From assembly GCF_003367905.1 (NCBI RefSeq), contig NZ_CP029462.1:1984001-2048000 (forward strand): a stretch of DNA of 64,000 nt. Reading direction: 5' to 3'. The stretch is from Megasphaera stantonii. GTDB taxonomy: Bacteria; Bacillota; Negativicutes; Veillonellales; Megasphaeraceae. This document shows, piece by piece, positions 1 through 64,000 of this stretch (the first letter of the stretch is position 1; each line of letters begins with the position of its first letter). The notes beneath the pieces were generated by a model. It had not been told where the DNA came from, did no database searches, and saw only the letters and a program-made list of their open reading frames with translations. The position numbers and the translations under genes are program-made.

Positions 1-1851
1 CGTCAGCAGGCAGTTATTCGTGCACAGGCCGCAGTGGCGGATCGACGTGGCGACGGATAGGCCGGCCAGATCCTGCCGGCTGAGCAGCGTCGTCTTGGCG
101 TGGTCGCTATGGTAGGACGAGCGGCAGATAAGCCCCATGCCGAAGGCTCCCATGAGGCCGGCGATGGCCGGCCGGATGACCTGGCGGCCCAGGAGCTTTT
201 CAAAAGCCCGCAGCACGGCGTCGTTGTAGAAGGTGCCGCCCTGGACGACGATGTATTTGCCCAGCTTTTCCGGGTCTTTTACTTTTATTACTTTATATAA
301 GGCGTTCTTGATGACCGAGTAGGACAGGCCGGCGGAAATATCCGCGAGGGTCGCTCCTTCCTTCTGGGCCTGCTTGACCTTGGAATTCATGAAAACGGTG
401 CAGCGCGAGCCCAGGTCGATAGGGCTTTTGGCCATCAGGGCTGCCTTGGAAAACTCTTCGATAGACAGGTTCAGCGACTTGGCGAAGGTGTCGAGGAATG
501 AGCCGCAGCCTGACGAGCAGGCTTCGTTGAGGAGGATGTCCTCGATGTGGCCGTCCTTTAAGCGGCTGCATTTCATGTCCTGCCCGCCGATGTCGAGGAT
601 GAAATCGACGTCAGGGCAGAAATGGGCTGCCGCCTGATAGTGGGCGATGGTTTCGACTTCGCCGATATCGAGGTGCAGCGCTTCTTTCAGCAGGGCTTCG
701 CCGTAGCCCGTAATGCCGGTCTTGGCGATAAACGCGCCGTCGGGCAGGCGGCTGTACACTTCTTCGATGATCTTTTTGGCGGCCATGAGCGGGCTGCCTT
801 CGTTATTCTGATAGTGCGTATAGAGGATTTTCAGGTCTTCGCTCAGCAGGACGGCCTTGATCGTCGTCGAGCCGGCGTCGAGGCCCAGGTAGCACGGCCC
901 GCTGTAGGCGGCCAGGTCGCCGTAGGGGACGGTATGCTGCGAGTGGCGCTGCTGAAATTCGCGCAGCTCTTCTTCGCTGTCGAAGAGGGGATCGATGCGG
1001 TCCGATTTTGCCAGAGACGATTCGTCGACGTTTTTCAGCTGTCCCATGAGGTTCATGAAGGATACAGGCGTTTCGTCGAAGCTGCCCAGAGCCGCGCCGA
1101 TGGCTACGTATACCTGGGCGTTTTCCGGCGCGACGACGTGGTCGTCGTCTAAATGAAGGGTCTTGGCGAACTGACGGCGCAGCTGCGGCAAATAGGTCAG
1201 CGGGCCGCCGAGGAAGCAGACCGTGCCCTTGATGGGACGGCCGCAGGCCAGGCCTGTAATCGTCTGGAAGACGATGGACTGGAAGACCGACGCGGCGACG
1301 TTTTCCTTGCTGGCCCCTTCGTTGAGGAGGGCCTGGATATCCGTTTTGGCGAATACGCCGCAGCGGGCGGCGATGGGATACAGGGTATCCGATTTTTCGG
1401 CCAGAGCGTTTAAGCCGCTGGCGTCGGTGTGGAGCAGCGTGGCCATCTGGTCGATGAACGCGCCCGTGCCGCCGGCGCAGTTGCCGTTCATGCGGTGTTC
1501 GTTGCCGCCGGTCAGATAGGTAATCTTCGCGTCTTCGCCGCCCAGCTCGATAATGACGTCCGACTGGGGGTAATAGGTGCGGACGGCCTTCGTGCCGGCG
1601 ATGACTTCCTGAACGAAGGCGATGCCCAGGTAGTCTGCCAGGGCGATGCCGCCGGAGCCTGTAATGGCAATGGTGATTTGTTGGTCACCGAAAATCTCAT
1701 AGGCATTTTGCAGCAAATCCCACACCTTTTGGCGAATGTCCGTGTAGTGGCGGACATAGCACGCGTGCAGGCATTGCTTGGCGTCGTTGAGGACGGCGAT
1801 CTTTACTGTCGTCGAACCAATGTCAATGCCTATATGTAATATGTTTTTCAT
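1..1851 (-). CDS. Acyl-CoA dehydratase activase, two BadF/BadG-type ATPase domains (partial)
   Basis: The reading frame is open for 617 codons from the ATG at 1851 and runs off the left edge, so the 3' part is missing. Two ASKHA ATPase domains lie in tandem. The first begins with [10 protein letters not shown] (residues 8-17) and has NCAGGTGAF (C125) and RCGVF (C164). The second begins with [10 protein letters not shown] (about 323-332) and has SSGCGSF (C449) and RCTVF (C484). In 2-hydroxyglutaryl-CoA dehydratase activators the equivalent cysteines hold a [4Fe-4S] cluster between two subunits, and ATP hydrolysis drives electron transfer to the dehydratase. Both halves keep these cysteines here. 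A further CxxCxxxC stretch (C607, C610, C614) opens the next region. This matches the large activase/DUF2229 fusion family, usually well over 1000 residues. The substrate is unknown. A Shine-Dalgarno AAGGTGA precedes the ATG. Confidence 0.85.
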
Positions 1852-1863
1852 GTGAGTCACCTT

Positions 1864-1881
1864 ATCGGCTGCAAAGCCGAT
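1864..1881 (-). promoter_or_regulatory. Stem-loop abutting the activase ribosome-binding site
   Basis: A perfect 7-bp inverted repeat (ATCGGCT/AGCCGAT, 4-nt loop) ends directly against the AAGGTGA Shine-Dalgarno of the activase. A stem here could shape ribosome access. A second small inverted repeat (GCGCCG/CGGCGC) lies further upstream, near 1907-1930. The structure is seen in the sequence; a regulatory role is inference. Confidence 0.4.
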
Positions 1882-2105
1882 CTTTCTGATAATCTATAGA
1901 TGCAGGCGCCGCGTTTAAAGGAATACGGCGCATATAAGTCTACTCTATATTGTACCATATGGAGTCAAAACTGTAAGGTGCCGGAATGAGAATTCATATG
2001 AAAATTTTACCTCCACCTATGAGCGATACGTATACAATTACTTCCTTTTGTTTACTCTTTTGTGTTACAATAACATATAGTTAAGAGACAATATAGGAGG
2101 TACTC

Positions 2106-2954
2106 ATGAAAAAATTTGTGACAGAACATCAGTCTCCGTACTTGGACCTGAGCGCAGAAGTATCGGAAATTTTATATGAAGGCAAATCTGATTTTCAGGA
2201 TATTATCGTAGCCGATTCGAAGGAATTCGGCCGTATGCTCGTGCTGGACGGCGTGTTCCAGACGTCTGACAAGGACGAGTTTATTTATCACGAATGCATT
2301 ACCCATATCCCGCTGTTTTTGCATCCCAATCCGAAAAACGTCCTCATCATCGGCGGCGGCGACGGCGGCGCAGCTCGTGAAGCCGTGCGCCATCCCGAAG
2401 TAGAACACGTCACGATGGTCGACATCGACGGCAAGGTCATTGAGCTGTCGAAGCAGTTTTTCCCGGCGATTTCCAAAGCCATGCGGGAAAACAATCCGAA
2501 GCTGACCGTCAAGGTCGGCGACGGCATTGCCTTCATGCGCGAAGCGAAGGATTTCTACGACGTCATCATCGTTGACTGCTCCGATCCGGTCGGCCCCGGC
2601 GAAGGCTTGTTTACGTATGAATTCTATAAAGACACCTTTAAGGCATTGAAGGAAGACGGCTTGTTTGTACAGCAGACGGAATCTCCCTTTATGCACAGCA
2701 AGCTCGTGCGGGAAATCAAGGACTGCGTGTCCGATATCTTCCCCATTACGCGCCTGTACACGGCCTTCATTCCCCTGTATCCGACGGGCATGCACTGCTT
2801 TACTATGGGCTCGAAGAAGTACGATCCCCTGACATGGGAACCGAACCGCAAGCGCACCTTCCCGACGAAATACTACAACGAAGGCATCCAGCGCAGCGCT
2901 TTCGTACTGCCGAACTTCGTAAAAGACGTCCTGTATGGGGAAAAAGATCGCTAA
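2106..2954 (+). CDS. speE: Spermidine synthase (polyamine aminopropyltransferase)
   Basis: It transfers an aminopropyl group from decarboxylated S-adenosylmethionine to putrescine in the cytoplasm. The 282 residues are the full length of the bacterial family. The Rossmann glycine loop GGGDGG is at 83-88, followed by MVDID (105-108), which binds the nucleoside. The catalytic signature VDCSDPVGP is at 156-164, with the aspartates D157 and D160 that act in amine deprotonation and binding. TAGGAGG precedes the ATG at normal spacing. It is monocistronic, between the divergent activase and the tRNA cluster. No speD or other polyamine gene is in the window. Confidence 0.95.
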   Translation: MKKFVTEHQSPYLDLSAEVSEILYEGKSDFQDIIVADSKEFGRMLVLDGVFQTSDKDEFIYHECITHIPLFLHPNPKNVLIIGGGDGGAAREAVRHPEVEHVTMVDIDGKVIELSKQFFPAISKAMRENNPKLTVKVGDGIAFMREAKDFYDVIIVDCSDPVGPGEGLFTYEFYKDTFKALKEDGLFVQQTESPFMHSKLVREIKDCVSDIFPITRLYTAFIPLYPTGMHCFTMGSKKYDPLTWEPNRKRTFPTKYYNEGIQRSAFVLPNFVKDVLYGEKDR

Positions 2955-2988
2955 GCGAAAAAAGTACATAAAAAATATAATTTTGCTA

Positions 2989-3017
2989 TTGACATTGCAT
3001 CTGTGAAATGATATTAT
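2989..3017 (+). promoter_or_regulatory. Sigma-70-type promoter of the tRNA cluster
   Basis: A consensus -35 TTGACA (2989-2994) is followed by a 17-nt spacer and TATTAT (3012-3017). It lies about 60 bases before tRNA-His, with no other gene between. Confidence 0.65.
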
Positions 3018-3076
3018 AATCTACGTTGACGGCGCTTATAGCGCAGCTAAGGGCGCTGTCGCGCAGATTACAATAT

Positions 3077-3153
3077 GGCGGGTATGGTGAAGCGGTCAAC
3101 ACGGCGGATTGTGGCTCCGTTACGCAAGGGTTCGAATCCCTTTACTCGCCCCA
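3077..3153 (+). tRNA. tRNA-His (anticodon GTG)
   Basis: A full cloverleaf can be drawn. The acceptor stem has 8 pairs, counting the extra G(-1):C73 pair that marks bacterial histidine tRNAs. The seven-base anticodon loop is TTGTGGC and the T-arm contains GGTTCGAATCC. The CCA end is encoded. It is the first of three closely spaced tRNA genes that probably share one transcript. Confidence 0.95.
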
Positions 3154-3154
3154 T

Positions 3155-3229
3155 AGGGGTATAGCCAAGTGGTAAGGCACCGGACTTTGACTCCGCTATG
3201 CGCTGGTTCGAATCCAGCTACCCCTGCCA
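3155..3229 (+). tRNA. tRNA-Gln (anticodon TTG)
   Basis: The acceptor stem AGGGGTA pairs with TACCCCT, G is the discriminator base and CCA is encoded. The anticodon loop CTTTGAC gives anticodon TTG, which reads CAA. It starts two bases after the CCA of tRNA-His, so processing from a common precursor is likely. Confidence 0.95.
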
Positions 3230-3234
3230 GCCAT

Positions 3235-3310
3235 GATTCACTAGCTCAGTCGGTAGAGCACCTGACTTTTAATCAGGGTGTCCCGAGTTCGAATCTCGGG
3301 TGAATCACCA
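3235..3310 (+). tRNA. tRNA-Lys (anticodon TTT)
   Basis: The acceptor stem GATTCAC pairs with GTGAATC, A is the discriminator base and CCA is encoded. The anticodon loop CTTTTAA gives TTT. It is the last gene of the cluster and is followed at once by a terminator hairpin. Confidence 0.95.
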
Positions 3311-3315
3311 GTTGG

Positions 3316-3343
3316 AAAACCGTCTCTCAAGAGGCGGTTTTTT
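3316..3343 (+). terminator. Intrinsic terminator of the tRNA cluster
   Basis: AAAACCG and CTC pair with GAG and CGGTTTT around a TCAA loop, followed by a T run. It lies six bases after tRNA-Lys. Confidence 0.85.
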
Positions 3344-3383
3344 GTTATTTTTGTTTGCGCGTACTGCAAATTCATTTATAAAG

Positions 3384-3432
3384 AAGAGCAAGGATATATC
3401 TTTATCAGGGGTATATCCTTGCTCTTTTTTTG
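3384..3432 (+). terminator. Second intrinsic terminator
   Basis: A perfect 15-bp stem (3384-3398 with 3412-3426) is followed by a T run. It probably backs up the preceding hairpin and insulates the adhesin gene from tRNA transcription. Confidence 0.85.
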
Positions 3433-3743
3433 TGTAATTCCCATATGGCATGTATGAAGAATAGGAATATTAATAAAAAATATTTTCGATGTAATAAATA
3501 TATGTTATACTTAATAAAAACAATTATATATGGTAAAAATAGGTTTCCTGTAATTGAAAAGTTTTGAAGCGCATAGAAAAATGTTCAATTAAATTTTAAA
3601 TTGTGTCAAATGTTTTTTTGCATTTTATGTCATGGATTTTATTTTTTTTGAAATTTAACGTTATTCTGAACATGCCTGAGCCTGCCAAGGTATAGACGCA
3701 GGCAGGAAAACGTCCATGTTCAAATTTAAAATTGGAGGGTGCA
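3433..3743 (+). other. AT-rich upstream region of the adhesin gene, with an inverted repeat
   Basis: There is no gene here. The stretch is very AT-rich and holds runs of T and A, without a promoter I can place with confidence. At 3667-3722 it carries nested inverted repeats: TGAACATG pairs with CATGTTCA, and inside it CCTGCC pairs with GGCAGG. They end about 20 bases before the GGAGGG Shine-Dalgarno, so they probably form a hairpin in the 5' untranslated region or an operator. Confidence 0.5.
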
Positions 3744-6700
3744 ATGAATAGGTTATTCAAAGTCATATTTAATAGAAATAAATGCTGTTATGAAGTTGTT
3801 TCTGAACTGGCGCGCAGCTGCGGAAGATGTAAAAGCAGTGTAATAAAAGGGGCTGAAAAAGGCAGTCTTGCGGCTGCGGTGCTGCTGATGCTGTCTTATC
3901 CCCTAGGGCCAGTCAACGCAGCATATGAGACGCTGTTCGATTCGGACGGTGTTAGTGTCTCCTATGATGAAGGGACAAAGAAACTGCTTATACACCATGA
4001 CGGCAGAGATACGGAAGTGGACGGCCGTTTTATTATAAGCGGCGGCACATATGACAGCTCTCTTATGACGATTACCTATAATCCAGATACACAGAACTTT
4101 ACAGTTGTAAAAAAAGGAACAGCTGAACCGCGTCCGGCGCTAGCCTCCATGGCAGCTGCTGTTTCAAACATCGGCATTTCTGCTGCTCCGACGGCTGCTG
4201 ATGATGCATCGGCAGCATCGAATGTTGTCTATGATAGTAATTCTAATAGTGTCGTCATTCTTAATTCAGATGGCAGTATCCCTTCAGACTCCGGTAATGG
4301 CCCAGTTAAAGACAGTATATTGCTGAATCCGAGCAGCACTACGCATACTGTGAATACATCTAATTCTCAAAAATCTATTTTAATCGGTACAGATGCCCGT
4401 GTAGGACATGACGATGCCTTTGATGAAGTAACGACTAGAGCCGGGTACAGCGCTAAAAATGAAAAAAATGGGGAAAGCAATATAGTAATCGGCAATGATG
4501 CCCGTGTTATTACCAATTACTATGAAGGCCCGAAATCCAGCCATGAATACAAAAAGAGCGTAATTGGGACGGCTAAGAATCGTGATAACAATACTGTAAT
4601 TGGTAATGGAGCAATGTCATCTGGCCGGGAAACTGTTGTTCTTGGATTTGGCGCATCTACAGTCGTCGATCCCGATGATACCAACGCATATAATGACTAC
4701 GCTGTAGCCATTGGCTCAAAGGCTCGTTCCCAAGGATATGGGTCTGTCGCTATTGGCTATGCTGCGCAGGTCACAGGATATGACTCTATTGTTATCGGGA
4801 GCAGTGTTCCAACAAACAAATCCATGTATACATTGGGATTAGCGCGAGACAGCGTTGTTATTGGCTCAAATTCAATTGGCTTTGAAAATACCAGCATATC
4901 TGTGGGACGGAGAAATTTGGTTGGGGTTCCTAATCCTGATTTAATTACGCAAGACGCTAAGGGGTATTGGATTTTAAAAGCCACGGCAATTCACGATATG
5001 AAGACTGCAGACAGCGTGGCTGTCGGCACCTCGCTTGTCGTACCCAGCCAGGGAAGCGTGGCTTTGGGGAAGATGAACTATGCGAAAGGAACGGCGAGTA
5101 CTGCTGTCGGGAAAGGCGTGCAAGCTCTAAGCAATGGTGCGATTGCTATTGGTCAAGGGGCGCCGATTGATGGCGTACTGCCGGACGAATATTGGAAGCT
5201 TGACTTGGTAGATAAGACAAACATTGCGGGGGATGTCCTGGCAGGATCTAGGAGCAGACCTTTAAAAAAATACAGAGAGTATTTATCTGCAGATGACCCC
5301 GGAGGATTTCGCGTTATCGGTGAGAATGCCGTCGGTATAGGCTCATACGGACAGGTACGCGGCGATGGCGCAGTTATGATTGCTTCTGGAGCAGCTCCTT
5401 TTGATGCTTCCAATCAGAAAGCATATGAAGCAGAAAACATGGCAGTACAGCAGGCAAAATTAGATATTGCTGCCAAAGAGGGAGTATTAGAAGCCATAGA
5501 GAAGCAGAAAGATAAGAACAGCCCGATTACTGATAAGAATACAAAGGATCTTGCAATCTATCTTGAAAAGACGTATGGGATTGGTTATGACGCAGAGCAT
5601 GATTTTGCTGGAACTATTGCGGACACTTTGAGTCGTAATATAGTTGAATCTAAACTGAGTGCAGCAAAACTAGCGTCTGATTTCCGCAAAAAATGGCTTG
5701 AAGGCAAATATTCTTTCGTCGAAGGCGAGGCTGCTGTCGGCTTAGGCCGTTTCGTACAGGTCCATGGTGACCGCGCACTGGCTATTGGGGATCATGCTAT
5801 TGTAGGCGACGGAGCCGACAAGACTGCAGACGACGCTATTGCTATGGGCGGGTATGCAAAAGTTACTGGAAAGAACTCATTAGTCTTCGGTTTTGGCGGA
5901 ATGGAAAGAATTCATATGGATGGGACGGCAGAGACGCTAACGGAGCCGCAGTTTAATCTTGTTTCCGGGGCACGTTCTATCTTATTGGGCAGCTACAGCA
6001 AGGTGCTTGGAGATAATGCCTTTGGAATCGGCAATAACCTCAGCGTAGACGTAGATTACGGTATTTCTTTGGGAGACTATTCGTCTGTTTCTGGAGCGTA
6101 CGGCTTGAATTTTGGCTACAATGGAACGGTAGACGGCAAAAATGGGATCAATATAGGTTCAATTGGGAAGGCTGCAGCAGAAAACGCCTTGAATTTTGGG
6201 ACAGAAGGGATGTCCAGCGGTACCGATTCTATCAATATCGGCACGGAAGGCAGGGCGACGATGAATAACGCCATATCCATTGGCTATCGGGGACAGGCGA
6301 CGGGCGACAGTACGATTGCGCTTGGCGGCTTCAGTATTGCCGATCATGATAACTCTATTGCGATTGGCGCCAATGGAACGGTACATGCTGTAAATTCTGC
6401 ATCTGTCGGAGTGGGATCTGCCGTGATGGCGCGGAATTCTTTGTCTCTTGGAAATTCGAATGCCATTGCGATTAACCGCAGCATTCCCTTGGGAGTTTTG
6501 GCTGATGATGATATTGCGCATGCCCTGACAACGGCCAAAGCTACACTGGATAATGGAGGCGTAATTGCTTCCAATATTGCGGAGGCTCAAAAGGAAAATG
6601 ATGCTGCAAAACTGCAGGTGTGGACCGCTTACAAGCAGGAGGCTTTTGAGGCTATCGGAAAAGACGGAATAGCCGCGCAAATTGATAAGTATCAGAAGGC

Positions 6701-9700
6701 GTATGACGAGTCCAATGCCGTATCCGGAGCGCAGCGCGATGAAGATGCTATTGCTGCTGCCAAAAAGAATTTGGATTTATGGATGGCTTATCAACAAGAG
6801 GTTCAGCCCCTTTCCAATGTGACGGCAATCGGGACGGCGGCAGAATTTAAAGCTCTTCGAGATAAGCTGTTGGGCGACAATTTTATCGCCGATGAACGAC
6901 GGTTAACGGCAGAGGAATCGGCGCGATACCGAATCTTGGCGGCAAAGCGGTATGATGTTCCGCTCCATGACGTCGTGGCATTAGGGAATAACATTACGGA
7001 AACAACGCTGAATTCAGTTTTCCTGGGAAATAAGGCTGCGTATGTGTCCTTTAACCCTGAAAATGTTACGCCGGCTCAGCCCCTTTTGAATGCTGACGGG
7101 AAGAGCATCATACAGGCTGACGGCACGATTGCTTATACTCCTGTTGCTGATGAAGGGAATACGACTAGAGGAATAGATACTTCATATACTAATGAAGTGG
7201 TGTATACGTATCGGAGAAATAAAGACGGACAAATTGAAATCATTCGCGTGTCTCACGATTTTGCCGGAGCCAGGAATGTTGTCGGAGTAGTCAGTGTCGG
7301 CGGTGAAGTTACCGGGTACGATCAAAAAACGATTAAGGTGACGGATCCTGAGACGGGACAGATTGTCGATAAAACCGTGAAAATTCCGATTGTCGCTACG
7401 AGACGTATTCAGAATGTCGCGCCGGGACTACTGTCGCCTACATCGTCAGATGCCGTTAACGGCAGTCAGTTGTATGCGTTAGGTCATGTTGTCGGTAATT
7501 TGGCAACCAGCGTGGCCGATCAAATTGGACCCAATACGACGATTACAGAGGACGGAAAAGTTGTGTTTGACGATGGAGCATATGGAATCGGCGGCACAAA
7601 AGAGGCCCCGACTCATGCATATAATCTCGTTGATTTTATTAATATGCGTCGCATAGAGCTCCGGGGCGATACCGATTGGCATCGGGGCAAAGACGGGCAA
7701 TGGCAGATGATAAGCAATAGTCCGGGGATGGCTGAAATTCATGCGAAAACGACGGCAGACGGGCATACGGTATATGAAGTACATGTAGATCAGTTTATGG
7801 ATACACAGGCCCGAAACGGCAATACCGTTGTCAAAGCCGAGGATAACTACTGGTATGAAACAGCTGAGTTAGAGGATAAAACGTATATTCCCGAAGAAAA
7901 CAAGTGGTATGCAAAAGCCGATGCCGCTGTCAATGAAAGGCAAGCTGACGGGAAATGGTATGCGAAAGCTGATATTCAGGATAAGGCTTATGTCAATGGC
8001 AAATGGTACAACAACAGCGATTTGGGAAAGGATGGAAAAAACTTTTATGAAAGCGATCAGAACTGGTATAATACATCCGATATGGTCAACGGCAAGCCTG
8101 CTGCTAATGCACGCCCTGTAGCGGCTCCTGATGAAGCAGCTGTTTCTGAAGCGGCAGTTGTTCCTGTTTCGAATCCGAATAAAGCTGTGTTAGAAAATGT
8201 GCTTATTGATCCGAATAACCATACTCCGACGCTGCTGAACGGCATAGAAAGCCTGTTTGAGACGACGGTGACGGGAAACGGCGTCAAGGAGAACACGGAA
8301 TTGGGGGATATAGGCCTCGGTACCAATACGTTTATTGCGGCGCTGAATGACTCTCCTGCTGAAAAAAGCCATTATGCGGCGACAGTCGGCGACTTGAAAA
8401 AAATGTCAGACACGCCTCTGTTTTTCTCTGGCAATGCCGGAACTGCTGACGAATCAGAGAATGGAGCGAATACCTTCCCTAGAAAATTGAGTCAAAATAT
8501 CAACATAGTAGGCGATATAGAGCTGTCGAAAACCGATGCAGCCGGGAAAGCGAAAGAATTAGCTGCTATGGTAACAAACGGCAATATCGGCGTTGTATCT
8601 GACGGCAAAGAAACGCTGACGATAAAAATGGCTTCTGATTTGAAGGGGCTTCATTCTATTACGACGACGGAAACGTCAGACGACGGTACGACACGGACAA
8701 CTGTCGTAAATGGATCTGGCGTGGAAACGAATGGACATGTCGTCATGACAGGCGGCAGCACAGGGGACAATACCGCTCCTAAGGCGGATATGATTGTCGT
8801 GCAGGGGATGCCTGGCGCAGACTCTGCAAAGGATACAGGAACAGGATCTGGCAGTGAAAGCTCTCTATCGTATATGGATCGGATTCAATATACGGATAGT
8901 GCCAGCAAGACGCATCAAGTGGCGACGCTTGATGATGGATGGTTCTTGCAGGCCAATGGAAATAGTCCGGTTTCTGTCAAGCTGAATGATACGGTTCAGC
9001 TGAAAGACGGAATCAATGCAAAGGTTTCTCCTATTGCGTCAAAGGGCGGAATTCATACGTTCCAAATTAATGTAACTGGTCTGCCGCTGGTATTTTCGGA
9101 CAACAAGGGCAGCATGCTGACGAAGATCGGCGATGTCTATTACCGGGAGGAAGATATCGAAAACGGCTCTCCGAAACCGGGTGCTGACGCTATCTCACCG
9201 AATCAGATACGAGCTGCCATTTCCTTAGTCGGTGCTGACGGGAGCAGGACGAATCCGCTGCAGCTTGAAAATCTGGGCAGCGGACTTATGGCGAAAGACG
9301 GCAGCTCTGTATTGCTGTCTGAAGTGACAGACGATAACCCCGTTTGGAATAATGCCGTCAATGTAGGCGATTTGAAGAATGCTGTTGCTTCGCTAACGAC
9401 AGGCAGCGCTGGCGGAGGATTCGGCTTGACCGGCAATGACTGGAGTAAGGCGGTAATGCAGGATTTGGGAAATACGATAGCTGTTCAGGGCGGTATGACG
9501 GACAGTGAAGCGCGTACAGATGTGAATACCTATGTCAGCGTTCAGGAACGTCAGGGAAAAAACATTTTGGTCGTGGAAATGGCTAAAAATCTGCAGGATT
9601 TAACATCTCTGTCGGCTAGCCAGGACGTATCTGGCAGTGACGGACAGTCTGTGCGTCAGACGACGATTCTTGACGGAAATGGCGTTGTAATCCGGACAGA

Positions 9701-12500
9701 AACGCAGGGAGACAATCCGACGACGACAGTCCATACGAAGTTGACTGAACAAGGATTGGAAACAACAGAATCCATAGCTATTGCCGGAGGCGGTAAAGAC
9801 GGTCCGGCCGCTGTATTGAATAAAGACGAGGACGGCGCCGGGCATATTATTCTCCAAGGCAGCGGCAATGGTGGAGAAGTTCCCAAGGCCGATATTTTGG
9901 TTAGCCGCGGAGATGGTGCGCTGAATAACAATACTGGAATATATGAAGACAAGCCGTATATGGATCGCCTGCAATATACAGACAGTGCGCTGAAGGTTCA
10001 CCGTGTAGCCACCCTTGATGATGGCTTTATATTGGATACGAACGGCAATAATAAGAAAAAGGTTTTCTTAAATCAAACCGTTAATGTCGTAGACGGCGTC
10101 AATACAGCTGTATCAGAGATTAACGATAATGAGGGAATATACTCGTTTCATGTCGACGTGACTGGCTTGCCTATGGAATATGTCGATGCAGACGGACAGG
10201 TACTCGTACGCATTGGCGATACCTTCTATACGAAAAACAGCATAAAGGATGGCTCTGCTTCCGGAGCAACAGAAGGTACCCCTGTCAATATTCGCCTGAC
10301 AGAAGCAGCTGGCCGCGGAGAAGGTGATGTACCGACGCTGACTCAGGTAGGCAGCGGTCGCCGGAGCGGTGCGAGAACAGATAGTACCCCGTGGGAGGCT
10401 TTCTTTGACTCGGCTTCCGAAAAGACGGTTGCACCGATGCTGACTAATGGCGCCAACATCGGCGATGTAAAAGCAGCTATTGAATATATTGCAAAAGCTG
10501 GAACCGGAACTGGTGAAACAGGCGGGTTTGGTCTGAAGGGCAACAACGGTACTGTACGGCAGGATCTGGGGAGTGTCATTGCGGTGAGAGGCGGTATGGA
10601 TGATACTGCCAAGCGCACGGATGAAAATACATATGTCAGCGTTCAGGGCGAGACCAAAGAACTCGTTGTAGAACTGGCTAAAGACCTGAAAGGGCTGACA
10701 TCGGTAACGACGACTGGTGAAAATGGAACGAAGACCGTTCTCAGCGGTACAGGAGTAGAGGCGTCGCGGACGACTAAAGACGAGCAGGGCAGCGAAATTG
10801 TTGAGAAAACTGCTCTTACTGCAGGCGGAGTATCCCTTGAAGACGGAAAAGGAGGTTCGTACACGGCTTCTGCAGACGGAAGCATTATTCGGGATGCTGA
10901 AGGCAACCAGACCGAAACAAACAGCGGCGGCATTGTAATTACTGCTGCCGGTCATGAGTCCGTATCGCTGACAGAAACTGGTTTGAATAATGGTGGAAAC
11001 CAGATTCAGCATGTTGCCAGTGGTCTGACAGATGAGAACGGAAAAGCAGTTGATGATTTATCGAAGGCCGTCGATACTAACGCTGTAAATGTCGGTGACT
11101 TAAAGAGCGTGTATAATGCATTGACGACCAATTTGTCCAACACCGTAAATACGCAGCCTTTAACCTTTAAAGGTGACAGCGGTGCGCCTATTACCCGCAA
11201 ACTTGGAGATACGCTGGCCATTAAAGGCGGGGCCGGCGGTACGCTGACTTCGGGAAATATCGGCGTTGTGTCTGATGGCAGCGATACGCTGAATATCGAA
11301 CTGGCTGACACGCTTACAGGGCTGAAAGGCATTACTTCTGATACAATTACTGCCAATAGTTCGCTGACTGTCGGCAAGGAAAAAGATCAGACTACAATAC
11401 TCGGTTCGGAAATGATTTCCGATAAGAATGGCAGCAAAACGACTATAAGCGGCAACCAGATTCATACATCTGATGCATCGGGAAATCATACGATGCATAT
11501 TGATGGTGACCGCATCATTGTACAAAATAACGAAAATGGGCCTGGTGGCGGCAGCAAGAGTATCTTTGGTTCGGATCAGATTTATCACGTTGACGGCAGC
11601 GGAAACGAGGTAGCTATTCAAGGCGATACGATTACGGCCCGCGGCAAAGACAATCAGGGCAATATGCATGAGACGGAAATAAATCAGAGCGGCGTTGCTT
11701 CTTCCGCAACGGATCAGGACGGCACTGTCGTTCGTGCCGCCGTCATTGATGACGGCGGCCTGACGGTTCGGGCTAATCCGCTGAAACGTCAGGACGGCAC
11801 TGTGTTACAGGACAGTGACGGCAATCCTGTTTATGGGACGGAGACGCATGTAGCTGAAACGGGTGTTGTCATTGTCGGTGCTTCGGAGTCTGGGCGAGTA
11901 TCTGCTGTTTCCCTGACAGCAGACGGACTCAATAACGGTGGGAATCGCATTACAAACGTTGCCCCTGGCGTAGATGCGACCGATGCTGTCAACGTGTCGC
12001 AGCTTCATGGCATGGAATCCAATCTTCGCAATGAAATCGGCGATGTAGGTGCCGCATCGGCAGCATTAGCCGGCTTGAAGCCTATTCAGTATGATCCGCT
12101 GGAACCGACACAGCTCATGGCTGCTGCCGGTACCTATCGAGGCAAGCAGTCGGTGGCTCTGGGGATTGCTCATTACAAAAATGAAGATCTGATGTTCCAT
12201 TTCGGCGCGACCATCGGTTCTGCTCATACGATGGCCAATATCGGCGTTACCTATAAATTCGGAAGTCATGATGAAAAGAAGGTGATTCCGGAACGGTACA
12301 AAGCAGGCCCTATTAGTTCGGCATATGTCATGCAGGATGAAATTACGGCTCTTAAGGCAGAGAATGCACGCATGCAGGCTGATGGAGAAAAGCTCAGTGC
12401 GGCATACAGCGAATTGAATGAAATGTATAAGAAGGTACAGAAGGACAATGAGGAAATAAAACGCCAGCTTGCCTATTTGATGGAGCGCGTAAAGGGATAA
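3744..12500 (+). CDS. Trimeric autotransporter adhesin (type Vc secretion, YadA-like)
   Basis: This is a very large surface protein (2918 residues) that is expected to trimerise and anchor itself in the outer membrane. The start is the ATG at 3744 behind GGAGGG. Residues 1-27 match the extended signal peptide region of type V proteins, with a hydrophobic core at about 41-58 and likely cleavage after VNA (59). The head follows, with many left-handed YadA-like repeats of the type xAIGxxAxxxG, interrupted by two helix-rich insertions (about 5410-5740 and 6495-6985). The middle has WY repeats and two long tandem units rich in VNVGDLK-type neck motifs. DAVNVSQL precedes the anchor, a short four-strand YadA-type segment (about 12045-12260). 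Unusually, 79 more residues follow the anchor, mostly predicted coiled coil. The ligand is unknown. A bidirectional terminator follows. Confidence 0.93.
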   Translation: MNRLFKVIFNRNKCCYEVVSELARSCGRCKSSVIKGAEKGSLAAAVLLMLSYPLGPVNAAYETLFDSDGVSVSYDEGTKKLLIHHDGRDTEVDGRFIISGGTYDSSLMTITYNPDTQNFTVVKKGTAEPRPALASMAAAVSNIGISAAPTAADDASAASNVVYDSNSNSVVILNSDGSIPSDSGNGPVKDSILLNPSSTTHTVNTSNSQKSILIGTDARVGHDDAFDEVTTRAGYSAKNEKNGESNIVIGNDARVITNYYEGPKSSHEYKKSVIGTAKNRDNNTVIGNGAMSSGRETVVLGFGASTVVDPDDTNAYNDYAVAIGSKARSQGYGSVAIGYAAQVTGYDSIVIGSSVPTNKSMYTLGLARDSVVIGSNSIGFENTSISVGRRNLVGVPNPDLITQDAKGYWILKATAIHDMKTADSVAVGTSLVVPSQGSVALGKMNYAKGTASTAVGKGVQALSNGAIAIGQGAPIDGVLPDEYWKLDLVDKTNIAGDVLAGSRSRPLKKYREYLSADDPGGFRVIGENAVGIGSYGQVRGDGAVMIASGAAPFDASNQKAYEAENMAVQQAKLDIAAKEGVLEAIEKQKDKNSPITDKNTKDLAIYLEKTYGIGYDAEHDFAGTIADTLSRNIVESKLSAAKLASDFRKKWLEGKYSFVEGEAAVGLGRFVQVHGDRALAIGDHAIVGDGADKTADDAIAMGGYAKVTGKNSLVFGFGGMERIHMDGTAETLTEPQFNLVSGARSILLGSYSKVLGDNAFGIGNNLSVDVDYGISLGDYSSVSGAYGLNFGYNGTVDGKNGINIGSIGKAAAENALNFGTEGMSSGTDSINIGTEGRATMNNAISIGYRGQATGDSTIALGGFSIADHDNSIAIGANGTVHAVNSASVGVGSAVMARNSLSLGNSNAIAINRSIPLGVLADDDIAHALTTAKATLDNGGVIASNIAEAQKENDAAKLQVWTAYKQEAFEAIGKDGIAAQIDKYQKAYDESNAVSGAQRDEDAIAAAKKNLDLWMAYQQEVQPLSNVTAIGTAAEFKALRDKLLGDNFIADERRLTAEESARYRILAAKRYDVPLHDVVALGNNITETTLNSVFLGNKAAYVSFNPENVTPAQPLLNADGKSIIQADGTIAYTPVADEGNTTRGIDTSYTNEVVYTYRRNKDGQIEIIRVSHDFAGARNVVGVVSVGGEVTGYDQKTIKVTDPETGQIVDKTVKIPIVATRRIQNVAPGLLSPTSSDAVNGSQLYALGHVVGNLATSVADQIGPNTTITEDGKVVFDDGAYGIGGTKEAPTHAYNLVDFINMRRIELRGDTDWHRGKDGQWQMISNSPGMAEIHAKTTADGHTVYEVHVDQFMDTQARNGNTVVKAEDNYWYETAELEDKTYIPEENKWYAKADAAVNERQADGKWYAKADIQDKAYVNGKWYNNSDLGKDGKNFYESDQNWYNTSDMVNGKPAANARPVAAPDEAAVSEAAVVPVSNPNKAVLENVLIDPNNHTPTLLNGIESLFETTVTGNGVKENTELGDIGLGTNTFIAALNDSPAEKSHYAATVGDLKKMSDTPLFFSGNAGTADESENGANTFPRKLSQNINIVGDIELSKTDAAGKAKELAAMVTNGNIGVVSDGKETLTIKMASDLKGLHSITTTETSDDGTTRTTVVNGSGVETNGHVVMTGGSTGDNTAPKADMIVVQGMPGADSAKDTGTGSGSESSLSYMDRIQYTDSASKTHQVATLDDGWFLQANGNSPVSVKLNDTVQLKDGINAKVSPIASKGGIHTFQINVTGLPLVFSDNKGSMLTKIGDVYYREEDIENGSPKPGADAISPNQIRAAISLVGADGSRTNPLQLENLGSGLMAKDGSSVLLSEVTDDNPVWNNAVNVGDLKNAVASLTTGSAGGGFGLTGNDWSKAVMQDLGNTIAVQGGMTDSEARTDVNTYVSVQERQGKNILVVEMAKNLQDLTSLSASQDVSGSDGQSVRQTTILDGNGVVIRTETQGDNPTTTVHTKLTEQGLETTESIAIAGGGKDGPAAVLNKDEDGAGHIILQGSGNGGEVPKADILVSRGDGALNNNTGIYEDKPYMDRLQYTDSALKVHRVATLDDGFILDTNGNNKKKVFLNQTVNVVDGVNTAVSEINDNEGIYSFHVDVTGLPMEYVDADGQVLVRIGDTFYTKNSIKDGSASGATEGTPVNIRLTEAAGRGEGDVPTLTQVGSGRRSGARTDSTPWEAFFDSASEKTVAPMLTNGANIGDVKAAIEYIAKAGTGTGETGGFGLKGNNGTVRQDLGSVIAVRGGMDDTAKRTDENTYVSVQGETKELVVELAKDLKGLTSVTTTGENGTKTVLSGTGVEASRTTKDEQGSEIVEKTALTAGGVSLEDGKGGSYTASADGSIIRDAEGNQTETNSGGIVITAAGHESVSLTETGLNNGGNQIQHVASGLTDENGKAVDDLSKAVDTNAVNVGDLKSVYNALTTNLSNTVNTQPLTFKGDSGAPITRKLGDTLAIKGGAGGTLTSGNIGVVSDGSDTLNIELADTLTGLKGITSDTITANSSLTVGKEKDQTTILGSEMISDKNGSKTTISGNQIHTSDASGNHTMHIDGDRIIVQNNENGPGGGSKSIFGSDQIYHVDGSGNEVAIQGDTITARGKDNQGNMHETEINQSGVASSATDQDGTVVRAAVIDDGGLTVRANPLKRQDGTVLQDSDGNPVYGTETHVAETGVVIVGASESGRVSAVSLTADGLNNGGNRITNVAPGVDATDAVNVSQLHGMESNLRNEIGDVGAASAALAGLKPIQYDPLEPTQLMAAAGTYRGKQSVALGIAHYKNEDLMFHFGATIGSAHTMANIGVTYKFGSHDEKKVIPERYKAGPISSAYVMQDEITALKAENARMQADGEKLSAAYSELNEMYKKVQKDNEEIKRQLAYLMERVKG
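7845..8092 (+). repeat. Short WY repeats inside the adhesin
   Basis: Five segments carry a WY or FY core followed by an acidic or helical stretch (WYETAEL, WYAKADA, WYAKADI, WYNNSDL, WYNTSDM), spaced about 14-20 residues apart. They sit between the head and the long repeat units and differ in composition from both. They are plainly degenerate copies of one motif. Confidence 0.7.
8871..11060 (+). repeat. Two long tandem units in the adhesin stalk
   Basis: Two units of about 362-369 residues follow each other. Matching landmarks are YMDRIQYTDSA (residue 1710) and YMDRLQYTDSA (2072), VATLDDG in both, VTGLP in both, GGFGLTGN (1891) and GGFGLKGN (2260), then NTYVSVQ in both. The copies have diverged, so the duplication is old. 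Further partial copies of the same theme flank them (NIGVVSDG at about 8584 and 11258). Confidence 0.75.
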
Positions 12501-12521
12501 GAGAGAAACATATTCTATATA

Positions 12522-12560
12522 AAAAAGAGAATCTGTCCGCACGGACAGATTCTCTTTTTG
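12522..12560. terminator. Bidirectional terminator between the adhesin and NhaD genes
   Basis: AAAAAGAGAATCTGTCC and GGACAGATTCTCTTTTT form a long perfect stem around a short loop, with A and T tracts on either side. It serves both convergent genes. Confidence 0.9.
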
Positions 12561-12577
12561 TATGAGTACATCTGCAT

Positions 12578-14023
12578 TTACCAGAAGAAAATGATCATAT
12601 CGAGGATAAAGGTCGGAATAAGAATGGCACAGGACCAACCCATATATCCAAAGAAACTGGGCATCTTGATTTTGTTTTCTTCAGCAATGGATTTAACCAT
12701 AAAGTTCGGCGCATTGCCGATATACGTATTGGCGCCCATAAATACGGCACCTGCGGAAATCGCTTCCAGCATGAGCTGGGATACCGTGCCGACGGAAGTC
12801 GCGATGCCCTGCGTCGCGCCGAGGGCTCCCGCCGTCTGGAGGAAGACGAGATATGTCGGCGTGTTGTCCAGGAAGGACGACAGGGCCCCCGTTGCCCAGA
12901 ACATCTGCCACGGTTCGGACAAGCCCAGTTCCGCGCCGTGGGTCTTCAGGAAGATCAGGGCCGGAATCATGGTGATGAAGATGCCGATGAACAGCTTCGC
13001 CACTTCAGCGATGGGCGCGTAGGTAAATTCGTTGAGCTGACGCGTTTCCGTCTTCGTCGTCTTGAGGGATAAGTACGCCGCCAGCAGGATGAGGATGATT
13101 TCGACTACCGTCGCATAGGGGAAGACGATTTCATCGTATACGGGAATGCCCGCCCCGTTGGCGAAGAAGGCGAATTCCTTAGGAAGGACGCCGTTGGCGA
13201 CGACGCCGACGATGATCAGGGCGATGAAGACGATGTTGTGCGCGCCTTCAACGCGGATCGGCTCTTTTTCAGCAGGCTGGTTATCCTGGGGCGAACGGCC
13301 GGCGGCCAGCTCCTTTTTGTACAAATGGGAATCGAGGAAGAAAAAGACGAGGAACAGGATGACCATATTAAACAATAAAATAGGCAGGAGATGGAAGGTC
13401 CAGGTAAAGGGGACGCCGCGCTGGAAGCCCATGAACAGGGGCGGGTCGCCGAGGGGCGTCAGGCAGCCGCCGATGTTGGCGACGAGGAAGATGAAGAATA
13501 CGATGACGTGGACCTTTTTCTGCCGCCAGGCGTTGGCCTTGATGACCGGCCGGATCATGAGCATGGCTGCGCCGGTCGTGCCGACCCAGCTGGCCAGGAC
13601 GGTGCCGATGAGCAGGAGGAGGGCGTTGATCTTGGGCGTACCTGCTAAGGTCCCCTTGACGGCGATGCCGCCGGCGACGACGAACAGGCCGAAGAGGAGG
13701 ACGATAAAGGGAACGTAATCGATCAATACTGATTCCAGGAGCCGGAACAACGCTTCGCCCATGCCGTAGGCTGCGGCGAAGGGGACGAGGAAGACCAGGG
13801 ACCAGCCGATAGCCACGGCAAGCATATTTTTTTCCCACCAGTGGGGCTTGACGAGGGGGCAGATAGCGATGGACAAGAGCATGCCGACGAAGGGGATAAT
13901 GCTCCAGGCCGGCAGGGTGGCGCTGACGATAGCGTGAGCGCCGCCTTCGCTGGCGAACGCTGCCGGAACAGACGTCAGGCAGAGCAGCAGCGCAAGGCAT
14001 AAGGGACGGAATAAGGTTTTCAT
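12578..14023 (-). CDS. nhaD: NhaD-type Na+/H+ antiporter (ion transporter superfamily)
   Basis: A polytopic inner-membrane protein of about 481 residues that probably exchanges Na+ for H+. It has an N-terminal signal-like segment (MKTLFRPLCLALLLCL...AFA) and roughly 11-12 hydrophobic segments. NhaD-like motifs include WVGTTGAAMLMIRP and NIGGCLTPLGDPPLF, and late in the protein SSFLDNTPTYLVF and FMGANTYIGNAPNFMVK. I chose the ATG at 14023: AAGGCGG lies upstream, while an earlier ATG at 14068 has no Shine-Dalgarno and sits only about 12 bases after a TATAAT -10 (14081-14086, minus strand). It is monocistronic and divergent from the Usp genes. Paired with Rnf it could interconvert Na+ and H+ gradients (inference). 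Confidence 0.85.
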   Translation of the reverse strand: MKTLFRPLCLALLLCLTSVPAAFASEGGAHAIVSATLPAWSIIPFVGMLLSIAICPLVKPHWWEKNMLAVAIGWSLVFLVPFAAAYGMGEALFRLLESVLIDYVPFIVLLFGLFVVAGGIAVKGTLAGTPKINALLLLIGTVLASWVGTTGAAMLMIRPVIKANAWRQKKVHVIVFFIFLVANIGGCLTPLGDPPLFMGFQRGVPFTWTFHLLPILLFNMVILFLVFFFLDSHLYKKELAAGRSPQDNQPAEKEPIRVEGAHNIVFIALIIVGVVANGVLPKEFAFFANGAGIPVYDEIVFPYATVVEIILILLAAYLSLKTTKTETRQLNEFTYAPIAEVAKLFIGIFITMIPALIFLKTHGAELGLSEPWQMFWATGALSSFLDNTPTYLVFLQTAGALGATQGIATSVGTVSQLMLEAISAGAVFMGANTYIGNAPNFMVKSIAEENKIKMPSFFGYMGWSCAILIPTFILDMIIFFW

Positions 14024-14199
14024 TTCGGTAACAACCGCCTTTCTTTTGGAAATACAAGCCGTTTCCATGTATTACTTACAATTATAACATAAGTTGGAGA
14101 ATGAATGTACTAAATTTTAGAAAAGATGAGTATAACGTATAACATGCCGCAATGAGCAGGGATACTTGCCGATGTTATATGCCGAAATGACAGGGCGCG

Positions 14200-14228
14200 A
14201 CAGATTTTTTCGCAGAAATCTGTTTTTT
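14200..14228 (+). terminator. Terminator-like hairpin upstream of the first Usp gene
   Basis: ACAGATTT pairs with AAATCTGT around an 8-nt loop and is followed by six T. No gene on this strand ends just before it, so it is either an attenuator for a longer Usp transcript or a stop for stray transcription. Confidence 0.5.
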
Positions 14229-14235
14229 CGTAAAG

Positions 14236-14283
14236 AAAAAGAAGGATTTTGGCGACGTATAGAGAATTTATCTATATAGAAAG
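14236..14283 (+). repeat. Upstream block shared by both Usp genes, copy 1
   Basis: This block begins AAAAAGAAGGA, continues through a (A)CGTATA core and ends in an AT-rich -10-like stretch. It resembles 14816-14862 before the second gene over its whole length. A possible promoter here is TTGGCG (14249-14254), 18 bases, then TATATA (14273-14278). Confidence 0.6.
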
Positions 14284-14304
14284 GGTAAGACAGGAGGGAT
14301 TCAT

Positions 14305-14751
14305 ATGAAACAATATAACAACATCATCGTTCCGACGGACGGCTCGGTTAACTCCAAGCGGGCGCTGGAACATGCCGTCGTCATCGCTTCGGCCTTGGGA
14401 GCTACGATTACGTTGGTATATGTGGCGAATATCGTATCGGTAATCTCTAACTTCGACCAAATTCCGAATGCCAGCGGATACGTGACGGAACAAGTCGCTC
14501 TGGACATGGAAGAAGAAGGCAAGAGCATTCTCGACGACTATGCGAAGGTCATTCCGCAGAATATCGAAGTCAAGAGCGTCTTTGAAGTCGGCTCTCCGGG
14601 ACCGGCCGTATTGTCTGTCGCTAAAAAGTACAACGCCGACCTCATCGTCATGGGAAGCCGCGGCTTAGGGCCTTTGAAAGGTCTGTTCATGGGATCTGTC
14701 AGCAGCTACGTCGTCACGCATTCCGTTTGCCCCGTATTGATTGTCAAATAA
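14305..14751 (+). CDS. Universal stress protein UspA family, copy 1
   Basis: A 148-residue single-domain Usp protein, the usual length. It starts with the beta-strand and motif NIIVPTDGS and ends with the nucleotide-binding signature G-2x-G-9x-G(S/T), seen as GSRG, then GPLKGLF, then MGSVSS. The complete signature suggests an ATP-binding type Usp, a soluble dimer acting in stress tolerance. It is strongly similar to the following gene throughout, including the identical Shine-Dalgarno stretch ACAGGAGGGATTCAT. The two genes are separated by 144 bases with their own upstream block, so each may have its own promoter. Confidence 0.92.
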   Translation: MKQYNNIIVPTDGSVNSKRALEHAVVIASALGATITLVYVANIVSVISNFDQIPNASGYVTEQVALDMEEEGKSILDDYAKVIPQNIEVKSVFEVGSPGPAVLSVAKKYNADLIVMGSRGLGPLKGLFMGSVSSYVVTHSVCPVLIVK

Positions 14752-14815
14752 GCGGGGAACTGGGCGGATACAAGGGTATTTTGCATTCCGTAATTTCATA
14801 AGATGAAAGACGATA

Positions 14816-14862
14816 AAAAAGAAGGAATTTCTCAACGTATATAGAAGTTATTTAATATAAAG
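14816..14862 (+). repeat. Upstream block shared by both Usp genes, copy 2
   Basis: This is the counterpart of 14236-14283, with the same opening AAAAAGAAGGA, the ACGTATA core and a similar AT-rich end. The conservation between two non-coding stretches points to a duplicated promoter or operator. Confidence 0.6.
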
Positions 14863-14895
14863 ACCTGCTAGACCTAATCGACAGGAGGGATTCAT

Positions 14896-15342
14896 ATGAC
14901 AAAGTACAACTCGATCCTCGTTCCGATTGATGGTTCTGACAACGCCAAACGGGCATTGGAACAAGCCGTTGACCTCGCGACGACTTACGGCGCTTCTATT
15001 ACGTTGGCCTATGTGGCTCATGATATCGCCCCGCTGGCAAACTTCGACCAAATTTCCACGGCGACGGAATACGTAAAAGAACACCTGCCTCAGGATATGG
15101 AAAAAGAAGGCCAGGTATTTCTCGACGGTATTGCAAAGACCGTGCCGGAGTCGGTTCCCGTCAAAAGTGTATTCGCCGTCGGTTCTCCGGGACCGGCTAT
15201 CGTAGAAGCGGCGAAGGACGGCGACTTTGATTTGATCGTCATGGGAAGCCGGGGCTTAGGGCCCTTGAAAGGGCTGTTCCTCGGGTCTGTCAGCAGCTAT
15301 GTCGTTACTCGTGCAGGATGCTCCGTGCTGATTGTAAAATAA
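14896..15342 (+). CDS. Universal stress protein UspA family, copy 2
   Basis: A 148-residue paralogue of the preceding gene. It opens with SILVPIDGS and keeps the full ATP-binding signature (MGSRGLG, then GLFLGSVSS). The C-terminal strand SVLIVK aligns with PVLIVK of copy 1. The two proteins are equal in length and align without obvious gaps, so the pair came from a tandem duplication and has since diverged mainly in the middle third. An intrinsic terminator follows, closing the pair. Confidence 0.92.
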   Translation: MTKYNSILVPIDGSDNAKRALEQAVDLATTYGASITLAYVAHDIAPLANFDQISTATEYVKEHLPQDMEKEGQVFLDGIAKTVPESVPVKSVFAVGSPGPAIVEAAKDGDFDLIVMGSRGLGPLKGLFLGSVSSYVVTRAGCSVLIVK

Positions 15343-15355
15343 TGGTATAAGAGAA

Positions 15356-15393
15356 GGCTTTGTCCCTTGCAAGGCGGGACAAAGTCTTTTTTT
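15356..15393 (+). terminator. Intrinsic terminator after the Usp pair
   Basis: GGCTTTGTCCC pairs with GGGACAAAGTC (one G-T pair) and is followed by seven T. Confidence 0.85.
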
Positions 15394-15489
15394 CATGTAT
15401 GGGATTTGCCTATTTTGTGATATACTGATGATGCGCAGGAATACGACTGCGCGATACTATGACTACTACGTGCCTGGGAGGCAGCATAT

Positions 15490-17241
15490 ATGATATGGAA
15501 AAATAATACGGAGTGGCTGAATCGGCAAATCAGCGATTGGGCCGCTAAAGGTTGGATTTCTGCGGAGGCAGAACAAAACATACGGCAGTCCTGCCGGAGA
15601 CAGGGCGTTACGGGCTGGCCGGCCCTGGTGTATACGGCCTTAGCCATCGTGACCTGTTCTATTCTCGGCGTCGCTTTGATCTGGGGCGCCGCTTACGTGT
15701 GGTATCACATTTCCGTCGCCCTGCGGATGGCCCTGGCTGTCGTCCTGCTGGTCCTTTCGCAAAGCGGCGTGGCCCTGGCCTTGTTCCAAAATCGTCAGGG
15801 GACGCTGCTGGGAGAAGGCGTCGCCTTAGCCCAGTGCGTGGCCGTATTCGTGTCGATAGCCATGGCGGGACAGACCTTTTATCTGGGCTGGGATACGCCG
15901 GCCTATATTTTCACCTGCGCTGTCCTGAGCCTGCCGGCGGCGTACCTGCTGCGAGCTGTGGGGGCCGTCGTGGTGTATTGCTTTGCCGTGCTGGTTTGGG
16001 CGGCTCTGGGCGGGTATATCAACGCGCCGGGAGGAGCGGCCTTTTTCTGGCTCTTCGTCGTCCTGCCGCTTCCGATGTACCGCCTGCTGGTGCAGCAGAA
16101 GGACGAGGTCCGATTATCTGTTTTCTCCTGGACGGTCACTGTCACAGTGTTCGCCGCCTTCGGACTGGCTACGCGCAATGCGGCGTACATTCCCTTTTTG
16201 CTGCTGTCGGCTTTGGCGGCGGTCATTATGCTGACGGGGTATTCCATCGATATCCGCAAGTCCTGGGGCGTTCCGTTCCGCTGGTTCGGGCGCTTTGCCG
16301 CGGCGGCGTCGCTGCTTATTTCCTGTATGCCCGTCTCCTGGTACGGCGTCGCCGATATTCAGGGCTTTCATTGGACGACGATGACCATCTTGTTCCTCCT
16401 GTTTCTGCTGATCATCGCCCTGCTGGCCCGGGGCGTCAAGACGCGCCTTTGGGGGCCGGTGATATATTCCTTTATCCCCTTCATCTTATTAGGGGAAACG
16501 CTGATCGTGCGCAGCGGCCTTTATTCGTCCGTACCGCTCATCATTTCGGCGGCCTACATGATCTTCCTGGGCTTTTATGAAATCATGCAGGGCGTCAAGG
16601 GCGGCCATGTCAATCATACGCGCTTCGGCACGGTGATGCTGGCCTGCCTCATGCTGGTCTTTGTCTTCGCCACGACCTTTTCGCCTGTCGTGCCCCTGGT
16701 CGTCATGGCGATTTTGGGATTGGTGTTCTTCCAGCGCCGCCGCACGGCGTCCAGCCGGAAAAACGCAGAACTGCGGGCCGCCCGCCGCTCCCGCGTAAAG
16801 CATACGGCGGCGACGGTGCGCCGGGAGACGGAAGCAGCGAAAACCGACGAAGGGGAATCAGCACCGGTATTCGAGTCCCCCCAGGAGGCGAAGGACGCGG
16901 CGGCCGACGCCGACACGCTGGCTGAATGGATGAAGGATATTCATCTTCCGCCGTTGGAAGACCTGACGCCGGAACCGGAAGATACGGGATATCGCCCGGC
17001 CGGAACGGTGACGCCGAAGGAAGCGCCGCGGTCGCAGTTTGTGCCGCCCGTGTTCCGCAGTCCCGACGCGATCGCCCTGCCGACGATGAAGGAAGAAGGG
17101 CGCATGCGGAAGAAAGCAGACGAGCCGCGGCCGGCAGAGCGGATAACCTCTTCGCCGTGGCAGTCGATGGCCGGTCCGGCTAAGCGGGAAAAACATTTTT
17201 CGCGGTCGCCGTGGTCGCAGGAAGGAGACACGAAGAAATGA
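15490..17241 (+). CDS. DUF2157 multi-spanning membrane protein
   Basis: 583 residues. The N-terminal 40 residues match the DUF2157 opening, a short amphipathic helical unit (LNRQISDWAAKGWISAEAEQNI). About a dozen hydrophobic segments follow to about residue 420, then a long hydrophilic, charged and proline-rich cytoplasmic tail of about 160 residues. The function of DUF2157 is not established. Its gene often neighbours one for a GDYXXLXY protein, as here. GGGAGG lies 7 bases before the ATG. The stop overlaps the next start (ATGA), so the two are translationally coupled. The extended charged tail is longer than the membrane core requires and may be a docking segment (inference). Confidence 0.75.
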   Translation: MIWKNNTEWLNRQISDWAAKGWISAEAEQNIRQSCRRQGVTGWPALVYTALAIVTCSILGVALIWGAAYVWYHISVALRMALAVVLLVLSQSGVALALFQNRQGTLLGEGVALAQCVAVFVSIAMAGQTFYLGWDTPAYIFTCAVLSLPAAYLLRAVGAVVVYCFAVLVWAALGGYINAPGGAAFFWLFVVLPLPMYRLLVQQKDEVRLSVFSWTVTVTVFAAFGLATRNAAYIPFLLLSALAAVIMLTGYSIDIRKSWGVPFRWFGRFAAAASLLISCMPVSWYGVADIQGFHWTTMTILFLLFLLIIALLARGVKTRLWGPVIYSFIPFILLGETLIVRSGLYSSVPLIISAAYMIFLGFYEIMQGVKGGHVNHTRFGTVMLACLMLVFVFATTFSPVVPLVVMAILGLVFFQRRRTASSRKNAELRAARRSRVKHTAATVRRETEAAKTDEGESAPVFESPQEAKDAAADADTLAEWMKDIHLPPLEDLTPEPEDTGYRPAGTVTPKEAPRSQFVPPVFRSPDAIALPTMKEEGRMRKKADEPRPAERITSSPWQSMAGPAKREKHFSRSPWSQEGDTKK

Positions 17242-17909
17242 AAGGAATAGGAACCTTTTCTCCTGACGGAAAGCATAAATGGATGGTCTTCCTCCTCGTC
17301 GTCCTCGTCCAGCTGGGAGTATTGTCTTATATAGGATGGCGCTGGCATAACATCAGCGTAGACGGCATCCCGTACCAGTGGCGATGCCTGCCGAGGCTGG
17401 AAGAATCATCCTTCGGCACGGATTACGTGCGCGTCGTATTCCCGGAAGACACGACTGCGTGGATGGACGAGTCGGCTCCGGAAGAAGGCGAAAAAATATA
17501 CGTCCATATTTCCCATGACGCCAGCGGCCTGATGAAGGTAGAAGGAGCGTCGGCGGAAAAGCCGGGAATCGGCGGGGATTATATGGACGCTGTCGTCGTA
17601 TCGTTTCAGGACGGCGTAGTCCAGTTCAAGGTCGCCTTCGACCGATACCGCATTGCGCCGGAGCTGGCCGACGGGATCTACAATATCAGCGAAAAAGATA
17701 ACGTCGTCGCCAGCGTCCGAATGAAGAAGGGCCAGGGCGTTATCGAGGGCGTGTTCGTCAACGGTATTCCCTTGGAAGAGTGCGGCAATGGCGCGGCTAT
17801 GGCCGAAGCCCGGGCGAAGAAGGAAGACGAGCAGAAACAAAAGACGGCTTCCGTATTCAATAAGCCGAGCATCGTAGAGTCCGGCATGGTGCCGCCGACA
17901 GAAGAATAA
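17238..17909 (+). CDS. GDYXXLXY-like membrane-anchored protein
   Basis: 223 residues from the ATG at 17238, which overlaps the stop of the DUF2157 gene and follows GGAGA. One transmembrane helix (about 15-34) is followed by an extracytoplasmic beta-rich domain. The conserved family motif GDYxxLxY is degenerate here as TDYVRVVF (about 60), with a second GDYMDAVVV stretch near 115. Assignment rests on this motif, on the order helix-then-motif, and on the DUF2157 neighbour. The last 35 residues are charged and low in complexity. The function is unknown; a DUF2157-GDYXXLXY membrane complex is plausible. Confidence 0.6.
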   Translation: MKGIGTFSPDGKHKWMVFLLVVLVQLGVLSYIGWRWHNISVDGIPYQWRCLPRLEESSFGTDYVRVVFPEDTTAWMDESAPEEGEKIYVHISHDASGLMKVEGASAEKPGIGGDYMDAVVVSFQDGVVQFKVAFDRYRIAPELADGIYNISEKDNVVASVRMKKGQGVIEGVFVNGIPLEECGNGAAMAEARAKKEDEQKQKTASVFNKPSIVESGMVPPTEE

Positions 17910-17935
17910 CCGCTTGGACAGAAGGAGAGGCTATT

Positions 17936-19246
17936 ATGAAATCGTATGTGAAATTGGGCGCGACGCTGTTGCTGGCCCTTTCGTTCGTATTGCTGACGGG
18001 CTTCCGCGCCCAGACTATTATCCATGACGACGGCAGCGAGACGCAGGACGTTCTGAAGGTGTCGGAAACGGCGGAAGGGCAGAAGGCCCTGCGCAGCGAC
18101 GCCGACGAATTCCAGAAGCGGAATTATACGATCATGGATTACAACAACAGCAACGGCGAGGGCTTCCGGGCCATGAAGACCGTAACGAAAGAAGGAGCGA
18201 ATAAAAGCTCTGTCGACCGCATCATCCATAAGACCCACGACGGGCTGATTTGCTCGACGTACTACATTGATTACACCTTCGATGAAAACAGCCTGGAACA
18301 CCTGCGGCTGGGCATGGCGATGGAAGAAAACGGCGCAGACCTGGAATACATCGTGTCCTTCCCGTCGGGCACGGAGGTAGAGGGCAACAGCACGACGGCT
18401 GACGAGCAGGGCAGCACGTATATGTGGAGCCTCAACGCGTCGGAGCCCTTTCAAATACAGCTGCAGGCGACGGTCTGGCATAAATTATTCATCTATATAG
18501 CGTTGTTCCTGATCGTCGTCATCGTCGGCGTCGTCCTCATTATCGAGCATCGCCGCCGCAACGTCATCAGCTGGAAGCAGGCAGCCCACCTGCGGCGTAT
18601 CGAAATGATGCTGCTGTGCCTTCCCATCGCGATCCTGGCTTATATGGGGTACGAGTATTACGTCGGCACCCATGTGACGGCGGCGTCATTGGAACGCGTA
18701 TCGGAACAGCAGCAGGAAGAACTGCTGGAAAGCCGCGAAGAAGACAAGAAGATTCACGACGCCGACGCGCAGAAACAGCGCAGCGGCGAATTGGCCGCCG
18801 CCCGCATCCGCACGAAGACTGCCGAAATTTCCAGTGCCCTCCGCGAGCTGAACCGCAACTATCATTCGGGCCGTATCAGCCAGCGCGAAGCACGGTCCCA
18901 GGCGTCGGTCCTGGCTGAACAGGCACAGGAAATGCTGTTCAGCAGCAAAGAGCTGTCTCAGGCCGATCAGGACGTGCTGCAGCAGCTTGTAGACCGCCTC
19001 GTATCGGAAGCGAACTCCATCGGCGACGAACCGGCCGTTTCCCAGACGGAACGCCGCGGCGTATCGGAGGAACAGCAGCGAGCCGACGCTATGGCTTCTA
19101 AAGACAAGGATTCGCCGTCCGACGAAAGGGCAAAGAACGAAGAAAGCGAACGGCAGGAAGAAGCGTCTTCTGACAGCGGCGCGCCGCAGGAACGAAAGGG
19201 CGGGTCCGATGCGGGGAAATCGGAATCGGAAAAGAAACCTAAATAA
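17936..19246 (+). CDS. LppM-like (DUF3153) membrane protein with a coiled-coil C-terminus
   Basis: 436 residues. There is a signal peptide (1-24) ending in LLTGF, where lipoproteins of this type would have LxGC, so the lipidation cysteine is absent. An extracytoplasmic domain of about 150 residues resembles the LppM/DUF3153 fold in its pattern (ending in FQIQLQATVW). Two transmembrane helices follow (about 184-205 and 226-243), then about 190 residues of highly charged, Q/E/R-rich sequence predicted to be helical. It lies 26 bases after the GDYXXLXY-like gene, behind GAAGGAGAGG, and completes a three-gene operon. Its role is unknown. The LppM link is moderate. Confidence 0.55.
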   Translation: MKSYVKLGATLLLALSFVLLTGFRAQTIIHDDGSETQDVLKVSETAEGQKALRSDADEFQKRNYTIMDYNNSNGEGFRAMKTVTKEGANKSSVDRIIHKTHDGLICSTYYIDYTFDENSLEHLRLGMAMEENGADLEYIVSFPSGTEVEGNSTTADEQGSTYMWSLNASEPFQIQLQATVWHKLFIYIALFLIVVIVGVVLIIEHRRRNVISWKQAAHLRRIEMMLLCLPIAILAYMGYEYYVGTHVTAASLERVSEQQQEELLESREEDKKIHDADAQKQRSGELAAARIRTKTAEISSALRELNRNYHSGRISQREARSQASVLAEQAQEMLFSSKELSQADQDVLQQLVDRLVSEANSIGDEPAVSQTERRGVSEEQQRADAMASKDKDSPSDERAKNEESERQEEASSDSGAPQERKGGSDAGKSESEKKPK

Positions 19247-19369
19247 TCAATATTTTTTCTTTAAAGATATTTTCTATTAGTGTAAAACGTGATATGATAC
19301 ATATGTAACAAGATTTTTATATCAGCGATTTACAAGTGTTTTACTATGTACATAAGGAGGTAGTCTGCT

Positions 19370-20605
19370 ATGCATTGCGTAGAAGAAATTAAAAATGGCA
19401 TTTATTGGATGGGGTGCAACGATTTCCGCACCGAAATTTTTGAACGGATTTTCCCGATTCCCGAAGGCGTTACGTACAACTCCTATTTCATCGACGACGA
19501 AATGACCTGCGTTGTCGACGCGATGGACAAGAGCTGCCGCGACGAATTCATTGAAGACGTAGAATATTTGCTCAAAGGCCGCAAATTGGATTATTTCATT
19601 TTGCAGCATATGGAACCGGACCATGCCAGCTCTGCCGTCGCGCTGCTGGAAAAACATCCGGAAGCAAAAATTGTCGCTCAGGCTCAGACCTTTAAGCTGT
19701 TCGAACAGTTCTTCCGCAAACCCATGCCGAGCCGCTATGTAGAAGTCAAGGAAGGAGACCAGCTCAAACTGGGCAAGCACGTCCTCACGTTTGTCAAAGC
19801 GCCGATGGTTCACTGGCCGGAAGTTATCATGTCCTACGATATTACGGATAAGGTATTGTTCAGCGCCGACGCTTTCGGTATGTTCGGCACTGTAGGCAAT
19901 GTATACGCCGACCAGGTCGATTTTGAAGAAAATTACCTCGATTCGGCCCGCCGTTACTACGTCAACATCGTCGGCAAATTCGGCCCGCAGGTCGTAAAAG
20001 TCCTGCAGAAAGCCGCCGGCATTCCTATCGAAGTCATCTGCCCGCTTCACGGCGTCGTATTCCGCACTCCGGAAACGATTCAGTACATCATTGAAAAATA
20101 TCTCCACTGGGCAAAATACGTACCGGAAAAGAAGGGCGTCGTCATCGCGTTCTCGTCCATTTACGGCAACACCGAACGGGCTGCCTGCGTATTGGCTCAT
20201 AAGCTGAGCATGCTCGGCATCCGCGACGTCCGCCTGTACGACGTAGCCAAGATTCACCCGTCCTACGTTACGGCGAAGGCCTGGGAATACAGCCACTTGG
20301 TTCTGGCTGCTCCTACGTACAACCTGAACCTCTTCCTGCCGATGGAAAACTTCCTCCACGACTTGAAGACCCTCATGTTCCAGAACCGCAAGATCGCCGT
20401 TATCGGCAATCACAGCTGGGCATCCGCCGCGTACAACACGATGGTCGACTACGTACAGAACCGCTTCAAGAACTGCGAACTTCTCGAACCGACCCTCGAC
20501 ATGAAATCGTCTCTCCGCGACGACCAGGAAGGCATCATCGACGAAATTGCCAAAGCTGTCGCCGACGATATCAAAGCGTATCCGGAACCGAAATCCTTGC
20601 TTTAA
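19370..20605 (+). CDS. fprA: Flavodiiron protein (FprA family, A-type flavoprotein)
   Basis: 411 residues: an N-terminal metallo-beta-lactamase-like diiron domain (1-250) and a C-terminal flavodoxin domain (about 258-405). The diiron ligands are visible as HxExDH (H80, E82, D84, H85), H148, D167 and the histidine of CPLHG near 228. The FMN phosphate loop is SSIYGNTERA. These soluble enzymes reduce O2 to water or NO to N2O and protect strict anaerobes. Electrons usually come from rubredoxin or F420; no rubredoxin gene is adjacent. AGGAGG lies upstream. It is followed by a terminator. Confidence 0.93.
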   Translation: MHCVEEIKNGIYWMGCNDFRTEIFERIFPIPEGVTYNSYFIDDEMTCVVDAMDKSCRDEFIEDVEYLLKGRKLDYFILQHMEPDHASSAVALLEKHPEAKIVAQAQTFKLFEQFFRKPMPSRYVEVKEGDQLKLGKHVLTFVKAPMVHWPEVIMSYDITDKVLFSADAFGMFGTVGNVYADQVDFEENYLDSARRYYVNIVGKFGPQVVKVLQKAAGIPIEVICPLHGVVFRTPETIQYIIEKYLHWAKYVPEKKGVVIAFSSIYGNTERAACVLAHKLSMLGIRDVRLYDVAKIHPSYVTAKAWEYSHLVLAAPTYNLNLFLPMENFLHDLKTLMFQNRKIAVIGNHSWASAAYNTMVDYVQNRFKNCELLEPTLDMKSSLRDDQEGIIDEIAKAVADDIKAYPEPKSLL

Positions 20606-20656
20606 GATAGATGCAAACGCTGCGTCTTTCGTTGTGGAGTAAGAACGCATAAGGTT

Positions 20657-20692
20657 AAAGGGCTAAATCATATACGGTTTAGCCCTTTTTTT
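20657..20692 (+). terminator. Intrinsic terminator after the flavodiiron gene
   Basis: AAAGGGCTAAA pairs with TTTAGCCCTTT around an 11-nt loop, with a T run. It ends only about 12 bases before the Shine-Dalgarno of the next small gene. Confidence 0.85.
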
Positions 20693-20718
20693 CTAAAGAC
20701 GCGCAGGAGGTGAATACG

Positions 20719-20874
20719 GTGATTATCCGAGACAACAGCGTCAAGAGCGGCGACCCTCATGAGCAGGAAAAGGCTAAAAACAAGGGCGAAGAGCTGCACA
20801 TTGATTTAGGTCGTTCACTGACAGAAGAAGAGGAAAAGATTTTTGCCCAATTAAAAGAAGGGCTCCATTTATAA
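20719..20874 (+). CDS. Small acidic protein of unknown function (51 residues)
   Basis: A GTG-initiated frame of 51 codons with an ideal AGGAGG nine bases upstream and its own terminator just after the stop. The product is charged (E/K/D-rich), has no hydrophobic segment, and ends in a helical stretch RSLTEEEEKIFAQLKEGLHL. I do not recognise the family. The setting is odd: the terminator of the preceding gene ends about 12 bases before the Shine-Dalgarno, leaving no room for a separate promoter. Expression would depend on read-through of that hairpin or on a promoter inside or before it. Confidence 0.7.
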   Translation: MIIRDNSVKSGDPHEQEKAKNKGEELHIDLGRSLTEEEEKIFAQLKEGLHL

Positions 20875-20882
20875 TCGCCGCA

Positions 20883-20925
20883 AACCGGCGCGTTTCGCAA
20901 CAGAGCGGACGCGCCGGTTTTATAT
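20883..20925 (+). terminator. Intrinsic terminator after the small acidic gene
   Basis: An 11-bp perfect stem AACCGGCGCGT/ACGCGCCGGTT is followed by a short T-rich stretch. Confidence 0.8.
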
Positions 20926-20938
20926 TAGGAACATATGT

Positions 20939-20967
20939 TTGAAATGTCGCCTGTCTTGTGGTATGAT
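20939..20967 (+). promoter_or_regulatory. Promoter of the radical-SAM operon
   Basis: TTGAAA (20939-20944), a 17-nt spacer and TATGAT (20962-20967), placed about 25 bases before the start codon. Confidence 0.65.
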
Positions 20968-20992
20968 ATAACGTAAACAGGGAGGAATGCTT

Positions 20993-22249
20993 ATGAAATG
21001 GGACGTTATGCAGAAAAAGCTGACGATTTTGAGCGACGCTGCAAAATACGACGTGTCGTGTTCATCCAGCGGCAGCCGGCGGGAAAATAAAGCTGGTGGA
21101 ATCGGCAACGGCGCGTACGGCGGCATCTGCCATACCTGGTCGGCCGACGGGCGATGCGTGTCTCTGCTGAAAATCCTCATGACGAATTACTGCATTTACG
21201 ACTGCGCCTACTGCGTAAACCGCCGCAGCCATGAAACGGAGCGGGCCATGCTGTCGCCTGAGGAAATTGCCGAGCTGACCGTCGAGTTTTATCGGCGCAA
21301 TTATATTGAAGGATTATTTCTCAGCTCCGGCGTGTACCGCTCGCCCGACGAAACGACGGAGCTGCTGATTCGGACGGCGAAGACGCTGCGGGAAGAAAAG
21401 AACTTCAACGGCTATATTCATATGAAAGGCATTCCGGGAACGGATCCGCGCCTCATCCGCGAATTGGGGAAATACGTAGACCGCATGAGCGTCAATATCG
21501 AGCTGCCCTCTTCGGCAGGCTTAAAATTGCTGGCGCCGCAGAAGACAAAGGAAAACATCCTCCTTCCCATGCGGGAAATCCGCAGCGGCATTGCCGAACG
21601 AAAAGAGAATCGAAAGGCGAGCCGGAAAGCGCCGGCTTTTGTGCCGGCAGGACAGACGACGCAGCTCATCATCGGCGCGACGCCGGACAGCGACCGGACG
21701 ATTTTGCGGCTCAGCGAGGCCCTGTACAAGCAGGTCGAATTAAAGCGGGTGTATTATTCCGCCTATGTGCCGGCTATGACCGGCCCGAACCTGCCGGCCC
21801 TGACGCAGCCTCCCCTGCTGCGGGAGCACCGCTTGTATCAGGCCGACTGGCTGCTGCGGTACTATCAGTTTTCTGCCGATGAAATCCTGACCGACGCCGA
21901 GCCGGACTTTGATCTTCATCTGGACCCGAAGGCCTGCTGGGCCCTGCGTCATCCCGAAATATTTCCCGTAGAAATCAATAAGGCGTCGTATCACATGCTG
22001 CTCCGCGTTCCCGGCATCGGCGTGACGTCGGCCCGGCGCATCTGTGCGGCCCGCCGGTCGGCGTGGCTGTCCTACGATACGCTGCGCCGCTTAGGCATCG
22101 TCCTGAAACGGGCCAAATACTTCATCACCTGCCGGGGACGGTTTTACGGAGAGTCGGACCGGCCGGACTACATCCGCAGCCGCCTCTTGGACGCGGAGCA
22201 GGCCGGGCGATATGAACCGATGGATTTATTTGCAGGAGTCAACTCATGA
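20993..22249 (+). CDS. Putative DNA modification/repair radical SAM protein
   Basis: 418 residues. The radical-SAM cluster motif CxxxCxxC is CIYDCAYC (C67, C71, C74), close to the N-terminus after a conserved GGICHTW stretch. The C-terminal third has a helix-hairpin-helix-like segment (INKASYHMLLRVPGIGVTSARRI), typical of DNA contact. This is the family annotated as putative DNA modification/repair radical SAM protein (TIGR03916 type), which is nearly always paired with the DUF4130/TIGR03915 partner found next. The ATG at 20993 is preferred to one at 20987 because GGAGG lies 7 bases before it rather than 1. The chemistry performed is not known. Confidence 0.88.
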   Translation: MKWDVMQKKLTILSDAAKYDVSCSSSGSRRENKAGGIGNGAYGGICHTWSADGRCVSLLKILMTNYCIYDCAYCVNRRSHETERAMLSPEEIAELTVEFYRRNYIEGLFLSSGVYRSPDETTELLIRTAKTLREEKNFNGYIHMKGIPGTDPRLIRELGKYVDRMSVNIELPSSAGLKLLAPQKTKENILLPMREIRSGIAERKENRKASRKAPAFVPAGQTTQLIIGATPDSDRTILRLSEALYKQVELKRVYYSAYVPAMTGPNLPALTQPPLLREHRLYQADWLLRYYQFSADEILTDAEPDFDLHLDPKACWALRHPEIFPVEINKASYHMLLRVPGIGVTSARRICAARRSAWLSYDTLRRLGIVLKRAKYFITCRGRFYGESDRPDYIRSRLLDAEQAGRYEPMDLFAGVNS

Positions 22250-22998
22250 TCTATGTATACGACGGGTCCTTTTTCGGCTATCTGTCCGCCGTGTTCGACG
22301 CCTGGCACGACGGGCTGCAGCATACGGAGGACATATGCTGCGACGGAGCGGGCGATTTGTTTGGCCGTCAGCAGTATGTGCCTGCAGACGGCGTGAAAGC
22401 GAAGCGCATCCTGGACGGTTTGCAGGCCCAGTGCGGCGGAAAGACGTGCCATTTCCTGTATTACGCCTTTTTAGCGGAACAGCCGCAGCGGGAGATGAAG
22501 CTGCTCCAGTATATCCGGCAGGCCTTCCGGCTGAAGGGGGAGTTTTTGCATCATCTGAGCGAGCCCGCTGTATGGGAAGTCCGCCAGTGGGCCCGCAAGA
22601 CGGGAAATGAACGGCATAAGCTGCTGGGGCTGGCGCGGTTTCAGGAATTGAAGGGCGGCATGCTGTACTGCCCGCTGGCGCCGACGTGCTGCGTCGTGCC
22701 GGTCATGGCTCCCCATTTTGTGAAGCGCCTTGGCAGCGAAGAGTGGGTTATCCACGACAGGCGGCGGCGCATAGGCGTATATTACGACCGCCGTGAAGCT
22801 GTCTTAGTAGACATTCCCAAGGTACTGCAGCGCGTCGACGTGTCGGAGCAGGAAGAAGAGTTCGCCGCCTTGTGGAAGCAATATTACCGCACCATCGCCA
22901 TTGCCGACCGGCGGAACGACCCGCTGCGCCGGCAGTTCATGCCGAAAAAATACTGGCCCTATATTATCGAAGTCAGGGACGGGGAGAATTCGCGGTAA
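22246..22998 (+). CDS. DUF4130 / TIGR03915-type putative DNA metabolism protein
   Basis: 250 residues. It opens with IYVYDGSFFGYLSAVFDAW, typical of this family, and contains conserved FQELKGGMLYCPLAP and late YYRTIAIADRRN...RRQFMPKKYW. It overlaps the radical-SAM stop by ATGA, so the two are translationally coupled and probably make a working pair. The biochemical activity is unproven. Family databases describe it only as a probable DNA metabolism protein. Confidence 0.85.
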   Translation: MIYVYDGSFFGYLSAVFDAWHDGLQHTEDICCDGAGDLFGRQQYVPADGVKAKRILDGLQAQCGGKTCHFLYYAFLAEQPQREMKLLQYIRQAFRLKGEFLHHLSEPAVWEVRQWARKTGNERHKLLGLARFQELKGGMLYCPLAPTCCVVPVMAPHFVKRLGSEEWVIHDRRRRIGVYYDRREAVLVDIPKVLQRVDVSEQEEEFAALWKQYYRTIAIADRRNDPLRRQFMPKKYWPYIIEVRDGENSR

Positions 22999-23088
22999 AT
23001 CGCGAAATAAACTATTTCTTTTTCCCGACACTTGTTATATAATAGCAATATTGGATTATTGATAGTATGATAAGAAAGGTTGGAATGC

Positions 23089-23553
23089 ATGAAGCCCGTC
23101 ATCGTAAAGGTAAAGAGCGTTCAGCGCAACGAAGAGGGAGAGGAGCTGGCTATCGAGCTCGTTTCCGAAGGCAAGGCGTATAAAAAAGAACGCACGCAGT
23201 ACATCGTGTACGAAGAAAGCGAGCTGACCGATATGGAAGGCGTGACGACGGTTATCAAAGTCCTGCCGGACGGCGCGGTCATGCTGCTGCGTCTCGGAAA
23301 GGTGCACCAGCGTCAGGAATACCGCAAGGGAAAGGTTTCGCATTCTAAGTATGAAACGCCTATCGGCGCATTGAACGTCACATTCAGAACCTATGAGTGT
23401 GACGTTCAGCTATGCGAAGGCGTCGGCACGATTCATCTCGGCTACGATGTCGATTTGGAAGGCGTCGGTTCAAACTATACGCAATTAACGATTACTGTGC
23501 AGGAGGATAACTGTAATGGAAATGAAGGAATTATTGAAACAGGGCATTGCTGA
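23089..23553 (+). CDS. DUF1934 (YwiB-like) small beta-barrel protein
   Basis: 154 residues from the ATG at 23089, with AGAAAGG about nine bases upstream. A TTG in the same frame at 23080 is less likely. The pattern of alternating strands (VIVKVKSVQ, LAIELVSEG, AMLLRLGKV, GALNVTFRT, VHLGYD-like HLGYDVDLEG) fits the calycin-like DUF1934 fold. The end of the gene overlaps argS by 38 bases. The same arrangement occurs as ywiB-argS in Bacillus, which supports the call. The function is unknown. Confidence 0.8.
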   Translation: MKPVIVKVKSVQRNEEGEELAIELVSEGKAYKKERTQYIVYEESELTDMEGVTTVIKVLPDGAVMLLRLGKVHQRQEYRKGKVSHSKYETPIGALNVTFRTYECDVQLCEGVGTIHLGYDVDLEGVGSNYTQLTITVQEDNCNGNEGIIETGHC

Positions 23554-25180
23554 AGCTCTGGACAAAGCGATTGCGGCAGGGACTCTTCCTGCCGGCGACT
23601 ATCCGGCTATCAGCCTGGAAGTTCCGCCGCAGAAGGAATTCGGCGATTTTGCTACCAATATTGCCATGCAGTCGGCCCGCATTGCCCGCCGCGCGCCGAA
23701 GATGATTGCCGAAGCCATCGTCGCGCAGATGGACTACCCTTGGCTGGACCGGGCGGAAATCGCCGGCGCCGGATTCATTAATTTCTTTTTAAAGCATGAC
23801 GTCATTTACGATACGCTGAAAAATATACTGGCCGCCGGAGCCGAGTACGGCAAAGCACCGCTGCGTGAAGAAGACACGGTACAGGTCGAATATGTCAGCG
23901 CCAATCCGACAGGACCTCTTCACGTCGGCCACGGCCGCGGCGCAGCGTACGGCAGCGCCCTCGTCAACTTGCTGCGCGCCGCCGGCTGCAACGTGCAGGC
24001 AGAATATTACATCAACGACGCAGGCAATCAGATGAACAACCTGGCCGCTTCGGTCAATGCCCGCTACTTGCAGCTGCTGGGACGGGAAGCGGATATCCCG
24101 GAAAACGGCTATCACGGCCACGACATCATCGATACGGCCCAGGCGATTATTGACCAGGACGGCGACGCCTACTTGAATATGCCCGAAGAGGAACGGCTGG
24201 AATTGTTTAAAGACCGGGCCTATGTTGAAAAGCTGAAAGCCTTAAAGCGGGATTTGGCTGCCTTCAATGTCCATTTTGACAACTGGTTCAGCGAACGGAC
24301 CCTTCACCCCGACGCGATTCATGGGGCCTGCGATGTACTGAAACAGCGCGGCAAGCTGTATGAAAAAGACGGCGCCCTGTGGCTGAAATCGACGGATTAC
24401 GGCGACGACAAGGACCGCGTCGTCATTCGCGACAACGGCGTACCGACCTATCTGGCCGCCGATATCGCCTATCACAAGAATAAATACGACCGGGGCTTTG
24501 GCAGCCTCATCAATATCTGGGGGGCAGACCACCACGGCTACGTGGCCCGCGTCAAGGCGGCGATGGCGGCCCTCGGCTACGACCCGGAAAAACTGGAAAT
24601 ACTGCTCCTGCAGATGGTCAGCTTATTCCGCGACGGCAAGCCGGTCAAGATGTCCAAGCGCACGGGCCAGGCAATTACCCTCAACGAGCTCATCGAAGAA
24701 GTCGGCGCCGACGCGGCCCGGTATTTCTTCATCATGCGTTCTCTCGACACGCAGCTCGACTTTGACTTGGACTTGGCGAAATCGCACAGCAACGAAAATC
24801 CCGTATATTACATCCAATACGCCCACGCCCGCATTTACAGTATCTACCGCCAGGTTCAGGAAGCTGGCGACGCGCTGGATATGAACTGGGCCGACGTGCA
24901 GTGGGATAAACTGAAGGACGAACAGGAACTGGAACTGATCAAAAAGATGGCGGCCTTCCCGGAAGAAATACAGCGGGCTGCCCGCGAACGGGCGCCGCAC
25001 CGCATCGCTCACTTTGCCCACGAGCTGGCCGGCTTGTTCCATACGTTCTACAATCACTGCCGCATCATTCAGGAAGACAAGGAACTGGAAAAGGCGCGCC
25101 TGGCCCTGGTTACGGCCGTGCGGATTACGATTGCCAACAGTTTGGCTATTTTAGGGGTTTCTGCGCCTGAAAAAATGTAA
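23516..25180 (+). CDS. argS: Arginyl-tRNA synthetase
   Basis: 554 residues, the standard bacterial length. A class I enzyme that charges tRNA-Arg. The N-terminal additional domain (1-100) precedes the HIGH-type motif HVGH (136-139) in SANPTGPLHVGHGRG. A clear KMSKR loop is at 378-382; many ArgRS lack the canonical form. The C-terminal anticodon-binding DALR domain ends in SLAILGVSAPEKM. AGGAGG lies before the ATG, inside the DUF1934 gene. Confidence 0.97.
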   Translation: MEMKELLKQGIAEALDKAIAAGTLPAGDYPAISLEVPPQKEFGDFATNIAMQSARIARRAPKMIAEAIVAQMDYPWLDRAEIAGAGFINFFLKHDVIYDTLKNILAAGAEYGKAPLREEDTVQVEYVSANPTGPLHVGHGRGAAYGSALVNLLRAAGCNVQAEYYINDAGNQMNNLAASVNARYLQLLGREADIPENGYHGHDIIDTAQAIIDQDGDAYLNMPEEERLELFKDRAYVEKLKALKRDLAAFNVHFDNWFSERTLHPDAIHGACDVLKQRGKLYEKDGALWLKSTDYGDDKDRVVIRDNGVPTYLAADIAYHKNKYDRGFGSLINIWGADHHGYVARVKAAMAALGYDPEKLEILLLQMVSLFRDGKPVKMSKRTGQAITLNELIEEVGADAARYFFIMRSLDTQLDFDLDLAKSHSNENPVYYIQYAHARIYSIYRQVQEAGDALDMNWADVQWDKLKDEQELELIKKMAAFPEEIQRAARERAPHRIAHFAHELAGLFHTFYNHCRIIQEDKELEKARLALVTAVRITIANSLAILGVSAPEKM

Positions 25181-25220
25181 TATAATAAAAATAAACACTA
25201 CGTACTTTTCAAGCATATAG

Positions 25221-26870
<1,650 letters not shown>

Positions 26871-26890
26871 AAATAAATTTTGACTTTGTA

Positions 26891-26927
26891 AAACAGAGGT
26901 TTTTCAGCGGAAAACCTCTGTTTTTTA
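26891..26927 (+). terminator. Intrinsic terminator after pyrG
   Basis: AAACAGAGGTTTT pairs with AAAACCTCTGTTT around a 7-nt loop, followed by a T run. Confidence 0.9.
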
Positions 26928-26990
26928 TATATGCTCCTGAAAAACAGAAAGATATATATGTGACAAGAAGAACACATCGTCATGGGAATT

Positions 26991-26998
26991 ATTTTTAA
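26991..26998. repeat. Target-site duplication, left copy
   Basis: ATTTTTAA directly abuts the left end of the IS256-type element and recurs exactly at 28346-28353. Confidence 0.85.
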
Positions 26999-27040
26999 GA
27001 TAAGGTACAATAAGTTTCGCAAAAATAAAAAGAGACATGG

Positions 27041-27094
27041 CTTGCAGAACTCTGGTAGAATGAAGTCGCGACACACCATTCTGAAAGGAGCAAG
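27041..27094 (+). promoter_or_regulatory. Nested inverted repeats around the transposase ribosome-binding site
   Basis: CTTGC (27041-27045) pairs with GCAAG (27090-27094), and inside it AGAATG (27057-27062) pairs with CATTCT (27077-27082). The Shine-Dalgarno GAAAGGAG (27083-27090) lies exactly between the two right-hand arms. Such a fold could hide the site in transcripts that enter from outside the element. Confidence 0.5.
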
Positions 27095-27100
27095 CAAACC

Positions 27101-28291
27101 ATGTCTGAAAAGATTGTACAGCTTAACGAGGAAGTAATCAAGGGACAGCTCAAGGATCTTGTGCGTGGCAGCGTAGAGGAGACTCTCAACGAGCTGCTGG
27201 AGGCCGAGGCAGAGAAACTGACTCAGGCGGCCCGATACGAGCGCAATGAGAAGCGTCAGGGCTATCGCAGCGGCCACTACAGGCGCAGCCTCACTACCAC
27301 TTCCGGGGACGTTACCCTCAAGGTACCCAAGCTCAAAGGGATTTCCTTTGAGACCGCCATTATTGAGCGGTATCGCCGCCGTGAAAGCAGCGTAGAAGAA
27401 GCCCTCATCGAGATGTATCTGGCCGGTGTATCCGTCCGGCGTGTGGAAGACATTACAGAGGCGCTGTGGGGCAGCAAAGTGTCGCCCTCAACCATCAGTG
27501 AACTGAATAAGAAGGCATATGTCCACATTGAGGATTGGCGTAACCGCCCCTTACAGGGAGGGCATTACCCGTATGTCTATGTGGACGGCATCTACTTGCG
27601 TCGCAACTGGGGCGGAGAGTTTGAGAATGTGGCCATTCTGGTAGCGATTGCGGTAAATGAAGATGGATACCGTGAGGTTCTTGGGGCTGCCGAGGGCATG
27701 AAGGAGGACAAGGCTAGCTGGGTCAGCTTCTTTCAATGGCTGCGAGGCCGGGGCCTGGATGGAGTTAAACTGGTAGTTGGCGACAAGTGCCTGGGTATGC
27801 TGGAAGCTGTAGGAGAAGTGTTTCCAGAGGCCAAGTACCAGCGGTGTACTGTACACTTTTACCGCAATATCTTCTCTGTAACGCCTCGTTCCAAGGTGAA
27901 GCTGGTGGCCAAAATGCTCAAAGCGATCCATGCGCAGGAGAGCAAGAAAGCTGCCCGTGAGAAAGCCCGGGCCGTGGTAGAAGAACTGCGTTCCATGAAA
28001 CTGAAAGAGGCTGCCAAGAAGGTGGAGGATGGCATTGAGGAAACGCTGACTTACTGCGATTTTCCCTGTGAACATTGGACCCGTATCCGTACTAATAACG
28101 TCATGGAACGGCTTAACCGGGAGATCCGCCGCCGTACCCGTGTGGTGGGCAGCTTCCCGGACGGCAACTCCGCCCTCATGCTGGTCTGTGCCCGGCTGCG
28201 CCATGTGGCCGGTACCCAGTGGGGCAACAAGAAGTACATGAACATGAAGCACCTACAGGCGGCTCTGGAGGATACCTCCATTGCTGGGTGA
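27101..28291 (+). CDS. IS256-family transposase
   Basis: 396 residues, a DDE transposase of the mutator-like type. The likely catalytic residues are the D of YVYVDGIYL, the D of VVGDKCLGM followed by CTVHFYRN, and the E of TNNVMERLNREIRRR, all in family-typical contexts. The N-terminal part is helical and DNA-binding. The frame is intact from ATG to stop, with GAAAGGAG before the start, so the protein is probably functional. Codon usage is less GC-biased at third positions than in the neighbouring housekeeping genes, consistent with a mobile origin. Confidence 0.96.
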   Translation: MSEKIVQLNEEVIKGQLKDLVRGSVEETLNELLEAEAEKLTQAARYERNEKRQGYRSGHYRRSLTTTSGDVTLKVPKLKGISFETAIIERYRRRESSVEEALIEMYLAGVSVRRVEDITEALWGSKVSPSTISELNKKAYVHIEDWRNRPLQGGHYPYVYVDGIYLRRNWGGEFENVAILVAIAVNEDGYREVLGAAEGMKEDKASWVSFFQWLRGRGLDGVKLVVGDKCLGMLEAVGEVFPEAKYQRCTVHFYRNIFSVTPRSKVKLVAKMLKAIHAQESKKAAREKARAVVEELRSMKLKEAAKKVEDGIEETLTYCDFPCEHWTRIRTNNVMERLNREIRRRTRVVGSFPDGNSALMLVCARLRHVAGTQWGNKKYMNMKHLQAALEDTSIAG

Positions 28292-28345
28292 CTTCACTCA
28301 TATCAGGGCCTGCAAACCATTTTGCGAAAAATACTTGACACTACC

Positions 28346-28353
28346 ATTTTTAA
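28346..28353. repeat. Target-site duplication, right copy
   Basis: An exact copy of ATTTTTAA at 26991-26998, directly after the right inverted repeat. Confidence 0.85.
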
Positions 28354-28584
28354 TAAGATGAAACGATAAAAGAATAATAAATATGATGAAATATCATGGA
28401 TGCAAAATGTGCAATAATGCGTACCAATAGGGAAAAGACACTCCTTTGGTGCGAATTGTAAAAAACACGTAAATTTGCTGTTTTGAATATTTATTGAATT
28501 TTTTGCCCTTCTTTTGCCGCCAATCGGGGATGACATATATGCGAAAAATTCGCCAGAATCGCCGTCTTTGCTCTAATTTTCACA
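28354..28584. other. Non-coding stretch between the IS element and the rnf promoter
   Basis: AT-rich. I see no convincing gene, tRNA, terminator or repeat in it. Before the insertion it was continuous with the sequence downstream of the pyrG terminator. Confidence 0.5.
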
Positions 28585-28613
28585 TTGAATATTAGAATAT
28601 ATGATGATATAAT
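28585..28613 (+). promoter_or_regulatory. Promoter of the rnf leader and operon
   Basis: TTGAAT (28585-28590), a 17-nt spacer and consensus TATAAT (28608-28613). Transcription would start near 28620, about 345 bases before the rnfC start codon. Confidence 0.65.
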
Positions 28614-28619
28614 ATAGGC

Positions 28620-28966
28620 GATTGAAAGTATGTCTCGGAAATGAAGCGGACTTTCTTTCGATTTATTTTTTCTAGTCAGCCGGCTTATGCAGAAGGAAAA
28701 CGATGGGATAAACCGGCTGCAACGCATGCTTGTATCAAATGCCTTTGCAGGGCGGGTACGAAAACGCGTGAAGGGAGCACCCTTGGACATGCGGCGTAGT
28801 GTCGTCGGAATCTGGCCGGCAGCACTGCGGCGGCAGCGGCCTGTACGGCGGCGCAGTCGGCAGGAACAGGCGCGCGCAGGCTGCAGCGCAGCTGGGGCGC
28901 CGCGTATCCGAAATAGTTGCTTCATGTTTTTATTATTTTCATTATATATTAATGAGGTGATTTTTG
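28620..28966 (+). ncRNA. Long GC-rich structured leader of the rnf operon (unassigned)
   Basis: A stretch of about 345 bases between a good promoter and rnfC carries no convincing protein frame. It switches sharply from AT-rich to GC-rich at about 28675. Several stems are visible: CAGCCGG (28677-28683) with CCGGCTG (28713-28719); CTGCAA (28717-28722) with TTGCAG (28745-28750), enclosing GCAT/ATGC; and a GCGGCGC/GCGCCGC pair further down. The first two share three bases and exclude each other. I do not recognise a known riboswitch, T-box, RNase P, 6S or SRP RNA signature. It may be an unknown riboswitch or regulatory leader, or simply a degenerate remnant. Confidence 0.4.
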
Positions 28967-30310
28967 ATGTTGAATACCTTTAAAAGAGGTGGGGTTCATC
29001 CTGATGATGGCAAAATCTACGCTAAGGATAAAGCCATTGAAACCCCGGCAGTACCGGATCAAGTAGTCATCCCTATGAGCCAGCATTTTGGTGCTCCTTG
29101 TACTCCGACAGTCAAGGTTGGCGACCTGGTAAAAAAAGGCCAGGTTATTGGGACCAGCGATGCCTTCCTGCATGCTGACATCCACGCTTCTACGTCCGGT
29201 AAAGTCGTCAAGGTAGCTCCGATGCCGCATAATATGATGGTCAAATGCATGGCTGTCGTTATTGAGGCAGACGGCAAAGACGAATGGGTAGAAGGTCTTC
29301 CGGCAGAACACGACTGGAAGCAGCTCGATAGCAAGGAAATCGTTGAATTGATTAAAAAGGCCGGCGTAGTAGGCTGCGGCGGCGCTACGTTCCCTGCTCA
29401 TGTAAAATTGACGCCGAACAAACCTGTCGACACCTTTATCGTAAACGGCGCCGAATGCGAACCGTATCTGACCTGCGACTACCGCGCCATGGTCGAAAAA
29501 GAAACGACGGAAAAACTCGTAACGGGCGTGCAGATCTGCATGAAGGCTCTCGGCGTAAAACAGGGCTTCATCGGCATTGAAGACAACAAGCCGGAAGCGA
29601 TTAAGAACATGACGGAAGCTTTCAAGGATATCCCTGAAGTTACGGTCGTAACCTGCAAGACGAAATACCCGCAGGGCGCTGAAAAAATGATGATTGAAGC
29701 CTGCACGGGCCGTCAGGTCGAACCGGGCGGATTGCCGATGAACGTCGGCTGCGTCGTAAGCAACGTCGGTACGGTCATTGCGATTGCCGACGCCGTATGC
29801 CACGAAATCCCCTTCATCGAACGCTTGACGACGGTTACGGGCGACTGCATCAAAGAACCGAAGAACCTGTCCCTGCGTATCGGTACGACCTTCCAGGAAG
29901 CTATCGATTACTGCGGCGGCTTTTCTCAGCAGCCGGACCGCATTATTGCCGGCGGCCCGATGATGGGTCTTGCCCAGTACCAGCTTGATGTTCCTATTAC
30001 AAAAGGCGCTTCCGGTATCCTCGCCTTGTCTCCGGAAAAATGCCAGGTCGGCGAAGAAGAATCGTGCATCCGCTGCGGCCGCTGCGTCACCGCCTGTCCG
30101 ATGGGTTTGGTTCCGAGCCAGCTGAGCATCTTCGCTTCTTGCCAGGCATGGGATAAGTGCATGGAATACGGTGTCATGAACTGCGTCGAATGCGGCAGCT
30201 GCGTATACACTTGCCCGGCAAAACGCAACATCGTCCAGTATATCCGCAATGCAAAAGCTCAGTGCAAAGCCATTCAGGCAGCCGCTCAGGCTAAGGCACA
30301 GAAGGCTTAA
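28967..30310 (+). CDS. rnfC: Ion-translocating ferredoxin:NAD+ oxidoreductase subunit RnfC
   Basis: 447 residues from the ATG at 28967, with GAGGTG seven bases upstream. It is the peripheral cytoplasmic subunit that binds NADH and FMN. Order: an N-terminal barrel-sandwich domain, the nucleotide-binding Rossmann-like core with GGGGATFPxHVK-like GCGGATFPAHVKL and NGAECEPYL, an SLBB segment, and two [4Fe-4S] motifs near the C-terminus, CIRCGRCVTACP (about 367) and CVECGSCVYTCP (about 406). It is a short, Clostridium-type RnfC without the long C-terminal repeat extension of some proteobacteria. First gene of rnfCDGEAB. Confidence 0.97.
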   Translation: MLNTFKRGGVHPDDGKIYAKDKAIETPAVPDQVVIPMSQHFGAPCTPTVKVGDLVKKGQVIGTSDAFLHADIHASTSGKVVKVAPMPHNMMVKCMAVVIEADGKDEWVEGLPAEHDWKQLDSKEIVELIKKAGVVGCGGATFPAHVKLTPNKPVDTFIVNGAECEPYLTCDYRAMVEKETTEKLVTGVQICMKALGVKQGFIGIEDNKPEAIKNMTEAFKDIPEVTVVTCKTKYPQGAEKMMIEACTGRQVEPGGLPMNVGCVVSNVGTVIAIADAVCHEIPFIERLTTVTGDCIKEPKNLSLRIGTTFQEAIDYCGGFSQQPDRIIAGGPMMGLAQYQLDVPITKGASGILALSPEKCQVGEEESCIRCGRCVTACPMGLVPSQLSIFASCQAWDKCMEYGVMNCVECGSCVYTCPAKRNIVQYIRNAKAQCKAIQAAAQAKAQKA

Positions 30311-30333
30311 GATCTAATGGAAGAAGGGATATC

Positions 30334-31368
30334 ATGAGTCCAGAAGCTAAAGGACAAACTATAGGAAAGGATGCTAAAGACATGCAGGAATTAAAACTTA
30401 CTGTATCATCTTCGCCGCATGTTCGCTGTAACGAAACGGTCCCTAAAATTATGTGGAGCGTCGTTGCCGCCCTCGTGCCTGCCGCTGCGTTTGGCGTTTA
30501 CTACTTTGGCGTCAATGCCCTCGTCAATATCGTAGTAGCCATTGTTTCCGCAGTTGTTTTCGAATTTTTATGGGAAAAAGGTATGCACAGAAAGGTAACC
30601 ATTAAAGATGGTTCCGCTGTTATCACCGGCCTCTTGCTGGCTATGTGCTGCCCGCCGAGCCTTCCCTGGTGGATGAGCATCATCGGCTCCTTCCTGGCTA
30701 TCGTCGTCTGCAAGCAGTCCATGGGCGGCCTTGGTCATAACCTCTTCAACCCGGCTCACGTCGGCCGTGCAGGCTTGATGGTTTCCTGGCCTGTCGCTAT
30801 GACGACGTGGACGCAGCTCAACGGCACGGTCGTTGACGGCGTTGCCGGCGCTACGCCGCTGAACGTATTCAAGCACGGCGGCACGGACGCCCTGTTCCAG
30901 CTGTTCGGCACGAACGACTGGGGCACGATTTACCAGAGCCTGTTCATCGGTACGCGCAATGGTTCTTTGGGCGAAACCTCTACGGTTCTCCTGATCCTCG
31001 GCGGCTTGTACCTCATTTATAAGGGCTATGTCAACTGGCAGGTTCCTGTCGTCATGATCGCTACTGTCGGCGTTCTCATGTGCGTTGCTTACGGCCCCAA
31101 CGTTGCGTTGTTCCAGATGATGGCCGGCGGCCTTATCATCGGCGCGTTCTTCATGGCAACGGATATGGTAACGGCTCCGATTACCTTGAAAGGCCAAATC
31201 ATCTTCGCTTTAGGCGCAGGTCTTATTACCGTATTGATTCGTCTCTTCGGCGGTTATCCTGAAGGCGTTTGCTATTCCATCCTCCTGATGAACGCATTGA
31301 CGCCGCTTATCGACCGCCTTGTAAAACCGACCGTCTTTGGTGAAGTTAAAACAAAGGGGGCAAAATAA
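30334..31368 (+). CDS. rnfD: Rnf complex subunit RnfD
   Basis: 344 residues, a membrane subunit of the NqrB/RnfD family with about nine or ten hydrophobic segments. The covalent FMN site (a threonine in an S/T/A-GAT context) is the AGAT of DGVAGATPLNVF near residue 178. The family motif GGLGHNLFNPAHVGRA is present. About 20 N-terminal residues precede the conserved part (MQELKLTVSSSPHVR), so translation could also begin at that internal methionine. It lies 23 bases after rnfC. Confidence 0.96.
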   Translation: MSPEAKGQTIGKDAKDMQELKLTVSSSPHVRCNETVPKIMWSVVAALVPAAAFGVYYFGVNALVNIVVAIVSAVVFEFLWEKGMHRKVTIKDGSAVITGLLLAMCCPPSLPWWMSIIGSFLAIVVCKQSMGGLGHNLFNPAHVGRAGLMVSWPVAMTTWTQLNGTVVDGVAGATPLNVFKHGGTDALFQLFGTNDWGTIYQSLFIGTRNGSLGETSTVLLILGGLYLIYKGYVNWQVPVVMIATVGVLMCVAYGPNVALFQMMAGGLIIGAFFMATDMVTAPITLKGQIIFALGAGLITVLIRLFGGYPEGVCYSILLMNALTPLIDRLVKPTVFGEVKTKGAK

Positions 31369-31369
31369 C

Positions 31370-31969
31370 ATGACAGACAATCATGGAAACAGCATCATTA
31401 AGGTTGCATTGAATCTTATTCTGACCTGTTTAGTTTCGGGTTGCATCATCGGCGTCGTCTTCTTCATCACCGGCCCGATTGCAGCCGACAAAGCAGAACA
31501 GATGAAACAGGATTCCATGAAAGCCTTGGTTGCGGACGCTGATAAATTCGTTCCCGTACAGGGCGAAGCTGATACGTTTATCGCTGAAAAAGGCGGCAAA
31601 ACTGTAGCTTACATCATTCCGACGGCTCCGAAAGGATACGGCGGCCCGATTAAAATGCTGACGGCTGTATCTGCCGACGGCACCGTTATCGATTACACCG
31701 TTCTTGCTGCAAACGAAACGCCGGGCCTGGGCGACAAAGGCGCGAAATCTCCGTTTAAAGATCAGTTCAAAGGCAAGAAAATCGACGGCCTGGAAGTAAC
31801 GAAAGAACCGAATCAGCCGAATAAAATTCAGGCTTTGACCGGTGCTACGATTTCTTCCCGCGCTTTCTCTGCAGGCGTAAAAGAAGCGATTGAAAAAGCA
31901 GCTGCTTTGAGCGGCCAGAGCGCTTCTTCCCAGCCCGCTGCCGGCGCAACGAAGGGAGGCAATAAATAA
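31370..31969 (+). CDS. rnfG: Rnf complex subunit RnfG
   Basis: 199 residues from the ATG at 31370, behind AAAGGGGG; an upstream in-frame TTG overlapping rnfD is unlikely. One N-terminal transmembrane helix (about 8-30) anchors an outward-facing FMN-binding domain. The covalent flavin motif TGAT is in ALTGATISSRAF (about 159-170), the site modified by ApbE, whose gene ends this operon. The C-terminus is a short alanine- and serine-rich tail. It overlaps rnfE by one base. Confidence 0.96.
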   Translation: MTDNHGNSIIKVALNLILTCLVSGCIIGVVFFITGPIAADKAEQMKQDSMKALVADADKFVPVQGEADTFIAEKGGKTVAYIIPTAPKGYGGPIKMLTAVSADGTVIDYTVLAANETPGLGDKGAKSPFKDQFKGKKIDGLEVTKEPNQPNKIQALTGATISSRAFSAGVKEAIEKAAALSGQSASSQPAAGATKGGNK

Positions 31970-32592
31970 TGAGTCTTTGGAAAGTATTTAGCAGAGGCAT
32001 TATTGAAGAAAACCCGTATTTCGTATTAGCCTTGAGCTTGTGCCCGGGCCTTGCCGTTACGACGAGCGTAGTAAACGGTTTGACCATGGGTTTGACAGTA
32101 TGGTTTGTTATTACGTCCAACAACGTAGTCGTATCTATTATTCGTAAGACCATTAACAAAAAGGTCCGCGTACCTGTATACATTACCTGTATCGCTACGA
32201 TCGTAACGTGCGTACAGCTGTTCCTTCAGGCGTTTGCTCCGGACTTGTACCAGGCCCTCGGCGTATACCTCGACTTGGTCGTCGTATTTGCTATCATCCT
32301 GGCACGCGCTGAATCGATTGCTTCGAAGAACGGCATCGTCGTTTCCTTCCTCGACGGCATGGGCATGGGCGTCGGCTTTACCATCGCTATGATCTGCATT
32401 TCCGTCGTTCGTGAACTCTTCGGCAACGGTACGCTGCTCGGCACTCCGATGTTCGGGCCGGAATACCAGCCTGCTCTGATTTTGGCTCTGCCGCCTGGAG
32501 CATTCATGCTCATCGGCTTCATGATGGCCGGCATTAAGATCTGGAATGAATCCCGCGAAAGAGCAAGACAACTGAAAGGGAGTGAAGGATAA
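31969..32592 (+). CDS. rnfE: Rnf complex subunit RnfE
   Basis: 207 residues, a membrane subunit homologous to NqrD with about six transmembrane helices. It starts SLWKVFSRGIIEENPYFVLALSLCPGLAVTTS, the family opening whose cysteine contributes to the intramembrane iron-sulfur site shared with RnfA. It overlaps both neighbours by one base, which indicates tight translational coupling. Confidence 0.95.
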   Translation: MSLWKVFSRGIIEENPYFVLALSLCPGLAVTTSVVNGLTMGLTVWFVITSNNVVVSIIRKTINKKVRVPVYITCIATIVTCVQLFLQAFAPDLYQALGVYLDLVVVFAIILARAESIASKNGIVVSFLDGMGMGVGFTIAMICISVVRELFGNGTLLGTPMFGPEYQPALILALPPGAFMLIGFMMAGIKIWNESRERARQLKGSEG

Positions 32593-33167
32593 TGGGCGAA
32601 TACTTTACGCTGTTTGTCGGCGCTGTATTGATCAATAACTTCGTATTGACGAAGTTCCTCGGCCTATGTATCTTCTTCGGCGTATCCAAAAACCTCAACG
32701 CTTCTGTAGGCATGGGCTTTGCCGTAACATCCGTCTTGACGATGAGTACGGTTCTCGCTTGGCTTTTGTACAACTATGTATTAGTTCCGTTTGATCTGAC
32801 GTTCCTTCGTACGATTTCTTTCGTTATCTTGATCGCAAGCTTCGTACAGCTGTTGGAAATCGTCATTAAAAAGATGTCCCCGACGCTGTATAACATGTGG
32901 GGCATTTACCTCATGCTGATCGCTACGAACTGTATCGTATTGTCCGTACCGGTTATCAGCATTACCAGCAACTACGACTTCCTCGAAAACCTCGTATTTG
33001 CTATTGGTTCCGGCTTAGGCTTTGCGCTCGCCCTCGTCCTCATGGCCAGCGCCCGTGAAAAACTGGATTTCGCCGACGTACCCCATTCGCTCAAAGGCAC
33101 TCCGATTGCCTTCATCGTTGCCGGTATGCTTTCGTTGGCCTTCCTTGGTTTCTCCGGTATGATTTAA
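32592..33167 (+). CDS. rnfA: Rnf complex subunit RnfA
   Basis: 191 residues, a six-helix membrane subunit homologous to NqrE. It starts MGEYFTLFVGAVLINNFVLTKFLGLCIFFGVSK, with the conserved cysteine facing its partner in RnfE and inverted topology relative to RnfE. Length and motifs are standard. The stop is followed after 27 bases by rnfB. Confidence 0.95.
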   Translation: MGEYFTLFVGAVLINNFVLTKFLGLCIFFGVSKNLNASVGMGFAVTSVLTMSTVLAWLLYNYVLVPFDLTFLRTISFVILIASFVQLLEIVIKKMSPTLYNMWGIYLMLIATNCIVLSVPVISITSNYDFLENLVFAIGSGLGFALALVLMASAREKLDFADVPHSLKGTPIAFIVAGMLSLAFLGFSGMI

Positions 33168-33194
33168 TTACGCAAAGGAGTTGGAATATTTATT

Positions 33195-34040
33195 ATGAAT
33201 TACACTGAGATTGCAATCATGGCAGTCGTTATTCTGACTTGCATCGGCGTAGTGTTCGGCTTTGTCCTTGCATTTGCAGATAAGAAGTTCGCCATGGAAG
33301 AAAATCCGCTTATCGGCGAAGTTGAAGAAGCATTGCCGAAAGGCCAGTGCGGCGCCTGCGGATTCCCTGGCTGCGCTAAATACGCAGAAGCTGTCGTTCT
33401 TGATCCCGATGTTCCGCCTAACCTTTGCGTTCCCGGTAAAGCTGAAGTTGCAGCTATCGTCGCCCAGCTGACCGGTAAGGTTGCCGAAGCTACGGAACCG
33501 AAATACGCTCACATCCGCTGCCGCGGCGGCAACGGCATCGCGAAATTGGCCTATGAATACAAAGGCGTTCATGACTGCGCTGCCGCTAAAATCGTACAGC
33601 AGGGTCCGAAATTCTGCAAATACGGCTGTCTCGGTTTCGGCAACTGCGTAAAGGCCTGCCCCTTCGGCGCTATGACCATGGGCGAAGACGGTCTTCCGAA
33701 GGTTAATAAGCAGCTGTGCACCGGCTGCGGTAAATGCGCCAGCATTTGTCCGAACCACGTCATTGAATTGCTGCCGATCAGCGCGAAGGTTTCCGTCAGC
33801 TGCTCGTCCAAGGAAATGGGCGCTGTAGCTCGTAAGGACTGCTCGGCTGCTTGTATCGGCTGCGGTCTGTGCGTGAAGAACTGCGCTCATGAAGGCGGCG
33901 TTAAGGTTGTCGACCATTTGGCTGTCGTCAATCCGGAAATCTGCCATAACTGCGAAGAAGCTACGTGCGTAGCAAAATGCCCGACGAAGGCGATTGCTTC
34001 CTTGCTGGCTGACGTAAAAGCAGAAGAAAAGATAGGTTAA
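33195..34040 (+). CDS. rnfB: Rnf complex subunit RnfB (polyferredoxin)
   Basis: 281 residues, the entry point for electrons from ferredoxin. One N-terminal transmembrane helix (about 5-27) precedes a CxxCxxxxC motif (QCGACGFPGC) with a downstream cysteine, and several [4Fe-4S] motifs follow: CLGFGNCVKACPFGA, CTGCGKCASICP, CIGCGLCVKNC and CHNCEEATCVAKCP. The number of clusters fits Clostridium-type RnfB. AAAGGAG lies rather far (about 14 bases) from the ATG. Last core rnf gene, one base before apbE. Confidence 0.96.
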   Translation: MNYTEIAIMAVVILTCIGVVFGFVLAFADKKFAMEENPLIGEVEEALPKGQCGACGFPGCAKYAEAVVLDPDVPPNLCVPGKAEVAAIVAQLTGKVAEATEPKYAHIRCRGGNGIAKLAYEYKGVHDCAAAKIVQQGPKFCKYGCLGFGNCVKACPFGAMTMGEDGLPKVNKQLCTGCGKCASICPNHVIELLPISAKVSVSCSSKEMGAVARKDCSAACIGCGLCVKNCAHEGGVKVVDHLAVVNPEICHNCEEATCVAKCPTKAIASLLADVKAEEKIG

Positions 34041-34041
34041 T

Positions 34042-35103
34042 ATGATGAACTGGAAACGCAGGGCAAGATATATTCTTACTGCCGCTTTCCTGGTCGTGAT
34101 GAGTTGCTCCGGATGCTCTCTGCATCCGGAGTCTTCTTATGATAGGAGCGGTATTGCCATGGATACGACCGTTTCTCTGCGAGCGACTGGGAAAGAAGCA
34201 CAGGAAGCCGTAGATGAAAGCTTTGCCCGCATCGCGCGGCTGGACGCCCTGGCGAGCTCGCAAAATCCCGACAGCGACGTGAGCAAGATCAACGCTGCCG
34301 CCGGCTCCCATTACGTGCAGGTAGACCCGGCGGTATACGAGATGATTTCCTTTGCCAAGGGCTTTTCAGAACGGAGCAGCGGCGAGTGGGATATTACCGT
34401 CGGCATTATTACCAATCTCTGGCAGATTGGGACGGAACATCAGCACGTTCCGGAAGCGGGAGAGCTGGCCGAAGCGATGCAGCGCGTTAACTATAAGGAT
34501 ATCCTCCTTCGTCCGGAAGACCACAGCGTCATGCTGGCCAAGGCCGGTATGTCCATCGACCTGGGCGGCGTCGCCAAAGGCTATGCCGTCGATGAGGTCC
34601 GCAAGATTTACGAAGCCCATCATATTGAAAGCGGACTGATAAACATGGGCGCCAGCTCTATGTACGCCGTCGGCAAGACGAGCAAGGGCAAAGCCTGGAA
34701 CATCGGTATGAAGCACCCCCGTTCGGATACGAACGGCGAATACCTTGGCATCGTGAGCATAGAAAACCAGGCCTTGTCGACGTCTGGCGATTACGAACGG
34801 TACTTCATTCAGGATGGAAAGCGGTATCACCATATTTTTGATCCCGTCACGGGATATCCAGCCGATTCGGGCGTCATGAGCGACTCTATCGTCATCGACG
34901 GAGACGTAGAGCATGCGGGAATGCTCAGCGATATCTTGACGACGGTCGTCTTTGTGTTAGGCCCACAGAAGGGACTGGCCTTTATCGACGGCATGGACGG
35001 CGTAGAATGCGAAATTACGGGAAACGATGGAACGATTTACATGACCGACGGGTTCCGCAGCCGTTTTTCCGACATGAACGCCGACTTTCGTATAGCTGAA
35101 TAA
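34042..35103 (+). CDS. apbE: FAD:protein FMN transferase ApbE (lipoprotein)
   Basis: 353 residues. The signal peptide ends in VVMSC, so C22 is the likely lipidated residue, placing the enzyme outside the cytoplasmic membrane. It transfers FMN from FAD to threonine in S/TGAT motifs. The family motifs MDTTVSLRATG, IDLGGVAKGYAVD, SGDYERYF and HHIFDPVTGYPAD are all present. The start lies one base after the rnfB stop. Both flavinylated partners, RnfG and RnfD, are in the same operon, so they are its probable substrates. Confidence 0.95.
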   Translation: MMNWKRRARYILTAAFLVVMSCSGCSLHPESSYDRSGIAMDTTVSLRATGKEAQEAVDESFARIARLDALASSQNPDSDVSKINAAAGSHYVQVDPAVYEMISFAKGFSERSSGEWDITVGIITNLWQIGTEHQHVPEAGELAEAMQRVNYKDILLRPEDHSVMLAKAGMSIDLGGVAKGYAVDEVRKIYEAHHIESGLINMGASSMYAVGKTSKGKAWNIGMKHPRSDTNGEYLGIVSIENQALSTSGDYERYFIQDGKRYHHIFDPVTGYPADSGVMSDSIVIDGDVEHAGMLSDILTTVVFVLGPQKGLAFIDGMDGVECEITGNDGTIYMTDGFRSRFSDMNADFRIAE

Positions 35104-35157
35104 CTATCCCCTACATGTAAAATTTTAAGCGGAACGGAAGTATTTTCTTGAATAATA

Positions 35158-35186
35158 TTTACTTTTTCTTCAAAATGTAAGATAAT
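35158..35186 (+). promoter_or_regulatory. Promoter of the Lrp-type regulator gene
   Basis: TTTACT (35158-35163), a 17-nt spacer and GATAAT (35181-35186), about 37 bases before the start codon. Confidence 0.5.
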
Positions 35187-35222
35187 ATAACTATAAATAT
35201 TTGTAGAGGATGGTAACGACAT

Positions 35223-35663
35223 ATGGATCACATTGATGACAAAATTTTGACAATTTTGAAGCGAAACGGAAAAGCTTCTGCTACGGAAATCAGCAAAGTT
35301 GTCGGTTTGTCCATACCGGCTGTAGCAGAACGAATCAGAAAAATGGAACACGCCGGTATCATTGAAGGATATGGCGCAAAAATCAGCCGCCGTAAGACGG
35401 GATACAACGTCACGGCTTTTATTATGGTTAATATGGAACGGTCCGGCGACGTCGAAGAATTCCGGGAAAAGGTCGTTCAGTTCCCTCAGGTCTTGGAGTG
35501 TCATCACGTTGTGGGGGCCTTTGATTACCTATTGAAAGTGCTGGTAAAAACTCCTGATGATTTAGAAAAATTCCTTATGGAAGAGCTAAACGAAATCCCG
35601 ACGGTTTCGTCGTCTCAGACCTTTATGTGCTTGTCTACGCTGAAAGAAGAATGGAACGTATAA
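35223..35663 (+). CDS. Lrp/AsnC family transcriptional regulator
   Basis: 146 residues. The N-terminal winged helix-turn-helix (IDDKILTILKRNGKASATEISKVVGLSIPAVAERIRKME) is followed by a hinge and a RAM effector-binding domain (about 65-140) with the typical VVGAFDYLLKV strand. Such proteins form octamers and respond to amino acids. The target is unknown. It lies between apbE and a terminator and is probably a single-gene unit. Confidence 0.92.
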   Translation: MDHIDDKILTILKRNGKASATEISKVVGLSIPAVAERIRKMEHAGIIEGYGAKISRRKTGYNVTAFIMVNMERSGDVEEFREKVVQFPQVLECHHVVGAFDYLLKVLVKTPDDLEKFLMEELNEIPTVSSSQTFMCLSTLKEEWNV

Positions 35664-35686
35664 GACGGTACGAATTTTCTCTCCAT

Positions 35687-35727
35687 AAAAAAGAAGCTTA
35701 TCCTATGAAAGATAAGCTTCTTTTTTT
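35687..35727 (+). terminator. Intrinsic terminator after the Lrp-type gene
   Basis: AAGAAGCTTATC pairs with GATAAGCTTCTT around an 8-nt loop, flanked by A and T tracts. It may also serve the convergent ferredoxin gene. Confidence 0.88.
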
Positions 35728-35765
35728 ACAATATGAAAGATGGGGAATCGTTTTAGGCCAGGACA

Positions 35766-36500
35766 TTAATCTTCCTTGATGCGGCCGTCAATCGTAATGG
35801 TCTTTACCTGCCAGGGAATGAATTTTCCGCTTTGCTGGAGTGCTTTTTTGGCAGCCATTTCCAAGCCGCCGCAGCAGGGAACCTCCATGCGGACAATGGT
35901 GACATCTTTGATATCATTTTGTTTGATGATTTCAGTCAATTTTTCGGAATAGTCAATACTGTCCAGCTTAGGGCAGCCGACAATCGTAATTTTATTGCGA
36001 ATGAAATCTTCATGGAACCGGGCGTAAGCATAGGCCGTGCAGTCCGCTGCGATGAGCAGATGGGCTCCGTCGAAATAGTCTGCTTTGATCGGTACGAGTT
36101 TGATTTGTACGGGCCATTGGCGCAGCTGCGATTGTGCGACTGCCGGCGTGTTGGGAAGTTCGGCGGCAGTCGTCTGAAGAGACATGGCTGCCTGTCCGGG
36201 GCAGCCGTGAGAAAGTACGCGGGACTGGCTGCCGGGACATCCGCCAGTATGTTTCAGACCATTGGCTTTCATATTAGCCTTTACGGCGGCTTCGTCATAG
36301 GGAGCGGCTTCGCGCTCTACAAAGGTAATGGCGTTCGTCGGGCAGTGGGGCAGGCAGTCGCCTAGTCCGTCACAGTAATCGTCGCGCATGAGGCGTGCTT
36401 TTCCGTCTACCATGGCGATGGCCCCTTCGTGGCAGGCTGCTGCGCAGGCACCGCAGCCATTGCATTTTTCTTCATCAATTTGAATAATTCTTCTAATCAT
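35766..36500 (-). CDS. 4Fe-4S dicluster ferredoxin-domain protein
   Basis: 244 residues from the ATG at 36500, with GGAGG at good spacing; longer in-frame starts upstream lack one. The N-terminal 60 residues form a two-cluster ferredoxin (CNGCGACAAACHEGA, then CDGLGDCLPHCPTNA; the second motif is a variant). A linker with GCPGSQSR and SHGCPGQ follows. The C-terminal half has a Rossmann-like pattern with AADCTAYAYARFHEDF, IVGCPKLD and VPCCGGLE. Such proteins are widespread in anaerobes and lack an established role. It is divergent from the Crp/Fnr-type gene 117 bases away, which suggests control by that regulator. Confidence 0.8.
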   Translation of the reverse strand: MIRRIIQIDEEKCNGCGACAAACHEGAIAMVDGKARLMRDDYCDGLGDCLPHCPTNAITFVEREAAPYDEAAVKANMKANGLKHTGGCPGSQSRVLSHGCPGQAAMSLQTTAAELPNTPAVAQSQLRQWPVQIKLVPIKADYFDGAHLLIAADCTAYAYARFHEDFIRNKITIVGCPKLDSIDYSEKLTEIIKQNDIKDVTIVRMEVPCCGGLEMAAKKALQQSGKFIPWQVKTITIDGRIKED

Positions 36501-36596
36501 AATGTATTCCTCCAGTGGTTTTATATACGTAAATAGCATGGGCATGTAGTGTGCTGCCTTATGGTGAAAGTATACTATACAGGGCAGGAAAAATCT

Positions 36597-36610
36597 GTTG
36601 TTTTTGCAAC
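36597..36610 (+). promoter_or_regulatory. Short palindrome before the Crp/Fnr-type gene
   Basis: GTTG-N6-CAAC lies just upstream of the Shine-Dalgarno of the regulator gene, within the shared intergenic region. It could be an operator for the regulator itself. It is not a textbook Fnr or Crp box, so this is tentative. A GTATAGTATAC-like palindrome near 36570 overlaps possible -10 elements for both directions. Confidence 0.3.
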
Positions 36611-36617
36611 GAGGTGA

Positions 36618-37295
36618 ATGAAATTGCAATATTTTTTACCAGTCATTCAACATTCTGAGTTGTTTGCTCACATCGGGACAGAAGATATTGGCAAACTACT
36701 GGATGCGATGGACATATATAAAAAGAAATACAAAAAAGGGAATTTTATTTTCTATGCAGGAGATACAATTGAGCAAATCGGCATTGTCTTATCCGGCACG
36801 GTGCACATCCTGCAGGAAGATTACTGGGGCAACCGCAACATCTTATCCCAAGTTCGCCCCGGCAGTTTATTTGGCGAAGCCTTTGCGTGTCTTTCTGATG
36901 TAAAGTCGACAGTAGATGTTGTTGCCTTAGACGATACGGAAGTTATGTTCATCAACGTAAACAGCATTATTCATGCAGGCCAGGTTTTAACGAAAGCGCA
37001 GGAACGTGTGGCTTTGAATCTTCTGGCTATCATGGCACGGCGCAATATGCAGCTTACGCAGAAAATACGGTATATGTCACAACGGTCGACGCGGCAGAAG
37101 CTCATGTTCTATTTGTCGGAAGAAGCGCTGCGGCAGGAATCTTCGTCGTTTACGCTGCCCTTTAACCGGCAGCAGCTGGCCGATTTTCTCTCTGTCGACC
37201 GGAGCGCCATGTCGGCAGAGCTGAGCCGGATGAAAAAAGATGGGCTGATTGACTATTACAAAGATAAATTTATTTTGAAAGAACCGCAGGTATAA
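36618..37295 (+). CDS. Crp/Fnr family transcriptional regulator
   Basis: 225 residues. The N-terminal cyclic-nucleotide-binding-like domain contains KGNFIFYAGDTIEQIGIVLSGTVHILQED and RPGSLFGEAF. The C-terminal helix-turn-helix is FNRQQLADFLSVDRSAMSAELSRMKKDGLIDY. It lacks the N-terminal cysteine cluster of Fnr, so it probably does not sense oxygen through an Fnr-type iron-sulfur centre. The ligand is unknown. GAGGTG precedes the ATG. It is divergent from a ferredoxin-type gene, its likeliest target. Confidence 0.9.
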   Translation: MKLQYFLPVIQHSELFAHIGTEDIGKLLDAMDIYKKKYKKGNFIFYAGDTIEQIGIVLSGTVHILQEDYWGNRNILSQVRPGSLFGEAFACLSDVKSTVDVVALDDTEVMFINVNSIIHAGQVLTKAQERVALNLLAIMARRNMQLTQKIRYMSQRSTRQKLMFYLSEEALRQESSSFTLPFNRQQLADFLSVDRSAMSAELSRMKKDGLIDYYKDKFILKEPQV

Positions 37296-37298
37296 GCC

Positions 37299-37355
37299 AA
37301 AAAGAGCAGCAGCAGAATTCCGATGGTTATTCAGAATCTGCATGCTGCTCTTTTT
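37299..37355. terminator. Bidirectional terminator between the Crp/Fnr and ribBA genes
   Basis: AAAAAGAGCAGCA pairs with TGCTGCTCTTTTT across a longer loop, with A and T tracts on either side. It can stop both convergent transcripts. Confidence 0.8.
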
Positions 37356-37374
37356 CTTAGATAATTACGCTGTA

Positions 37375-38592
37375 TCAGCGCAGGTGGGGAAGAATATGTC
37401 CCATCTTATGCTTTTTCGTTTCCAAATAGAATTCGTCGAATTCCTGGGGTTTCATTTCAATCGGCACGCGTTCTACGATTTCTACGCCGAAGCCTTCGAG
37501 GCCGTAGATTTTTTCCGGGTTGTTCGTCAGCAGGCGCAGTTCTTTGGCTCCTAAATCCTGCAGAATCTGAGCGCCAATCCAATATTCGCGCAGGTCTGGC
37601 GCAAAGCCCAGCTTTTCATTGGCTTCTACGGTGTCATAGCCCTGTTCCTGGAGGACGTAGGCCTTCAGCTTGTTGATGAGGCCGATGCCCCGGCCTTCCT
37701 GGCGCATGTAGAGGAGAATGCCCCGGCCTTCGGCGTTGATCTGGGTCATGGCAGCGGCCAGCTGTTCGCCGCAGTCGCAGCGGCACGAGCCGAATACGTC
37801 GCCGGTCAGGCATTCGGAGTGGACGCGGCAGAGCAGGTTTTTACCGTCGCCGATGTCGCCTTTGACGAGGGCGACGTGGTGTTCGCCCGTCAGGTCGTTG
37901 ACGTAGCCGTAAATTTTGAATTCGCCGAATTTCGTCGGCATCTTAGCGACGGCTTCGCGGACGACGTGCTTGTCGTGACGGCGGCAGTAGTTCTGCAGGT
38001 CGTGAATGGTGATGAATTTTAAATTGTACTTGTCGGCCAATTCCCATAGCTGCGGCGTCTGCATCATCGTGCCGTCGTCGGCCATGATTTCGCAGCACAA
38101 GCCGACTTGCTTCAGGCCGGCGAGGCGCATGAGGTCGACCGTCGCTTCCGTATGGCCGTTGCGGGCCAGGACTCCGCCGCGCTTGGCGATTAAGGGGAAG
38201 TTATGGCCGGGACGGCGGAAGTCTTCGGGACGGGCCGTTTCTTCCGTGCATTTGCGGGCCGTCAGCGCCCGTTCTACGGCGGAAATGCCCGTCGTCGTAT
38301 CGACGTGGTCGATGGAGACGGTGAAGGCCGTTTCGTGATTGTCCATATTGTCGCTTACCATCGGCGGCAAGCCGAGCTTGCGGGCGTATTCAATGCTCAT
38401 GGGCATGCAGATGAGGCCCTTGCCGTGCGTTGCCATAAAGTTCATGTTTTCTGTCGTGCAGTACTGGGCGGCGCAGATAAAGTCGCCTTCATTTTCTCTA
38501 TCCGGGTCGTCGGTGACGATGATGATATGCCCGGCTTGCAATTCTTCGATTGCTTCTTCTACGGTATTGAATTTTCTGTTTTCCTTTGCCAC
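37375..38592 (-). CDS. ribBA: Bifunctional 3,4-dihydroxy-2-butanone-4-phosphate synthase / GTP cyclohydrolase II
   Basis: 405 residues carrying the two entry steps of riboflavin synthesis. The N-terminal RibB domain (about 1-205) has [11 protein letters not shown]; the C-terminal RibA domain has the zinc site [18 protein letters not shown] and [10 protein letters not shown]. The start is a GTG at 38592, set by AGGAGG eight bases upstream. An FMN riboswitch and a hairpin lie in its leader. No ribD, ribE or ribH follows, so the rest of the pathway is elsewhere or flavin is partly imported. It supplies FMN for Rnf and the flavodiiron protein. Confidence 0.96.
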
Positions 38593-38628
38593 AATAAAAC
38601 CTCCTGAATATGATAAAGCCCTGACGGT

Positions 38629-38655
38629 CTGTCCAGCAGCGTCAGGGCTTTTTGG
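38629..38655 (-). promoter_or_regulatory. Expression-platform hairpin of the ribBA FMN riboswitch
   Basis: On the minus strand AAAGCCCTGAC pairs with GTCAGGGCTTT, located between the aptamer and the GTG start. The T tract after it is short, so it could act as a terminator or as a structure that competes with an anti-terminator. The ribosome-binding site follows about 13 bases later. Confidence 0.6.
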
Positions 38656-38693
38656 TCAACACAACACAAGCTGCGCGGAGGCAGCTCCATCGT

Positions 38694-38816
38694 ATCTTCT
38701 TCCATCCAGACTATACTGTCGGTTTTGGAATCGCACCAAATCACGAGCACATGGCTCCTACGCCGTAGCGTTCGCGGACTATACCGCCGATCGGGAATTT
38801 CACCCTGCCCTGAAGA
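38694..38816 (-). promoter_or_regulatory. FMN riboswitch (RFN element) upstream of ribBA
   Basis: On the minus strand the conserved RFN blocks appear in order: CTTCAGGGCAGGGTGAAATT, then CCGATCGGCGGTATAGTCCG, a variable arm, then GATTTGGTGCGATTCC, AAAACCGACAGTATAGTC and TGGATGGAAGAAGAT. The opening CTTC pairs with the closing GAAG. It turns off ribBA when FMN is plentiful. Confidence 0.95.
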
Positions 38817-38834
38817 TATATGACTACATGAATC

Positions 38835-38863
38835 ATTATACACAGAATGGCTATCCTTGGCAA
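38835..38863 (-). promoter_or_regulatory. Promoter of ribBA
   Basis: On the minus strand TTGCCA, a 17-nt spacer and TATAAT lie just upstream of the FMN aptamer. Confidence 0.7.
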
Positions 38864-38895
38864 GAGCCGCCGCGGCCGGCCGGGCTGGGACAGGC

Positions 38896-40299
38896 CTATT
38901 CTATGTCGAATATTTTGCCCGGATTGAGGATATTGTTGGGGTCCAGGGCTTTTTTGATAGCTTTCATCATGGCCAGCTCGTCGGGATTGGTAAATTCTTC
39001 CATCAAATGCTTCCGCTTAAAGCCGATGCCGTGCTCGCCCGATAAGCGGCCGCCGTGGGCGTAGATGAAGGCGTACAGCTCCTGCTGGTTTTGTTCGACC
39101 CGGCGGGCCCAGTCTTCGTAGGGCGTATCGTCGGGCTTTAAGATGTTGAGATGGATGTTGCCGTCGCCGGCGTGGCTGGCAATGCGGGTGATCAGGCCGT
39201 ATTTGCCGGCCAGGCGGAGAATTTCCGCCAGCAGGAGCGGTTCCTGGTCGACGGGGACGACGACGTCTTCTTTGCTGACGATGAGACTTTCGGCGCGGAC
39301 TGCCTCGGCAAAGGCCTTGCGGGCCTGCCAGATTTTATTGTGGTCGGCGACGAGGACCGACGACGCGCCGTGTTGCGTGCAGAGCTCGTCTAAGGCGACG
39401 GCCTTGTCGTCCAGGTCGTCGTCATGGATGCCTTCGACTTCGACGATGAGGTAATTGCCCGAATCGCTGCCCTGCAGCTTTTCATGGAGATATTTTTCTA
39501 CCGATCGGATCGTAATATTGTCCATGTATTCGACGCAGGTCGGGACGATGCCTTGCTTTAAAATGGCTCCGACGGCGCCGATGGCTTGTTCCGGCGAATC
39601 GAAAACGGCCAGCAGATCGAGGGCGTATTTAGGCTTCGGCAGGAGCTTGACCGTCGCCTTGGTGATGATGCCCAGCGTGCCTTCCGAGCCGATGACCAGC
39701 TGCTCGAGGCAGTAGCCTGTCGATTGCTTCTGCAGGCGTGCGCCGAGCTGGACGATGCGGCCCGTCGGATTGACGATTTCCACGTCGTATACCTGATGGC
39801 GCGTCGTACCGTATTTGACAGCCCGGTTGCCGCCGGCGTTGGTGGCGATATTGCCGCCGATAAAGCAGGAGTCGCCGCTGCAGGGGTCGCCGGCGTAGAA
39901 CAGACCCTTGGCTTCGGCTGCGTCCTGCAGGTCCGACGTGCGGACGCCCGGTTCTACGACGGCGTATAAGGCGTCTTCGTTAATTTCCAGAATGCGGTTC
40001 ATTTTTTCCAGGGACAGGACGATGCCGCCGTAAATAGGCACGGCGCCGCAGGCTAGCCCTGTACCGGCCCCGCGGGGCACGACGGGAAAATGATAGTCGT
40101 TGGCCAGCTGGACGACAGCGGCGACCTGCTCGGCCGTTTCGGCAAAGACGACGGCTTCGGGCATGTGGTGGTACGCCGGGTCGGTCACTTCGTCGTGGGA
40201 GTAGGGCTGCATTTTATCCGGATCTGTCGTGACGTTTTTAGGGCCGACGGCAGCCTGCAGTTTTTTTAAAATTTCAGGAGTAATCGGTTCATATCTCAT
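38896..40299 (-). CDS. FAD-linked 2-hydroxyacid dehydrogenase (GlcD / D-lactate dehydrogenase type)
   Basis: 467 residues of the FAD-binding type-4 family. The N-terminal FAD domain has PRGAGTGLACGAVPIYGGIVLSL and GSEGTLGIITKATVKLLP. The C-terminal domain has HAGDGNIHLNIL and SGEHGIGFKRKHL, whose histidines bind the metal and substrate. It oxidises a 2-hydroxyacid, most likely D-lactate or glycolate. In anaerobes such enzymes often pass electrons to an EtfAB pair, which is not in this window. The start at 40299 follows AGAGGTC; an ATG eight codons earlier has no Shine-Dalgarno. It is close upstream of the ribBA promoter on the same strand. Confidence 0.88.
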   Translation of the reverse strand: MRYEPITPEILKKLQAAVGPKNVTTDPDKMQPYSHDEVTDPAYHHMPEAVVFAETAEQVAAVVQLANDYHFPVVPRGAGTGLACGAVPIYGGIVLSLEKMNRILEINEDALYAVVEPGVRTSDLQDAAEAKGLFYAGDPCSGDSCFIGGNIATNAGGNRAVKYGTTRHQVYDVEIVNPTGRIVQLGARLQKQSTGYCLEQLVIGSEGTLGIITKATVKLLPKPKYALDLLAVFDSPEQAIGAVGAILKQGIVPTCVEYMDNITIRSVEKYLHEKLQGSDSGNYLIVEVEGIHDDDLDDKAVALDELCTQHGASSVLVADHNKIWQARKAFAEAVRAESLIVSKEDVVVPVDQEPLLLAEILRLAGKYGLITRIASHAGDGNIHLNILKPDDTPYEDWARRVEQNQQELYAFIYAHGGRLSGEHGIGFKRKHLMEEFTNPDELAMMKAIKKALDPNNILNPGKIFDIE

Positions 40300-40463
40300 G
40301 AGCAAAGACCTCTGTTTCTTCATAGTTTACGTTCTATTATATAATATCAGCGGCGTTTGCGAAAGTGGGCCGTATTAAATCGAGAAAAAACTTTATCTTA
40401 AGTGAAAATGAAGGTATACTTATAGCATGCGTGTTGCAGTGCCTATATTAAAGGAGCAGAATC

Positions 40464-40790
40464 ATGACGGAAAAACGGGATGGGCGGCTCCGACGTACCG
40501 GGACGGTGCGCCGGCGGCGTACGAAAAAAAAGAAGGGGATGACGCTGTACAAGGGCATCGTCCTTCTCATACTGCTGGTCGGAGGAGTCTTCCTGTGCCT
40601 GCGCATGTATCAGATGTGGCAGATCCACGAGGACATGAAGCGGACGCTGCAGCAGGAGCAGGCCTTGACGGAAGAAAACCAGCGGCTGAAGGACCGGAAA
40701 GAACAGCTTATTTCCCCCGATGCCGTAGAAAAACAGGCGCGGGAACAGTTCGGACTGGCCGAGCCGGGAGAAATCCCCTACAGGCGCTGA
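40464..40790 (+). CDS. Septum formation initiator (FtsB/DivIC family)
   Basis: 108 residues. A basic cytoplasmic N-terminus (KRDGRLRRTGTVRRRRTKKKK) is followed by one transmembrane helix (about 30-47), then a coiled coil (about 50-80: MWQIHEDMKRTLQQEQALTEENQRLKDRKEQL) and the short C-terminal motif EKQAREQFGLAEPGEIPY typical of the family. It acts in the divisome with FtsL- and FtsQ-like partners, which are not here. AAAGGAG precedes the ATG. As in Bacillus, where divIC lies next to yabR, an S1-domain gene follows. Confidence 0.88.
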   Translation: MTEKRDGRLRRTGTVRRRRTKKKKGMTLYKGIVLLILLVGGVFLCLRMYQMWQIHEDMKRTLQQEQALTEENQRLKDRKEQLISPDAVEKQAREQFGLAEPGEIPYRR

Positions 40791-40828
40791 CGAGGCGTTC
40801 CGCCTTAGGAATTTACATTATTTTGCGA

Positions 40829-40857
40829 TTGAATTTTTCGCCGTTTATGAGTATAAT
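40829..40857 (+). promoter_or_regulatory. Promoter of the S1-domain gene
   Basis: TTGAAT (40829-40834), a 17-nt spacer and consensus TATAAT (40852-40857), about 57 bases before the start codon. Confidence 0.65.
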
Positions 40858-40913
40858 AGCGTTATACGTGTTATCAGCAAAGCTGAAGCATACAAGGAGG
40901 AATATAAGGTAAC

Positions 40914-41348
40914 ATGACAATCGAAGTAGGCAGTGTATTGGAAGGCACCGTGACAGGGATTACAAAATTTGGCGCTTTTGTAGAGCTTCCTGACAAGAAG
41001 GTGGGCTTGGTCCACATTTCTGAAGTTGCTAATGAGTATGTAAAAGATGTGCACGATTTCTTGAAAGTTCAGGACAAAGTAAACGTCAAAGTTTTGTCTG
41101 TCGACGATAAGGGAAAAATCGGCCTGTCTATTAAACAGACCCAGCCGGCTCCGGAAAAGAAAGAGTTCCGTCCAAGACATGAATTCCGCCAGCACAACAA
41201 TTTTGACTCGAATCGCCGCTCTTCTACATCGTTGTCTTTCGAGGACCGGCTTAGTAAATTCCTGAAGGAAAGTGACGAACGCCAGATGGATTTGAAACGC
41301 AATACCGAATCAAAACGCGGCGGCCGCGGCGCTCGCCGTGCCGATTGA
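40914..41348 (+). CDS. S1 RNA-binding domain protein (YabR-like)
   Basis: 144 residues. One S1 domain occupies residues 5-75 (VLEGTVTGITKFGAFVELPDKKVGLVHISEVANEYVKD then VKVLSVDDKGKIGLSIKQ). A basic, asparagine- and arginine-rich tail follows, ending in GGRGARRAD. Such proteins bind RNA or ribosomes. Their place next to divIC in Firmicutes supports the assignment. Confidence 0.9.
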   Translation: MTIEVGSVLEGTVTGITKFGAFVELPDKKVGLVHISEVANEYVKDVHDFLKVQDKVNVKVLSVDDKGKIGLSIKQTQPAPEKKEFRPRHEFRQHNNFDSNRRSSTSLSFEDRLSKFLKESDERQMDLKRNTESKRGGRGARRAD

Positions 41349-41378
41349 TTTCGTATATCGGTAATCATAAGGACGAAT

Positions 41379-41411
41379 AAAGAGTATTCCTGTCTTGGAA
41401 TGCTCTTTTTG
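41379..41411 (+). terminator. Intrinsic terminator after the S1-domain gene
   Basis: AAAGAGTATTCC pairs with GGAATGCTCTTT (one G-T pair) around a 6-nt loop, with a T run. Confidence 0.8.
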
Positions 41412-41461
41412 TTTTACCGACTGGAAAGGGCTGTCCGAGTTTAGAACGAGGTACATGACAG

Positions 41462-42388
41462 ATGAAGGATAAGGAATTTGCCGTTGTCGATATCGGCTCC
41501 AATTCCCTGCGCCTGATGACGGGGCGCTGGGAAGATGATCGCTGGAAGTTTTCGGCGAAAGAATTGGAAACGACTCGCCTCGGCTATCAGATAGAAGAGA
41601 CAAGGCATTTATCGCCGGAAGGGATTGAGGCCTCCCTTGCGGCCATGGCCCGATGGCAGGCCCGGTTAGGATCCGTTCCCGTCTGTGCCGTCGCGACCAG
41701 CGCAGTGCGCGAAGCCGCAGACGGCCAAGCCTTTTTGGCGGAAATACGGGCCCGTTTTGGCTGGCACTGCCGCTGCATTTCCGGCCTGGAGGAAGCGGCT
41801 CTCAGCTTCTGCGGGGCGGCAGCCGGCGTTGAAGCCGGCAAGGAGGCCGTCGTCCTGGATATCGGCGGCGGCAGCAGCGAAGTGGCCGTCGGCCGGGACG
41901 GCGTCGTCGCCTGGTCTCACAGCTATCCCTTGGGCGCCGTGCGCCTGACGAAAAAAAATCAGATGGAAGAAGGGGAGCTGGCCGCTTTGGAAGCCTATTG
42001 CAGCCGGCAATGGCTGCCTGCGCCCATAGAGCCTTCGGCATCCCTCATCGGCGTAGGCGGAACGCTGACGACGCTGGCGGCGATGGAGCTGGAACTGACG
42101 GAATACGATCCGTCCCGCATCGAAGGATGCGTCGTGCCGCTGGACCGCCTGTCCTATCACCTGGACAGACTGCGTCGCATGGGCCCAGAAGGCCGCTGCC
42201 ATGTGGCGGGACTGCAGCCTAAGCGCAGCGACATCATCGTCGCCGGGCTGGCCGTCGCCCGCTCCTTTTTGCAGCACTATGGCTTTGGCTGCATTCGCAT
42301 CAGCGAAAGCGATTTGATGGAAGGCGTCTTTTACCGCCATTCCTTCCACGATGCCGCTTGGCGCGGAAGCGGCGGGAGCGGTCTATGA
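41462..42388 (+). CDS. Ppx/GppA family phosphatase (exopolyphosphatase-like)
   Basis: 308 residues, the two-domain ASKHA core without the C-terminal HD domain of long exopolyphosphatases. The phosphate loops are visible as VDIGSNSLRLM near the start and LDIGGGSSEVAVG in the middle. It may degrade polyphosphate or pppGpp; sequence alone does not decide. It overlaps the next gene by ATGA and probably forms an operon with tilS. Confidence 0.9.
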   Translation: MKDKEFAVVDIGSNSLRLMTGRWEDDRWKFSAKELETTRLGYQIEETRHLSPEGIEASLAAMARWQARLGSVPVCAVATSAVREAADGQAFLAEIRARFGWHCRCISGLEEAALSFCGAAAGVEAGKEAVVLDIGGGSSEVAVGRDGVVAWSHSYPLGAVRLTKKNQMEEGELAALEAYCSRQWLPAPIEPSASLIGVGGTLTTLAAMELELTEYDPSRIEGCVVPLDRLSYHLDRLRRMGPEGRCHVAGLQPKRSDIIVAGLAVARSFLQHYGFGCIRISESDLMEGVFYRHSFHDAAWRGSGGSGL

Positions 42389-43389
42389 ACGTCGTTGAAA
42401 CTGTAGAAGCATACTGCCGGCAGCATTCGCTGTTTCAGCCGGGAGAGACGGTTCTGATCGCCTGCTCCGGCGGGCCCGACTCACTGGCGCTGCTGGATAT
42501 ATTAGCCCGGCTGCGGCCGGACTATAACTTGCGCCTCGCCGTATGCTACGTCCATCATGGCATTCGGGATGCCGCTGACGAGGAGGTCCGGTTTGTACGG
42601 CAGGAAGCGGAGAAGCGGGCCTGTCCATTTATCTGCCGCCGGGCAGACGTGCCGACGTTGGCGGCGCAGGAGCACGCGTCGCTGGAAGCTGTCGGCAGGA
42701 GAGAGCGGTATCGCCTGCTTCGCGAAGAAAAGGACCGTCTGGGGGCCGCGGCGATTGCCGTAGCCCATCATCAGGACGACCAGGCGGAAACGGTGCTGCT
42801 GCACTTGCTGCGCGGCAGCGGACTGACCGGATTGGGCGCAATGCGGCCGCAAACCGGCGACGTCATCCGCCCGCTCCTGAGTATAACGCGCGGAGATATC
42901 GACGCCTATGTCAAAGAGCGGAATCTGATGCCGCGTCACGATGAGACGAACGACTCTGCCCAGTTTACGCGCAACCGCATCCGCCTGGAACTGCTGCCGG
43001 CGCTGCGGCAGTATAATCCGTCCATCGTCGGCGATTTAAACCGGCTGGCGCAGATTGCCCAGGCGGAAGACGACTGCATGGCCCAATGGGCGAGCCGACT
43101 GTACGAGGCTCACGTCAAGCCGTGCGAAGGCGGGGCCGGCGTGGAAAAGAAATGGTTTCTCAGCCAGCCCGTAGCCCTGCAGCGCCGCCTCGTGCGCCTG
43201 CTGTGCCGGAACGCGACGGGGACGGAGCGGGATATACCCTTTCATTACGTAGAAACGATGCGGGAGCTGGCCTGCAAAGGCGCGGGCAAGCAGTTCCAGA
43301 CGGGCCGCGTTACGGCCTATACGACGAAATCCGATTTGTGCGTCGTAGTGTCGCAGGGCATAAAGGGCCGGCGCAGAACGAAATCATGA
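42385..43389 (+). CDS. tilS: tRNA(Ile)-lysidine synthase
   Basis: 334 residues from the ATG at 42385, which overlaps the ppx stop. The N-type ATP-pyrophosphatase loop SGGPDS is at about 31-36. Downstream are HHGIR, AHHQDDQAETVLLHLLRGSG and RNRIRLELLP. It converts the wobble C of tRNA-Ile(CAU) to lysidine and is essential. The protein is shorter than the Bacillus and Escherichia forms and ends soon after the middle domain, as in the compact Aquifex-type enzyme. No frameshift is apparent. Confidence 0.93.
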   Translation: MNVVETVEAYCRQHSLFQPGETVLIACSGGPDSLALLDILARLRPDYNLRLAVCYVHHGIRDAADEEVRFVRQEAEKRACPFICRRADVPTLAAQEHASLEAVGRRERYRLLREEKDRLGAAAIAVAHHQDDQAETVLLHLLRGSGLTGLGAMRPQTGDVIRPLLSITRGDIDAYVKERNLMPRHDETNDSAQFTRNRIRLELLPALRQYNPSIVGDLNRLAQIAQAEDDCMAQWASRLYEAHVKPCEGGAGVEKKWFLSQPVALQRRLVRLLCRNATGTERDIPFHYVETMRELACKGAGKQFQTGRVTAYTTKSDLCVVVSQGIKGRRRTKS

Positions 43390-43458
43390 AAAAGAAAGCA
43401 TCGCAGGGAAGCCTGCGTCGTTATATATACTTTGTCATTCCGGGGGAGGATATACGAT

Positions 43459-43998
43459 ATGCATCAAGACGTAAAAGAAATATTATTTACAGAAGAACAA
43501 ATACAGAAGCGAGTGCGGGAAATGGGCGCGCAGATAACGGCCGATTACGCCGGCAAGACGATTTTGCTGTGCGGCATTTTGAAAGGCGCCGTCGTGTTCT
43601 ATACGGATTTGGCCCGCCAGATTCAGGTTCCCGTAAAATTTGACTTCATGAGCTGTTCCAGCTACGGCTCGTCGGCCACGTCGTCCGGCGCGGTTACGAT
43701 TCGCAAGGACATGGACAACGACGTCGCCGGAAAGGATATCCTCATCGTCGAGGATATCATCGATACGGGCATTACGCTGAGCTATCTCGTGCCCTATTTG
43801 AAAGACCGCGGCGCTAATTCGGTCAAGCTGGCTACCTTGCTGAGCAAGCCGTCGCGCCGGCAGGTCGACATCCACGTCGATTACAACGGCTTTGAAATTC
43901 CCGACGCCTTCGTCGTCGGCTACGGCCTGGATTATGACAGCTCTTATCGGAATTTGCCTTATATCGGCATATTGAAGGAAGAAATTTATACGAAATAA
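43459..43998 (+). CDS. hpt: Hypoxanthine phosphoribosyltransferase
   Basis: 179 residues from the ATG at 43459, behind GGAGGA. It salvages hypoxanthine and guanine with PRPP. The PRPP-binding motif is LIVEDIIDTGITL (about 100-112), preceded by LLCGILKGAVVFYTDLAR and followed by VVGYGLDYDSSYRNLPYIG. The order tilS-hpt-ftsH is conserved in many Firmicutes. Confidence 0.96.
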   Translation: MHQDVKEILFTEEQIQKRVREMGAQITADYAGKTILLCGILKGAVVFYTDLARQIQVPVKFDFMSCSSYGSSATSSGAVTIRKDMDNDVAGKDILIVEDIIDTGITLSYLVPYLKDRGANSVKLATLLSKPSRRQVDIHVDYNGFEIPDAFVVGYGLDYDSSYRNLPYIGILKEEIYTK

Positions 43999-44126
43999 AC
44001 ATACACTATTACCGTCTTGTTTTGCGGGAAAAGCTGTTGTTGCATTGTCCGAAGTATGGTAATATAGATATTGTATTGGTTGCATGACATTACTTAATGA
44101 TAGATTACTTTGAAAGGAGTAGTATC

Positions 44127-46043
44127 TTGAGCAAATTTGTGCGTAATGTAAGTTTATACTTACTGATTATCATCGTTGCCGTTTCTATCATCGATGCGTT
44201 TACGACAAATAAAGCTGATAAATCGGAAATTTCCTATACGAATTTCATGAATCAGGTTCAGCAGAAAAAGGTAGACGCAGTCCAGATCACGGACGACCAC
44301 GCCATCGTCGGTCAGCTGAAGGACGGCACGTCTTTTACATCATACGCCCCGACGGACGCGGCTATGATGCCGGCCCTGCGCGACGCGGAGGTCAACGTCA
44401 TCGCCAAGCCGCCTGAACAGCCCTCGTGGTGGATGAGCCTGCTGAGCTCTATCCTGCCGATTTTGATTCTCATCGGCGTGTGGTTTTTCATCATGCAGCA
44501 GACCCAGGGCGGCGGCGGCCGGGTGATGAATTTCGGCAAGAGCCATGCGAAGATGCACGGCGAAGGAAAAATCAAGGTATCCTTTAAAGATGTTGCCGGC
44601 GAAGACGAAGCGAAGGAAGAATTGGCGGAAATCGTCGAATTTCTCCGCAATCCCGGCAAATACAACAACATCGGCGCCAAGATTCCCAAGGGCGTGCTGC
44701 TCTTCGGGCCTCCGGGCACCGGGAAAACCCTGCTGGCCCGGGCCGTTGCCGGCGAAGCAGGCGTTCCCTTTTTCAGCATCAGCGGCTCCGACTTCGTAGA
44801 AATGTTCGTCGGCGTCGGCGCGTCCCGCGTGCGCGACCTTTTCTCCCAGGCTAAGAAAAACGCGCCGTGCATCGTCTTCATCGACGAAATCGACGCCGTA
44901 GGCCGCCAGCGCGGCGCAGGCCTCGGCGGCGGTCACGACGAACGCGAACAGACGCTGAACCAGCTGCTCGTAGAAATGGACGGCTTCGGCGCCAACGAAG
45001 GCATCATTACGATCGCCGCGACGAACCGTCCCGATATCCTCGACCCGGCGCTGCTGCGTCCCGGCCGTTTTGACCGGCAGATCACCGTCGACCGTCCGGA
45101 CCTGCGGGGCCGCCGGGCTATCCTGGAAGTGCACGCAAAAGGCAAGCCTCTCGGCAAGGACGTCGATTTGGATATTATCGCCAAGAAGACGCCGGGCTTT
45201 ACCGGCGCCGATTTGGGCAACCTGCTGAACGAAGCGGCGCTGCTGGCGGCTCGCGCCGATAAAAAAGTCATCAACATGGCCGAACTGGAAGAAGCCAGCG
45301 AAAAGGTATGCTTCGGCCCGGAACGGCGCAGCCATGTCATCAGCGACAAGGAAAAGCGCCTGACGGCCGTTCACGAATCGGGCCACGCCCTGATCGCTTA
45401 TTTGCTGCAGCCGAACTCCGACCCGGTCCATAAGGTCACGATTATTCCCCGCGGCCGCGCCGGCGGCTATACGATGATGCTGCCGAATGAAGAACGGTCC
45501 TATGAGACGAAATCGTATTATCTGGCGCAGATCCGCGTCGCCTTGGGCGGCCGGGCTGCCGAAGAAATCGTCTTCAATGAAATCAGCAGCGGCGCGTCGG
45601 GCGACTTGCAGAGCGTTACCCGCATCGTCCGCCAGATGATTACCCGCCTGGGCATGAGCTCCAAGCTGGGGCCGATGGTCTTCGGCGAACAGCAGGACCA
45701 GGTGTTCCTGGGCAAGAGCTTGGGCCACGACCGCAATTACGGCGAAGGCGTAGCCGAACTGATCGACAAGGAAATGCACGATATCGTTACCGAGGCCTAT
45801 GCGGACGTACTGCGCATGCTGAAGGAAAACATCAAGGCTCTTCATAGCATGGCAGAAGCGCTGCTGGAAATCGAAACGATTAATCACGAACAGGTAGAAA
45901 ATCTGATTAAATATGGTTCGCTGGAAGCGCCTAAGCCGGAAGGCGACGGCGAAAGCGCCGAAGGTGCCGAACCGGCGGAAGGGCAGAAGCCTCATGTAGA
46001 AGTCAGCCCGTGGGGCAATACCGTATCAGAAGACAAAAACTAA
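44127..46043 (+). CDS. ftsH: ATP-dependent zinc metalloprotease FtsH
   Basis: 638 residues. The start is a TTG at 44127, decided by AAAGGAG about eight bases upstream and because [12 protein letters not shown] is the usual beginning; the ATG at 44097 has no Shine-Dalgarno. Two transmembrane helices (about 7-26 and 105-125) flank a periplasmic domain. The AAA+ domain has Walker A GPPGTGKT (194-201), Walker [15 protein letters not shown] and the second region of homology. The zinc motif HESGH is at 416-420. The C-terminus has an E/P-rich tail. It degrades membrane and some soluble proteins as a hexamer. Confidence 0.97.
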
Positions 46044-46046
46044 ATG

Positions 46047-46077
46047 AAAAAGCTGCGGCACTGTCGCAGCTTTTTTA
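46047..46077 (+). terminator. Intrinsic terminator after ftsH
   Basis: AAAAAGCTGCG pairs with CGCAGCTTTTT around a 7-nt loop, with a T run. Confidence 0.9.
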
Positions 46078-46143
46078 TGTGACGGAGAAAGTTTCTGGCA
46101 GATACATAAAATATGTAATGATTTATATTACTTTTTCTTGATA

Positions 46144-46171
46144 TTGACAGGGATTTCTTTTATGCTACAAT
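46144..46171 (+). promoter_or_regulatory. Promoter of birA
   Basis: Consensus TTGACA (46144-46149), a 16-nt spacer and TACAAT (46166-46171). Confidence 0.6.
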
Positions 46172-46249
46172 TTCTGTATGCCCAAAGATATAGGTATGTC
46201 AGCTATATCTATGTCGGCATCGTATCGTTAGTATTAGGAGTGAAAAAGA

Positions 46250-47218
46250 ATGAGACAGGATATCCTGGATTATTTGATGGAGAATCAGGGGACTTTCGTA
46301 TCCGGACAAAAAATTTCCGAATTATTTGGGATTTCCCGTACAGCCGTTTGGAAACATATCCGCGTCTTAAAACAGCGGGGATACGTCATTGAATCGTATA
46401 CGAAAAAAGGCTATTGTTTGAAAGAAGCGCCGGAGCTGCTGCGGCCGGAGCAGATTGCCAACGGGCTGAAGACCGGCCTGTTTGGAAAAAAGATCGTGTA
46501 TTTTGAAAAGGTGGATTCGACGAATACGGTGGCCAAACGACTGGCCGACCAGGGCGCTGACGAAGGGACGATCGTCGTCGCCGAAGAACAGACCGGCGGG
46601 AGAGGACGGCTGGATCGTTCTTTCATTTCGCCCTTCGCTCAGGGGATTTGGTTTTCCCTTATTTTGCGGCCTACCTTTCCGCCTATGGAGGTTTCTAAGC
46701 TGACGCTGGTCGCCGCCGTGGCCCTGACCAAGGTGCTGCGCCGGGCCGGCCTCATTCACTGCGGCATCAAGTGGCCCAACGATATTCTGGTCGGCGACAA
46801 GAAGCTGGTCGGGATCTTGACGGAGCTGAACGCGTCCGTAGAAAAGATCAACTACGTCGTCATGGGTATCGGCATTAACACGGCCCTCGGCAAAAAAGCG
46901 CTGCCGCGGGAGCTGAAAAAGACCGTGACGAGCTTCGCCATAGAAAACGTGCCCGTACAGCGGGTGGAATTGCTGCAGGACGTGCTGCGCGAACTGGAAC
47001 GATACTACGACGTGGCAGGCGAGCAGGGCTTCGCGCCGATTTTGGAAGAATGGAAGGTCTTGTCCTGCATGCTGGGACGGGACGTAGAAGTCTCGGCGTC
47101 GGACCGGTCGTTTACGGGAAAGGCCGTGACGCTGGACGAAAACGGCAACCTGATGGTCGAGACGGCAAACGGCATGGAACGGGTGCTGGCCGGCGACGTG
47201 CGGGTTCGCCCCGTCTGA
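46250..47218 (+). CDS. birA: Bifunctional biotin--[acetyl-CoA-carboxylase] ligase / biotin operon repressor
   Basis: 322 residues. An N-terminal helix-turn-helix (FVSGQKISELFGISRTAVWKHIRVLKQRGYVIESY) marks the group II form that also represses biotin genes. The central ligase domain has the biotinyl-AMP loop GGRGRLDRSFISP and IKWPNDILV, and the C-terminal SH3-like domain runs from about 275. It attaches biotin to carboxylases. The start follows TTAGGAG. No biotin-synthesis gene is nearby. Confidence 0.95.
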   Translation: MRQDILDYLMENQGTFVSGQKISELFGISRTAVWKHIRVLKQRGYVIESYTKKGYCLKEAPELLRPEQIANGLKTGLFGKKIVYFEKVDSTNTVAKRLADQGADEGTIVVAEEQTGGRGRLDRSFISPFAQGIWFSLILRPTFPPMEVSKLTLVAAVALTKVLRRAGLIHCGIKWPNDILVGDKKLVGILTELNASVEKINYVVMGIGINTALGKKALPRELKKTVTSFAIENVPVQRVELLQDVLRELERYYDVAGEQGFAPILEEWKVLSCMLGRDVEVSASDRSFTGKAVTLDENGNLMVETANGMERVLAGDVRVRPV

Positions 47219-47245
47219 CCGGACGGCGGCAATCGAATAGGATAG

Positions 47246-47290
47246 AGCGGCATACGCAGTACAGAACGGGCTGCGCCATGCCGCTTTTTC
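47246..47290 (+). terminator. Intrinsic terminator after birA
   Basis: AGCGGCAT and GCAG pair with CTGC and ATGCCGCT across a 10-nt loop, followed by five T. Confidence 0.7.
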
Positions 47291-47387
47291 TTCGGGAAAA
47301 TAGACGGCAAGACCTATCCAAGGAAGAAAAACTTTGTTATTATAGTAACCGTATATTATTTCATTTAGGGCAGGGAGAGTACAGCGT

Positions 47388-48152
47388 ATGTTATTAGTCA
47401 TTGATGTAGGAAATACAAATATTGTTCTCGGTGTATTCAAGGGAAAGGAACTGCTGGACCATTGGCGCATTTCGACGAACAAGCTGCGCACGACGGACGA
47501 ATACGGCGTGCTGATTCGCGACCTCTTTTACTTGAACGACGTGAATTCGGAAGATATCGATTCGATCATCATTTCGTCTGTCGTGCCGCCGGTGATGCCG
47601 ACGCTGGAACGCATGTGCCAGCGCTACTTCGGCTTGGTGCCGCTCATCATCGGGCCGGGCGTGAAGACGGGCATGGATATTAAATACGACAATCCCCGCG
47701 AGGTAGGCGCCGACCGCATCGTCAATGCCGTGGCGGCTTACGCGAAATACGGCGGCCCGGTCATCATCATCGACTTCGGTACGGCTACGACCTTCTGCGC
47801 CGTCGATAAGAAGGGCAACTACCTCGGCGGCTCTATCTGCCCGGGCATCGGTATTTCGACGGACGCCCTGGTGCAGCGCACGGCCAAGCTGCCGCGTATT
47901 GAAATCCGCCGGACGGAAAAAGTCATTTGCCGCAATACGGTGGAAAGCATGCAGGCCGGCGTGTACTACGGCTACATCGGCCAGATCGAAGGCATTGTCA
48001 ATCACATGCGCAGGGAATTGGGCGGCAACGCCAAGGTCGTCGCGACAGGCGGCTTTGCCGTCGTCCTTGCGCCGGAAACGAAGGCCATCGACGTCGTAGA
48101 ACCGATGCTGACGTTGGAAGGACTGAGAATTATTTATGAACGAAATTGCTAA
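47388..48152 (+). CDS. coaX: Type III pantothenate kinase
   Basis: 254 residues, the usual length for CoaX. It phosphorylates pantothenate, the first step to coenzyme A. ASKHA motifs: [15 protein letters not shown] at the start, [30 protein letters not shown] in the middle, and VATGGFA near the end. The overlap of 17 bases with dusB suggests coupling. birA, coaX and dusB sit together in many Firmicutes. Confidence 0.96.
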
Positions 48153-49131
48153 GCCCTTTGCCATCGGCCCGGTCCGGCTCGAATGGCCGGTCATCCTGGC
48201 GCCTATGGCCGGCGTATGCGATTTGCCGTACCGCGTCATTGCCCGCCGCTATGGCGCGGCTTTGGTCTGCACGGAAATGGTCAGCTCTCAGGGGATACGC
48301 TATAAAAACAAGCATACAGAAGAACTGCTGTATATCGACGAGCGGGAGCATCCCCTGTCGATGCAGATATTCGGAGCCGATCCCGTCGTCATGGCCCAGG
48401 CGGCGGTAGCCGTTGAACAGGCTGGCGCAGATATTGTCGATATCAACATGGGCTGTCCCGTCAAAAAGATCGTCAAAAACGGCGAAGGTTCTGCCCTGAT
48501 GAAGGATTTGCCCAAGGCGGAACAGGTCATCGCCGCTGTCGTAAAGGCCGTGTCGATTCCCGTCACCGTAAAAATGCGTACCGGATGGGACGACGATTCC
48601 TTTACAGCCGTCGAATTGGCTCAGCGGGCGGAAGCTGCCGGCGCGGCGGCCATTACCGTCCACGGCCGGACGCGGGAGCAGTTTTACAGCGGCCGCGCCG
48701 ATTTGGACAAGATACGGCAGGTCGTAGAAGCCGTCTCTATCCCGGTCATCGGTAACGGCGACATCGTAGACGGCCCGTCGGCGGTGCACATGTTTGAGGC
48801 GACGGGCTGCGCCGCCGTCATGGTCGGCCGGGGCGCCCAGGGGAATCCGTGGATTTTCCCGCAGATATACCGCTATATGGATACGGGTGAAATCCTGCCG
48901 CCGCCGTCGCCGATGGAACGGTACGAGCAAATTCTGGAGCACTTTGAAGCCCTGCTGGCCTACAAGGGCGAATATATCGGCGTGCGGGAAATGCGGGCCC
49001 ACGCCTCGTGGTACACGAAGGGCATGTACGGCTCGGCGGCCCTGCGCGAACGCATCAATCGGGCCGCCACGGCTCAGGCCTTCAGGGACTGCATCCATAC
49101 GATGATGGAAGATGCGGCTGCGATGGAGTAG
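48136..49131 (+). CDS. dusB: tRNA-dihydrouridine synthase DusB
   Basis: 331 residues. An FMN-dependent TIM-barrel enzyme that reduces uridines in tRNA. It begins with [21 protein letters not shown], has the catalytic cysteine in [19 protein letters not shown], and carries [25 protein letters not shown] and [10 protein letters not shown], all hallmarks of the family. The C-terminal helical domain is complete. The start codon lies within coaX. Confidence 0.95.
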
Positions 49132-49161
49132 CACCGGGGGAGGGGGCTGCTTGCTTTTTGG

Positions 49162-49190
49162 TTGACATACATAACAGATACGCATATAAT
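49162..49190 (+). promoter_or_regulatory. Consensus promoter of the greA-lysS unit
   Basis: TTGACA (49162-49167), a 17-nt spacer and TATAAT (49185-49190). It is a perfect match to the sigma-70 consensus. Confidence 0.8.
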
Positions 49191-49215
49191 TAAAGTTATC
49201 GTAAAATAGAAAGGT

Positions 49216-49250
49216 GGAAATAGTGCCAAGGTGTCTTGACACTATTTCTA
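49216..49250 (+). promoter_or_regulatory. Hairpin in the greA leader
   Basis: GAAATAGTG pairs with CACTATTTC about 20 bases after the expected transcription start, followed by a weakly T-rich stretch. It may be an attenuator or stability element. Confidence 0.45.
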
Positions 49251-49280
49251 TTTGCCGTCATAGGGAAAAGGAGTACTAAT

Positions 49281-49769
49281 ATGACAAATGAAACGCTGAT
49301 TACGCAAGAAGGTCTGGAACAATTAAAGGAAGAATTAAACGAGCTGAAATCAGTTCGCCGCATTAAAGTTTCCAAACGTATTCAGGAAGCGATCGCTTTG
49401 GGCGACTTGAGCGAAAACTCTGAATATGATGACGCTAAAAATGAACAGGCTTTTGTCGAAGGCCGCATTTCCGAATTGGAAAATAAAATCCGTACAGCAA
49501 AAATCATTCAGGAATCTGACGACAGCAGCGCGAAGGTGCGCCTGGGCTCTAAAGTGATTCTGGAAGACGTAGAAACGGGCGACCGTTTTGAATATACCGT
49601 CGTCGGCACGGCGGAAGCCGATCCGTTCAACAATAGAATTTCCAATGAATCTCCCGTAGGCAAGGCGATTTTGGGACAGCCGATCAACGAAGCGAATCCC
49701 GTCGTCGTCACGGTCAAAGCGCCGGCAGGCGAATTGAAATACCGGATTTTGCCGTTTACGGCGGAATAA
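49281..49769 (+). CDS. greA: Transcription elongation factor GreA
   Basis: 162 residues from the ATG at 49281, behind AAAAGGAG. The N-terminal coiled coil (about 10-75) carries the acidic tip DLSENSEYDDAK that enters the RNA polymerase secondary channel and stimulates transcript cleavage. The C-terminal FKBP-like domain contains VGTAEADPFNNRISNESPVGKAILG. It is followed at 23 bases by lysS, a common pairing. Confidence 0.96.
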   Translation: MTNETLITQEGLEQLKEELNELKSVRRIKVSKRIQEAIALGDLSENSEYDDAKNEQAFVEGRISELENKIRTAKIIQESDDSSAKVRLGSKVILEDVETGDRFEYTVVGTAEADPFNNRISNESPVGKAILGQPINEANPVVVTVKAPAGELKYRILPFTAE

Positions 49770-49792
49770 AAAAGCCTATAGGAGGAATTGTC

Positions 49793-51301
49793 ATGTCCGA
49801 TGAAATGCAGAAAGAAAATCTTGTCATAGAAGAAGAAAAATTAAACGACCAAATGAAGGTGCGCCGCGAAAAGATGCAGAGCTTTATCGATGCCGGCGTC
49901 TATCCCTTCGGTCAAAAATTCGACTGGGATCACCATGCCCAGGAATTGAAGGACCAGGCAGAAGCCCTGGAAAAAGACGAAACGGTCGTCCGCATTGCCG
50001 GCCGCCTCATGGCGATCCGCCGTCACGGCAAGACGGCCTTCTGCGTCCTTCGCGATATCAGCGGCGAAATCCAGCTGTATTTCCGCAAGGATATTTTGGG
50101 TGAAGAATCGTATACCTTGTTCAAACTGCTGGACATCGGCGATATCGTCGGCGTCGAAGGGGCTGTTTTCACGACCCATACGGGCGAAACGACGGTTCGC
50201 GTTGAAAAATGGACGCTGTTGTCCAAGTCTCTCCGTCCGCTGCCGGAAAAATTCCACGGCCTGACGGATAAGGAAACGCGCTATCGCCAGCGGTATTTGG
50301 ACCTGATCGTCAACCCGGAAGTAAAAGACACGTTTATTAAACGTTCCCAGATTATCAAGGGCATTCGTCAGTATTTGGACGAACGGGGCTTTTTGGAAGT
50401 AGAAACGCCGATGCTGCACACGATTGCTGGCGGTGCGGCTGCCCGTCCCTTCAAGACCCATCACAACGCCCTCGATATGGATATTTACCTGCGCATTGCG
50501 CCGGAACTGCACTTAAAGCGCCTGCTCGTCGGCGGTTTGGAACGGGTGTATGAAATGAACCGCTGCTTCCGCAACGAAGGCATCGACACGCGTCACAACC
50601 CGGAATTTACGACGGTAGAATTGTACCAGGCCTACGGCGATTTGGAAGACGTCATCAAGATTACGGAAGAAATGGTATCTCAGCTGGCCATGAAGCTGTA
50701 CGGCACGATGAAGATTACCTATATCGACAAGGAAATTGACCTGACGCCGCCTTGGGACAGAATGACCATGATTGAAGCCGTCAAAAAATATACCGGCGAA
50801 GATTTCACGGACGTCAAGACCGTAGAAGAAGCGCGGGCTATTGCCGACAAGCTGCATGTCGAATACGGCGAATACGACGGCATCGGCAAGATTATCAACG
50901 GCTGCTTTGAGGATTACGTAGAAGAAAACCTGATTCAGCCGACGATCATTACGAACCACCCGCTGGAAATTTCGCCGCTGAGCAAGCAGGACCCGGATAA
51001 TCCCTTGCTGACCTATCGTTTTGAAGGCTTTATTTACGGCCGCGAGCTGGCCAACGGCTTCGGCGAATTGAACGATCCTATCGACCAGCGCAACCGTTTT
51101 GTCGAACAGATGAAGGAACGCGAACGGGGCGACGACGAAGCTCATCAGATGGATGAAGACTACTGCCGCGCTCTGGAATACGGTTTGCCGCCGACAGGAG
51201 GCCTGGGTATCGGTATCGACCGCTTGGTCATGTTCCTTACCAACAGCGCGTCCATTCGCGACGTACTGTTGTTCCCGCTTAGCCGTCCGGAACAGAAATA
51301 A
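49793..51301 (+). CDS. lysS: Lysyl-tRNA synthetase (class II)
   Basis: 502 residues. An N-terminal OB-fold anticodon-binding domain (about 60-165) precedes the class II catalytic core. Motif 2 is in the region YEMNRCFRNEGIDTRHNPEFTTVELYQAY; motif 3 is GGLGIGIDRLVMFLT. GGAGGA lies before the ATG. It is cotranscribed with greA and closed by a terminator. Confidence 0.97.
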   Translation: MSDEMQKENLVIEEEKLNDQMKVRREKMQSFIDAGVYPFGQKFDWDHHAQELKDQAEALEKDETVVRIAGRLMAIRRHGKTAFCVLRDISGEIQLYFRKDILGEESYTLFKLLDIGDIVGVEGAVFTTHTGETTVRVEKWTLLSKSLRPLPEKFHGLTDKETRYRQRYLDLIVNPEVKDTFIKRSQIIKGIRQYLDERGFLEVETPMLHTIAGGAAARPFKTHHNALDMDIYLRIAPELHLKRLLVGGLERVYEMNRCFRNEGIDTRHNPEFTTVELYQAYGDLEDVIKITEEMVSQLAMKLYGTMKITYIDKEIDLTPPWDRMTMIEAVKKYTGEDFTDVKTVEEARAIADKLHVEYGEYDGIGKIINGCFEDYVEENLIQPTIITNHPLEISPLSKQDPDNPLLTYRFEGFIYGRELANGFGELNDPIDQRNRFVEQMKERERGDDEAHQMDEDYCRALEYGLPPTGGLGIGIDRLVMFLTNSASIRDVLLFPLSRPEQK

Positions 51302-51303
51302 TT

Positions 51304-51345
51304 AGGAAACACCCTTTGAACCATCGTGTCGAAGGGTGTTTTTTG
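51304..51345 (+). terminator. Intrinsic terminator after lysS
   Basis: AAACACCCTT pairs with AAGGGTGTTT across a 14-nt loop, with a T run. Confidence 0.85.
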
Positions 51346-51370
51346 CAAAAGCCCCATGAGGAGGAAGACG

Positions 51371-52576
51371 ATGAACGGAAAAAAGAACTTGATACTCGCT
51401 GTTTTTTGCCTGTTGTGCGCGTCCTGTCTGCCCGTCGGGGCCGTTTCTGCCGACGGCAGTCCCGCCCAGTCTGAACCTGCCCTTCCGGCAGTCCAGAGCC
51501 ATACCGGCGCTGCGGCACAAGTTGCGGCGGCAGGGGAAGGTGAAGAGGCTGATAAAAAAGACAAGAAGAAACCGATTTCCAACGGCAAGGTATTGACCAA
51601 AGAGGAAATCGGGGCTATGGATATTGCCGTTCCCAGCGTCCTGCATGCCGGCGATTTTCACGTCGGCGGCATACACTGCGGCGACAGCTTGCGCAAGGTC
51701 CGAAGCCTGTACGGCAGCCCGACGAAGTATGCCCGCAGCGCCCATTATACGACGATGCAGTATGACGGCAAGGATATTGCCATGCGGGTTCGCAGCCGCA
51801 ACGACACGGCCGATATTCTGAAAGAAACGGGAGAAGAACGGGAAGGCGTCCGTATCGGCGTCGAATCAGTGTTCCTGACCAGCGGGAAAGACGCCGTCTT
51901 CGGCAGGGGCCTGCGCCTGAAAATGCCTGCGGAGGTACTGGTCCGCCAGATGGGGATTCCCTCCAACGTCTTGCGCGATGCCGACGCCAATATTTATTAC
52001 TTTGTGTATGAAAATCCCGCCAGGGACAGCGCCATGATTTTTGCCGTCGCCAATCGGAAAATCGAGCGGGTGGCCCTCATGCCGCCGCGTCCGCCCTACA
52101 GCCGCGGTGAAGCCCTGCCGGCGCAGAATAAATGGTCGGAACGGGATTTTACGCTCATGGGATTCAGCTTGAACCAGCCCTTCCAGGCTAATAAATACAA
52201 CATGTGGAATAACCTGGTCAAACGGGACAGCAACAATTTCTGGCTCTATGGCGATTACGGTGTCGAAGTAGACCGCCGGAACATGGTGCAGAAGGTCTTT
52301 CTGCTGACCAACAACGCCTATACGAGCCGCGGCGCGACGCTGGGCTACCATGTTTCAACGGTATTGTCACTGTACGGACGGCCCGACCGGGTCGAAGTTG
52401 GGCCGGAAGCGGAGAAATCCGTCGACGCCTATTACTACGACAGCCCCTTCCAGAAGGGCGTTTCCCTGGTCTTCGTCGTCAACCACGCCAGCCGGTATGT
52501 GGAAGATGTGCTGCTGATCAGCGCGCCTATTCAGAATCTGCAGGACCCTATGGCCCGTTACGGCCTACAGTCCTGA
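51371..52576 (+). CDS. Exported protein with repeated G-x-P half-motifs, unknown function
   Basis: 401 residues from the ATG at 51371, behind GAGGAGG. The signal peptide (about 1-27) contains SCLPVGAVSA; the cysteine context is not a good lipobox. A low-complexity A/P/K-rich linker runs to about residue 70. The remainder contains recurring units of the kind GDSLRKVRSLYGSPTKY, MPAEVLVRQMGIPSNV and GYHVSTVLSLYGRPDRV, each followed by strands with YYF/VYxxP-like sequence. The spacing recalls SmpA/BLIP-like domains (inference). I recognise no exact family. The protein is expected in the periplasm or at the envelope. Confidence 0.7.
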   Translation: MNGKKNLILAVFCLLCASCLPVGAVSADGSPAQSEPALPAVQSHTGAAAQVAAAGEGEEADKKDKKKPISNGKVLTKEEIGAMDIAVPSVLHAGDFHVGGIHCGDSLRKVRSLYGSPTKYARSAHYTTMQYDGKDIAMRVRSRNDTADILKETGEEREGVRIGVESVFLTSGKDAVFGRGLRLKMPAEVLVRQMGIPSNVLRDADANIYYFVYENPARDSAMIFAVANRKIERVALMPPRPPYSRGEALPAQNKWSERDFTLMGFSLNQPFQANKYNMWNNLVKRDSNNFWLYGDYGVEVDRRNMVQKVFLLTNNAYTSRGATLGYHVSTVLSLYGRPDRVEVGPEAEKSVDAYYYDSPFQKGVSLVFVVNHASRYVEDVLLISAPIQNLQDPMARYGLQS

Positions 52577-52628
52577 CGGCGGCGCGGGACGATTCTTCAA
52601 GTATATACAAATAAAATAGCAAAAATGC

Positions 52629-52658
52629 TTTACTTATATGACTGACATCCAGTATAAT
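52629..52658 (+). promoter_or_regulatory. Promoter of the BrxF-like gene
   Basis: TTTACT (52629-52634), an 18-nt spacer and TATAAT (52653-52658), about 36 bases before the start codon. Confidence 0.5.
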
Positions 52659-52694
52659 AAATATAACTAATACTAGCAGATGAAGGTGATTTTC

Positions 52695-53159
52695 ATGGTT
52701 ACAGATGCAGATGTTTTAAAACGGTGGAAGTACATTGCTCAGGAAGATGAAAAGCTGCTTATCCTTATCGGCGGTCCCGGCTCCGGCAAGAGCAAGCTCA
52801 TCCGTGAACTGACGTTCCAGGATGGCTGGAAGATTTGCGAAGCCCGCGAGCTCTTCGACGACGAATTCTTGGAAATTCCTCGGGCCGACCGTCCGGAAAA
52901 AGCTATTTCCCTCATTTCGACGGCGATTCACCGCCTCAACGCCCGCGTTGTCATGATCGATAACGTAGAATTCCTGTTCGCCCCGATTTTGAACCTCAAT
53001 CCGGTTCAGATGCTGAAGGACTTGAGCAAGGAATGCCCGATTATCGTCAGCTGGCGCGGCAGCTTGGAAGGCAACACGTTGTATTTCGAACACAACGGCG
53101 ATCCCAAGTATGCTAAATTTACAATCGAAGATCCGAAACATGTAATGTCCCTCGACTGA
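52695..53159 (+). CDS. Orphan BrxF-like P-loop protein
   Basis: 154 residues from the ATG at 52695, with AAGGTGA upstream. Walker A is GGPGSGKS (26-33); Walker B is VVMIDNVEFLF with D89. An ASCE-like sensor strand PIIVSWRG (115-122) is followed by a conserved LEGNTLYFEHNGDPKYAKF segment. Order, length and motifs (P-loop, IDN-E-LF, V-SW-G, then a Y-rich end) match BrxF of type 3 BREX systems. No brxC, pglX, pglZ, brxH or brxA gene is near; the neighbours are an exported protein and uppP. It has its own promoter and terminator. It is either a BrxF relative with a housekeeping role or a relic; the frame is intact. Confidence 0.65.
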   Translation: MVTDADVLKRWKYIAQEDEKLLILIGGPGSGKSKLIRELTFQDGWKICEARELFDDEFLEIPRADRPEKAISLISTAIHRLNARVVMIDNVEFLFAPILNLNPVQMLKDLSKECPIIVSWRGSLEGNTLYFEHNGDPKYAKFTIEDPKHVMSLD

Positions 53160-53176
53160 TTTCCCCGTACGTGCGT

Positions 53177-53213
53177 AAAACGCCGCAGAGCCTGTTGATT
53201 CTGCGGCGTTTTA
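53177..53213 (+). terminator. Intrinsic terminator after the BrxF-like gene
   Basis: AAAACGCCGCAGA pairs with TCTGCGGCGTTTT around an 11-nt loop. Confidence 0.88.
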
Positions 53214-53293
53214 TTTTGCTCTTTTTTTCTCTGGTACGGCATGGTATAATGACAAAAGTGTTTGTTTGATTTCAATAAAAGGAGCAGATAACG

Positions 53294-54124
53294 ATGGGTG
53301 ACTATATGATTGCCGTCATCTTGGGGATCGTCGAAGGGGTAACGGAATACCTGCCTATTTCTTCGACGGGTCACATGATTCTCGTCGGCGACTGGCTGGG
53401 ATTTACGGGGCCGAGGGCCAGCGTATTTGAAGTATTTATTCAGCTCGGCGCTATTTTGTCGGTTCTGGTGATTTATAAAGAAAAGTTTATCCGCATGCTG
53501 CGGCAGTACCGCTGCTGGGATATGCTGCACCCGCAGAATTGGCGGCGCAACGATACGGGGCTGACGCTGGCTCACGTGGGAGCGGGCATCGTGCCGGTCA
53601 TGATCATCGGCTACTTTGCCCATGGAGTGATCAAAACGTATCTCTTTTCCGTCGGCACCGTCATTATCGGCCTGGTTATCGGCGGCGTGTTCATGCTGCT
53701 GGCCGAACGGGCGAAGATACGCGTGTTGTGCGACGATGTGGAAAAGATGACCATCTTGCAGGCATTTTTAGTCGGCGCCTTTCAGATGTTCGCCTTGTGG
53801 CCCGGCTTTTCCCGCTCCGGCTCGACCATTGCCGGCGGCTTATTTCTGGGGCTGAGCCGGAAGGCAGCAGCAGATTTTTCCTTTATCATTGCCGTGCCGG
53901 TCATGATCATCGCCTGCTTTTACGATTTGCTGAAGAGCTGGTCCGTATTGGACAGCGGCGATTTGGTCATGATTGCCATAGGCTTTGTGACGGCCTTTAT
54001 CGTAGCGTATATTTCCGTATTGTGGTTCCTGAAATTTCTCAATAAGTCGACCCTTACGTCCTTTGCCTGCTACCGGTTTTTAGTCGCCGTCGTATCGTTC
54101 GTGTATTTCTTCATCTTGAAATAG
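53294..54124 (+). CDS. uppP: Undecaprenyl-diphosphatase (BacA/UppP)
   Basis: 276 residues, a membrane enzyme with about eight hydrophobic segments. It recycles the lipid carrier of cell-wall synthesis and confers bacitracin tolerance. The two active-site motifs are present: EGVTEYLPISSTGHM near the N-terminus and ALWPGFSRSGSTIAGG in the middle. AAAGGAG precedes the ATG. It is a single-gene unit between two terminators. Confidence 0.96.
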   Translation: MGDYMIAVILGIVEGVTEYLPISSTGHMILVGDWLGFTGPRASVFEVFIQLGAILSVLVIYKEKFIRMLRQYRCWDMLHPQNWRRNDTGLTLAHVGAGIVPVMIIGYFAHGVIKTYLFSVGTVIIGLVIGGVFMLLAERAKIRVLCDDVEKMTILQAFLVGAFQMFALWPGFSRSGSTIAGGLFLGLSRKAAADFSFIIAVPVMIIACFYDLLKSWSVLDSGDLVMIAIGFVTAFIVAYISVLWFLKFLNKSTLTSFACYRFLVAVVSFVYFFILK

Positions 54125-54150
54125 AAAAAGCGCCGCAAGGCGCTTTTTTT
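54125..54150. terminator. Bidirectional terminator between uppP and the paralogous pair
   Basis: AAAAAGCGCC pairs with GGCGCTTTTT around GCAA, with T on one side and A on the other. Both convergent units end here. Confidence 0.88.
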
Positions 54151-54154
54151 GCAG

Positions 54155-54622
54155 TTATGCCTGCGGCGATGAAAGAACGGCGAAGCTGCGGGAAATATCG
54201 GCGATAAAGGGCTGCGGATCCGTTTCTTCTGGCAGGTCGCGGAGGATGCTTTCCAATATGTTTGGGAAAAAGAGGTTGACGCCCTGCATGTATACGTAAT
54301 AATAATACTGCAGTCCGTCGTCGCCTTTTAAAATCATCGGCGCCAGCTCGTCGTTTACGGTGAAGGCTAGGTCGTAAAAATCGAGCAGCTCTTGCTTGAA
54401 GCGGTCTAAATGGAGCTCGTTTTTCCCGTAGTCCTCCAGAAGATGGGAGCCCATATCGGCCAGAGCTTTCGGAAGGCCCGCCGCTTTTTCCGGCATTTCC
54501 GCGCCGTTGTCTTCCAGGACGTGATGGAGCGTATGAAGGGCGCCGACAAGGGATTCACAGAAAAAATTAAAGGTCAGCAAACCGTCCGAACCGGTCAAGC
54601 CGGTAAAGGTATATGTTGTCAT
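54155..54622 (-). CDS. Uncharacterised helical protein, paralogue A
   Basis: 155 residues, acidic, without a signal peptide or membrane segment. It is clearly related to the next upstream gene. Shared landmarks are YTFTGLTGSDGLLTFNFFCESL, RFKQELLDFYDLAFTVNDEL and a C-terminal FFPNILESILRDLPE stretch. The pattern suggests an all-helical fold after a short N-terminal beta hairpin. I do not recognise the family. AGGAGG precedes the ATG. It lies 24 bases after paralogue B, so the two are cotranscribed. Confidence 0.75.
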   Translation of the reverse strand: MTTYTFTGLTGSDGLLTFNFFCESLVGALHTLHHVLEDNGAEMPEKAAGLPKALADMGSHLLEDYGKNELHLDRFKQELLDFYDLAFTVNDELAPMILKGDDGLQYYYYVYMQGVNLFFPNILESILRDLPEETDPQPFIADISRSFAVLSSPQA

Positions 54623-54646
54623 GATAGATGTTTCCTCCTGGGCAGG

Positions 54647-55156
54647 TTAATTTAAACGGCTTCCGTGGATGTCCAAAGGAGCGAGTCCGGAGAAGTCTCG
54701 TTGTATTTGCTCTATAAATTGCTGTAGTTTTTGACTTTCCGGCAGGTCCATGAGCAGGCTTTGCAGCATGACCGGCAGGAAGTGCTTGAGGCCTTGGACG
54801 AATACTTGGCTGTAATAGACGGCTTCGAGGGGCGCGTCGGACAGATCGTCTTCCAGGTCGCTGCAAAGAGAAAAGGCCAGGTCGTAGAAGGCCAGTATGT
54901 TTTTTCTGAACCGGCCTAATTGCAGGCAGTCTGCATGATAGTCGTCCCGCAGGTCGGCGCTGATATCTTCCAGCATGTCGAACAGCTCGTCCGCGTCGTC
55001 GGCAGGAATGCAGAGATGGTTTTCCTCCATGACGTCCAGGTAATCAGACAGGGTATCGGCCAACGATTTGCTGAAGAATTCGAAGGTCCACAAGGCTTCG
55101 TCGCTCAGCATTCCGCTGAATGTATATTTGTCTTTATGGTATACTCCTTTTTTCAT
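54647..55156 (-). CDS. Uncharacterised helical protein, paralogue B
   Basis: 169 residues, more acidic than its neighbour. It aligns with paralogue A along its whole length: YTFSGMLSDEALWTFEFFSKSL, RFRKNILAFYDLAFSLCSDL, and VQGLKHFLPVMLQSLLMDLPES. It has about ten extra residues at the N-terminus and a short extra tail. AGGAGG precedes the ATG. It is the first gene of the two-gene unit. The function is unknown. Confidence 0.75.
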   Translation of the reverse strand: MKKGVYHKDKYTFSGMLSDEALWTFEFFSKSLADTLSDYLDVMEENHLCIPADDADELFDMLEDISADLRDDYHADCLQLGRFRKNILAFYDLAFSLCSDLEDDLSDAPLEAVYYSQVFVQGLKHFLPVMLQSLLMDLPESQKLQQFIEQIQRDFSGLAPLDIHGSRLN

Positions 55157-55295
55157 GAAGCTCCTCCTTTTTCATTGTATCGGTGCAAGTGTATTATACC
55201 ATAATTTGCAGAAAATGAATTGAGTCGAGGCCAAGAATATGATACCATTGGTACGTAGTAAAAAATGGAAAAAGGTCTTATCGGAGGGAATACCT

Positions 55296-55850
55296 ATGGC
55301 AAAACATAAAAAGATACAATTGAAGAAGCGCTCCGGTCCGGCGGCCCGCATTCACCGCGGATTGTCCATGCCTGTCGGCCCGGGCAGCGACAGCAGTACG
55401 CTGAGTTTCCGCAGCCTGGCAGAGCTGAAGGCGAAGTATTTCGTCTTTACAGGCCGCCTGCCGCGCCGTTCCTTTATCATGAGGACGCTGGTCCTCATGT
55501 TTGCCCAGCTCATGTTTTCGGCTATTTTGTACAGCCGCTTCGCCGAAGCCGTGCTGATCAACCGCATGGATTACGCCGCTGTGTTCGCCATCATTTTCGT
55601 GCTGCTTTCGATTCCAGTCATTTGGTCGCAGCTGTCCTTAGGGATGCGCCGCTGTCACGACATGAACAAGCAGGGAGCCTTGTTTATCATACCCTTTGCC
55701 TGTTATCTCGCCAGCTACATCCTGCCGATTGCCGGCATGGATACGGCGGCGATGGCGGCTCAGTCGATTATGGCCGTATCCTATTTGGGCTTTTTTACCG
55801 TGAAGGGGACGTCTGGCGACAACGCTTACGGACCAGAACGGGCTCGTTAG
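55296..55850 (+). CDS. DUF805 family membrane protein
   Basis: 184 residues from the ATG at 55296, behind GGAGGG. A basic N-terminus of about 50 residues is followed by the family signature FTGRLPRRSFIMR, then about four transmembrane helices, with MRRCHDMNKQGALFIIPF between helices two and three and KGTSGDNAYGPER at the end. The function of DUF805 is unknown. It lies 12 bases before feoA and may be cotranscribed with feoAB. Confidence 0.85.
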   Translation: MAKHKKIQLKKRSGPAARIHRGLSMPVGPGSDSSTLSFRSLAELKAKYFVFTGRLPRRSFIMRTLVLMFAQLMFSAILYSRFAEAVLINRMDYAAVFAIIFVLLSIPVIWSQLSLGMRRCHDMNKQGALFIIPFACYLASYILPIAGMDTAAMAAQSIMAVSYLGFFTVKGTSGDNAYGPERAR

Positions 55851-55862
55851 GGGGATGAGACA

Positions 55863-56081
55863 ATGACTTTGGATCATGGAATCGTAGGAGATACGTATAT
55901 CGTGGAAGCCCTGCATTTGCCGCAGAACATGGAACGGCGCCTTCAGGCGCTGGGGATGATTAAAGGAACGAAGGTGTCGGTTCTCAACAATAAAAACGCC
56001 GGCACGATGATCATCCAGATGCGCAGTACGCGCCTGGCCCTCGGCAAGGGGATTTCATCACATATCGAAGTAAGGAGTTGA
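55863..56081 (+). CDS. feoA: Ferrous iron transport protein A
   Basis: 72 residues, a small SH3-like cytoplasmic protein that supports FeoB. Typical elements are a turn with a hydrophobic LPQNMERRLQALGMIKGTKVSVLN segment and the final TRLALGKGISSHIEV. It precedes feoB with no gap, the start of feoB lying just after the stop. Confidence 0.9.
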   Translation: MTLDHGIVGDTYIVEALHLPQNMERRLQALGMIKGTKVSVLNNKNAGTMIIQMRSTRLALGKGISSHIEVRS

Positions 56082-56086
56082 AGCGT

Positions 56087-58189
56087 ATGAAGGCGGAAAT
56101 GGAAGGACAAACGGATCCGCTTCGTACCGTGAGCAGTATGAAACAGAAACCGTCAGAAATGACCGTCGCCTTTATCGGCAATCCGAATTGCGGAAAGACG
56201 ACGTTGTTTAACGCCTATACAGGAGCCAATTTGAAAGTGGCAAACTGGCCGGGCGTTACTGTAGAAAAAGTAGAAGGAGCCATCGATTCCCACGGCGTCC
56301 ACATCCACCTGGTCGACCTGCCGGGGACGTACAGCCTGACGTCGTATACGATGGAAGAGCAGGTTTCCCGTAATTTTATTTTAAGCGACCAGGTCGACGT
56401 CATCGTCGACGTCGTAGACGCATCGGCGCTGGAGCGGAATCTGTATTTGACGCTGCAGCTTCTGGAATTGGGCAAGCCTGTCGTCGTCGCCCTGAACATG
56501 ATGGATATCGTGGAAAAGCGAGGTATGGAAATCGACCTGCACCGCTTGCCGGAAATGCTGGGCGTGCCGGTCATTCCCGTGTCGGCCTTGAAGCGGCGGG
56601 GCCTGAGCGTGCTGCTGCACGCGGCGGTCCACCATCGCGGCCACGTGCGGCCGGACCGGCTGATTCACAATCATTCCGATGAAACGAAGCACCGCCACAA
56701 CCATCACGACGAGTTTGCCATGGTGTACAGCGACGCCCTGGAGGATAAGATCGACGCGGTGCGGAGCATGCTGCACAAACGGTATCCTGATATTTACAAT
56801 CACCGCTGGCATGCCTTGAAGCTGCTGGAAATGGACCCGGAAGTGACGAAGAATTTTCCCGTCGACGATCCGGCCCATGTCATAGACCGCAGCTATGAAA
56901 CGGATATTATCAACGAAAAATATAATTTTATAGAAGAAATCATACAGGAAGTCGTCGTCAACCGGGCGGCCCGAGCGGCAGCGACGGATTATGCCGACAA
57001 GATACTGACGAGCAACTGGCTCAGTATCCCCGTATTTCTCTGCATCATGGCTGTCGTCTTCTTCCTGACCTTCTTCATTGGCGATATGCTGAAGGGGTAC
57101 TTTGAAGAAGCGATCGACTTCTTGTCGCAGGGTGCAGGGGGGATTTTGGCTGCGGCCGGGGCGGGCGACATGGTCGTCTCCCTGGTGTGCGACGGCATCA
57201 TTGCCGGCGTCGGCGGCATCTTGACGTTTTTGCCGAATATTTGTATTTTGTTCTTTGCCCTGGCCCTTTTGGAGGATAGCGGCTACATGTCCCGGGTAGC
57301 TTATATTATGAACGATATTATGAACAAGATGGGGCTGTCGGGACGGGCGTTCATTCCAATGATACTGGGCTTTGGCTGCAGCGTGCCGGCTATTATGGCT
57401 TCGCGGGCTCTAGAAAATAAGGAAGACCGCTATCGGACGATGTTGGTTACGCCGTTCATGTCGTGCAGCGCCAGACTGCCGATTTACATTTTATTTTCCG
57501 GCATGTTTTTTCCGAATCACGCCATGCTGGCGGCCTATTCCATGTACATCATCGGCATCGTCGTCGCTCTGGTATCGCTGCTGGCGATCAATGTGATACG
57601 CAAAGACACGTCGGACAACGCGCTGCTCATCGAGCTGCCTGAGTACAAGCGGCCCAGCAGCCGGACCGTGGCAATTTACGTATGGGAGAAGGTAAAGGAT
57701 TACCTCAGCCGTGCCGGCACGATTATCTTCGCCGCGTCGATTATCATGTGGTTTATTTTGAACTTTGGCCCGAGCGGATACGGCGATATGGCCAACAGCT
57801 TCGGAGCTTTGATCGGCCGGGGCCTGACGCCCTTTTTCGCTCCTATCGGGCTGGGATATTGGCAGATTACGGTGGCGCTCATCGCCGGCATTTCGGCGAA
57901 GGAAGTCGTCGTATCGAGCTTTGCCGTCTTGTTTGACGGCCTGAATATCAACTCGACGGCCGCCCTGGCCGCCTTGGCGGCGACGCTGGGACAGAGCGGG
58001 TTTACGGCTCTCAACGGCTACTGCATGATGCTGTTTTCCCTGCTGTACGTTCCCTGCGCGGCTACGATTGCCACGATACATGCGGAGTCGCAGAGCTGGA
58101 AATGGACGGCCTTTTCCGTAGCCTTTCAGATTTTTGTCGCCTGGATTATTACCTTCGCCGTATATCAGATCGGCAGCCTGGTCGGTTAG
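56087..58189 (+). CDS. feoB: Ferrous iron transport protein B
   Basis: 700 residues from the ATG at 56087, with AAGGAG nine bases upstream. The N-terminal G-domain has G1 GNPNCGKTTLFNAYTG, the switch region VANWPGVTVEKVEG, G3 LVDLPGTYSL and G4 NMMD. About ten transmembrane helices follow, with the two Gate motifs (YMSRVAYIMNDIM...GRAFIPMILGFGCSVPAIMASR and the later SAKEVVVSSFAVLF). A histidine-rich stretch at about 193-208 (HNHSDE...HRHNHHDEF) lies between the G-domain and the helices. It imports Fe2+, needed for the many iron-sulfur proteins encoded here. Confidence 0.96.
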   Translation: MKAEMEGQTDPLRTVSSMKQKPSEMTVAFIGNPNCGKTTLFNAYTGANLKVANWPGVTVEKVEGAIDSHGVHIHLVDLPGTYSLTSYTMEEQVSRNFILSDQVDVIVDVVDASALERNLYLTLQLLELGKPVVVALNMMDIVEKRGMEIDLHRLPEMLGVPVIPVSALKRRGLSVLLHAAVHHRGHVRPDRLIHNHSDETKHRHNHHDEFAMVYSDALEDKIDAVRSMLHKRYPDIYNHRWHALKLLEMDPEVTKNFPVDDPAHVIDRSYETDIINEKYNFIEEIIQEVVVNRAARAAATDYADKILTSNWLSIPVFLCIMAVVFFLTFFIGDMLKGYFEEAIDFLSQGAGGILAAAGAGDMVVSLVCDGIIAGVGGILTFLPNICILFFALALLEDSGYMSRVAYIMNDIMNKMGLSGRAFIPMILGFGCSVPAIMASRALENKEDRYRTMLVTPFMSCSARLPIYILFSGMFFPNHAMLAAYSMYIIGIVVALVSLLAINVIRKDTSDNALLIELPEYKRPSSRTVAIYVWEKVKDYLSRAGTIIFAASIIMWFILNFGPSGYGDMANSFGALIGRGLTPFFAPIGLGYWQITVALIAGISAKEVVVSSFAVLFDGLNINSTAALAALAATLGQSGFTALNGYCMMLFSLLYVPCAATIATIHAESQSWKWTAFSVAFQIFVAWIITFAVYQIGSLVG

Positions 58190-58215
58190 GTTTACCTTTG
58201 GCCGTGCGTTGCAGT

Positions 58216-58244
58216 TTTACAATTATGGCGAAACACTGTATAAT
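58216..58244 (+). promoter_or_regulatory. Promoter of the ECF-truA operon
   Basis: TTTACA (58216-58221), a 17-nt spacer and consensus TATAAT (58239-58244), about 35 bases before the start codon. Confidence 0.65.
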
Positions 58245-58278
58245 ATTCGGGAATATATTTTTATTGAGGAGATAGGTC

Positions 58279-59118
58279 ATGAGCATACCTATGATAAAGC
58301 TGGACCATATGAGCCATGCGTATCAAGATGAAGAAGGCAAGACGGTCTACGCCGTAAAAGATATATCCTTGACGATCGAACCGGGGGAATTTGTCGCTGT
58401 CATCGGCACGAACGGCTCGGGCAAGTCGACGCTGGCAAAGCATTTCAACGTGCTGCTGACGCCGACGGGCGGCGCGTGCGAAGTATGCGGGCTGCGGACA
58501 GACGATCCCGACAATGTGTGGGATATACGGCAGGAGGTAGGCATGGTTTTCCAAAATCCGGATAACCAGATCGTCGCCGCCGTCGTAGAAGAGGACGTAG
58601 CCTTCGGCCCGGAAAATCTGGGCGTGCCGTCGGAGGAAATCAAGCAGCGCGTCAGCGACGCTCTGAAACGGGTCAATATGACGATTTACGCCAAACACGG
58701 CCCCCATCTTTTGAGCGGCGGACAGAAGCAGCGCATAGCCATCGCCGGTATTTTGGCGATGCAGTCCCACTGCATCGTGCTGGACGAACCGACGGCGATG
58801 CTGGACCCCGTCGGCCGGCGCGAAGTCATGGAGACGATCCGCCAGCTCAACGCCGAAGGCATTACGGTCATTATTATTACGCACTTCATGGAAGAGGCGG
58901 TGCAGGCCGACCGGGTCGTCGTCGTCAATCAGGGCGAGGTCAAAATGGACGGCGCGCCGCGCAGCGTTTTCAGCCACGTCGACGAGCTGAAAGCCATGGG
59001 TCTCGACGTTCCCGTAGCGGCCGAAATCGCCGCGCGTCTGCGGGAAAAAGGAATTGACCTGCCCGGCGATATTATTACCAAAGAAGAACTAGGAGAAGCG
59101 TTATGTCGATTAAGTTAG
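58279..59118 (+). CDS. ecfA1: Energy-coupling factor transporter ATPase EcfA1
   Basis: 279 residues. Walker A is GTNGSGKST (about 48-56), the Q-loop is VFQNPDNQ, the signature is LLSGGQKQRIAIAG and Walker B is CIVLDEPTAMLD. It is one of two ATPases that power vitamin and metal uptake by ECF transporters. GAGGAGA precedes the ATG. It overlaps ecfA2 by 16 bases. Confidence 0.94.
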   Translation: MSIPMIKLDHMSHAYQDEEGKTVYAVKDISLTIEPGEFVAVIGTNGSGKSTLAKHFNVLLTPTGGACEVCGLRTDDPDNVWDIRQEVGMVFQNPDNQIVAAVVEEDVAFGPENLGVPSEEIKQRVSDALKRVNMTIYAKHGPHLLSGGQKQRIAIAGILAMQSHCIVLDEPTAMLDPVGRREVMETIRQLNAEGITVIIITHFMEEAVQADRVVVVNQGEVKMDGAPRSVFSHVDELKAMGLDVPVAAEIAARLREKGIDLPGDIITKEELGEALCRLS

Positions 59119-59972
59119 ATACGGTGACCTATACCTACGGTGTAGGTTCGCCCTTTGAACGGACGGCGCTGCACGAAACGTCCGTAGAAATTCACGAAGG
59201 TGAGTTCGTCGGCATCATCGGCCATACGGGGTCGGGCAAGTCGACCTTCGTCCAGCTGCTGAACGGGCTGATTCATCCGACAAAGGGCGTCGTGACTGTA
59301 GACGGTACGGATATTTCGAAAAAGACGAAGGAAGTCATGGCGATCCGCCATAAAGTAGGCATGGTGTTTCAGTATCCGGAATACCAGCTGTTTGAAGAAA
59401 CGATTGCCAAGGACATCGCCTTCGGACCGCGGAATTTTGGCCTGAGCGAAGACGAAATTGAAGAGCGGGTACGGGAAGCGATGGAATTCGTCGGCCTCGA
59501 TTACGACACCTATGCCGACCGCTCTCCCTTCCGGCTGAGCGGGGGACAAATGCGGCGCGTCGCCATTGCCGGCGTTATCGCCATCCATCCGAAGTACCTC
59601 ATTCTCGACGAACCGTCCGCCGGGCTGGACCCTGTCGGCCGCCGGGAAATCTTTTCTGAAATACAGCGCTGGCATAAGGAAAAAAATATTACTGTCATTT
59701 TAGTATCTCATAATATGGAAGATATTTCCCAGATGGCAACGCGGCTGCTCGTCTTGTCGCACGGCAATATCGTCCTCGACGGCGAACCTCTCGATATCTT
59801 TTCCCATCGGCAACAGACCCTTCATGACGCCGGCGTGTCCGTGCCGCCCGTTACGGAAGTACTGCAGTATTTGCAGTCCAAAGGCTTCGATATCAGCGAC
59901 AGGGTTCACAGCGTCGACGAAGGAGTCGCCGCCGTATACGACTGCATAAGGAGGATGAACCATGCTCACTGA
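59103..59972 (+). CDS. ecfA2: Energy-coupling factor transporter ATPase EcfA2
   Basis: 289 residues. Walker A is GHTGSGKST, the Q-loop is VFQYPEYQLFEE (the tyrosine-rich form typical of EcfA2), the signature is RLSGGQMRRVAIAG and Walker B is YLILDEPSAGLD. It forms a heterodimer with EcfA1 under the EcfT membrane protein. It overlaps both neighbours. Confidence 0.94.
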   Translation: MSIKLDTVTYTYGVGSPFERTALHETSVEIHEGEFVGIIGHTGSGKSTFVQLLNGLIHPTKGVVTVDGTDISKKTKEVMAIRHKVGMVFQYPEYQLFEETIAKDIAFGPRNFGLSEDEIEERVREAMEFVGLDYDTYADRSPFRLSGGQMRRVAIAGVIAIHPKYLILDEPSAGLDPVGRREIFSEIQRWHKEKNITVILVSHNMEDISQMATRLLVLSHGNIVLDGEPLDIFSHRQQTLHDAGVSVPPVTEVLQYLQSKGFDISDRVHSVDEGVAAVYDCIRRMNHAH

Positions 59973-60762
59973 TATTACGCTGGGCCAGTATTTTCCCGGC
60001 ACGTCCTTCCTGCATAAGCTGGACCCGCGGGCTAAAATCCTGGGGACCCTCATTTTTATCGTCGCCATCTTTTTTGCCGACTCCCTGGCGTCGTACGGCG
60101 TCGTGACGGCCTTTGTCGTATTGAACTTCGCCATATCCCACCTGCCGATTAAATTGATTGCCAAGTCGCTGAAGCCGCTGTGGATTATCATCATTTTTAC
60201 CATGAGCATCCACGTCTTTTCCACGCCGGGGGAAGTGCTCTGGCAGTACGGCATTCTTCATATTACGCAGGAAGGCGTGTATCAGGGCTGCCTGATGACG
60301 GCCCGCCTCGTCTACTTGATCGTCTTTTCTTCCCTTCTTACGTATACGACGTCGCCTATCGTCCTGACTGACGGCATCGAGCATTTGCTGAACCCTTTCA
60401 AACGCGTCGGCGTGCCGGCCCATGAGCTGGCCATGATGATGACCATTGCCCTGCGCTTCATTCCGACGCTGCTGGAAGAAACGGACCGCATCATGAAAGC
60501 CCAGACGGCCCGCGGCGCCAATTTTACCAGCGGCAGCCTGTGGCAGCGGGGGAAGAACATGATACCCTTGCTGGTACCGCTGTTCGTCAGCGCTTTTCGC
60601 CGCGCCGAAGATCTGGCGACAGCGATGGAAGCGCGCTGCTATCGCGGCGGCGAAGGGCGGACGCGGATGAACGAGCTGGCCTATACGTACCGCGATGCCG
60701 TGGCGATGACGGCCGTCCTCGTCGTCACCTTCATACTGGCTGCGATGCGGTGGTTCCTATGA
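59962..60762 (+). CDS. ecfT: Energy-coupling factor transporter transmembrane protein EcfT
   Basis: 266 residues with about five or six transmembrane helices. The two short xRG coupling motifs that contact the ATPases are present as TARGANF and the later ARCYRGG. No substrate-binding S-component gene lies in the operon, so this is a shared (group II) energising module. It overlaps truA by ATGA. Confidence 0.93.
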   Translation: MLTDITLGQYFPGTSFLHKLDPRAKILGTLIFIVAIFFADSLASYGVVTAFVVLNFAISHLPIKLIAKSLKPLWIIIIFTMSIHVFSTPGEVLWQYGILHITQEGVYQGCLMTARLVYLIVFSSLLTYTTSPIVLTDGIEHLLNPFKRVGVPAHELAMMMTIALRFIPTLLEETDRIMKAQTARGANFTSGSLWQRGKNMIPLLVPLFVSAFRRAEDLATAMEARCYRGGEGRTRMNELAYTYRDAVAMTAVLVVTFILAAMRWFL

Positions 60763-61547
60763 AAAAAAATATTCGTCTGATTATTGCCTACGACGGCACG
60801 GATTTTCACGGATTTCAGCGTCAGACCAACGCTGCGTCCATACAATTATGCGTCGAGCAGGCCTTATCGGCGATTTTCCAGTCGCCTATTACGATTTACG
60901 GCGCAGCCCGTACCGACGCCGGCGTCCATGCCCGCGGGCAGGTCGTCAACTTCTACGGCGAAGGGACGATTCCGACCGAGAAGATTCCCTATGCCATGAA
61001 AGGGTATTTGCCCCGGGAAATTGCCGTGCTGTCGGCAGAGGAAATGCCCGATGCATTCAGCGTGCGTCACGACAATAAAGGAAAGCATTACTGCTATTCT
61101 ATCGTAAACCGCCGCATGCACGACCCCTTTCAGCTGCGGTACGCCTGGTTTATCCGCAAGCCCCTGGACCGGCAGGCGATGATGGCCGGCGCGGAGATCT
61201 TGCTGGGAACCCATGATTTTTCGGCCTTTGAAGGACAGAATACGACGCCTATGAATCCCGTCAAGACGATGTACGCCATTGACCTGGAAGAGCAGGGGCA
61301 TTTGCTGCGCATTCACGTCGTAGGCGACGGATTTTTGTATCACATGGTGCGAAACATCGCCGGCGGCCTCGTCGATTTAGGCCTCCACCGGCTGACGCCT
61401 GACGAGTTCCGGCGCATCCTGGAAGGAAAGGACCGGACGAAGCTGGGCGCGACGGCACCTGCCCAAGGCCTTTGCCTGGAAGAAGTATTTTACAGCGAGG
61501 AACGGCTGCAGTCCGTGCTGACACAGTTAAAAGCGCAGCGTATATAA
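60759..61547 (+). CDS. truA: tRNA pseudouridine(38-40) synthase
   Basis: 262 residues from the ATG at 60759, which overlaps the ecfT stop. It isomerises uridines 38-40 in the anticodon arm. The catalytic aspartate is in ARTDAGVHARGQV (about residue 52). IAYDGTDFHGFQRQ at the start and FLYHMVRNIAGGLVDLG near the end are family hallmarks. The order ecfA1-ecfA2-ecfT-truA is conserved in Firmicutes. Confidence 0.96.
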   Translation: MKKNIRLIIAYDGTDFHGFQRQTNAASIQLCVEQALSAIFQSPITIYGAARTDAGVHARGQVVNFYGEGTIPTEKIPYAMKGYLPREIAVLSAEEMPDAFSVRHDNKGKHYCYSIVNRRMHDPFQLRYAWFIRKPLDRQAMMAGAEILLGTHDFSAFEGQNTTPMNPVKTMYAIDLEEQGHLLRIHVVGDGFLYHMVRNIAGGLVDLGLHRLTPDEFRRILEGKDRTKLGATAPAQGLCLEEVFYSEERLQSVLTQLKAQRI

Positions 61548-61584
61548 CCTATGTCCGCAATTAACAGTCGGACATAGGTTTTCA
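61546..61584 (+). terminator. Probable terminator after truA
   Basis: AACCTATGTCCG pairs with CGGACATAGGTT around an 11-nt loop. The stem is perfect but only a short T run follows. It begins within the last codon of truA. Confidence 0.65.
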
Positions 61585-61616
61585 ACATATAACAGAGAGG
61601 AGAGAGGCTGGCGGAT

Positions 61617-62624
61617 ATGGCACAGCATATTGAAATCATTGAACCCGACGCGCGGGGACGGATTCGCAAGATAGGCTTTGTCCACTTCATGTCTATTTCT
61701 ACCTTTGCCGCGTCAATGGGGTACTGCGGCATGTGCTTCGGTTGGCGCATGGCTCATCAGCTGTGGGGCGCGCCGGCCTGGATCGGAGAATTTTTCGGCG
61801 CCTGCGCCTTGGTGCTCTACGTGCTGATTTTCATCCGATATTTTCATAAACTGCGCGTCGATGCGGCGGCAGTCCGGGCGGAATGGAACAGCCCGACGAG
61901 GGTAAATTTTTTTGGCACGTTTAACGTTTCAACTGTATTGCTGGCGGCTGTGCTGGCACCGTATCATCATGGACTTGCCAGCTTTTTTTGGTATGCCGGA
62001 TTGTTCATCATCATGGTGTTCAGCTGGATTTTGCTGAAACACTGGCTGTATGACCGTCAGAGTGTCGATTCGGTTACGCCGGCGTGGCTTTTGGCCGTGC
62101 TGGGGCCGATTACGATTCCCATTGCCGGCAACATCCTGCAGAATCCGGGCTATCATGATATTTCTGTATTCTGCGTGGCTATAGGCTTAGTGACAGGAAT
62201 TCCCGTTATCGCTCTTTTATTTGCCCACAGCGTGTTTGGCAAGACATTGTCTGATGCGGCCCAGCCGAGCCTTATGATACTCATGGCACCCTTTGGCATG
62301 GGGTATATTACCTATTCCCAGACTTTTAGCCCCGATAATTTTACTGCTTTGTTCATTAATGCGGGCATTTTCATTTTTTTCCCTGTAGCGGCTAAGGTGC
62401 TGCACGTCATGCGGACGTCGCCCTTTCGCATGGGATGGTGGGCTAGCAGCTTCCCTACAATGGCCTTTGCCAACGGCGTCCTTCACTACAGCGTAGACCA
62501 TCCGGCTTTATGGACGCAAGCATTGGCAATCTTTCTACTGCTGTTTGGTACAACGTTGATATTATATTTGTCTTTTAAAACGCTGTGGGCGGCAATTCAT
62601 AAGACCTTGTGGAAATTATATTAA
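61617..62624 (+). CDS. TDT-family transporter (SLAC1/TehA-like)
   Basis: 335 residues with about ten hydrophobic segments and no signal peptide. Family features are GFVHFMSISTFAASMGYCG at the first helix, the phenylalanine-rich middle with SFFWYAGLF, PFGMGYITYSQTF, and FPTMAFANGVLHYS near the end. Relatives export or import dicarboxylates, sulfite or other anions, and TehA is linked to tellurite tolerance. The substrate cannot be told. A terminator follows. Confidence 0.82.
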   Translation: MAQHIEIIEPDARGRIRKIGFVHFMSISTFAASMGYCGMCFGWRMAHQLWGAPAWIGEFFGACALVLYVLIFIRYFHKLRVDAAAVRAEWNSPTRVNFFGTFNVSTVLLAAVLAPYHHGLASFFWYAGLFIIMVFSWILLKHWLYDRQSVDSVTPAWLLAVLGPITIPIAGNILQNPGYHDISVFCVAIGLVTGIPVIALLFAHSVFGKTLSDAAQPSLMILMAPFGMGYITYSQTFSPDNFTALFINAGIFIFFPVAAKVLHVMRTSPFRMGWWASSFPTMAFANGVLHYSVDHPALWTQALAIFLLLFGTTLILYLSFKTLWAAIHKTLWKLY

Positions 62625-62643
62625 CAAATAGATATAGCGTATA

Positions 62644-62680
62644 AACTCGGCAGGAGCAGCGGTTTCCTGCCGAGTTTTTT
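62644..62680 (+). terminator. Intrinsic terminator after the TDT transporter
   Basis: AACTCGGCAGGA pairs with TCCTGCCGAGTT around a 9-nt loop, with six T. Confidence 0.9.
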
Positions 62681-62947
62681 GTAGGCTCTTCCGGTTAAAT
62701 TTGCAACTTCGACTTACTAGGGGGGAATCTGCATATAAAAAATAGCCAACTATGGATAGATATCCAGTGTTGACTATTATTTGCACATATGTGAAAGACA
62801 ACGAATGGCTATATATCAAACAATAGGTGCAGCAGTGTGAAAGGCTGGTCGATCAGAGCTTCAGAAAGAAATTGAAGTCTTCCTATTTAAGGGATAAAAT
62901 TAAAATACCCACTCAAAATTTAACTTAAAATAAATTTTATCATATTT
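62681..62947. other. Convergent intergenic region with an imperfect inverted repeat
   Basis: There is no gene here. At 62741-62778 an imperfect palindrome (AATAG..CAAC..GGATA, then TATCC..GTTG..CTATT) could fold into a hairpin. It lacks a clear T run on either strand, so I do not call it a terminator. The remainder is AT-rich, with a T/A-rich end just after the AraC gene stop. Confidence 0.45.
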
Positions 62948-63865
62948 TTAAAATTTTTCTTCCCTATCTGGTTTTAAGGCATATTTATTCCTATATTTTA
63001 AAGGAGAAAATCCATAGCTTTCCCGAAATTTTTGAATAAAATAGCTGAGCTGATTATAGCCTACAGTTTCGCTGATTTCGGAAATCGGTTTATCCGTATG
63101 GAGAATCATGTCTTTTGCGATATAAAGGCGATATTTGTTTAAAAATTTAACTGGAGACATATGAGTGTATTTTTTGAATAACAGGGAAATCCGGCTATTA
63201 TTTGTCATAATTTGCGCCGCTATCTGCTGTAATGTCAACGGCTCCGCGTAATGTTCATATATATAATTTAATGCGTTATGAAACATTTCTATTTCTTCGT
63301 AGTTTGGCGGAGAGTCTTTGGGATTATGATCTCTGAGAACATTTTCGAAGATTTGCGAAAGAAAATTCATAATCAAAAAATAGCTGGAAGGCGATTTTGT
63401 CCAGTCCAAGAAACGCTTTAAGGTATCTGACTGGTAAGGTTTTAACGGCAGCAGAATATAGGAAAATCCCTTACTCTCTAGAAAGGGCACAATGTAATGT
63501 TTTAAAATCATTGGATGAAAGACCTCCAGGCTAAAATTGATGCAGAGGGTTTTCGCATCCTGCCGTATGGTTTTTGAGCTGTGCATAAGCTGGCTATTGA
63601 CTAATAAAAGTTTGTCGTCAGAAAGATGGAAGCTGTCTCCATTCACGCAGTATTCCAATGTTCCTTCATATACCCATGTTATTTGAAGCTGGTCGTGCCA
63701 ATGAAAAGGAATATGGTCGCCTTTGGTGTGAATATAAGTTTGCGTATACATGGAAATATGAAATTCATCAGAAAAGAACTGCAGTTGTTCTTTTAGGTCT
63801 TTCTTGTTCATCAAAATTACGCCGTCGATATTTCCGCTGCTGGATTTTGGTAAAGATTCATTCAT
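62948..63865 (-). CDS. AraC family transcriptional regulator
   Basis: 305 residues. The N-terminal cupin-like sensor domain has a metal- or ligand-pocket motif HIPFHWHDQLQITWVYEG and a conserved LLLVNSQLMHSS. The C-terminal pair of helix-turn-helices covers LTLQQIAAQIMTNNSRISLLFKKYTHMSPVKFLNKYRL and [40 protein letters not shown] precedes the ATG. It converges with the TDT transporter, so any target lies elsewhere, perhaps beyond the right edge. Codon usage is more AT-rich than in neighbouring genes, a possible sign of later acquisition. Confidence 0.9.
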   Translation of the reverse strand: MNESLPKSSSGNIDGVILMNKKDLKEQLQFFSDEFHISMYTQTYIHTKGDHIPFHWHDQLQITWVYEGTLEYCVNGDSFHLSDDKLLLVNSQLMHSSKTIRQDAKTLCINFSLEVFHPMILKHYIVPFLESKGFSYILLPLKPYQSDTLKRFLDWTKSPSSYFLIMNFLSQIFENVLRDHNPKDSPPNYEEIEMFHNALNYIYEHYAEPLTLQQIAAQIMTNNSRISLLFKKYTHMSPVKFLNKYRLYIAKDMILHTDKPISEISETVGYNQLSYFIQKFRESYGFSPLKYRNKYALKPDREEKF

Positions 63866-64000
63866 TATTTTTCACCTGCATTCTGGGTTAAAAAATGATC
63901 CATGTTACTGAAAGTATAGCATAATTTTAGTAATAGCAAGGTGAAAAACATAAAAATGTGATAAAAACAAATTAAAATCTGATAGAATTATTTGGAATGT
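63866..64000 (-). other. AT-rich region upstream of the AraC gene
   Basis: There is no gene here. It is AT-rich and probably holds the promoter of the regulator gene; I cannot place one with confidence. Confidence 0.4.

Follow-up and report, generated by a model that had tools for sequence, protein, structure and literature searches.

What is the long stretch, approximately 345 nt, that separates the promoter of the rnf operon from its first gene in Megasphaera stantonii? An earlier sequence-only reading regarded it as an unassigned structured leader and imagined a sensor of redox, flavin, or Na+ state in front of the main ion pump. Here, we examined this stretch within the window (the whole 64,000-nt piece of DNA analysed) and compared it with the corresponding loci of related genomes.

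The rnf locus and its leader

The genome is a single contig of 2.65 Mb, and its rnf cluster has the order rnfC, D, G, E, A, B plus an ApbE-like gene. The features of the locus used below are as follows.

28585–28613, plus strand: promoter of the (rseC-)rnf operon, TTGAAT-17-TATAAT with an extended −10 (TG before the −10), from sequence
28623–28632, plus strand: 5′ box UGAAAGUAUG, left strand of the putative stem P0, adjoining the promoter and conserved in most of the genus
28633–28771, plus strand: unconserved front of the leader, where M. paucivorans has the first two thirds of rseC
28772–28916, plus strand: putative rseC remnant (3′ third of the gene) that contains P1 and P2, from the span of the RNA model and homology
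28783–28797, plus strand: predicted left strand of helix P1 (UUGGACA, CGGCGU), from the A3 fold and pair counts
28799–28825, plus strand: predicted hairpin P2 (GUGU-c-GUCGG, loop, CCGGC-a-GCAC), from the A3 fold
28898–28911, plus strand: predicted right strand of P1 (CGCCG, UAUCCGA), from the A3 fold and pair counts
28923–28932, plus strand: 3′ box CAUGUUUUUA, right strand of P0, within the conserved AU-rich sequence that precedes the ribosome-binding site
28954–28960, plus strand: rnfC ribosome-binding site GAGGTGA, from sequence, kept across the genus
28967–30310, plus strand: rnfC, first gene of rnfCDGEAB (TIGR01945, 3.5e−160)

The near-consensus promoter pointed out by the sequence-only reading proved to be a genus-wide feature, because it was recognisable, together with the rnfC ribosome-binding region, in all 16 Megasphaeraceae rnf loci that were read. 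With a conserved promoter upstream and a conserved translation start region downstream, the stretch is placed as a transcribed leader would be. The absence of a convincing reading frame was likewise borne out: no credible protein was found in 28620–28966 on either strand, and the small ORFs of the leader matched no family. No intrinsic-terminator-like site was found in the same interval. A repeat search of the genome detected no second copy of the leader, the only recurring sequence being the adjacent insertion sequence (IS) end, and a plasmid search with the leader gave no match. That IS belongs to the IS256 family; its transposase gene lies between pyrG and the rnf promoter (27101–28347), some 230 bp separate the element from the promoter downstream of it, and its right end, which is also present at three other genomic sites, carries an outward TTGACA.

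States of rseC at the rnf locus

Comparison of the 16 Megasphaeraceae rnf loci, including that of the window, distinguished three states. In M. paucivorans (G015), the 539 nt between the shared promoter and the rnfC region consist of a complete rseC gene, the encoded protein matching RseC_MucC (PF04246) with an E-value of 7.6e−23. Ten loci, that of the window among them, have approximately 260–400 nt of intervening sequence. In the remaining five species (G002, G006, G007, G010, and G011), the promoter is followed immediately by the ribosome-binding region, and only 54 nt separate the −10 from the end of the conserved spacer; these five form one clade in the RnfC tree with moderate support (89/87), and the endpoints of the deletion, relative to G012, fall within TTC direct repeats. 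M. massiliensis is one of the species with the deletion.

Several of the intermediate loci retain rseC to different degrees. In Marseille-P2974 (G004), the C-terminal third alone is still in frame; its last 49 codons remain (VSTPLGYDIVQSEFIGGITAF...VSLL*, to the homologous stop) and were found by a profile of 45 RseC proteins with an E-value of 3e−7. When the translated leaders were searched with this profile, only G015 and G004 gave matches. In M. cerevisiae, two further species, and this genome, the remnant is no longer readable as protein; in the translated frames of the window leader, no RseC was detectable, and thus no open frame that fits the family profile with its cysteine motif.

At the DNA level, the rnf-linked rseC of G015 was matched by the leaders of G004 (Z 33), G012 (Z 11), and G001 (Z 6.6). 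The window leader matched it only weakly (Z 3.5, with 4 of 500 shuffles equally good) but matched the leaders of G012 and G004 with Z values of 6.9 and 6.5, respectively. Its assignment to rseC, which is made by sequence comparison, is therefore probable through these intermediates rather than through the weak direct match. The match was specific to the rnf-linked gene, as the other rseC paralogs were clearly matched by the G004 leader only. No clear rseC homology was detected in the leaders of G014, G003, G008, G009, and G005.

In contrast to the low GC around it, the interior of the leader is GC-rich: as the sequence-only reading had noticed, GC rises abruptly from approximately 0.36 to 0.75 at 28800–28899 and then falls to 0.31. 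The remnant leaders of other species have a GC of 0.40–0.46 over their length, and many of the differences between the GC-peak segment of the window and the homologous segment of G012 are changes from A/T to G/C. This peak of 75% is not accounted for by the decay of rseC and counts against the interpretation of the leader as a fossil gene.

More broadly, rseC was found directly before rnfC in 27 of the 30 best-scoring Negativicutes rseC loci, and the same order has been published for Clostridium ljungdahlii, C. autoethanogenum, C. carboxidovorans, and C. kluyveri (PMC9124969). Taken together, these two observations make an ancestral rseC–rnfC order the simplest explanation, and the Megasphaera leaders would then represent stages of rseC loss. 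The rseC gene of C. ljungdahlii, which likewise lies directly before rnfC and belongs to the same family as the intact gene of M. paucivorans, is intact, is reported as a separate transcript, and is needed for autotrophy (PMC9124969), whereas the gene in the window appears to have decayed to an untranslated leader. This genome has three other genes of the rseC family (at 612693, 1617774, and 1726782), and for this reason the rnf-linked copy may have been dispensable. Among the papers searched, none treats rseC, rnfC, and Megasphaera together. Multiple rseC paralogs away from rnf occur in individual Megasphaera genomes (e.g., G014:C1:407154, L080); the cysteine motif is altered in some of them (YVACSACFG), and one G014 copy is without it.

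RNA structure in the leader

The proposal of a switch had started from two stems, and both are present in the window: CAGCCGG (28677–28683) with CCGGCTG (28713–28719), and CTGCAA (28717–28722) with TTGCAG (28745–28750), the latter sharing CTG with CCGGCTG, so that the two would exclude each other. Such stems are nevertheless expected by chance, because the leader contains two perfect 7-nt arms where dinucleotide shuffles give 1.6 ± 1.7, and nine perfect 6-nt arms where they give 5.9 ± 3.1. Moreover, they are not conserved; both lie in the leader front (28633–28771), and the 5′ half of the leader alignment showed no conserved structure (Z −0.3). By eye, CAGTCGG/CCGATTG in G001 is a possible counterpart of the first stem, in this same 5′ half where the alignment gives no signal.

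The folding energy of the window leader taken singly was also ordinary. Its Z values ranged from −1.6 to −2.6, comparable with those of rnfC coding DNA (−2.4) and of DNA upstream of the promoter (−2.6), and lay inside the background of the window, which had a mean of −0.73 (sd 1.28) and in which 15% of the tiles reached −2 or lower. The leader interiors (mean −1.87) were similar to the controls (−1.55 and −1.60). Because the background was similar, single-sequence fold energy was dropped as evidence of structure. Among other leaders, those of G003, G008, and G009 (L051, L052, and L053; approximately 320–340 nt) had low fold energies for their composition, with Z values down to −4.9 in G009, and their alignment gave a Z of −2.4, compared with +1.5 for the reverse complement.

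A different picture emerged from the alignments. The 3′ parts of six leaders were aligned by sequence without regard to structure (alignment A3), and the consensus fold contained a long-range helix (P1) and a hairpin (P2), and in the latter, G004, G012, and G015 share the position of a mismatch. In A3, 84% of the pairs were standard, compared with 23–56% when the strands were slid, and four pairs showed double changes, three of which, from A-U to G-C, lie in the P1 core of the window. The consensus energy of the A3 region had a Z of −5.1 against column shuffles (reverse complement, +0.3), a value that is optimistic because the limits of the region were set once P1 was known; when each species was left out in turn, Z ranged from −2.9 to −6.0. 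The whole-leader alignment of five species provides the fairer figure, a Z of −3.4 (reverse complement, −1.4), whereas 20 alignments of rnf coding sequence taken as controls had a mean Z of −0.41 (±1.0) and a minimum of −1.99. Neither half of the leader tested alone and none of the three-species subsets of A3 reached significance. The energies of the P1 duplex were ordinary in G001, G004, and G015. When P1 strands were swapped among species, own pairs were better overall, with 13 of 5,040 permutations equally good, in a statistic that ignores relatedness and whose result was driven by G000 (this genome), G012, G013, and G014.

The consensus folds of both the five-species set and the separate set of G003, G008, and G009 contained a further stem, P0, which pairs the 5′ box GAUUGAAAG with the bases just before the ribosome-binding region and thereby closes the leader. 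In the deletion species (L042 and alike), the two strands of P0 are almost flush, and a 10-bp hairpin is possible. The description of the stretch as structured may hold at the level of the alignments, in which structure exceeded that of column shuffles, but does not extend to the fold of the single sequence or to the two stems originally named. Some RNA structure appears to have been retained in the rseC remnants, as judged from few sequences and from a region chosen post hoc.

The 28772–28916 segment was used in an RNA model (R1), which spans this interval by construction, since the window sequence is in the model. In a search of 61 genomes, the model found no convincing copy before any other gene. 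The weaker matches within the family were mostly rseC genes themselves, and weak whole-genome matches fell on intact rseC paralogs in G000, G006, G009, G014, and G015. In the rseC–rnfC loci of other Negativicutes, no credible match to the model was obtained.

Origin and possible role of the leader

The most probable interpretation (a probability of roughly 0.85) is that the stretch is a remnant of rseC, once the first gene of an rseC–rnfCDGEAB operon, which now forms an untranslated 5′ leader whose fold may survive in some species, most likely with a passive role, if any. This interpretation builds on the observed homology to rseC, the gene order, the stepwise loss, and the excess of conserved structure in the alignments. 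On this view, the sequences on either side of rseC, namely the promoter and the AU-rich region with the rnfC ribosome-binding site, would have stayed conserved, whereas rseC itself lost its front and can no longer be read in frame. Transcription from the operon promoter, with a start probably near it, would most likely yield an untranslated leader made of the gene remnant, and translation of rnfC would begin at a conserved AU-rich start region of its own. The surviving fold would comprise the closing stem P0, the helix P1, and the hairpin P2. From their position, we infer a stabilising role that would be passive, with the 5′ end kept paired and the AU-rich start region left free. Hairpins of the ompA/aprE type act as 5′ stabilisers of bacterial mRNAs. 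The rnf leader resembles them in that its stem closes a few bases from the presumed 5′ end; P0 differs from them in consisting mostly of A-U and G-U pairs, and is only a candidate for such a role.

How much of this fold matters is judged differently by three related explanations. That the remnant is functionless, the fold signal is chance, and only the promoter and ribosome-binding region matter has a little less than an even chance of being right: the leader diverges about as fast as synonymous sites do (75% identity with gaps between the G012 and G013 leaders, against 67% at rnfC third positions), its full deletion is tolerated, and the interiors fold no better than the controls, although structure at the alignment level above both shuffles and controls is not expected under it. 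A stronger version of the preferred interpretation, that an RNA element was present over the 3′ end of rseC before the decay and was retained by selection afterwards, for example for rnfC translation or mRNA stability, seems rather unlikely. It would explain why P1 and P2 can form on the intact rseC of M. paucivorans too, why double changes occur in the P1 core of the window, and why the alignment Z values exceed those of the coding controls; however, these signals come from few sequences and a region chosen post hoc, the element would have been wholly lost in one clade, and the other Negativicutes rseC–rnfC loci gave no match. It is also unlikely that the decayed gene persists as a leader RNA in which the fold over the rseC end survives with compensatory changes and tunes rnf expression. 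If it were true, the change of a pseudogene into a cis-acting regulatory RNA would be seen here at successive stages within one genus.

Control of rnf by a ligand-sensing riboswitch or a redox, flavin, or Na+ sensor is very improbable. Its position before the main ion pump and some conserved structure across leaders would suit it, but neither gathering nor permissive thresholds gave a credible Rfam match for the rnf leader, which agrees with the earlier failure to match it to a known riboswitch. A terminator, a strongly conserved unpaired aptamer core across species in the leader alignments, and convincing copies before other genes in the 61 genomes are all absent, and the interior is deleted in five congeneric species with intact rnfC. 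The ligand-sensing switch is thus without positive support. Even less credible is that an IS- or MITE-like mobile element has inserted into the leader; the IS256-family end upstream of the promoter and the five species without the stretch might suggest one, whereas the stretch occurs once in the genome, has rseC homology at the same place, and exists in diverged versions in other species.

If the leader is indeed a remnant of rseC, a candidate riboswitch is replaced by a history, namely the loss of the rnf accessory gene rseC from the operon within Megasphaera, from intact to deleted. Long unexplained leaders before conserved operons can thus be fossil first genes, a possibility worth checking before a new RNA is proposed. 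Were the surviving fold functional, the genus would document, step by step, how a coding sequence becomes a leader RNA.

Other RNA features were noticed during these searches. An Rfam match of the leader to FTX_5 (E-value 0.48) was rejected, as it was based on sequence only and fell far under the gathering score of that family. Three tRNA genes are clustered at 3078–3307 of the window. The FMN riboswitch (RF00050) is the kind of flavin sensor that had been imagined for the rnf leader, and although the leader has no match to this family, the window does contain a member of it (113.9 bits, 38690–38821, minus strand), upstream of a ribBA-like ORF (37375–38592, minus strand).
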